From: Helicobacteraceae bacterium
GTDB taxonomy: Bacteria; Campylobacterota; Campylobacteria; Campylobacterales; SZUA-545
Assembly (NCBI GenBank): GCA_031268655.1
Contig: JAIRWX010000076.1
Coordinates: forward strand, 1-33,289
Length of the DNA: 33,289 nt
Direction of reading: 5' to 3'
Each line of letters opens with the position of its first letter. Within the stretch, counting starts at the first letter, position 1. Positions 1-33,289 of the stretch are shown here, in pieces. The position numbers and the translations under genes were made by a program. The notes beneath the pieces are model-generated. The model made no database searches. It saw only the letters and a list, made by a program, of their open reading frames with translations, and was not told the DNA's origin.

Positions 1-3000
1 GTTGTCGGAGGTGTTGATCGCCAGCGCGACCTCTTTGTTCTTAAACAGATCCTCTACGTTTGGTCGCCCTTCGCTAACCTTAAGAACGATCGCGGCTTGC
101 ACGCCGCCCGAGTTGAGCGCCTTTGCCGTGCCGCTTGTCGCCACGATCTCATAGCCAATACTCGTAAACTCGGCGGCAAGTTTAACGCCCTGCTCCTTAT
201 CCGCGTCCGCGAGCGACATAAATAGCCGTCCGCCGTTTTCGGGAATGGGATTCTGGCTGGCAAGCTGGGATTTGGCGAAGCTGACTCCAAAGCTGTCGCT
301 TATGCCCATCACCTCGCCTGTGGAGCGCATCTCTGGTCCTAAAATCAAATCGGCGCCGGGCAGTTTATTAAATGGAAACACCGCCTCTTTGACCGCGACC
401 AGATTTTTTAGCTTGGGCTTTAACGCGCCGTCTTTTTTGATTACGACGTTTGCTTTGTCATAGACGGCAATCGCGGCTTCGAGCGACTCGCCCCACATTA
501 CGCGAGTGGCAATCTTCGCCAGCGGCAAACCCGTCGCCTTTGAGACGAATGGCACGGTTCGGCTGGCGCGGGGGTTGACCTCGATAAGATAGATCGTCCC
601 CTCGTAGATGGCGTATTGAATGTTGAGCAGCCCCTTTACGCCAAGTCCGAGCGCGATTGTACGCGTCTGCGCCTCGATCTCTTTTATTAAACTATCTTTA
701 ATGGTAACCGTCGGCAGCGAGCAGGCGGAGTCGCCGCTGTGAATGCCCGCCTCCTCAATATGTTCCAGAATGCCGCCGATATAGACCTGCTCGCCGTCGC
801 TGATCGCGTCCACGTCCAACTCCGCCGCCCGATCAAGAAATTTGTCCACCAAAAGCGGCGCTTCGCTGCTGACGCTTACCGCTTCGTCCACGTAGAGGCG
901 AAGATCGTTTTCGTCGTAAGCGACGCGCATTCCGCGCCCGCCAAGCACGTAGCTTGGGCGTACCAGCACGGGATAACCAATACGAGCGGCGATCTCAAAA
1001 ACCTGTTCGCGCGCGCTTGCCGCGCCGCCCGACGGCTGCCGCAACTTATGTTCTTCGGCGAATTTGGAAAATTTCTCGCGATCTTCGGCTATATCGATCG
1101 CTTTCGCGCTTGTGCCAACAATTTTCGCGCCCATCGCGCTAAGGCTTCGAGCCAGCTTGAGCGGCGTTTGTCCGCCGAAATGCACGATAATGCCATCCGG
1201 CTCCTCGCGCTCTATAACGCCGCGTATATGCTCCAAAGTGATCGGTTCGAAATAGAGTACATCGCTGGCGTCGTAATCGGTTGATATGGTTTCGGGATTG
1301 CAGTTGACCATAATGGTTTCAACCCCCATCTCGGCGAGCGCGAACGAGGCGTGAACGCAGCAGTAGTCAAACTCTATGCCCTGCCCTATACGATTTGGTC
1401 CGCCGCCTATGATCATCGCCCGCTTGCGATCGCTTTTGCGCGGCTTGATCGCTTTAGCTTCCAGCGGCGAGACGGAGTACAGATAGGGCGTTAGCGCTTC
1501 AAACTCCGCCGCGCAGGTATCGACTTCGCGGTATTTTGGCTCGATTCCAAGCCGTTTGCGCGCAAGATAGACGTCGTTTTCGTGCAGATCAAGCCCCTCG
1601 TTTTTGTTGAGCAGTTTGACGATCATCTTGTCGCTAAAACCCATAGATTTCGCATACGCCAAGGCGCGCGGATCGTTTAGCAGGCTGATTCCTATCGATT
1701 TTTCCATATTCACAATCGACTCTATCTGGGTTAAAAACCATTGATCGATTCGGCTTAAATTGTATATTTCATCAACGCTAATGCCCGCTCTGAAGCCCTG
1801 CGCGACAAATAAAATCCGCCTTTCATTAGGTCGGCGAAGCTCGCGTATAATCGTGTCTCTGTCGCACTCGATAGACTCAAAACCGCATAAACCCGTCTCC
1901 AGCGAACAGAGCGCCTTTTGGATCGCCTCGCAAAACGTCGAGCCGATTGCCATAGCCTCGCCCACGCTTTTCATCGCGGTGGTTAAGGTATCGTTTACGC
2001 CCGCAAATTTTTCAAAATTAAAGCGCGGAACTTTGACGATAATATAGTCGATCGTCGGCTCAAAGCTCGCCGCCGTGCCGGTAATATCGTTTTTGATCTC
2101 GTCGAGCGCGTAGCCGATCGCAAGCAGGGTGGCGACTTTGGCGATCGGATAGCCCGTAGCTTTGGATGCGAGCGCGGAGGAACGGCTGACGCGCGGATTC
2201 ATCTCGATCACCGTCATTCTGCCGCTTGCGGGATCGACGGCAAACTGAACGTTGCTGCCGCCCGTATCCACGCCAATTTCGCGCAGGATCGCAAACGAAG
2301 CGTCGCGCATATTCTGGTACTCTTTGTCGGTAAGCGTCAGCGCGGGCGCGACGGTGATTGAATCGCCCGTATGTACCCCCATTGGGTCAAGGTTTTCTAT
2401 AGAGCATACGACGATGCAGTTATCCAAGCGATCGCGAATAACCTCCATCTCAAACTCTTTCCAGCCAAGCAGCGACTCTTCGATCAGAATTTCGCCGATC
2501 GGCGAAGCGTCGATACCAGCCCGCGCTAGGTCTTTGAACTCGTCGATATTGTACGCCACGCCGCTGCCGCCGCCGGCGAGCGTGTAGCTTGCGCGGATAA
2601 TGATCGGAAACCCGATCGCCTCCGCCGCCTCGATCGCCTCCGCGAGATTGTAGGCGTAACGACTTATGGGCAGATCCATACCGATTTTCTGCATAGCCTC
2701 TTTGAATGCTCGGCGATCTTCGCCCTTTTTGATCGCGTCGGGACTCGCGCCCAGAAATTTCACTCCGTCAAGCATGCCCTTTTCGTACATGCGCATCGCC
2801 GCGTTGAGCGCCGTCTGCCCGCCCATCGTGGGTAAAATGGCGTCGACTCCCTCTTTTTTGACAATCTCAAAGATAACCTCTTCGACAATCGGCTCGATAT
2901 AGGTGCTGTCGGCAAATTCGGGATCGGTCATAATGGTCGCGGGGTTGCTGTTAACGAGAACTACGCGGTAGCCCTCCTGTTTAAGCGTTTTTGCCGCCTG

Positions 3001-3093
3001 AGTTCCGGAGTAGTCAAATTCGCAAGCCTGTCCGATCGTTATCGGACCTGAGCCTATCAGCAAAATCGTCTTTATATCGTCTCTTTTGGGCAT
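1..3093 (-). CDS. carB: Carbamoyl-phosphate synthase large chain (partial, 3' end off window)
   Basis: Large ammonia-using subunit that makes carbamoyl phosphate for pyrimidines and arginine, working with the CarA glutaminase encoded elsewhere in the window. The frame is open for 1031 codons to the left edge without a stop; the family is usually about 1070-1090 residues, so roughly the last 50 are missing. The start [17 protein letters not shown] is typical, and the second synthetase half is visible with its own [15 protein letters not shown] motif. Both ATP-grasp halves show ENP/EVNPRxSRSS(T)-type metal-binding motifs, followed by the start of the C-terminal MGS-like allosteric domain ([24 protein letters not shown]). 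ATG at 3093 is preceded by AAGG five bases upstream. carB is separate from the carA operon. Identity is very secure. Confidence 0.97.
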
Positions 3094-3124
3094 ACGTTAC
3101 CTTAAGCGAGCAAATAAGTACGCG

Positions 3125-3130
3125 ATTTTA
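3125..3130 (-). promoter_or_regulatory. Predicted -10 element for carB
   Basis: TAAAAT on the minus strand, in the context GGTTAAAATCGCG, 31 bases upstream of the carB ATG. The same hexamer recurs upstream of several other genes here. No clear -35 box is visible, as is common for Campylobacterota sigma-70 promoters. Prediction from pattern only. Confidence 0.4.
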
Positions 3131-3204
3131 ACCAAGAGGCGCTAACGGGAATTTCCGCGCCAAGCGAAACGGATCGCCCGCGATCAACGCTATAAGACAA
3201 TCAA

Positions 3205-3223
3205 GCGCCAATTTGTCTGGCGC
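3205..3223 (-). terminator. Possible weak terminator hairpin after the GLUG lipoprotein gene
   Basis: A perfect 6-bp inverted repeat (GCGCCA / TGGCGC) with a 7-base loop lies about 35 bp past the stop of the GLUG gene. On the minus strand it is followed by TTGATTGTCTT, which is only modestly U-rich. It could end the upstream transcript before the carB promoter. The rest of the 3094-3257 gap shows no gene that I can support. Confidence 0.3.
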
Positions 3224-3257
3224 GGCGCAAAACAATCGCCCTAGTGCGCGGGCGCGT

Positions 3258-4850
3258 TTAACGTTTTGGCGCTTCTTCCTGCCAATATAGCGTCGGATAT
3301 AGGTAACCGCCAAACGCGCCCCATCGCCAAGGATGATCGTCGTCGTTTCCAAAACTCCAGCCAAGCCCGCCCAGCCCGTCGCCGACTATGGAAGCGGAAT
3401 ATACGCTCTCGGTTTGCAAAGCGCTCGACGTTTTGGCGACGCCCGCCGCGCCGTCGGCGCCCAAACCTGCGGGCAGGCTCATAGTAGAGAGCGCGAAATT
3501 GTTTTGAACGAGCAAGTTGTTGGGACCTTTGTGTCCGACTGCGCTGTTTACGTCGTTGTTTGCCGTAATTTTTTCGTTGATAGCGGCGTTGTTGTGTACG
3601 CTAGCCCTGTAGGTTTTAATACCGCCGACAATTCCGCTTACGCTATTATCGCCGCTGATATTGCCTTCGGAGTAATTATTTGCGATTTTGACCTCGCCGG
3701 CGGAGCCGCTGGATTCGGCGCTTCCGACAATCCCGCCGGTAAAGTTGCCTTCGGCGATAACGTTTCCAACGGAGTAGCTGTTATTTATCTCGCTGATCGC
3801 CGAGCCGGAGAAATAAATTACTCCCGCCACGCCGCCCGCGTTGTTTACGCCGTTTACAATCGCCGAGGAGTAAACCGCGTTTACCTTGGCGTTGTCGATA
3901 TATCCGACAACGCCGCCGACGTTACTTTCGCCGCCCACATAACCTTTCGAGTAGCTATTGTTTATATCGGCGCCGCTGAGTCGTCCCGCGATCCCTCCGA
4001 TATAACTGCCCTCGCCGCCGCTGACGTTGCCGTCAAATCGGCTGGAGGTTATACCGCCGCTGCTATATCCGACTATGCCGCCCGTATAGTTGCCCGCGCC
4101 GCTGACGTTGCCCTCAAACGACGCGCCTTTGATAACCGAACCTGAGGCGCTGGCGCCCGCGATCCCTCCGATATAGTTGCCCGCGCCGCTGACGTTGCCG
4201 TCGAATCTGACGTTCTCGATCGTCCCATAGTGAAAGCCGACGATCCCTCCAATACTGCCCCACGTGCCGTTGATCTCCTTGCCGTCCGCCGTCTTAACCC
4301 CCAAGTTTTTCACCGCGCCGCCAGATCCAATCGCTCTGAATAGTCCGACCGGCTGCCCTTCGTCGTCAACCCACAGATCGGTTATGTTGTACTCGTTTCC
4401 GTTTAACGTTCCGATAAATCGTTGACTGTCTTCGCAAAACGGAATCCATCTATCCGCAAGCGCTATATCCTTTAGCATAATATATAGTTTGGTTGTTCCG
4501 CAGCTATTGTTGAGGTCTCTTAATCCGAGCTCGTCGCTTATCTCGATCACGTCGGACGCGGCGTACAGATTAACGTCGCCGTCAACCCAGTATCTTACGC
4601 TCGTCGATAGGGGCGCGGTTTGTCCGCCTTTATACCAATCCGCGCCGCCGTACTTAACGCTATATACGGAAAGGTCTATCAACTGTCCTTTGTTAGCGGA
4701 GATTCTTTCCAGCAGATTAAGAGAGGAATCGTACAAAGAGACCTTGCAACAGCTATCGCCGCCGCTTCCGCCTCCGCCGCAGCCGAACAAGGTCAACGCG
4801 AGAGCAAGCCAGCCAAGCCCAGAAAAAAAGCGCGATGTAACCCTACGCAT
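3258..4850 (-). CDS. Surface/periplasmic lipoprotein with GLUG-type repeats
   Basis: Predicted 530-residue lipoprotein. I chose ATG 4850, not the upstream in-frame ATG at 4931, because AGGGGG lies just upstream and the signal peptide then begins properly (MRRVTSRFF). The hydrophobic segment ends in a lipobox LFGC (Cys24) followed by a Gly/Ser-rich linker. From about residue 155 it has repeats of the form GTLNG..ITDL..GLF..GAVKNLGV, and then, from about 200 to 440, many GGI(V/A)G...F(D/E)GNVSG(A)GNYxGG units, typical of the GLUG family (Pfam PF07581) that forms beta-helix-like stalks in adhesins and IgA-protease-like proteins. The C-terminus (WRWGAFGGYLYPTLYWQ) is also typical of such proteins. 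Ligand and function are unknown. It is transcribed alone, apparently from its own promoter. Confidence 0.85.
   Translation of the reverse strand: MRRVTSRFFSGLGWLALALTLFGCGGGGSGGDSCCKVSLYDSSLNLLERISANKGQLIDLSVYSVKYGGADWYKGGQTAPLSTSVRYWVDGDVNLYAASDVIEISDELGLRDLNNSCGTTKLYIMLKDIALADRWIPFCEDSQRFIGTLNGNEYNITDLWVDDEGQPVGLFRAIGSGGAVKNLGVKTADGKEINGTWGSIGGIVGFHYGTIENVRFDGNVSGAGNYIGGIAGASASGSVIKGASFEGNVSGAGNYTGGIVGYSSGGITSSRFDGNVSGGEGSYIGGIAGRLSGADINNSYSKGYVGGESNVGGVVGYIDNAKVNAVYSSAIVNGVNNAGGVAGVIYFSGSAISEINNSYSVGNVIAEGNFTGGIVGSAESSGSAGEVKIANNYSEGNISGDNSVSGIVGGIKTYRASVHNNAAINEKITANNDVNSAVGHKGPNNLLVQNNFALSTMSLPAGLGADGAAGVAKTSSALQTESVYSASIVGDGLGGLGWSFGNDDDHPWRWGAFGGYLYPTLYWQEEAPKR
3983..4203 (-). repeat. 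Intragenic 87-bp-period repeats in the GLUG gene
   Basis: A 28-nt block is repeated exactly at 4085-4112 and 4172-4199, 87 bp (29 codons) apart; a third, slightly diverged copy begins near 3999. A 20-nt block starting CCCGCGATCC occurs at 3983-4002 and again near 4156-4175. The period equals one GLUG protein unit, and the near identity of neighbouring copies suggests recent expansion or gene conversion. Confidence 0.8.
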
Positions 4851-4877
4851 AAGATCCCCCTTCTCGATGTTGCGGCT

Positions 4878-4883
4878 ATTGTA
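4878..4883 (-). promoter_or_regulatory. Predicted -10 element for the GLUG lipoprotein gene
   Basis: TACAAT on the minus strand, preceded by T-rich ATTTTGCGA and 27 bases upstream of the chosen ATG. This matches the spacing of the other predicted promoters in the window and supports the start at 4850, because the ATG at 4931 would lie upstream of the promoter. Confidence 0.45.
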
Positions 4884-4960
4884 TCGCAAAATCGTCAAAC
4901 TGTTTATGGTTTTTGCGACTAGATACGCCAAAAGCCGCTAGGAAAAATTTGCCGAGATCG

Positions 4961-6187
4961 CTAGATCGCGATTAGTTGCAGGGGGTTGATCGGCAAACCG
5001 TCTTTGGTAACCTCGAAAACCAATTCGCCGTTTATGCGCCCGATCGATTCGCGCTCTTTGAGCGCGCGCGCCACTTTGATATTGGGCGAAATACTCTCGA
5101 GATTTCGGTATATGGTGTGAATATTGCCCCCGTGTTCCACAATCACCACCTTGCCCAGCATCTTGATATTGTCGGCAAACACCACCTTACCCGGCAGGAC
5201 GCTTCTGACAAGCGCTTCGTTTGCGTTTGGCTTCAGCGTTACGGAGTCGTTGTGTATTTTAATGTTATAGACGGGATCGGTGTAAGGACCAAACTCTTTT
5301 GTAACCTTGATCGGCGGGTTGTCCAGCGGCGCTTTGACTTTCTTGCCGTCGTAACTGCCCGCGCCGGCGTTTTGATACGAAGCGCCGTACTGTTTGATTG
5401 CGAGCGTCGAAGCGGGCGGCGCGGCGCGGACGCTTACCCGCGCCTGTTTCAGATCGTCCGCGGTCTTCTGACGCATAATGTTCAGATCGGCGAGCAGCTG
5501 ACGTTCGCGGTTTTTCTGATCGATCAGCCTGTTGAGATCGACCAGATAGCCCTCTTTGCGCTTGTTCAGCGCGTCGATTAGCTTCTTCTGCTCGCCTTTA
5601 AGCGCCCGCTGATCGCCGTCGGCTTTAGTTAGCGAGTTCATATTAGCTTGCAGTTCGTCTATGCGGTTTTGCGCCTTTGTTAGCCGCGAGATTTTATCCG
5701 CGTAAACCAGCTTCAGCTGCGCCGTCTCTTTGTGAGCGCGATCGCGCGTTATAAAAAAAATCTCGTTTTTTATAATGTCCTCTTCGCTCTGCGAACCCTG
5801 TTTTTCCAGCACAATGCTCTGCGCGACGTGGTTGGCTATCAGCTTGACCAGCCTTTTTTCAATCGCGTCCTTTTCGGCGAGCAGCACATTTTTTTGCGTC
5901 TGCAAAGCGGTAAACTCTCCGCGTTCGATCGACGCTTTTTGCGCCAAGGTTTTAATTGCCTTTTCGCCGAAAACAAGCGCCTTTTCAATCTCCGCGACCA
6001 ACTCGTTAGCCGCCGCGATCTCTTTTGACAGCGCGTCAACCTTGCTTTGAAGCGCGCCCTCGTCGCTCTGGCTTTTTTCAAGGCGCTCTTGCGCCGATCT
6101 GATTTCGCGCTCTACCTCGTCAAGCGTTTTAGCGTTGGATATGATCGCCGCGAGCGTCAAAATCAACAAAAGTCTAAACGGTATCAT
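4961..6187 (-). CDS. EnvC-like murein hydrolase activator (degenerate M23/LytM)
   Basis: A 408-residue exported protein with an N-terminal signal peptide (about residues 1-19). A long coiled coil spans roughly 20-230, rich in E/K/Q/L heptads. The C-terminal LytM (M23) domain covers about 299-408. The zinc-binding motifs are not intact. The HxGxD motif is replaced by IHNDS (His312), and the HxH motif is replaced by ELV in GELVFEV (388-390). A degenerate LytM domain behind a coiled coil is the hallmark of EnvC, which FtsEX recruits to switch on cell-wall amidases at the septum. Its ATG overlaps the ftsX stop (ATGA), directly behind ftsE-ftsX, which supports this role. It corresponds by position to C. 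jejuni Cj1275c. Amidase activation is inferred, not shown. Confidence 0.85.
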   Translation of the reverse strand: MIPFRLLLILTLAAIISNAKTLDEVEREIRSAQERLEKSQSDEGALQSKVDALSKEIAAANELVAEIEKALVFGEKAIKTLAQKASIERGEFTALQTQKNVLLAEKDAIEKRLVKLIANHVAQSIVLEKQGSQSEEDIIKNEIFFITRDRAHKETAQLKLVYADKISRLTKAQNRIDELQANMNSLTKADGDQRALKGEQKKLIDALNKRKEGYLVDLNRLIDQKNRERQLLADLNIMRQKTADDLKQARVSVRAAPPASTLAIKQYGASYQNAGAGSYDGKKVKAPLDNPPIKVTKEFGPYTDPVYNIKIHNDSVTLKPNANEALVRSVLPGKVVFADNIKMLGKVVIVEHGGNIHTIYRNLESISPNIKVARALKERESIGRINGELVFEVTKDGLPINPLQLIAI

Positions 6188-6996
6188 TGCGCCTCTTCCG
6201 GCTTCAAAATCACAAACAGAACGCTGCCCAGCGAGATCGCCAGCGCCGCGCCAAAAAGCGTCGGTAGCGATACGAGCGGATCAAATCGAACGCCGCCTAA
6301 TCCCATCTCGCTTAATATACGCTTAACCGTAGAATCGGCTGAAAAATAATAAAATAAACCCCCTATAATCAGCGTCGAGATAAAGGAATCCGCGATCGCC
6401 AAACGGCAGAGCGTCGCGCTTCTAAGCAACAAAGGCGCGCCAAATATAGCCATAATACTCATACGTTTGCCGTGTTCGAAGCGCCACACCTGCATCTGCC
6501 GAACGATCAGCAGAGAGGTTACGATCAACATCAGCGCGGCAAGCGCGGCGAGAATTGTTTTAATCAGCGACAAAAGCCGATAGAGTTTGTCCTGCGTTTT
6601 GGCGAAACTCTCCACGCGAACGATCGAATCGCGTTTAAGCAGTTGACGCTCTATATCTTCGCGCTCGAGCGCCGAAGGATACGAGCTGAGACGAAGGCTG
6701 TAAAAATGCGGCATAGCGTTTTTAAGATAGGCTAGATTATCGTCGCCGAGAGCGTCTTTCACCTCGTCCAAAACCAGAGCGGAATCAATCGCCTCAAGCG
6801 CGACGGCGCGCGGCGCTATACGCGCTATTTCGGACAGCTCCAGCGGTTTTTTGGCGACAAGCACGATCGAGTATTCGTCGCCAAGCGCGATCTCGTAATC
6901 GTTGACGACCTGAGTAAAGGTCGCAAACGACTGCAAGGCGGCGAGCAGCGTGGACAGCGCGAGAATTAGCGACAGGTGGTTTTTAATTGACCTCAA
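6184..6996 (-). CDS. ftsX: Cell division protein FtsX (ABC-type permease subunit)
   Basis: A 270-residue membrane protein with the FtsX layout. One transmembrane segment lies near residues 8-26, followed by an extracytoplasmic domain of about 110 residues and three more membrane segments near 143-165, 203-222 and 246-265. It partners with FtsE, and the complex transmits ATP hydrolysis to a periplasmic EnvC-type activator. The start is TTG at 6996, overlapping ftsE by 14 bp; it is preceded by a very strong ribosome-binding site (GGGGGGAG, five bases upstream), and no ATG is available nearby. Sequence conservation in FtsX is low, so the call rests partly on context. Confidence 0.9.
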   Translation of the reverse strand: MRSIKNHLSLILALSTLLAALQSFATFTQVVNDYEIALGDEYSIVLVAKKPLELSEIARIAPRAVALEAIDSALVLDEVKDALGDDNLAYLKNAMPHFYSLRLSSYPSALEREDIERQLLKRDSIVRVESFAKTQDKLYRLLSLIKTILAALAALMLIVTSLLIVRQMQVWRFEHGKRMSIMAIFGAPLLLRSATLCRLAIADSFISTLIIGGLFYYFSADSTVKRILSEMGLGGVRFDPLVSLPTLFGAALAISLGSVLFVILKPEEAQ

Positions 6997-7654
6997 ATAG
7001 TCTCCCCCCCTCGATGTAAAAATGGCGATAGTTCGCGTTAATGGCGGAGGGCATACGGTGCGTAACTATCACCACCGTTTTGCCAAGCTGATTTACCGCC
7101 ATAAACAACTCGTGAACAAGCCGCGCCGAGTAATCGTCCAGATTGCCCGTCGGCTCGTCGGCGAGTAACAGCGTCGGATTGTGCGAAAGCGCGCGGGCGA
7201 CCGCCGCCCTCTGCTGTTCGCCGCCGCTTAACTCCCGCGGCAGACGATCGCGGCGGTGCGTCAGACGCACGTGCTTTAATAGTTTTTCGACCTGATCTTT
7301 GATCCGTCTTTGATCGTAGCCCGCGATATAGAGCGGCAGAGCGATATTGCGCTCGATCGTCCATTCGTCGATTAAACGATAGTCCTGAAAGACAATCCCA
7401 AGTTTGCGGCGCAGACGATCGATCGCGCTTCCGGCGTTCGCGGGCATTGTAACGCCGCCCACGCGCAGATAGCCCTTTGTCGGCGCGACCGCGCCGTAAA
7501 ACGCTTTGATCAGCGTGGATTTGCCGCTGCCGCTCGCGCCGCTTACAAAAACGAGATCGCCCTCGCAGATGGAGAACGAAAGATTTTGCAAGATAACTTC
7601 GCGGCTGTCGTAAGCTAAGAAAAGATCTTTTGCGATCGCTATCTCGTTAGCCAT
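6983..7654 (-). CDS. ftsE: Cell division ATP-binding protein FtsE
   Basis: A 223-residue ABC ATPase and cytoplasmic partner of FtsX at the divisome. Motifs are complete: Walker [10 protein letters not shown] (39-47), Q-loop Gln90, signature LSGGEQQR (142-149), Walker B LLLADE (162-167) followed by PTGNLD, and H-loop His199 in VIVTHR. Length and motifs fit FtsE rather than LolD, and the adjacent ftsX and envC-like genes settle it. It overlaps the end of trmB by 8 bp and belongs to the long minus-strand operon. Confidence 0.93.
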
Positions 7655-8795
7655 ACAGCGCTTCGATCAAGGCGCGGTGCGCCAGAAAATTTGCCCGCGT
7701 GGGCAACGGAGCGGAGGGAAAGTAACAGAGGCGGTTTGTCCGTTGCAACAGATACAAGGTTTGCAAAGCGAGAGGATCGCCCATAATCAAACGCATCAGA
7801 AAGCCTCCGTTCGCAAGCTGCCGCCGTTCGTTTACTCTTAGCAAAAACCTTTCCGAAATCGCAATTAAACCAAGCGCGACCGAGTTTTTTGCCGCGCCGT
7901 CTGGAAAGTCAAAACAATACTCAATCGTTTCGGTTTGCCGCTCGCGCCGTTTGATTACGAATAGATCGAATATGGTTTTATGCATTCTGCGCCAGCGATC
8001 TTCGTATTTGCTTCGCGTTATCGCCTCCTCGTCGATTTTGGTCTCGATCGTAACGTTCTGAAATTTTTGCGCGATCTCAAGCGCGGTGGTAAAATAACTT
8101 TCGTCGTCGGCGCGAAGATGCAAAACGCCATCTTTGGTCAAAACCCGCAGAGCCTCGCTTACAAACGGCTCGCAAAACACTCTGCGAGAGGGCGATTTGT
8201 CCCATGGGACGGGAAAATGAACAAAAACCCTCTCGCTCGAATTAGGCGGCAAAGCGGCTAACAACATTTTCGCGTCGCACAGAAGCGCCGCTATATTGTT
8301 TACGCCCTCCGCCTTGGCGCGCTTTAATAGTCTCTCCGCGCTGGGGCGGTGAATCTCCGCGCCCAGATGAAGCTTGTCCGCGAAACTTTTAGCGTTTTGC
8401 AGAATATGCCGCCCGCTGCCAAAACCAACCTCGATCCAGAGCTTTTTCGAGCGATCGTAATTTGATATAAACTCGTTTGGCTCGTAAAAACGATCGCTTG
8501 GGGCGGTTTGTTTGATCTCGTCAAAATTTTTTGCGACGATCGTCGCGCCGCCGGCGCTGGCAAACGCGATCAGCGCGCGCTTGACAATCTCCAGAAACGG
8601 CGGGCGCGTCGCCTTATCGACTTTCAAAATAGCCTTGTCGCCGCGGCGCGTATAGCGGAGCAAAAATCTGCATTTGAACGCCTCCGCGCCCGCGATTCCG
8701 TCTCCGTCGGCGACCGAAAAGAAAAGAAACTTTACCCCGCCCTCTTCAAACGGCGTTTGAACCGCGTTGAAACGCCGAACGACAATATGCGGCAT
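7647..8795 (-). CDS. trmB: tRNA (guanine-N7-)-methyltransferase TrmB
   Basis: S-adenosylmethionine-dependent enzyme that makes m7G46 in tRNA. The 382-residue protein is the long campylobacterial form, with an N-terminal extension of about 120 residues and a C-terminal extension around the core, against about 240 residues in E. coli. The core shows the SAM motif VGFGSGRHIL, the acidic EIH after it, and the substrate motif VHFPVPWDKSPSRR, equivalent to the family's FPDPWPKKRH. It sits between the FlpA-like gene and ftsE exactly as in C. jejuni (Cj1278c). The function of the extensions is unknown. Confidence 0.9.
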   Translation of the reverse strand: MPHIVVRRFNAVQTPFEEGGVKFLFFSVADGDGIAGAEAFKCRFLLRYTRRGDKAILKVDKATRPPFLEIVKRALIAFASAGGATIVAKNFDEIKQTAPSDRFYEPNEFISNYDRSKKLWIEVGFGSGRHILQNAKSFADKLHLGAEIHRPSAERLLKRAKAEGVNNIAALLCDAKMLLAALPPNSSERVFVHFPVPWDKSPSRRVFCEPFVSEALRVLTKDGVLHLRADDESYFTTALEIAQKFQNVTIETKIDEEAITRSKYEDRWRRMHKTIFDLFVIKRRERQTETIEYCFDFPDGAAKNSVALGLIAISERFLLRVNERRQLANGGFLMRLIMGDPLALQTLYLLQRTNRLCYFPSAPLPTRANFLAHRALIEALYG

Positions 8796-8800
8796 TCGCC

Positions 8801-9778
8801 TTATTTTTTAGGCGCGATCGGCGCTGGAGTCGCTCCTCTGACGGCTCTTTGCTGAAGCGGCGATTCCAACCCGTCGGGATCGACGAAGGTAATTTTGTAA
8901 AATCGATCCGCTCCCTCTTGCGCAATAGATTCGCTCGCGGCGCTTGTCGGTTTGACCTCCGCGATTGACGAAAAGCCACCGTCCGCGGAATTGGAGGCGT
9001 AGATTCGATACGCGCCGCGCGCGTCTTCTCTAGCGCGATTCCATTTCAGATCAATCTTACCCCTGAGCCTCGTAGTGGCGGTTAATCCCGTTACGATCGG
9101 CGGCAGAGGTTTCGTCGCCGCGACGATCGCGTCGCTGGGTCTGCTTCTTAGGTTATCGAAGCTTACCGATATGATTCTGTATTCGTACTCCGCGCCGTCG
9201 GCTAGATCCTGATCGATAAACTCGGCGTGAAGCCTGCCCTCTAATCTATCGACGACGCGCCATTCGCCGCGCTTGTCGTCGCGCCGCTCGATAACGTAAC
9301 CGCTAATTCGCTCGTTGCTGTGCGGTCTGAAGATCACCTTTGCCTTGCGAGGCAAAACGTTTCCGCTCGCAAGCCAGCTGATCGGCTCGGGTTGAGGCAG
9401 AGTGGCGGCGGCGATCGCGGCGGACTTAGCCGATTCGCGCCCGTCCTTGACGAAGTAGGAGACGGCGTAGATGTACTGCCGCCCCTGCTTTATGTCGCTA
9501 ACGTCTAAAAAGTGGTTGCTGAAACGGTTTCGCGTAGCGCCAACGCGAACAAGCGGCGATCCTGTTTCGCCGCGATAAACGATGTAACCGACGATGTTCG
9601 GATCGTCCACCCCCTCCCACTCCAAACCGATGGCGGTTCTGTCGCTCAAAGCCTCTAAGCGCGGCGGCGCTTTCAGTTTGGGATCTAGTTTAAGCTCGGA
9701 CGGGATCGTCGGCTGCTGAACGCAGCCAAGCGTCAGCGCGGAAACGAGACAGAAAGCTATTTTCCTCAAGCAGCTCAT
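8801..9778 (-). CDS. FlpA-like lipoprotein with fibronectin type III domains
   Basis: A 325-residue lipoprotein with three fibronectin type III repeats (about 38-127, 130-225 and 228-320). I chose ATG 9778, seven bases after TGGAG; the in-frame ATG at 9796 would place this ribosome-binding site inside the gene. The signal peptide ends at LTLGC (Cys19). By gene order and domains it matches C. jejuni FlpA (Cj1279c), a fibronectin-binding adhesin. In repeat 2 residues 150-158 read FRPHSNERI, partly matching the WRPHPDFRV motif reported as the FlpA fibronectin-binding site. Host-binding activity in this organism is not established. The gene overlaps the end of rluD by 89 bp in a different frame. 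Confidence 0.85.
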   Translation of the reverse strand: MSCLRKIAFCLVSALTLGCVQQPTIPSELKLDPKLKAPPRLEALSDRTAIGLEWEGVDDPNIVGYIVYRGETGSPLVRVGATRNRFSNHFLDVSDIKQGRQYIYAVSYFVKDGRESAKSAAIAAATLPQPEPISWLASGNVLPRKAKVIFRPHSNERISGYVIERRDDKRGEWRVVDRLEGRLHAEFIDQDLADGAEYEYRIISVSFDNLRSRPSDAIVAATKPLPPIVTGLTATTRLRGKIDLKWNRAREDARGAYRIYASNSADGGFSSIAEVKPTSAASESIAQEGADRFYKITFVDPDGLESPLQQRAVRGATPAPIAPKK

Positions 9779-10664
9779 CAATATACTCCAAGTCAAGATT
9801 TAACCGCGCCAAAAACGGCTCGGGGAGCGGCGCGGCCGCCGTCAGCGTCTCTTTGCTGGAGGGGCGCGTCAAATAAAGCCGATAGGCGTGCAAAAAAAAC
9901 TGCCCGATTTTATCTTTTACGCCCTTATATCCGTATAAGGCGTCGCCGACGATATGAACGCCGATCGATCCTAAATGAACGCGAATCTGATGAGTGCGCC
10001 CGCTAAACAGCTTTGCGGCGACTAACGCCTCGCCGTTTCTAAGCTCGGCAAGCTGGACAAAGGCGCTTTTTGCGGCGCGCCCGCCCTCTACGACCGCCAT
10101 TCTCTTTCGATCGCGCGGATTTCGGGCTATGGGACGATCCACGACGCGATCATACTTTATCGTCCGATCTACAATCGCTAGGTAGTAACGCCCCATCGTT
10201 CGACTCTCAAGTTGGCGCGCAAGCGCGACGTGCGCTTCGTTTGTCTTTGCGATCGCCAACGCGCCGGTCGTCTCTTTATCGAGGCGATGCACAATTCCCA
10301 GGCGCTCGTCGCCCGCGATATTTGACAGCGCGTAGCCTTTAGCCTTGAGCCAATCGGTTAAAACCGCGCCTTTGTAGCTCGGCGCGGAGTGAACCGCTAT
10401 ACCGGCGGGTTTATTTATCACCAGCAGATCGTCGTCCTCGTACAGAACCGATATATCAAAATCGACGCTTCCGTTTTCGCTTCTAACGGGCGCCAAAGGG
10501 GGATTGACGGCAACGATCGCGCCCGCTTTCAGGATTTGCGAAGGTTTGCCCGCGCCGACGACGCAGTCCTCTTTGATCAGTCTGCGAGCCTCGTTCCGTC
10601 CGATTTTGAGCGCGTCGGCGACGAAACGATCGGCTCTTATTTCGCTTGAAACCTCGAAAGTTAT
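9690..10664 (-). CDS. rluD: RluD-family 23S rRNA pseudouridine synthase, apparent ATA start
   Basis: The enzyme isomerises uridine to pseudouridine in large-subunit rRNA. The catalytic motif HRLDKETTG (residues 126-134, nucleophile Asp129) is intact, as is the downstream GRTHQIRVH. The full-length reading is 324 residues, with an N-terminal S4 RNA-binding domain visible as RADRFVADAL..GRNEARRLIKE..V. That frame has no ATG, GTG or TTG between the upstream stop at 10728-10730 and the TTG at 10496, which lies after the S4 domain. The best-placed start is ATA at 10662-10664, behind AAAGG at six bases and overlapping the carA stop as ATAA, where the operon normally has ATGA. If ATA is not used, translation would begin at TTG 10496 and lose the S4 domain. 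Homologue of C. jejuni Cj1280c. Confidence 0.85.
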   Translation of the reverse strand: MTFEVSSEIRADRFVADALKIGRNEARRLIKEDCVVGAGKPSQILKAGAIVAVNPPLAPVRSENGSVDFDISVLYEDDDLLVINKPAGIAVHSAPSYKGAVLTDWLKAKGYALSNIAGDERLGIVHRLDKETTGALAIAKTNEAHVALARQLESRTMGRYYLAIVDRTIKYDRVVDRPIARNPRDRKRMAVVEGGRAAKSAFVQLAELRNGEALVAAKLFSGRTHQIRVHLGSIGVHIVGDALYGYKGVKDKIGQFFLHAYRLYLTRPSSKETLTAAAPLPEPFLARLNLDLEYIDELLEENSFLSRFRADAWLRSAADDPVRA

Positions 10665-11806
10665 GCGATACCTTTCGGCAAGGGCTGAACAAGCCCGGCG
10701 AACTGTTTGAACAGATAGCGCGACTCTCTAGGACCAGGACTCGCTTCGGGGTGGTGCTGAACGGAGAAGATCGGCTCGTCTTTGTATTGTACGCCCTCGA
10801 TCGTGCCGTCAAACAGATTGATATGGGTGATTTCGGCAATGTTCGAAATGTTTTCAGGCGCGGAATAGTTATGGTTTTGGCTGGTGATCTCCACCGCGCC
10901 GCTTCGCAGATTCTTGACGGGGTGGTTAGCGCCGTGATGTCCGAATTTGAGCTTGTAAGTTTCGTAGCCGTGCGCGATCGACAAGAGTTGATGACCAAGA
11001 CAGATTCCAAAGATCGGAATTTTGGCGTTTATCAGCTTTGTTATCTCGCGTATTTGATCTTTGAGCACAAGCGGATCGCCGGGTCCGTTGCTCAGAAAAA
11101 TCCCGCCGATCTGCCCGTCGGCAAAACGCGCCAGCAGGTCGTCCGCTTTCGTATTATACGGAACAACCTCGGTTTGCAGTCCGACGGCGGTTAGCTCGTT
11201 TAAGATGTTCAGCTTCGCGCCGAAATCAAAGACGACCACGCGCCTTGTTTGCTCCGGGGGACTATCGTAGCTTTGCGTTCGCCTATTCCACGCGCCCAAT
11301 CGGTGAATATAGGCGGTTTTCGCCCCCGCCTCGTCAAGAAAGTTAATTTGGCTCATTTTTGGCGCGCCGTCAAGCGCGGCGCGCAGATCGGCGTACGAGC
11401 TGAACTCGGTGGATATTACGGCGGTCATAGCGCCGTCTTTGCGTATCAGTTTCGTCAAAGCCCGCGTATCGACGTTATGAACGCCGACTATCTTGCTACG
11501 CTTCAAAAAATCGCCGAGCGGCTCTTCAGATCGGTAATTGGACGGAACGTTCTGATAGTTGCGGACAATAACGGCGCGAGCGAAAATCCCCGCGCTTTCG
11601 TTGTCGTTTTTATTGACCCCGACCACGCCGATTTCGGGCATGGTAAAGACGATAAACTGTCCGGCGTAGCTTGGATCGGTGATAATTTCCTGATAGCCGC
11701 TTAACGAGGTGTTAAAGATGATTTCTCCGCACGCCGTACCCTTAGCGCCAAAACTCTCGCCCTCGATCAGTATGCCGTTTTCAAGGTACAGATACGCCGC
11801 GCTCAT
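10661..11806 (-). CDS. carA: Carbamoyl-phosphate synthase small (glutaminase) chain
   Basis: A 381-residue class I glutamine amidotransferase subunit that supplies ammonia to CarB. The catalytic triad is visible: Cys269 in GICLGHQ, and His352 and Glu354 in VQHHPEASPGP. The N-terminal CPSase small-chain domain (ENGILIEGESFGA..GEIIFNTSLSGYQEI) is complete. The ATG overlaps the stop of the DUF507 gene (ATGA), and the gene's own TAA overlaps the rluD start. The partner carB is about 8 kb away in its own unit. Confidence 0.97.
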   Translation of the reverse strand: MSAAYLYLENGILIEGESFGAKGTACGEIIFNTSLSGYQEIITDPSYAGQFIVFTMPEIGVVGVNKNDNESAGIFARAVIVRNYQNVPSNYRSEEPLGDFLKRSKIVGVHNVDTRALTKLIRKDGAMTAVISTEFSSYADLRAALDGAPKMSQINFLDEAGAKTAYIHRLGAWNRRTQSYDSPPEQTRRVVVFDFGAKLNILNELTAVGLQTEVVPYNTKADDLLARFADGQIGGIFLSNGPGDPLVLKDQIREITKLINAKIPIFGICLGHQLLSIAHGYETYKLKFGHHGANHPVKNLRSGAVEITSQNHNYSAPENISNIAEITHINLFDGTIEGVQYKDEPIFSVQHHPEASPGPRESRYLFKQFAGLVQPLPKGIA

Positions 11807-12459
11807 AGCCCCAGCTTTCTTAGCTCTTCTTCGTAGTATTTGGCGAAAAGAATATCGTACTCTTCCGCGCCGCGAACAAGACGGCGTTTGTAGCTTTTGA
11901 GCTTTTCATGCACCTTGTCCTCAAGCTCTTCCTGCCTTCGCCCGTAGTCCAAAATCGCCTTGCCGATGGTATTTTTGACGCGATTTTCATCGACGTAGCG
12001 GATCAGATCGCCTTCGTACAGATCGTCTAAAATTCTGTGCGCCAGATTGTTGGCGCGTCCGTCATTATCAAGAATCAACCCATTCTCGGCGGCAATTTTG
12101 CGTTTGATTAGCCAAAAAAGCTTCTTGGGATCAAAGTTGGAGATCAGCCACTCAAACTCTTTACGCTCGTCTTTTTCAAATCTGTCCACGTCGATCAGCG
12201 ACGATAGTATCCCGTCGTCGTCCGTAATCGCTCCGATATTGCCCGACTGAATAAACGGCGCTTTGTCCTCAAGCTCGTCGATAATATCGTTTACCTCGCC
12301 GTCGACGGCTCTTTCAAGTTTAAACTCCTCCTCCAGACGCTTAAGAGCCGCGCCTATCACGGGCGCGTCGCCATGCGTCAGAGTTACAAGTTTGCTGTTG
12401 ACTAGATCGCGGGCTATTTTTTCGGCTATAAATCTAATATGCTCATTTGACAACCGCAT
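11803..12459 (-). CDS. DUF507 family protein
   Basis: A 218-residue soluble, highly charged protein of the DUF507 family, whose function is unknown. It looks like two similar halves (MRLSNEHIRFIAEKIARDL near the start, and LAHRILDDLYEGDLI..ENRVKNTIGKAI in the second half), as I recall for campylobacterial members. It lies between the MotE-like gene and carA, as in C. jejuni. A strong ribosome-binding site (GGAGGG) precedes the ATG, and a predicted -10 lies 27 bases upstream, so this gene may start a sub-transcript for carA-rluD. Confidence 0.85.
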   Translation of the reverse strand: MRLSNEHIRFIAEKIARDLVNSKLVTLTHGDAPVIGAALKRLEEEFKLERAVDGEVNDIIDELEDKAPFIQSGNIGAITDDDGILSSLIDVDRFEKDERKEFEWLISNFDPKKLFWLIKRKIAAENGLILDNDGRANNLAHRILDDLYEGDLIRYVDENRVKNTIGKAILDYGRRQEELEDKVHEKLKSYKRRLVRGAEEYDILFAKYYEEELRKLGL

Positions 12460-12486
12460 AGAAGCCCTCCGCTAATTAAGTCGCCA

Positions 12487-12492
12487 ATTTTA
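12487..12492 (-). promoter_or_regulatory. Predicted internal -10 element before DUF507-carA
   Basis: TAAAAT on the minus strand, in TGTAAAATTGGCG, 27 bases upstream of the DUF507 ATG. It lies in the only sizeable gap (45 bp) of this otherwise overlapping operon. It would let carA and the genes behind it be expressed separately from purA. Pattern-based only. Confidence 0.4.
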
Positions 12493-12504
12493 CACCATTG
12501 GCGG

Positions 12505-13044
12505 TTAGTCCGCGCTTGCGGAGACGTTTTTATCTTTTGTAAAAGGCGGTCCCTCGTGCAGAATAGCGGTTATCGCGGCGGCGTTCATCGGCTCGATCCG
12601 AGACAAAACGGCGGCGGCGATTTTAGAATCCAGCCTGCTTAAAATATCGGCGGCAAGATAGGGATCGAGCGCGTTCATAATTTCGCCGGCGTTGGAGGCT
12701 TTCATGCCCGAATATAGATCGGTTACCTTGCCGTCTTTCATCTCGCCGATTCGCGACAGCAGACTTTCCTGCGTCTTGATCGCCGATTCGATCTTGGCTC
12801 TCTCCTCCTCGATCGCCTTAAGATCGGCGGCGATTTTTTCCTCTCTTGCCTTTACCAGATCCTCTTTTTCGGCAAGTACTCGCTTTGTCGCCTCGCCCAA
12901 AGCGTCAAGCTCGTTTTTGGATCTATCCAGACGATCCACCTCGAACAGAATCTCGTTTTTGCGCGCCTCAAAAATAGCGTTGCAGTCGCTCTCGTCGGCG
13001 ATAGCCCCCGCCGCCAGACAAACCAAAAGTAAAGCCGCTCTCAC
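12505..13044 (-). CDS. MotE-like flagellar accessory protein (coiled coil plus MgtE_N-like domain)
   Basis: A 179-residue exported protein. It has an N-terminal signal peptide (about 1-16), a coiled coil from about 35 to 100, and a C-terminal domain with MgtE_N/FliG-like repeats (LDPYLAADILSRLDSKIAAAVLSRIEPMNAAAI), as in MotE and flagellar-linked PDP proteins. It starts at GTG 13044, overlapping the FliJ-like gene (GTGA). It matches C. jejuni Cj1496c by order. I recall that protein as an N-linked glycoprotein affecting invasion and colonisation, and here a D-x-N-x-S sequon is present at residues 171-175 (DKNVS). The flagellar role is inferred from family and neighbour. Confidence 0.78.
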   Translation of the reverse strand: MRAALLLVCLAAGAIADESDCNAIFEARKNEILFEVDRLDRSKNELDALGEATKRVLAEKEDLVKAREEKIAADLKAIEEERAKIESAIKTQESLLSRIGEMKDGKVTDLYSGMKASNAGEIMNALDPYLAADILSRLDSKIAAAVLSRIEPMNAAAITAILHEGPPFTKDKNVSASAD

Positions 13045-13463
13045 CTTCCGCCTCTCAATATGTGGCGGGCGTTGATCGCAACGTCGTCAAGACGCTTGTT
13101 TTCGCTTCTTGTCGCGTTAAGCGCGATCGCCGCCTTGCGCTCGCGATCTAGGCGGTTTATCTTTTCATACTCTATATGCGCCCTTTTAAGATGAAAACGT
13201 AGCTGAAAAGCCTTCTGATGCAAAGCAAAAATCTCCTGTTGCGCGGTTTTTATCTCGCGGCGGCGAATCGCGCGATCGACCTCGAAATTTTTCAGATCGC
13301 CAAACGCGCCCGAGATTGGCCCGCGCGCCGAAGCCGTCTCAAGTTGCAAAGCCGACAGCGCGCGCTCTTTCAGCGCGATATTCGCCAAAACCTTGCCAAG
13401 CTCCCTTTGCAGTTCCTCCGCTTTGGCGTTTTTGATCTGGGCAAGCTGAAATAGTCCGCGCAT
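13041..13463 (-). CDS. FliJ-like flagellar export accessory protein
   Basis: A 140-residue protein that is almost entirely helical and charged, with heptad patterning (QLAQIKNAKAEELQRELG.., FQLRFHLKRAHIEYEKINRLDRERKAAI). Size, coiled-coil character and a place directly before the MotE-like gene fit FliJ-type export chaperones, which are too divergent for a motif-based call. It starts at ATG 13463, three bases after purA. It corresponds to C. jejuni Cj1497c. An unrelated coiled-coil protein cannot be excluded. Confidence 0.6.
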   Translation of the reverse strand: MRGLFQLAQIKNAKAEELQRELGKVLANIALKERALSALQLETASARGPISGAFGDLKNFEVDRAIRRREIKTAQQEIFALHQKAFQLRFHLKRAHIEYEKINRLDRERKAAIALNATRSENKRLDDVAINARHILRGGR

Positions 13464-13466
13464 CGC

Positions 13467-14723
<1,257 letters not shown>

Positions 14724-14748
14724 TCACAATTCGTTCACATAGACTTTT

Positions 14749-14754
14749 TACGAT
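14749..14754 (+). promoter_or_regulatory. Possible -10 element for the cus operon
   Basis: TACGAT on the plus strand, preceded by a T run (GACTTTTTACGAT), 32 bases upstream of the cusF-like ATG. It is a weaker match than the other promoters. No clear CusR- or CueR-type dyad operator was seen nearby. Confidence 0.3.
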
Positions 14755-14786
14755 ACGGCGGTTTTAATTTAATCGGGAGCAATACA

Positions 14787-15119
14787 ATGAAAACATCTCT
14801 GATCTTCGCCGCCGCGCTCGCGCTCGCGCCGCTAAGTTTCGCGTCCGATCATCGCGATCATCGCGGCGCGGACGCGCCGACGCCGATAGCGACGACGGGC
14901 TACGTGCGCGCGATTGACGCGGACGGCAAAAGGCTGACTATCGAACACGACGCGATTCCAGCCCTGAACTGGCCTAGTATGACGATGCGGTTTGCCTACG
15001 AAAACGACGAGACTATCCAAGATATAACGGCGGGCAGCAAGGTAAAATTTGATTTCATTCAAAAAGGACGCGTAAGCCTGATACAGAATATAAGTACTGT
15101 GCCTGCGGAGGCGGAATAA
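14787..15119 (+). CDS. cusF: CusF-like periplasmic Cu(I)/Ag(I)-binding protein
   Basis: A 110-residue periplasmic metallochaperone that hands Cu(I)/Ag(I) to the CusBA pump. It has a signal peptide (about 1-19), then an OB-fold domain with the full CusF metal site: His54, Trp62, Met65 and Met67 in EHDAIPALNWPSMTMRF. These have the same spacing as H36/W44/M47/M49 of E. coli CusF. The open frame runs back to 14334, but ATG 14787 is right: GGGAG lies upstream and a signal peptide follows. The region after the signal peptide is His/Asp-rich (SDHRDHRGAD) and could also touch metal. First gene of the cus operon. Confidence 0.92.
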   Translation: MKTSLIFAAALALAPLSFASDHRDHRGADAPTPIATTGYVRAIDADGKRLTIEHDAIPALNWPSMTMRFAYENDETIQDITAGSKVKFDFIQKGRVSLIQNISTVPAEAE

Positions 15120-15172
15120 GTCTTTATTGCTTATAGTATCGCTAGGTTTACTAGACAATTAGGACGGCGAAC

Positions 15173-16276
15173 ATGAGAGCCATTTTGATCTTTGCGGCGC
15201 TGATTAGCCTAACTTGCGCCGACGATCGTAAAATTCTTTTTTGGTACGACCCCATGTATCCGAACGTAAAATTTGACGCGCCCGGTCCCTCGCCGTTTAT
15301 GGATATGGATCTGATCGCTAAATACGCCGACGGCGACGAGCGCGATGGATTTAAGATCGACGCCGCGCAGCGGCAGAATCTTGGACTTAAAACCGCGGTC
15401 GTTCGCTATGGCGCGCTTGATTTTTCCGGACGTTTTCCCGCCGTTATAGCGTTTAACGGACACCGCAAAGCGGTGGTGCAGCATCGCGCCGCGGGCTTTG
15501 TGGAGCGAGCTTACCCCTTTACGATTGGCGACTTTGTGAAAAAGGGCGAGCCGCTTTGCGATATTACCATTGTCGAGTGGGCGGAGGCGCAGAGCGAGTA
15601 CGTCGTTACGAGAAGCGAGACCGCGCTAAATCGTCTGCGGCTTGCGGGCATGAGCGACGAAGAAATTGAGGCGCTGAAGGCGAAACCCGTCGTCAAAACC
15701 CGTTTTACTATGAAAGCGCCAATCGACGGCGTTTTAACCGAATTTAATATGCGCGACGGAATGAACTTTGAAAAATCAAGCGTGGCGGCGACGATCGAAG
15801 GAATCGATCCGATCTGGATCAACGCCTTTATCCCCGAAAAACTTTCGCGCGGGATCGAGGGCGCAAAGTTCAGCGTCGCGATCGGCGAGAGCGAATACGC
15901 GCTACGCAACGCCAAGCTGCTGCCCAGCGGCGACCTCGAAACGAAAACTATCACTCTAAGAGCCGAGCTTCCAAACCCAAATCGCGCCTTTAAGCCAAAC
16001 GCCAACGCGATCGTAAAAGCCTCGATCGCAAGCGAGCGTATGCTTCTGATACCCAGCAGAGCTGTGATTGACGACGGCGTTTTGCCCCGCGTGATCGTCC
16101 TTGACGACGAAGGATACTTTGTCCCCAAAGCGGTAAAAATTATTGCCGAAGCGGGCGGGCTGACCGCGATCGAGGGGTTGCTGGAGGGAGAGAGCGTAGT
16201 TGAAACGGGTCTGTTTTTGATCGATTCGGAAGCAAATATCAACGGCGCGCTGGATCGCCTCAAAAAATATGATTAA
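15173..16276 (+). CDS. cusB: CusB-like RND efflux periplasmic adaptor
   Basis: A 367-residue membrane-fusion protein linking the CusA-type pump to an outer-membrane channel. It has a signal peptide (about 1-16). A short N-terminal metal-binding stretch carries Met28, Met43 and Met45 (DPMYPN ... PFMDMDL), at the same spacing as the M21/M36/M38 site of E. coli CusB. After this come a lipoyl/barrel-sandwich region ([30 protein letters not shown]), a short helical hairpin and beta-barrel domains. A ribosome-binding site (AGGA) lies 8 bases upstream of the ATG. It overlaps cusA by 8 bp, so the two are translationally coupled. Confidence 0.92.
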
Positions 16277-19200
16277 CCGCCTAATCAACTTGTCGGTCGA
16301 AAACCGCTTTTTGATATGGACGGCTATGGCGCTGATAACCTTTATGGGCGTTTGGGCGATCAGGAACTCTCCCATAGACGCTCTGCCAGATCTAAGCGAC
16401 GCGCAGGTGATCGTACAGACAAGCTACGCGGGGCAGACGCCGCGCATCGTGGAAGATCAGATCTCCTATCCGCTTTCGACGTTGCTTATGAGCGTGCCGA
16501 AAGCCAAAACTGTCCGCGGATTTTCCGCTTTTGGCGAGTCGTTTATTTACGTTATCTTCGAAGATGGAACCGATCTTTACTGGGCGCGATCTCGCGTTTT
16601 GGAGTACTTAAACCAAGCCAAGCTGCCCGAAGGCGTTACGCCAAAAATAGGTCCCGACGCGACGGGCGTGGGCTGGGTTTACGAATACGCGCTCGTTGAT
16701 CGAAGCGGGACGCGCGATCTGTCGGAGCTAAGAGATCTGCAGGACTGGTTTTTAAGCTACGAGCTTCGCGCCGTACGCGGGGTCGCGGAGGTAGCGACCG
16801 TGGGCGGCGCGGTACGCGAGTTTCAAATCGTTCCGGATCCGCTCAAATTGCAGCGCTACAACATTGAATTTGGCGCGATCAAAGAGGCGCTTTCAAAGGC
16901 GAACGGCGAAATGGGCGGGAGCGCGATCGAGCTTGCCGAAGCAGAATATATGGTGCGATCAAGCGGATATTTGAAAACGATCGAAGATTTTGAGCGGATC
17001 TTACTGCGAAGCGATCAAAACGGCGCGCCCATCTATCTGAAAGACGTAGCCCGCGTGCAAATCGGAGCGCGCGCGAAGCGCGGCGTAGCGGAGCTTGACG
17101 GCGAAGGCGAGGTCGCGGGCGGCATTGTTATTATCCGAAGCGGCGCAAACGCGCGCGAGGCGATCCGCGAAGTAAAAACCAAACTGGACGAGTTGAAGCC
17201 GTCGCTTCCAAGCGGCGTCGAGATTGTGGAGACTTACGATCGAAGCGCGCTGATCGATCGCGCGATCGCCAATCTCGCAAGCAAACTGATCGAGGAGTTT
17301 ATCGTCGTCGCGCTCGTCTGCGCGCTCTTTCTGCGCCATATGCGATCGGCGTTCGCGGCGATTATCTCTCTGCCGCTTGGCGTTTTCATCTCGTTTATCG
17401 TTATGTACTTTCAGGGCATAAACGCCAACATTATGTCGCTTGGCGGCGTGGCGATCGCGATCGGCGCGATGGTTGACGCCGCGGTCGTTATGGTGGAAAA
17501 CGCGCACAAGACTTTGGAACGCCACAGGCGCAAACATGGAGAGATTGACGGCGGTACGCGAGCGAAGCTGATCGTCTCCGCGTCCGCCGAGGTGGGAGGC
17601 GCGCTGTTCGTCAGTCTGCTTATAATAACCTTTTCGTTTATTCCGATCTTTACGCTTCAGGGCGAGGAAGGACGGCTGTTTTCGCCTCTCGCGTTCACCA
17701 AAACCTACGCTATGGCGGGCGCGGCTCTGCTCGCGGTAACGGTCATACCCGCGCTGATGGTCGCGCTGATTCGGGGCAAAATCCCAAACGAGAACGACAA
17801 CGGGCTAAATCGATTTTTGATCGCCGCCTATCGTCCCGCGCTAAATCTCGCGCTGGCTTATCCTAAAACGACGATAGCGATAGCGATAGCGCTGCTTAGC
17901 GCCACCGTCTATCCAATTAAACAGATCGGCGGCGAATTTCTGCCGCAAATCGCGGAGGGCGATCTGCTTTATATGCCCTCGACTCTGCCCGGCGTTTCGC
18001 CCGCGCAGGCGACAAAACTGCTGCAAATATCCGATCGGCTGATCAAAACCGTGCCGGAGGTTCAGAGCGTTTTTGGCAAAGCGGGACGCGCCGAAACCGC
18101 CACCGATCCAGCGCCGATGTCGATGATTGAGACCGCGATCAGATTAAAGCCCAAAGAGGAGTGGCGCGAAGGCGTAACGTTAAACGACATAATCCGCGAG
18201 CTCGACGATCGCGTACGCTTTCCGGGCGTGGCGAATCTCTGGGCGCAGCCAATCAGAAGCCGAATCGATATGCTCTCGACGGGCGTGAAAAGCCCTATTG
18301 GGATCAGAGTTTCGGGACAGAATCTAGAGGCGATCGACAAAGCCGCCGATCATATCGCCGCGATCGCCCGCGAGGTTGACGGCGTTACCAGCGCGTTAGC
18401 CGAAAAACTGGCGGGCGGCAGATATATCAACATTGACTTTGATCGGGAAAATCTGGCGCGTTACAATATGACGATCGCCAAAGCGCAGGAGCTTGTGTCG
18501 ATGGCGATCGGAGGCGAAACGGCGGGCGAGGTTATCGACGGGACGCACCGCCACCCGATCGGCATTCGTTTGCCGCAAAGTTACCGCGACGGCGTAACGG
18601 CTCTGAAAAATATGCCGGTGGTTACGCCAAACAAAGAGCTGATCGCGTTAAGCGACATAGCCGACATAACCATAAGCGGCGGCGTTCCGATGTTAAAAAG
18701 CGAAAACGCCCGTCCAAGCGCGTGGATATATATCGACGCGCGCGGGCGCGATCTTGTCTCCATCGTGGAAGAAATACGATCAAAAATAGGCGAGCGCGCG
18801 GATATGACCGACATAAGCGTCGGCTTCACGGGGCAGTTCGAGCTGTTGCAGCGGGCAAACGATCGGCTTAAAACAATGGCGCCCTTTACGTTCGCGATCA
18901 TTTTCGTATTGCTGTTCGTCGCTTTTAAGAAACTAGACGAAGCGCTTTTGATATTATGCTCCGTTCCATTTGCTCTAATCGGGGGATTTTGGTTTTTATA
19001 TCTCGCGGGCTGGAATTTCTCGGTGGCGGCGGGAACGGGTTTTATCGCTTTGGCGGGTCTGGCGGCGGAGTTTGGCGTGGTTATGCTGATCTATCTGAAA
19101 GCCGCCGTGAAAAACTCGCCGCGCCCGATCGGCGACGCGGCGGCGCTGGACGACGCGTTGCGTTACGGCGCCGCGCAGCGGGTGCGTCCAAAGGCGATGA

Positions 19201-19379
19201 CGGTAACCGTTATTATCGCGGGTTTACTGCCGATTATGTTTGGCGACGGCGCTGGCTCGGAGGTTATGAGCCGTATAGCCGCCCCTATGATTGGCGGTAT
19301 GATTAGCGCGCCCCTGCTCTCTATGTTTATCGTTCCCGCGGCGTATAAACTGCTCTTGCTGAGGCGCTTATTAAAATAA
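16269..19379 (+). CDS. cusA: CusA-like heavy-metal RND efflux pump (Cu/Ag type)
   Basis: A 1036-residue inner-membrane, proton-driven RND transporter of the heavy-metal efflux group. It has twelve predicted membrane segments and two large periplasmic loops. Proton-relay residues are present: the Asp in [14 protein letters not shown], the Glu in [12 protein letters not shown], and the Lys in [23 protein letters not shown] in the pore region closely matches the E. coli Cu/Ag pump, as do [22 protein letters not shown] and [16 protein letters not shown]; this favours monovalent Cu/Ag over Zn/Co/Ni. It forms a tripartite complex with CusB. No outer-membrane factor is encoded here, so it must borrow a TolC/CusC-type channel from elsewhere. 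Confidence 0.95.
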
Positions 19380-19388
19380 GGAAAAACA

Positions 19389-19898
19389 ATGAGGCGGATA
19401 TTTGCGGCGTTGACGGGTTTTGGACTGGCGGTTTCGTTCGGTTTCGCGGCTAAGGTCGATTGCGATCAGCGTTACGCGGAACGGGGAGTTTTTTCGGTGT
19501 GTCCGCCGACCGGCTGGAAAGTCGTGCAGATACCGGGCGTTCAATATCGGGCGTTCTTCGGCGATCTGAAAGGAAACGCGGGCTCCAACATAAACTTTGA
19601 GACCGAGAGTTTCAACGGATCGCTTAAGGAATATGTCGATCTGGGCGTGAAAGCAATGGAGTCGGCTGGCGACGTTAAGTTGATTAAGCGCGAAAATTTT
19701 ACCGCCAAAAACGTTAAAGGCGAGCGAATTATTTTGGAGAATAGCATGGTTAAAGAGATGACTTTGCGCCTAACGCTCTATATATTCGAGCTTAACAAAT
19801 CGACAAAGATGGCGATAACCTGCATCGCGCCGACAAGCGACGCGAGCGGTAGCGCGGCGGTTTTTGAAGAGATGATAAACTCGTTTCAAAAACTCTGA
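19389..19898 (+). CDS. Small secreted protein of unknown function, last gene of the cus operon
   Basis: A 169-residue protein with a clear signal peptide (about 1-20) and no further membrane segment. The mature part starts with a conserved-looking pair of cysteines (VDCDQRYAERGVFSVCPP), then a GWKVVQIPG..YRAFFG segment and an amphipathic C-terminal helix. The pattern resembles the PsbP/DUF1795-like fold, but I cannot assign a family firmly. AAGGA lies seven bases upstream of the ATG, and only 9 bp separate it from cusA, so it is probably co-transcribed. A link to metal handling is suggested only by position. It ends convergent with the helicase gene, with no visible terminator in the 9-bp gap. 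Confidence 0.75.
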   Translation: MRRIFAALTGFGLAVSFGFAAKVDCDQRYAERGVFSVCPPTGWKVVQIPGVQYRAFFGDLKGNAGSNINFETESFNGSLKEYVDLGVKAMESAGDVKLIKRENFTAKNVKGERIILENSMVKEMTLRLTLYIFELNKSTKMAITCIAPTSDASGSAAVFEEMINSFQKL

Positions 19899-19907
19899 CG
19901 ATCGCGA

Positions 19908-21920
19908 TTAGCGCCCGGCGTTTGGCTTGGCTAAGCCCGCCTCGTATAAAAACGGGCTTGGCGCGTAATCGATCTTTCTATAGGCGTCTCTCGCCGCGAA
20001 GGAGAGAAACAGATTCTCTCTCGCGCGCGTAACGGCGACGTAAAACAGCCTGCGCTCCTCTTCGATGTCGCCGCCGCGAGACATCAGTCTGCGGTTTGGA
20101 AATCGCCCGTCCATCAGGTCAATCACAAAAACCTCGTCGAACTCCAATCCCTTGGAGGCGTGAACGCTCAACAGATTCACGCCGCTGCCCTCGCTCGTCT
20201 CGCCGCCGTTTAGCGCCGTCGCGTTGATAAATTTTTCGCTCGTCTGGTATCGGACGGACAGCTCTTGCAACGTTCTCGCTTTTTCAAAGATTCGTTCTTT
20301 CGCGTCGTTAAATATCGTCTCGTTAAACACGCCGTTTTTTGCGGCGCGCAGTCTAGCTAAACGATTTGCGATCATATCAAACAGCGGCGAGGCGATAATG
20401 ATCCGCGTCTGTTTATCTGGGCTTCGCGTAGAGGCGAGATCGCCCAAGGTCTCCCAGAAAGCGGACAGAAACTTCGTTGCGTCGTCGTTTAGCCGCCGAT
20501 AGGTTAGCGCCGGATGGTTTGCGAAGCCGCGAAGCGGAGGCTCTTTGTCGATCCCGCTCGATTGAACGCTCTCAAATTCAAATAATCCCGCCTCTTTTGC
20601 GCTCGGCGCGTTTGTCGGCCCCGGCTTTAGAAAACCGACCAGAAAATCGCCGCCGCCGAGCTTTACGCACGCGTCGAACAGCTCTTTCGCGCCGTGCGAG
20701 CCTACGCCGGAGGCGTACTCCATAATATGAACGAAGGCGAGCAGATCGCGCGGATTCGTTACTAAGGTTATCAGATTCAGCGTCGCCTTGATCTCGCGCG
20801 AATCAAAAAAGCTTACGCCTCCTCTGCGTCTGCACGGCAAGCCAAGCTCCCTTAGCGCCGCTTCAATCCCGTCGGCGCTGGAGTTGTTGCGAAACAGCAC
20901 CGCGATCTCGTTTTTGACCTTGCGCGAAGCGGCGATTTTGGAAGCGATCGCGCGGTACTGCTCGTACAGCTCGCCGTAAGCGAGTAGCTCCGGCGGCGGG
21001 GCGGCTTTGTCCTTGATCGCCTCCAACGTTTTCGCGTAAACGCGCCTGTTATGAGCAATCACGCGGTTTGCCAGACTCAAAATCAGCGCGCTTGATCGGT
21101 AGTTTTTGGTCAGCGTCCAAATTTTGGCGTTTTTGTAACGCTTTTCAAACTCCGATATGATGGCTATGTCCGCGCCGTTAAAGGCGTAGATGCTCTGATC
21201 GTAGTCGCCGACGCAAAAAAGAGACGGGGGGTCGATCGCCTCCAAAACGGCGTTTTGCAGCGGGTTAGTGTCCTGATACTCATCAACCAACGCTTCTCTG
21301 TACGGATTTTTCACGCCCTCTTGCAACGCTCGGCGCATCTGAATAAGCAGATCGTTAAAGCCTACAAATCCAAGCTCCGTTTTAAGCGCCTCAAACTCGT
21401 CGAACATTCGCTCGTATAGCGCGGCGTTTGCCTTGTGCGCGGGATTTTTCGTCGCAAGCCACTCTCCAAAATCCTTTGCGTCGCGGTTTTCAAATAGGTT
21501 TCTGTAGTCAAACAGCGCCGAATAGGACAAAATGCCCTCCGCGCCAAACGACGCGCTCGCGTACCTGTCATACGCGGCTTTGAACAGCGTTTTCATTTCG
21601 GAAGGTCGCTTCAAAACGATGTTTTTGCCTATGCTTTTGAGCCATTTATAACCGACCGAATGAAAGGTGCCCGCCATAACGCTTTCGGCGGTTTTTTGCC
21701 CAAACGCTCTGGCGATACGCGCGATCATCTCGGCGGCGGCTTTGTTGGTGAAAGTTAGCAGCAGTATCTCTTCCGGCGCGATCTTCGCGTTAAGCAGATG
21801 CGCGATCCTGCCCACGATCGCGCTTGTTTTGCCCGCGCCCGCGCCCGCGATAATCAGGTTATGTCCAAGCGGCGCGGTCGCGGCGGCGAGCTGCTCGGCG
21901 TTCAGGTTTGAAAGCGGCAA
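19908..21920 (-). CDS. UvrD/Rep-family ATP-dependent DNA helicase
   Basis: A 670-residue superfamily 1A 3'-5' helicase of the UvrD/Rep/PcrA group. Motifs: Q-motif region LNAEQLAAA; Walker A AGAGAGKT (25-32); Ia LLLTFTNKAA; II VDEYQDTNPLQ; III VGDYDQSIYAFNGAD; IV region WTLTKNYRS; V LLSVHASKGLEFDEVFVI; VI EERRLFYVAVTRAREN. It probably acts in repair or replication restart; which paralogue it is cannot be told from sequence alone. The start is TTG 21920, three bases after the tkt stop, with only a weak ribosome-binding site, so translation may be coupled to tkt. Confidence 0.92.
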   Translation of the reverse strand: MPLSNLNAEQLAAATAPLGHNLIIAGAGAGKTSAIVGRIAHLLNAKIAPEEILLLTFTNKAAAEMIARIARAFGQKTAESVMAGTFHSVGYKWLKSIGKNIVLKRPSEMKTLFKAAYDRYASASFGAEGILSYSALFDYRNLFENRDAKDFGEWLATKNPAHKANAALYERMFDEFEALKTELGFVGFNDLLIQMRRALQEGVKNPYREALVDEYQDTNPLQNAVLEAIDPPSLFCVGDYDQSIYAFNGADIAIISEFEKRYKNAKIWTLTKNYRSSALILSLANRVIAHNRRVYAKTLEAIKDKAAPPPELLAYGELYEQYRAIASKIAASRKVKNEIAVLFRNNSSADGIEAALRELGLPCRRRGGVSFFDSREIKATLNLITLVTNPRDLLAFVHIMEYASGVGSHGAKELFDACVKLGGGDFLVGFLKPGPTNAPSAKEAGLFEFESVQSSGIDKEPPLRGFANHPALTYRRLNDDATKFLSAFWETLGDLASTRSPDKQTRIIIASPLFDMIANRLARLRAAKNGVFNETIFNDAKERIFEKARTLQELSVRYQTSEKFINATALNGGETSEGSGVNLLSVHASKGLEFDEVFVIDLMDGRFPNRRLMSRGGDIEEERRLFYVAVTRARENLFLSFAARDAYRKIDYAPSPFLYEAGLAKPNAGR

Positions 21921-21923
21921 CGC

Positions 21924-23855
21924 TCAGACCGACGATTCGGCTAACAAACTTTTCGCAAGCTCCGCTACGCGATCCGGGGTAAAGCCAAAGCGATCAAAGA
22001 GCCGATCCGCGCTCGCCGAAGCGCCAAAGCTCTCCATTCCCACAACCGCCTCGGCGAAACGAAACCACTCGATACCGCTTGCCGCCTCGATCGCGATCGC
22101 GATCGTATCAGGATCGATAATCGTCTCGATATAGCTTTCGTCCTGTTCGACAAAGAGATCAAAACAAGGAACGCTGACGACGTTCGCGCCGATTTTATCG
22201 TTTTGCAGTATATCCTTAGCCGCCAGCGCCAGCGCCACTTCGCTACCGCTTGCGATCAACGTGATCCGCGCTTGCTTAGAGAGACTTATCAGATAGCCGC
22301 CTTTTGACGGATCGCCTTTTGCCGCGCTTGAAGGCAGCGCGGGCAAAGCTTGGCGGCTTAACACAAACGCGGAGGGCGCGTCTAGCGTAAGCGCCGTTTT
22401 CCACGCGACGATATTTTCGCGTCCGTCGGCGGGACGAAACGCATAGAAATTTGGCAGCGCCCGCAAGGTCGAAAGTTGTTCTACGGGTTGGTGCGTCGCG
22501 CCGTCCTCTCCAACGCCCAAGCTGTCGTGCGTCCAGATAAAAAAGCGTTTGGCGCTTGTTAGCGCCGCGACTCTCGCGGCGGGTTTTTGATAATCGCTAA
22601 AGACGAAAAAGGTCGAATCAAACGGAATAAAAAGCCCGTACAACGCGATCGCGTTGGTAATGGCGCTCATCGCGTGTTCGCGGATTCCGAAACGGATATT
22701 CGCTCCAAGAGGCGCTACGCCCAAACCTTTCAGCTCCGTTTTATTTGATCCCGCCAGATCGGCGCTGCCTCCAAAAAATCCGGGCAGAGCTTTTGCGATC
22801 GCGTTTATAATCTCGCCGTTGGTATCGCGGGTCGCTTTGGGCGAATCGTCAAAAACGGGATATTGAATCGAATTGAAATCGGGATTTAAGAGCTTGTCTA
22901 ACAGCGGTTTTTTATCCGATCTTAAAACGCGATCGTTCCATTCGCGCTCGTATAGCTCGCCCTTTTCAAGCGCGGTTCGAAGCCACGCGAGCGCGGTTTG
23001 CGGAATGTAAAACGGCTCGGCGTTCCAGCGCGCCTTTAATTTGGAAGCGGCGATTTCGCTCTTTCCAAGCGGCGCGCCGTGCGATTTTGGACTGCCCTCC
23101 AAGCTCGCCGCGCCTTTGGCGATCTTGGTTTTGGCGATGATAATCGTCGGCTTGGTTTGATTTCTAGCCTCGCTGAAAGCGCGATCGAGCCGCTCAAAAT
23201 CATGCCCGTCGGTTTCGATAACATCCCAACGCTGCGCTCTGAATCTCGCCGCCACGTCTTCGGAAAAGCAGATATCGAGCGCGCCGTCGATCGTAACGTC
23301 GTTGCTGTCGTAGATTACGATCAGATTATCCAGCGCGTTGTGTCCCGCAAACGAAGCCGCCTCGTAGCTTATCCCCTCCATAATATCGCCGTCGCCGCAA
23401 AAACACCAAATCTTGTGATCGATAATCGCTTCGCCCAGCAGCGCCCGCCCGCGTTTTGCCGCGAAAGCAAAACCTACGGCGTTCGCAAATCCCTGTCCTA
23501 AAGGACCGGTCGTAACCTCCACTCCTTTTGTACAATCGCGCTCCGGGTGTCCGGGCGTTTTAGAATCAAGCTGCCTGAACGCCTTGAGATCGTCTAAGGT
23601 CAGCGGGTAGCCCCAAAGATGCAGAAGCGAATAAACTAACGCGCTGCCGTGTCCGCCGGAAAAGACGACGCGATCGCGATTAAGCCACTGCGGATTATTC
23701 GGATTGTGTCTGAAATGAAAGCTGAACGCGCTCGCCGCGTCCGCTAATCCCATAGGCATTCCAGGGTGCCCAGAATTTGCCTTTTGAACCATATCCGCCG
23801 CTAAAAAGCGGATTGTGTTTGATATTTCTTCGACTATCGCGCGATCAGGTAACAT
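21924..23855 (-). CDS. tkt: Transketolase
   Basis: A 643-residue thiamine-diphosphate enzyme of the pentose phosphate pathway. The N-terminal motif KANSGHPGMPMGLADA, the TPP/Mg motif CGDGDIMEGISYEAASFAGH, and the pyrimidine domain (FGIREHAMSAITNAIALYG) with HDSLGVGEDGATHQPVEQL are complete, as is the C-terminal domain. ATG 23855 has a moderate ribosome-binding site (GAAAG). It is followed after 3 bp by the helicase gene. A predicted -10 upstream suggests it has its own promoter. Confidence 0.97.
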   Translation of the reverse strand: MLPDRAIVEEISNTIRFLAADMVQKANSGHPGMPMGLADAASAFSFHFRHNPNNPQWLNRDRVVFSGGHGSALVYSLLHLWGYPLTLDDLKAFRQLDSKTPGHPERDCTKGVEVTTGPLGQGFANAVGFAFAAKRGRALLGEAIIDHKIWCFCGDGDIMEGISYEAASFAGHNALDNLIVIYDSNDVTIDGALDICFSEDVAARFRAQRWDVIETDGHDFERLDRAFSEARNQTKPTIIIAKTKIAKGAASLEGSPKSHGAPLGKSEIAASKLKARWNAEPFYIPQTALAWLRTALEKGELYEREWNDRVLRSDKKPLLDKLLNPDFNSIQYPVFDDSPKATRDTNGEIINAIAKALPGFFGGSADLAGSNKTELKGLGVAPLGANIRFGIREHAMSAITNAIALYGLFIPFDSTFFVFSDYQKPAARVAALTSAKRFFIWTHDSLGVGEDGATHQPVEQLSTLRALPNFYAFRPADGRENIVAWKTALTLDAPSAFVLSRQALPALPSSAAKGDPSKGGYLISLSKQARITLIASGSEVALALAAKDILQNDKIGANVVSVPCFDLFVEQDESYIETIIDPDTIAIAIEAASGIEWFRFAEAVVGMESFGASASADRLFDRFGFTPDRVAELAKSLLAESSV

Positions 23856-23900
23856 ATGATTCTTTCGGGAAAATTAGAGCGCAAGCATAACAAAAGCGAG

Positions 23901-23906
23901 ATTTTA
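23901..23906 (-). promoter_or_regulatory. Predicted -10 element for tkt
   Basis: TAAAAT on the minus strand in GCGTAAAATCTCG, 45 bases upstream of the tkt ATG, between tkt and the acidic-tailed protein gene. The longer leader makes this less certain than the others. Confidence 0.3.
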
Positions 23907-23926
23907 CGCGCCCAAAAAGCGATCCG

Positions 23927-23986
23927 TTACGGCTCTCGTCTCGGATCGATAACGGTCTGATTGAAATCGACGGAGATTAACGTCAT
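23927..23986 (-). other. Diverged copy of the preceding gene's C-terminal segment, out of frame past the stop
   Basis: Read from ATG 23986, which overlaps the TGA of the 1122-aa gene as ATGA, this stretch encodes the 19 residues MTLISVDFNQTVIDPRREP and then TAA. It closely matches ITLVPIDSDQTIIDPRREP encoded inside the gene at about 24125-24181. The two copies share a 22-nt identical block (23931-23952 and 24125-24146), and the remaining differences are mostly transitions that conserve the amino-acid pattern. It lies in the -1 frame relative to the gene end and looks like an old in-frame tail cut off by a frameshift, or one reached by slippage at the GGGG just before the stop. Confidence 0.65.
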
Positions 23987-26900
23987 GCCCCGTCTTCTTC
24001 ATCCTCGTCGCCGTCCTCGCTTTCTTCGTCTCCCGCGTCCTCGCCGTCTTCTTCATCCTCGTCGCCGTCTCCCGCATCTTCATCGTCGCCGTCTCTAGCG
24101 TCTTCATCGTCCTCCGCGGCAAGCGGCTCTCGTCTCGGATCGATAATCGTCTGATCGGAATCGATGGGAACTAGCGTTATGTCTGCGTCAGAGCCTAAAA
24201 AACGTCCGTAGGCGAGCTTGTTTCTCTCTTTATGGTAAAAATAAAAGAGATCGCCCTGCCAAGAGGTCGTATAAACAATTTTGCCTACGTTGTCGCCGTC
24301 CAAAATCAGCTCGCTGCTAACCGGCGTTCCGCTAAACAGCGTCAATCCTCTGGGATAGTAAATCAGCGCCGTCGTATTGCTGTCCGTCGCGTTATATTCG
24401 CCTGCGGACAACGAAAGCTGAACGCCGCTATCGGTCGGAGCGCCGAAGTTATCGGCCCAGCGTTGATGGTTCTGCCCGTCGAGGCTGAACGCGATCGGCG
24501 TAGCGTTGGTTTCGTTTTCGTCCGTAATCCTGTTGCTCGAAAGCAGATGCGTCCCTCTGTACAGCGGCGCGTAAAAGATTCTTCTTACGTCCGATTGCAG
24601 TTTGTTCGACGCTTCGCCGATCATTCTCAGATCGTAATAGGGCTTATTGTGATCGTAGAGAATCTCCGGACGATTCAGCAGATTCAATTTTTCGATCGCG
24701 TCGCCAAAGTAGATCAGATAGGGATTATTGCCGTTGTCTGAAAGGTTGCCCTCGTATATGTAAATTTTGCTCGCCTCGTTGGTTTTTAACCGCAAGCCGC
24801 CGCGATAACCGCCGCTTTCGATCGTATCAAAGGCAAACTCGATCGCGCGCGGCTTGCGATTGTCGAATCGAATTCTTTCGTCGGATAATTTCGCGCCAAG
24901 CCCGCTGGTCATATACAGCCCAAGCGCCATCTGCGGCGCGTTAAACGGCTTTTCGCTAAGAGCGCTCAAATCGCGCCCGTCGAGCGAGACATAGTAGTTG
25001 TGGCTCGCGCCGTTTTTGAGCAGAGGGGCGATCTGAGCGTCGATATGCAAAAAGACGTTTTCGGGCATCTCAATCTGGTTGGCGTACAGCCCGCTTAGTC
25101 CGTTAGCGTCGATGGATATATCCAGCGATATGTTGTTGCGCGTCTTTGAGATCGCGTTTGATCCAGCGCCGTCAAATATATTGGAGTAATCCTGCGTTAT
25201 CTTGCTTTGCAAAGCTGTCGCGCCGCTTGTTATCGCGTTTTGCGCGCCATATTCGCGCATATAGACCCAATATCCGCGATCTTTGCGCAGTTTATAGAGA
25301 TTAAACCGCGAAAAAGCCTCGCGCTGCGAATCGACCGGCACGGTCAAATCCGCTTGCCGCCATAAAATTGTGTCGTCGTCTCTCGTTACGCCGCTTAGGA
25401 TAATATCTGGCGCGCTTAAGCCGCCGCCGGCTTTTTGCAAATTGTATAGCGCGCCGTCCACGGGAAAATCCGCGCTAAATTGCGCGACGAAGTTAAGATC
25501 GTCGGTTAAAACCGTCGCCTGATAGGGCGTACCGTCCTCTTTGATCGCCGCGTTCGCCAGCGCGAAGTGCGAATAAACCTCGTCGATCGCGCCTTTGACG
25601 AACGAGCTGTCCTCCTCGTATAGATAACGTTCGTTAAACTGAGCGCGGGCGCCAAGCTCTTTCAGCTCAAAATCGCGCAGGGCGATCGAGCTTAACAGAA
25701 CGCGATTTGACGGCAAAACATAAGCGTTAACGCCCGTAACGTTTGCGTAGTAATTGATTTGATCTACGATCGGACTGCCGTACTCAATCAGCGCGTCAGA
25801 AACGCCGCGAAGCAAAAAGGTTTCGCCCGTAAAGCTGCTGTTGTAGTCAAACAGCCGCGAAAAAGTCGCGTCTCGCGCATATACCCGCTTGTTGGCGGCT
25901 ATCAGCAGCGTCTCCGACGAGCCGTCAAAATCCGCGTCTATCAAAACCGCGCCGCTTTTCGTCGAGGCGTTATGCGAGGCGAGCAGGGCGTTCACGACGG
26001 ATAGAACGTCTTTTGCGGCGCTTGCGGCGCTAAGATCGATCGAGCTTATCAGGTTATCGCCGGCAAAACCTATCTGCATGGCGAAATGCTTTAGCGTCTG
26101 CGCGTCGAACAGCGCCTCGTTTAAGCGCAAAGCCAGAATATGCTCGTCCGTTCGCGTCATATTAAACGTTGTAGTTTCTGGAGCGCCCTGATAAAAGTCT
26201 TGATTAGCGATAGTTTTTAATCCCTCAAGCGCCACGCCAAAATCCTCGTCGCTAATCAAAACGATTCCATTATCGCCCGCCGCGTTCTCGGCGGGATAGG
26301 CGCGGATTTTCCACGCGTTCTCGCCGCTGATATCCAAGGCGCGAATCTTGGCGTTAAACTCTCTTGCCGCCGCGATCGGGTCTGATTTAGAGACGCTTAT
26401 CTCGTTTTTAGCGAAGTTATCCCTCGTTCGCAATCCGGACAGATTCGCTTCGGGGATAAAAACCGCGCCTGGCGCGTTTCTTAAAAACCCGTCGTTGAAA
26501 CTCAGCATATTCCAGCGCGGCTGAACGTTGCTGGCGTACGTTTCGTCGGATAGCTCGCTTGTGGCTAGTATCAGCCCCGCGTTTACGTCCGCAGGCGCGT
26601 CGATTCGTATCCAGTAGGCTCTGCCCGCCTCGAAGCTATCAAAGTCGTTGTTTTGCTTTCTGGAATCGTAAGTAGCCCAAGTCTGCGAGCTTGGACTCCA
26701 AGAGTAGGCGGTAACCGCGCCGTTTAGCAGCATTTGACGACCGCCCGTTCTGATCGTGTCGTTTACGCAATAAAGGCTTTTGCAGGTAAGAGTAAAATGA
26801 TCCAGCGCCGAAACGTTGTTGTCGTTTAAGTTAGCGTCGATCAGATCGATTATGCGCGAAACGGGCGAATGTATGCGCAACTCAAGGTTGGCGGGAGTTC

Positions 26901-27351
26901 CGCGCGTATATTTTGGATCGAATTTGCCTTGCATAACCAGCCCGTTATCAAATTGGATATGAAACGGTCTGCCTTTATAATCCGCCTGAAAACGGATCTC
27001 CAGATCGGCTTTTCTGCCCGCGCCCGCGCTTGAGACAAACATGCCAAGCATAGCCTTGTCAGAATCTTTGCTTAACGTTTCGTAGCTGATAACCGCCTTC
27101 GAAAGATTTGAATCGGTCGGCAAAATTCTAAGCCCGATCGAGGACAAAATCTCGTCGCTTTGATCCCAAGCGAAGTTATGATCGCCGTTTTGTCGCTTTA
27201 ATGTAGCCCAGCCGTTTTCAAAACCCATCGCCGAGCCGTGAAAGCCGTTAACGCCGACAAGATGCCACACGCCGCCGCGCAAAGGAAGCTGATAGACGGA
27301 AGCAAAAACGCTCGAAATAAAACATATAAGCAGCAGAACCGCTGATCGCAT
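23983..27351 (-). CDS. Large secreted protein with acidic repeat tail, function unknown
   Basis: A 1122-residue exported protein that I do not recognise. I chose ATG 27351 because GAGG lies eight bases upstream and a signal peptide follows at once (MRSAVLLLICFISSVFA); the in-frame codon at 27408 would bury it. The mature N-terminus (YQLPLRGGVWHLVGVNGFHG) and further Trp/Gly-rich stretches suggest a beta-rich surface or periplasmic protein. Several segments describe a repeated fold, for example GYWVYMREYG and RAYWIRIDAPADVNAGLIL. There is no membrane anchor or sorting motif. The last 43 residues (1080-1122) are nearly all Asp/Glu/Gly/Ala, encoded by tandem repeats. It sits between xseA and tkt, among housekeeping genes with which it has no obvious link. 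Confidence 0.8.
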   Translation of the reverse strand: MRSAVLLLICFISSVFASVYQLPLRGGVWHLVGVNGFHGSAMGFENGWATLKRQNGDHNFAWDQSDEILSSIGLRILPTDSNLSKAVISYETLSKDSDKAMLGMFVSSAGAGRKADLEIRFQADYKGRPFHIQFDNGLVMQGKFDPKYTRGTPANLELRIHSPVSRIIDLIDANLNDNNVSALDHFTLTCKSLYCVNDTIRTGGRQMLLNGAVTAYSWSPSSQTWATYDSRKQNNDFDSFEAGRAYWIRIDAPADVNAGLILATSELSDETYASNVQPRWNMLSFNDGFLRNAPGAVFIPEANLSGLRTRDNFAKNEISVSKSDPIAAAREFNAKIRALDISGENAWKIRAYPAENAAGDNGIVLISDEDFGVALEGLKTIANQDFYQGAPETTTFNMTRTDEHILALRLNEALFDAQTLKHFAMQIGFAGDNLISSIDLSAASAAKDVLSVVNALLASHNASTKSGAVLIDADFDGSSETLLIAANKRVYARDATFSRLFDYNSSFTGETFLLRGVSDALIEYGSPIVDQINYYANVTGVNAYVLPSNRVLLSSIALRDFELKELGARAQFNERYLYEEDSSFVKGAIDEVYSHFALANAAIKEDGTPYQATVLTDDLNFVAQFSADFPVDGALYNLQKAGGGLSAPDIILSGVTRDDDTILWRQADLTVPVDSQREAFSRFNLYKLRKDRGYWVYMREYGAQNAITSGATALQSKITQDYSNIFDGAGSNAISKTRNNISLDISIDANGLSGLYANQIEMPENVFLHIDAQIAPLLKNGASHNYYVSLDGRDLSALSEKPFNAPQMALGLYMTSGLGAKLSDERIRFDNRKPRAIEFAFDTIESGGYRGGLRLKTNEASKIYIYEGNLSDNGNNPYLIYFGDAIEKLNLLNRPEILYDHNKPYYDLRMIGEASNKLQSDVRRIFYAPLYRGTHLLSSNRITDENETNATPIAFSLDGQNHQRWADNFGAPTDSGVQLSLSAGEYNATDSNTTALIYYPRGLTLFSGTPVSSELILDGDNVGKIVYTTSWQGDLFYFYHKERNKLAYGRFLGSDADITLVPIDSDQTIIDPRREPLAAEDDEDARDGDDEDAGDGDEDEEDGEDAGDEESEDGDEDEEDGA
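23991..24116 (-). repeat. 54-bp-period tandem repeat encoding an Asp/Glu-rich tail
   Basis: A 25-nt block at 23991-24015 recurs exactly at 24045-24069, giving a 54-bp (18-codon) period; shorter partial units extend to about 24116. Translated, it gives DGDEDEEDGEDAGDEESE followed by DGDEDEEDGA. The array sits between two copies of another segment (24125-24181 and 23927-23986), so tail and flanks seem to have been duplicated together. Arrays of this kind change length by slippage. Confidence 0.8.
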
Positions 27352-27424
27352 TAGGAATCCTCGCGTCGGTTTTGCGGAAAACTTAGCAACATCCGTTCCG
27401 ATTCGCAATCAAAGCTCCGTCGCT

Positions 27425-28744
27425 TTACGCGGGCTTCACTTCTTTTGCCTCCGCGATCGCGCTGTGTCTGCCGTCCGTGAGAATAAAGCGATCGTTTGGC
27501 TTTAGCTCGCCTACGCGCGCGATTTTGCCGTTCAAAATCAACTGCGCGGTTTTGTCGGATATTCTTTTGCGGGGATCAAGCGTCTCAAGCCTGACGTTTA
27601 ACTGCGTCAGCTCGTCGGCGCGGCGGCTAAGCGCAAATTCGTACGACAGATTAAGCCGCTCGGCAAGCTGCGCGGACTCGACGAATCGCCGCTCGATTCC
27701 CTGCAGAGGACTAAGTTGCCGCAACATCGCTTGCAGATGATCAAGCAAAGCGATCGTCCGCGTCAAATAGGCGCGAAAACGATCCTCTATTCTCTCGCCA
27801 AGCTGCGCCGCGTCGGCGAGGTTTCGCTCGATCTTCGCCAGCGGACTTAGCTGGGCGATCATAGTTTTAAGGTGGTTCAAAAACCCCTCTTTTTGCGTCA
27901 GTAAAACCTTAAGCCGCTCGCCGAACGCCGAACTTATATCGTCTAAACGGATGCGTTCTTCGCTCATATCCGGCAGTATCGTCTCCATCGCCGCGCTGGG
28001 CGTGGGAGCGCGTCTGTCGGCGACAAAATCGGTAATCACAAAGTCGATTTCGTGTCCTATCGCGCTTACGATCGGCGTTTTCGCGTCGAATACCGCCTTG
28101 GCGACGCTCTCGTCGTTAAAGCTCCACAGATCCTCCATGCTGCCCCCGCCGCGCGCTAACACGACGATATCTGCGTTCAGCCGATCGGCGACGGCGATCG
28201 ATCGCGTTATGGAGGCGCTCGCCGCCTCGCCCTGCACAATCGTATTGACGCATACCAAGCGCGTTAAAAGCCAGCGTTTTTCGGCGACGCGAAGCATATC
28301 CTGAAGCGCCGCGCCCGTGGCGCTGGTAACAAGCGCGATCAGCTTTGGGTAGCGCGGCAGCGGTTTCTTACGGCTTTCGTCGAAATAGCCGAGCGCGCCG
28401 AGCTTTTTTTTCAACTGTTCGTAGGCTACGGCTAACGCGCCCGCGCCGTCCGGCTCTACGCTTTGAGCGATGATCTGATAGCGCCCCTGCGGCGGATAGA
28501 CGCTTATTTTGCCGCTCGCGATCGCCTGCATGCCGGTTTCAAGGCGAAATTTCAACCTCGCGGCGTCGGCGCGAAAGATTACGGCGTCGATCGACGCTTG
28601 CGAATCTTTGAGCGAAAAGTAGATATGCCCGCTGGAGTGATAGGTTACGCGCCCCGTTTCGCCTCTCACGCAGACGACGCTGAAATTCGCCTCGATTGAA
28701 GATTTGAGCTGCGCGGTCAGCTCGCCTACGCTTAACGCGGTCAT
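27425..28744 (-). CDS. xseA: Exodeoxyribonuclease VII large subunit
   Basis: A 439-residue nuclease subunit that degrades single-stranded DNA together with XseB. The N-terminal OB-fold (LSVGELTAQLKSSIEANFSVVCVRGETG..HIYFSLKD) and catalytic-domain landmarks (VTSATGAALQDML, LARGGGSMEDLWSFNDESVAKAV, SAIGHEIDFVITDFVADRRAPTPSAAME) are all present, followed by the coiled-coil C-terminal half. The ATG overlaps the ubiE stop (ATGA), as in C. jejuni (Cj0325 next to Cj0324). xseB is not in the window. Confidence 0.95.
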   Translation of the reverse strand: MTALSVGELTAQLKSSIEANFSVVCVRGETGRVTYHSSGHIYFSLKDSQASIDAVIFRADAARLKFRLETGMQAIASGKISVYPPQGRYQIIAQSVEPDGAGALAVAYEQLKKKLGALGYFDESRKKPLPRYPKLIALVTSATGAALQDMLRVAEKRWLLTRLVCVNTIVQGEAASASITRSIAVADRLNADIVVLARGGGSMEDLWSFNDESVAKAVFDAKTPIVSAIGHEIDFVITDFVADRRAPTPSAAMETILPDMSEERIRLDDISSAFGERLKVLLTQKEGFLNHLKTMIAQLSPLAKIERNLADAAQLGERIEDRFRAYLTRTIALLDHLQAMLRQLSPLQGIERRFVESAQLAERLNLSYEFALSRRADELTQLNVRLETLDPRKRISDKTAQLILNGKIARVGELKPNDRFILTDGRHSAIAEAKEVKPA

Positions 28745-29451
28745 AGCGGCTTGCGGGCGACAAACCGCGTATTGATTCCAAAAGTCTCCTCTTTGATCTG
28801 CGCGATCTCGAAGCCGATGCTTGTTAGTTTCTCGCCAAGCTCCTTTGCGCTTAGAAAAGCGCCGATCGATTCGGATAGATACGCGTAGGCGCGGGGATCT
28901 TTGGATATCAGTCCGCCGAGCGTCGGCAGGACGCGCCTAAGATAGAACGACGCTATGCGATCAAGCGGCGTTTGGCGCTTGCGGCTCATAAATTCAAGTA
29001 TCAGCAAAACGCCGTTGGGTTTTAACAGGCGGTAAAACTCCGCCAGCGCCTTGTCGATCTCGATCACGTTGCGAATGCCGTAACTTATACTGAGCAGATC
29101 GGCCGCGTTATCAGGCAGCGGCACGGCGCTCGCCTCGCAGTTAATAAGCGTCGCGTTCAGCCGCTTCGTCGCCGCGATATTAAGCATATTTTGCGAAGGA
29201 TCTACGCCGATAACCCGATCGATGGTTTTGCGTAACTTTACGGCGGCTTTGCGCCAAAACAGAATCAGATCGCCCGTACCCGTCGCAACGTCGATCAACG
29301 TAGCGCGATCGCCGCTAAACAGACTCAGAGCGCTTTCGCAGCCGCGTTTTCGCCAACCGCGATCAACGCCGAAACTGAGAACGCGATTGAGCCGATCGTA
29401 GGTCGGCGAAATGTCGTCAAACATCTTGATGATGCTCTGTTGTTTATCCAT
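28741..29451 (-). CDS. ubiE: Menaquinone/ubiquinone C-methyltransferase UbiE/MenG
   Basis: A 236-residue SAM-dependent methyltransferase acting late in quinone synthesis, in this phylum presumably on menaquinone precursors. It shows the family start (MFDDISPTYDRLNRVLSFGVDRGWR), motif I DVATGTGDL (54-62), the acidic GVDPSQNML, and the family motif SISYGIRNV. It follows the TsaC-like gene by 2 bp and overlaps xseA. Confidence 0.94.
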   Translation of the reverse strand: MDKQQSIIKMFDDISPTYDRLNRVLSFGVDRGWRKRGCESALSLFSGDRATLIDVATGTGDLILFWRKAAVKLRKTIDRVIGVDPSQNMLNIAATKRLNATLINCEASAVPLPDNAADLLSISYGIRNVIEIDKALAEFYRLLKPNGVLLILEFMSRKRQTPLDRIASFYLRRVLPTLGGLISKDPRAYAYLSESIGAFLSAKELGEKLTSIGFEIAQIKEETFGINTRFVARKPL

Positions 29452-29453
29452 CG

Positions 29454-29891
29454 CTACCTGACTTTTTTCGCGCGCATTTTACCCAGCCGATACATTTTTG
29501 ACGGCGCGGACTCAAACAGACCGCGCCTGTCGGTTACGATCGCGTCGGCTTGAGCGCGCGCCCACTCCTCGTCGAAAGGTTCTTTGTTTCTGTTTGCGCT
29601 TGTGGAATACGCCCATTTGATCGTTTCAAAAAACGATCCGTGATCGCCGAAAATTAACCGAAGCGCTTCGCCGTTTGGATAGATAAAAGAGGTTTTTTTC
29701 GCCCGTCTTACCCGATTTCTATGCGCGATCGGAACTCTGACAAAAGTTTTCAGGGTCGCCAGATCGCAAACTGCGCGAATAACCTTTTGATCCGCCTCGC
29801 GCCCTTTGATCTCGTTTAGCCTTCTTTTATCCCGACTAAGCAGTCCCGCCGTAGTATCCGTTTGCGCCAAAAAAACAAGCGATTTATTCAT
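29454..29891 (-). CDS. Short Sua5/YrdC (TsaC)-family protein
   Basis: A 145-residue protein of the Sua5/YrdC/YciO family, which makes threonylcarbamoyl-AMP for the t6A base of ANN-decoding tRNAs. Landmarks are the N-terminal LAQTDTTAGLLS (equivalent to PTDTVYGL), an EIKGR-type lysine/arginine stretch, the KKTSFIYPNGEALR strand and STSAN. It is shorter than E. coli TsaC (about 190 residues), and the middle of the domain is reduced. I recall similarly short members in Campylobacter. Whether it is the functional TsaC or a divergent paralogue depends on what else the genome encodes. Confidence 0.72.
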   Translation of the reverse strand: MNKSLVFLAQTDTTAGLLSRDKRRLNEIKGREADQKVIRAVCDLATLKTFVRVPIAHRNRVRRAKKTSFIYPNGEALRLIFGDHGSFFETIKWAYSTSANRNKEPFDEEWARAQADAIVTDRRGLFESAPSKMYRLGKMRAKKVR

Positions 29892-29909
29892 ATTTGCGAG
29901 CGCTCTTGC

Positions 29910-30296
29910 CTACCGAGTTAGCCGATCGAACGCCTCTTTGGTAAAAATTCCGTCTATGCCGCGCTTTGCGATCTTCGCTATTTGCCTTTCGGGGACGATC
30001 GCCAGTACTTTAATATCGTACAGATAGCGATCGGCTAGCTTTTGCGCCGCGTTGGCAAGCGTAAATCCGGCGAGCGCGTATTTTGCGCCCGTAGCGGCGA
30101 GGAGGATAAACTCGCGGAGGCTTTTTACGATAACGGCGACTAAGATCCGCGCGTTGGCGTAAAAGGCTAAATCGTTTTCGTTAAAGGTTAAAATGATTAG
30201 CGATCCCGCGGGCGTTTTCTCGATCGCCTCGATCGATTTGACAAACGCGATCTTAGTCTCCGCGTCGAGCGCTTCGTTAACGCCGATTAAGATCAT
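29910..30296 (-). CDS. Conserved-looking protein of unknown function (128 aa)
   Basis: A small soluble alpha/beta-looking protein that I do not recognise. ATG 30296 is chosen over GTG 30314 because it overlaps the preceding stop as ATGA and has GGAG eight bases upstream. Alternating strands and helices (MILIGVNEALD, SLIILTFNENDL, KYALAGFTLANAAQKL, DIKVLAIVPERQIAKIAKRGIDGIF) suggest a Rossmann- or TIM-like half domain, but no catalytic motif is evident. It is coupled to the PP0621-type zinc-finger gene and followed by the TsaC-like gene, which might hint at an RNA-related role; this is inference from context only. Confidence 0.7.
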   Translation of the reverse strand: MILIGVNEALDAETKIAFVKSIEAIEKTPAGSLIILTFNENDLAFYANARILVAVIVKSLREFILLAATGAKYALAGFTLANAAQKLADRYLYDIKVLAIVPERQIAKIAKRGIDGIFTKEAFDRLTR

Positions 30297-30502
30297 CGCC
30301 TCTTCTCCGCGCACTCTTTGGAGCAGAAGATTCCGCCGCCTTTAACGATCGCCTCTTTGCGCGTCAGATAAGCGCCGCACATATCGCATCTGATCAAATC
30401 TTCGACCTCGTCGCGGGGACCGCGTTTTCGCCCAAACGCGCCGCCAAACAAAAAAAACGCGATCGCCGCGATCGCGGCTAAGATCGCCAACGCTCTAACC
30501 AT
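30293..30502 (-). CDS. PP0621-family small membrane-anchored zinc-finger protein
   Basis: A 69-residue protein with one N-terminal membrane helix (about 3-21), a basic stop-transfer stretch (GRKRGPR), and a C-terminal treble-clef-like zinc site with Cys39, Cys42, Cys60 and Cys64 (CDMC ... FCSKEC). This is the layout of the PP0621 family, which is common in Proteobacteria and has unknown function. ATG 30502 has a moderate AGG ribosome-binding site and a predicted -10 at 30529-30534. Confidence 0.8.
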   Translation of the reverse strand: MVRALAILAAIAAIAFFLFGGAFGRKRGPRDEVEDLIRCDMCGAYLTRKEAIVKGGGIFCSKECAEKRR

Positions 30503-30528
30503 TCGTCAGCCTAAGCAAAAATTGCGCA

Positions 30529-30534
30529 ATTGTA
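30529..30534 (-). promoter_or_regulatory. Predicted -10 element before the PP0621-type gene
   Basis: TACAAT on the minus strand, 26 bases upstream of ATG 30502, reaching to the end of rsmG. It is joined to the 12-bp palindrome AATTGCGCAATT (30520-30531), which could be an operator or chance. It would allow a separate transcript for PP0621-to-xseA. Confidence 0.4.
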
Positions 30535-31116
30535 TCACGCGCCGCGCTTTGCCATCAGATAGACGGAGTGTTTTGCCGCTACGATCTCGGCGTTGATCGT
30601 TTCGGCTTCGACGGCGGTTTTCGCGCCCTTGTAAAGCAGCAGCAGCGATTGTTCGTTCATAAACGGCGCGGCGAGATCGCGGATCGTTTTCGCGTCGCTA
30701 ACCGCTCTTGAGACGATCAGATCGTAAATAACAATTGGGGTCTGTTCGACGCGCTTGTCGATCACGTACACGTTGTCGATATTCAGTATCGCCGCTACAA
30801 ACTGCAAAAACGCGGCGCGTTTGTTCAGCGGCTCGACCAGAGTAAAGCGGGCGCGAGGTTTCGCCAACGCCAACGCCAGTCCGGGGAAGCCCGCGCCCGC
30901 GCCTATGTCCATACAACTGCTGAAATCGTCCAGAAAACTGAGCGGATAGACGCTGTCGAAGATGTGTTTTTCTATGTCGCGATCGGTTTTAGCGCCGCTT
31001 AGGTTGTGCGTTTTGTTCCAGTTGAGCAGTATGCGCGTAAATTGCTCCGTTTTCTCGTAGAACTCGTCGAAAAGAATCAGTTTGTTTGCCAGCAGCCGCT
31101 CTTTAAGCGCGCTCAC
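30535..31116 (-). CDS. rsmG: 16S rRNA (guanine527-N7)-methyltransferase RsmG
   Basis: A 193-residue SAM-dependent enzyme (GidB) that methylates G527 in the 530 loop of 16S rRNA. The SAM motif DIGAGAGFPGLALA starts at residue 70, and LNWNKTHNLSG and VSRAVSD are typical of the family. It starts at GTG 31116, overlapping the ribA stop (GTGA). The ribA-rsmG pair is also seen in Campylobacter (Cj0996-Cj0997 as I recall). Confidence 0.94.
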   Translation of the reverse strand: MSALKERLLANKLILFDEFYEKTEQFTRILLNWNKTHNLSGAKTDRDIEKHIFDSVYPLSFLDDFSSCMDIGAGAGFPGLALALAKPRARFTLVEPLNKRAAFLQFVAAILNIDNVYVIDKRVEQTPIVIYDLIVSRAVSDAKTIRDLAAPFMNEQSLLLLYKGAKTAVEAETINAEIVAAKHSVYLMAKRGA

Positions 31117-31682
31117 AACAGATGCCCGCTTTTTTCTTTTTTTACGCGCAGATACCCCTCGTTAAACGGGTTGGATTGCACGATCAGCGGAATGCGCTCG
31201 ATAATTTCCGCTCCTTTCAGGCTCTCGATCTTATTTGGATTATTAGTGAGCAGCCGCATCCGTTTCAGCCCTAAAAATTTCAGGATATACTCGGCGATCT
31301 CGTAACTGCGCTCGTCAGCCTCGAAACCCAGCTGATGGTTGGCTTCGATTGTGTCTAGTCCCAGATCTTGCAGAGCGTAGGCGTTGATCTTATTAAACAG
31401 ACCGATATTTCTACCCTCTTGTCGCAGATACAAGATCGCCCCGCAACCTTCGCGGGCTATCATTTTCATAGCCAGATCAAGCTGTTCGCCGCAGTCGCAT
31501 TTTCGGCTAAACAGCGCGTCTCCGGTGAGGCACTCGCTATGCACGCGAACCAGCGGCGCGACGCAATCGAGCCGCTCGGTGCGAATGAGCAGGTGATCCT
31601 TGCCGTTCTCTCTGAACGCCTGCGCTTTGAACATTCCGTGTTTGGTGGGCAGATTGGCTATTTCCGATATCTCTATATTCAT
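31113..31682 (-). CDS. ribA: GTP cyclohydrolase II
   Basis: A 189-residue enzyme catalysing the first step of riboflavin synthesis. Zinc ligands Cys51, Cys62 and Cys64 (CLTGDALFSRKCDCGEQL), the catalytic-region YLRQEGRNIGL, and the GTP-binding RMRLLTNNPNKI are present. It is a stand-alone RibA without a fused DHBP synthase. ATG 31682 has no visible Shine-Dalgarno sequence, and the best -10 lies only 7 bases upstream, so the message may be leaderless. Confidence 0.96.
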   Translation of the reverse strand: MNIEISEIANLPTKHGMFKAQAFRENGKDHLLIRTERLDCVAPLVRVHSECLTGDALFSRKCDCGEQLDLAMKMIAREGCGAILYLRQEGRNIGLFNKINAYALQDLGLDTIEANHQLGFEADERSYEIAEYILKFLGLKRMRLLTNNPNKIESLKGAEIIERIPLIVQSNPFNEGYLRVKKEKSGHLL

Positions 31683-31689
31683 CGCATTG

Positions 31690-31700
31690 ATTGTAACAAT
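31690..31700 (-). promoter_or_regulatory. Predicted -10 and small palindrome upstream of ribA
   Basis: TACAAT (31690-31695 on the minus strand) is part of the perfect palindrome ATTGTaACAAT (31690-31700). Transcription from it would start almost at the ribA ATG. The palindrome could be an operator, but it is short. The rest of the 31683-31787 gap carries the divergent dnaG promoter. Confidence 0.35.
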
Positions 31701-31761
31701 TCGGAGTAAAACGCGAGCACCTATTTGCCGGCTGGCGGTATGATGTTTTGCGCTTAGAGGT

Positions 31762-31767
31762 TAAAAT
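31762..31767 (+). promoter_or_regulatory. Predicted -10 element for the small ORF-dnaG operon
   Basis: TAAAAT in GGTTAAAATACG, 20 bases upstream of the small ORF's ATG. It is nearly the same 12-mer as upstream of carB (GGTTAAAATCGC). Confidence 0.45.
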
Positions 31768-31787
31768 ACGAGCTCAAGGAGTTTGAT

Positions 31788-31919
31788 ATGCCTTGCTATA
31801 TCGATCGCAAATGTAGGCGGCTACGTGGATATTGCCGCTACGCCTCGCGCCAAAGTTTTCGCTTAATCGGCGGCGCGGGCGCGTCAGACTATTCGCCGCT
31901 TATCGCCGCCGCGTTATGA
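31788..31919 (+). CDS. Small 43-aa ORF coupled to dnaG
   Basis: ATG 31788 follows a textbook ribosome-binding site (AAGGAG, six bases upstream) and a predicted promoter. The frame ends in TGA, overlapping the dnaG ATG as ATGA. The product is short, basic and Arg-rich in its first half (CRRLRGYCRYASRQ), with Cys3, Cys9 and Cys16, and ends in a small hydrophobic stretch. It is not ribosomal protein S21, which precedes dnaG in E. coli. dnaG itself has no ribosome-binding site, so the ORF may serve mainly as a coupling leader. It resembles no family that I know. Confidence 0.6.
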   Translation: MPCYIDRKCRRLRGYCRYASRQSFRLIGGAGASDYSPLIAAAL

Positions 31920-33289
31920 TCAAAAAAGAGTCGATCGAGCTATTAAAATCCCGCGTGGATATAGTCGATCTGGTGGGATCGTATCTCGAGTTAAAACGAT
32001 TTGGCGCGACCTACAAGGCGCGCTGTCCCTTTCACGAGGAGCGTACGGCAAGTTTTAACGTAAATCCAAAAGGCTTTTACTACTGCTTCGGCTGCCAAGC
32101 CAAAGGCGACGCGATCGACTTTGTGCGGCAGATGGAACGTCTTAACTTCGAGGACGCGGCGCAAAAAATCGCCGACTTGTACAACATATCGTTAGAGCGC
32201 GAATATGGCGCGCAGTTCAAAAAACGCGACTACCGCCCGCTGGAGGCGCTCAAATCTTTTTTTTTAGAGGAGCTTGGCAAAAACGACGGGGCTAGAGAGT
32301 ACTTACGCCTTCGCGGAGTCAGCGAGGCGATAATCGAGCGTTTTGAGGTTGGCTACGCGCCCGAAAGCAAGCCGCAGTTAGATTTTCTGCGACGCGAAAC
32401 AATCTCTTTCGAAGCCGCGAAGGAGGCGGGCGCGCTTGTCGAGGACGACGGCGGCAGGCTGTTCGCTCGTTTCACGAAGCGCTTAATGTTTCCAATTTAC
32501 AACATGAACGGCGCGATCGCGGGTTTTGGGGGAAGAACGTTGGGCGATCATCCCGCGAAATATATCAACTCGCCGCAGAGCGAGTTTTTCAACAAATCGC
32601 GTCTGTTATACGCGCTTGACGTCGCCAGAGACGCGATACTGAAACAAAAAACGGCGATCGTGTGCGAGGGATATATGGACGCGATTATGCTCCATCAAGC
32701 CGGTTTCTCGCACGCCGTAGCCACGCTTGGCGTAGCGCTTACCAACGAACATCTGCCGCTGCTTAAACGGCTTGACGATCCGAAAATTATCCTGTCGTAC
32801 GACAGCGACGCGGCGGGAATCGAGGCGGCGCTTAAAGCGGCGAAACTGCTGGCGGCGCACAATTTCAGAGGCGGAGCAGCGTCGATCGAGGGCGGCAAAG
32901 ATCCCGCCGATCTGATAGCCGCCGGCAATGCGGGCGCGCTGGCTCGCGCATACGAAAACGCGAAGCCGTTTGTCGCGTTTGCGATCGAGAAGATCGTTGA
33001 TCGCGCTCCAAACCGAGACGCGGCTTTCGACGAGGCTCAAAAGTTTATAGACGCGCTGCCTAGATTTACCGCCGAAGAGGGAAGCAGATACGCGGCGGCA
33101 AAACTCGGCGTCGATTTCAGGCGCTTTAAGATACGCGCCAAAGATTCAGCCGCGCCGACGCTGTTGAGCGCCAAGCGCGATCTGGGCGAACTCGCGTTAA
33201 TCAAAACGCTCTCGCTGGACGACGAAACGCGGGCGAGCATGATCGACTATCTGGATTCGGAGCTTTTTTCAAACCACCGCGATCTGTAC
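31916..33289 (+). CDS. dnaG: DNA primase (partial, 3' end off window)
   Basis: Synthesises RNA primers at the replication fork and docks on DnaB helicase. 458 codons are present before the window edge; the C-terminal helicase-binding domain is missing or incomplete. The N-terminal CHC2 zinc finger has Cys37, His40, Cys57 and Cys60. The central domain has the primase motif GFGGRTLGD, and the Toprim part has Glu250 in VCEGYMDAIM and Asp295/Asp297 in SYDSDAAG. ATG 31916 overlaps the small ORF stop and has no ribosome-binding site of its own, implying translational coupling. Confidence 0.96.
   Translation, partial: MIKKESIELLKSRVDIVDLVGSYLELKRFGATYKARCPFHEERTASFNVNPKGFYYCFGCQAKGDAIDFVRQMERLNFEDAAQKIADLYNISLEREYGAQFKKRDYRPLEALKSFFLEELGKNDGAREYLRLRGVSEAIIERFEVGYAPESKPQLDFLRRETISFEAAKEAGALVEDDGGRLFARFTKRLMFPIYNMNGAIAGFGGRTLGDHPAKYINSPQSEFFNKSRLLYALDVARDAILKQKTAIVCEGYMDAIMLHQAGFSHAVATLGVALTNEHLPLLKRLDDPKIILSYDSDAAGIEAALKAAKLLAAHNFRGGAASIEGGKDPADLIAAGNAGALARAYENAKPFVAFAIEKIVDRAPNRDAAFDEAQKFIDALPRFTAEEGSRYAAAKLGVDFRRFKIRAKDSAAPTLLSAKRDLGELALIKTLSLDDETRASMIDYLDSELFSNHRDLY

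Follow-up and report, generated by a model that had tools for sequence, protein, structure and literature searches.

We found that a short segment lying directly past the stop codon of a predicted secreted-type protein gene is, in all likelihood, a decaying relic of the former end of that gene, not a hidden tail of the protein. The gene is encoded on the minus strand of the window, by which we mean the whole 33,289-nt stretch of DNA analysed (contig C73 of a 1.63 Mb assembly in 76 contigs). The sample names of its nearest named relatives, which are MAGs, may hint at a termite gut as the source. Campylobacterota MAGs from termite guts have been described (PMC9137090). The features on which the argument turns are as follows.

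23983 to 27351, minus strand: host gene, predicted to encode a secreted-type protein; the ORF can be extended to a TTG at 27408
24124 to 24180, minus strand: the terminal segment, copy 1, ITLVPIDSDQTIIDPRREP; residues 1058-1063 of the protein, the first six of this copy, correspond to the last predicted β strand
23986 to 24123, minus strand: acidic, internally repetitive tract of 46 aa, the present C-terminus; the sister G001 lacks it
23983 to 23985, minus strand: present stop codon, TGA, as read in the sequence
23930 to 23986, minus strand: copy 2, MTLISVDFNQTVIDPRREP, the probable relic of the ancestral terminus; in the -1 frame, with 47 of 57 nt identical to copy 1
23927 to 23929, minus strand: TAA after copy 2, at the ancestral stop position, following RRxP as in G001 and G003
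23988 to 23991, minus strand: GGGG run to which a preliminary description of this DNA had pointed, at the position given there; ordinary by the count of such runs in the window

As listed, the ORF (23983-27408(-)) has a TTG start and encodes 1141 aa. Translation more likely begins at the ATG at 27351, since a signal-peptide-like stretch behind it aligns with the starts of the orthologues; the gene then spans 23983-27351(-) and encodes 1122 aa. The protein has no match in Pfam-A, even at E values up to 5, none in PDB at E values up to 1, and none above the cut-off in NCBIfam. At E ≤ 1e-30, and with paralogues included, family matches are found in 18 of 398 genomes of the order. In the window, the host gene is preceded by the gene for the exonuclease VII large subunit and followed by a transketolase gene. 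In G010 the orthologue likewise has both of these genes next to it, and in G001 it has the exonuclease gene, which supports the orthology. Around the orthologues of the other relatives, neither neighbour was found in the DNA covered. We also observed that five paralogues (L069, at G000:C58:13668-15947, and L062, L063, L071 and L072) each directly precede an ORF with the motif PDVGxAxExxQILxxCK....LPPMVE, and each such pair appears to form a conserved two-gene cassette.

The preliminary description had reported a diverged copy of the last conserved segment in the -1 frame past the stop, followed by TAA, and this is confirmed at 23930-23986. The two copies start 194 nt apart. Their local alignment score is 66, while the maximum among 300 first-order Markov shuffles is 30; the similarity is thus far beyond chance. 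A dispersed repeat was considered as the source and rejected. A protein search of the same genome with the end of the gene gave matches at the places of copy 1 and copy 2 only, and a DNA search with a 401-nt query matched one place, so that both searches returned known places only.

We then read the C-termini of eleven orthologues (G000, which is the window, and G001, G003, G004, G005, G007, G008, G009, G010, G011 and G013). Those of G004 and G007 were read from the fragments L021 and L014, respectively; L021 appears to be the end of the G004 orthologue that runs off another contig. Nine of the eleven lack an acidic tail and end at the segment or a few residues from it. In the sister G001, as well as in G003, the protein terminates precisely at the segment, and the outgroups have no acidic tail. 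Past the stop of each of the two tailed orthologues, those of the window and G005, there is a second copy. This 3'-end comparison had been proposed in the preliminary description, and its outcome agrees with the 'lost tail' suggested there: the untailed orthologues end at the segment, and the counterpart of copy 2 in G005 lies in frame past nonsense codons. A test for a second copy was made on nine orthologues and three paralogues, with only 293 nt available downstream in G003 and with the G004 and G007 fragments excluded. In G001 it gave a score of 28 against a maximum of 26 among 300 shuffles, through a 14-nt match between the end of its segment and a site 166-179 nt downstream. This match is short, GC-rich and beside a CCCCCC..GGGGGG element, and was not counted as a second copy. 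By eye, the 500 nt past the G001 gene (L003) contain two instances of a GC-rich element, a CCCCCC..GGGGGG inverted pair with ATTGAGG after it, and this element is perhaps a dispersed repeat.

G005 provides a second view of the same arrangement. Its gene end reads segment, 50-codon acidic tract, TAA, PIDSC*TIVNLRRTP and TAA, all in frame, so that its copy 2 is in frame and interrupted by an internal stop. G003 is the untailed sister of G005, with 92% DNA identity over the gene. The upstream part of the G003 terminus matches copy 1 of G005 at 59 of 61 nt, the last 54 being identical, and the G003 terminus with its 3' flank aligns to copy 2 of G005 with its flank. Because the left part of the G003 terminus matches copy 1, and the right part and flank match copy 2, we conclude that the second copy in G005 is the old terminus, which has decayed and now lies about 190 nt farther on. 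Past the new stop, the old terminus can thus be followed together with its flank in G005, by comparison with G003; what can be followed in the window is only copy 2 with its TAA.

The pattern of change in copy 2 is that of a relaxed sequence. It had been claimed that the amino-acid pattern is better conserved than the DNA, and hence that the copy was selected as protein. This does not hold: the copies agree at 47 of 57 nt (82%) but at only 12 of 19 residues (63%). The pN/pS ratio over the 10 differing sites is 0.75, an uncorrected value that has a wide error with only 19 codons. Between G000 and G001, the host gene itself has a dN/dS of 0.23 when corrected for multiple hits and of about 0.36 when left uncorrected, from the same counts. 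Polarised by the outgroups G001 and G003, five of the seven non-synonymous changes fall on copy 2 and one falls on copy 1, the seventh being undecided, which speaks against selection of copy 2 as protein. When 10 differences of like kind are placed at random in a neutral simulation, the stop-free copies keep 12.9 residues on average, and 12 are observed. No stop codon occurs within the 19 codons of copy 2, and the neutral simulation stays open 74% of the time. The BLOSUM62 score of copy 2 lies slightly above the neutral mean (P = 0.155), indicating slightly conservative substitutions. Purifying selection on a second-frame product thus left no sign in the pN/pS over these 19 codons or in the simulation. 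The two copies do not differ at all over their last 23 nt (23930-23952 and 24124-24146), and the preceding 34 nt hold all 10 differences, a distribution with P = 0.003 if the differences were placed at random. Gene conversion, or a constraint that is site-specific or acts on the DNA, is possible for this identical end.

The preliminary description had also raised the idea that copy 2 is still expressed, whether by a -1 frameshift or by phase variation at the G run, or by reinitiation at the ATGA. The -1 frame is indeed open across 23998-23930, although only from 23998, an ATGA overlap exists and copy 2 itself is stop-free. Programmed -1 frameshifting uses an in-frame X XXY YYZ heptamer before the zero-frame stop and a downstream stimulating structure. 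The last 60 codons contain no such heptamer in frame, and the 90 nt at 23994-23905(-) show no stimulating fold (z-score -0.49, with 55 of 200 shuffles folding at least as well). Frameshifting thus found no support. Phase variation at homopolymers involves runs of about 7 or more. In the window, 61 G/C runs are exactly 4 long, the GGGG run among them, and the longest run of any kind in 23900-27351 is T6, which argues against a phase-variable gene. Reinitiation at the ATGA would produce a free peptide of 19 residues, and none of the C-termini checked in relatives has an open second copy, a result that does not favour this route. Together with the pN/pS of 0.75 and the nonsense codons in the G005 counterpart, these results make continued expression of copy 2 highly improbable.

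Alternatively, the frame break might be an error of assembly or sequencing, and the real protein would then continue through copy 2. A change of one base in length would join the frames, the assembly is fragmented (76 contigs) and the tract is repetitive. However, short-read data are not prone to error at a G run of 4 bases, should the reads be of this type, and the changes accumulated on copy 2 are mostly non-synonymous. Moreover, G005 has a like arrangement of its relic with nonsense codons in place of the frame break. We therefore regard an error as quite unlikely.

The number of tail gains was addressed with a tree of nine orthologues, built from protein and from codons with the tail region excluded. 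The tree has the form ((G000,G001),(G005,G003)); the support is 100 (protein) and 96 (codons) for G000 with G001, and 100 in both versions for G005 with G003. Each pair thus contains one tailed and one untailed member. The acidic tracts of the window and G005 are not similar to each other, as their score is equalled or exceeded in 162 of 1000 codon shuffles. With one tailed member in each pair, untailed outgroups and dissimilar tracts, two separate gains are the most parsimonious reading of the tree. A single gain in the ancestor of G000, G001, G003 and G005, followed by exact loss in G001 and G003 through recombination between the copies, can also be considered. The direct repeats flanking the tract would be able to recombine, and the G003 terminus is copy-1-like on its left and copy-2-like on its right, as expected of a recombinant. 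This course of events, however, requires two exact losses, leaves the dissimilar tracts of G000 and G005 to be accounted for, and has to accommodate the lack of the tail in more distant orthologues as well; we consider it unlikely.

An origin of the tracts from the terminal segment was tried and is unsupported: 372 of 1000 codon shuffles reach the score in G005, and 790 of 1000 do in the window. Across the two genomes, the G005 tract has a weak 14-nt match to the window segment (17 of 1000 shuffles score as high), and 278 of 1000 shuffles score as high for the window tract against the G005 segment. In a protein search of seven genomes of the genus, the acidic tract matched only its own place. 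Separately, we noticed that the long ORF of a G010 paralogue (L071) ends in ADPRDDNGDGDNGDDD, which is acidic after DPR and has no second copy downstream. This end is perhaps a further acidic tail.

The displaced-terminus reading can be put as a series of steps. The ancestral protein would have ended at PIDSxQTIxDPRRxP and a stop. In the lineage of the window, the last ~58 nt would have become present twice, with an acidic low-complexity tract in between, presumably by a duplication through slippage or recombination and then growth of the tract as repeats. Copy 1, carrying the last strand of the C-terminal domain, would have been retained in the protein. Copy 2 with the old stop would once have been read in frame, and would now be decaying out of frame as intergenic DNA. 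G005 would have reached the same outcome, probably from a separate origin, with nonsense codons instead of a change of frame. Two structure models of the host protein are poor, with mean pLDDT values of 46.5 and 45.1. Both of these low-confidence models place the last β strand at the first six residues of copy 1, and the confidence drops sharply soon after. Copy 1 probably serves as the working terminus of the protein, as it supplies the last predicted strand and the model confidence falls soon after it. The acidic tail is probably a flexible charged appendix of the predicted secreted protein, and it may be of some benefit.

A wider possibility is that acidic C-terminal tails arise recurrently at the 3' end of this gene family through one process, in which the last ~45-58 nt are duplicated, an acidic tract grows between the copies and the old terminus is released by a stop or a change of frame. 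We regard this as doubtful. If it were true, one genus would have gained such a tail at least twice, which would suggest selection for a charged tail on a secreted protein. Three acidic tails in related proteins, with the G010 paralogue counted, would likewise hint at selection.

We then compared the arrangement with known systems. It shares with -1 programmed ribosomal frameshifting two overlapping frames close to the 3' end. In contrast to that system, the window shows no slippery heptamer, no notable structure and no protein constraint in the second frame, and the case is most likely not one of recoding. A conserved-looking peptide directly past a stop does not have to mean recoding. A literature search of titles and the beginnings of abstracts found, among the matches listed, no account of this gene or of a process of duplication plus acidic tract. 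In stop-shift evolution, the subject of a 2011 study, orthologues reportedly differ in their C-termini through a moved stop. The present orthologues likewise differ in their C-termini with the stop moved, but in the window the tail consists of acidic repeats that separate two copies of the old terminus, and is not simply former 3' non-coding DNA. The two pairs of relatives, each with and without the new charged tail and with the displaced old terminus still legible, offer a small, clear example of change in bacterial C-termini. In a report on de novo C-termini in yeast, 45 of 54 additions arose by frameshift and 9 of 54 by a point mutation of the stop (PMC4494051). The likeness lies in a 3' end altered by a frameshift or by a change of the stop, with a sister species used to polarise the change, and the difference lies in yeast reading existing DNA anew, whereas the window would combine a duplication with a new tract and leave the old terminus as a relic (PMC4494051). 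The case is thus an ordinary kind of C-terminal evolution, well preserved here and nearest to stop-shift and de novo C-termini.
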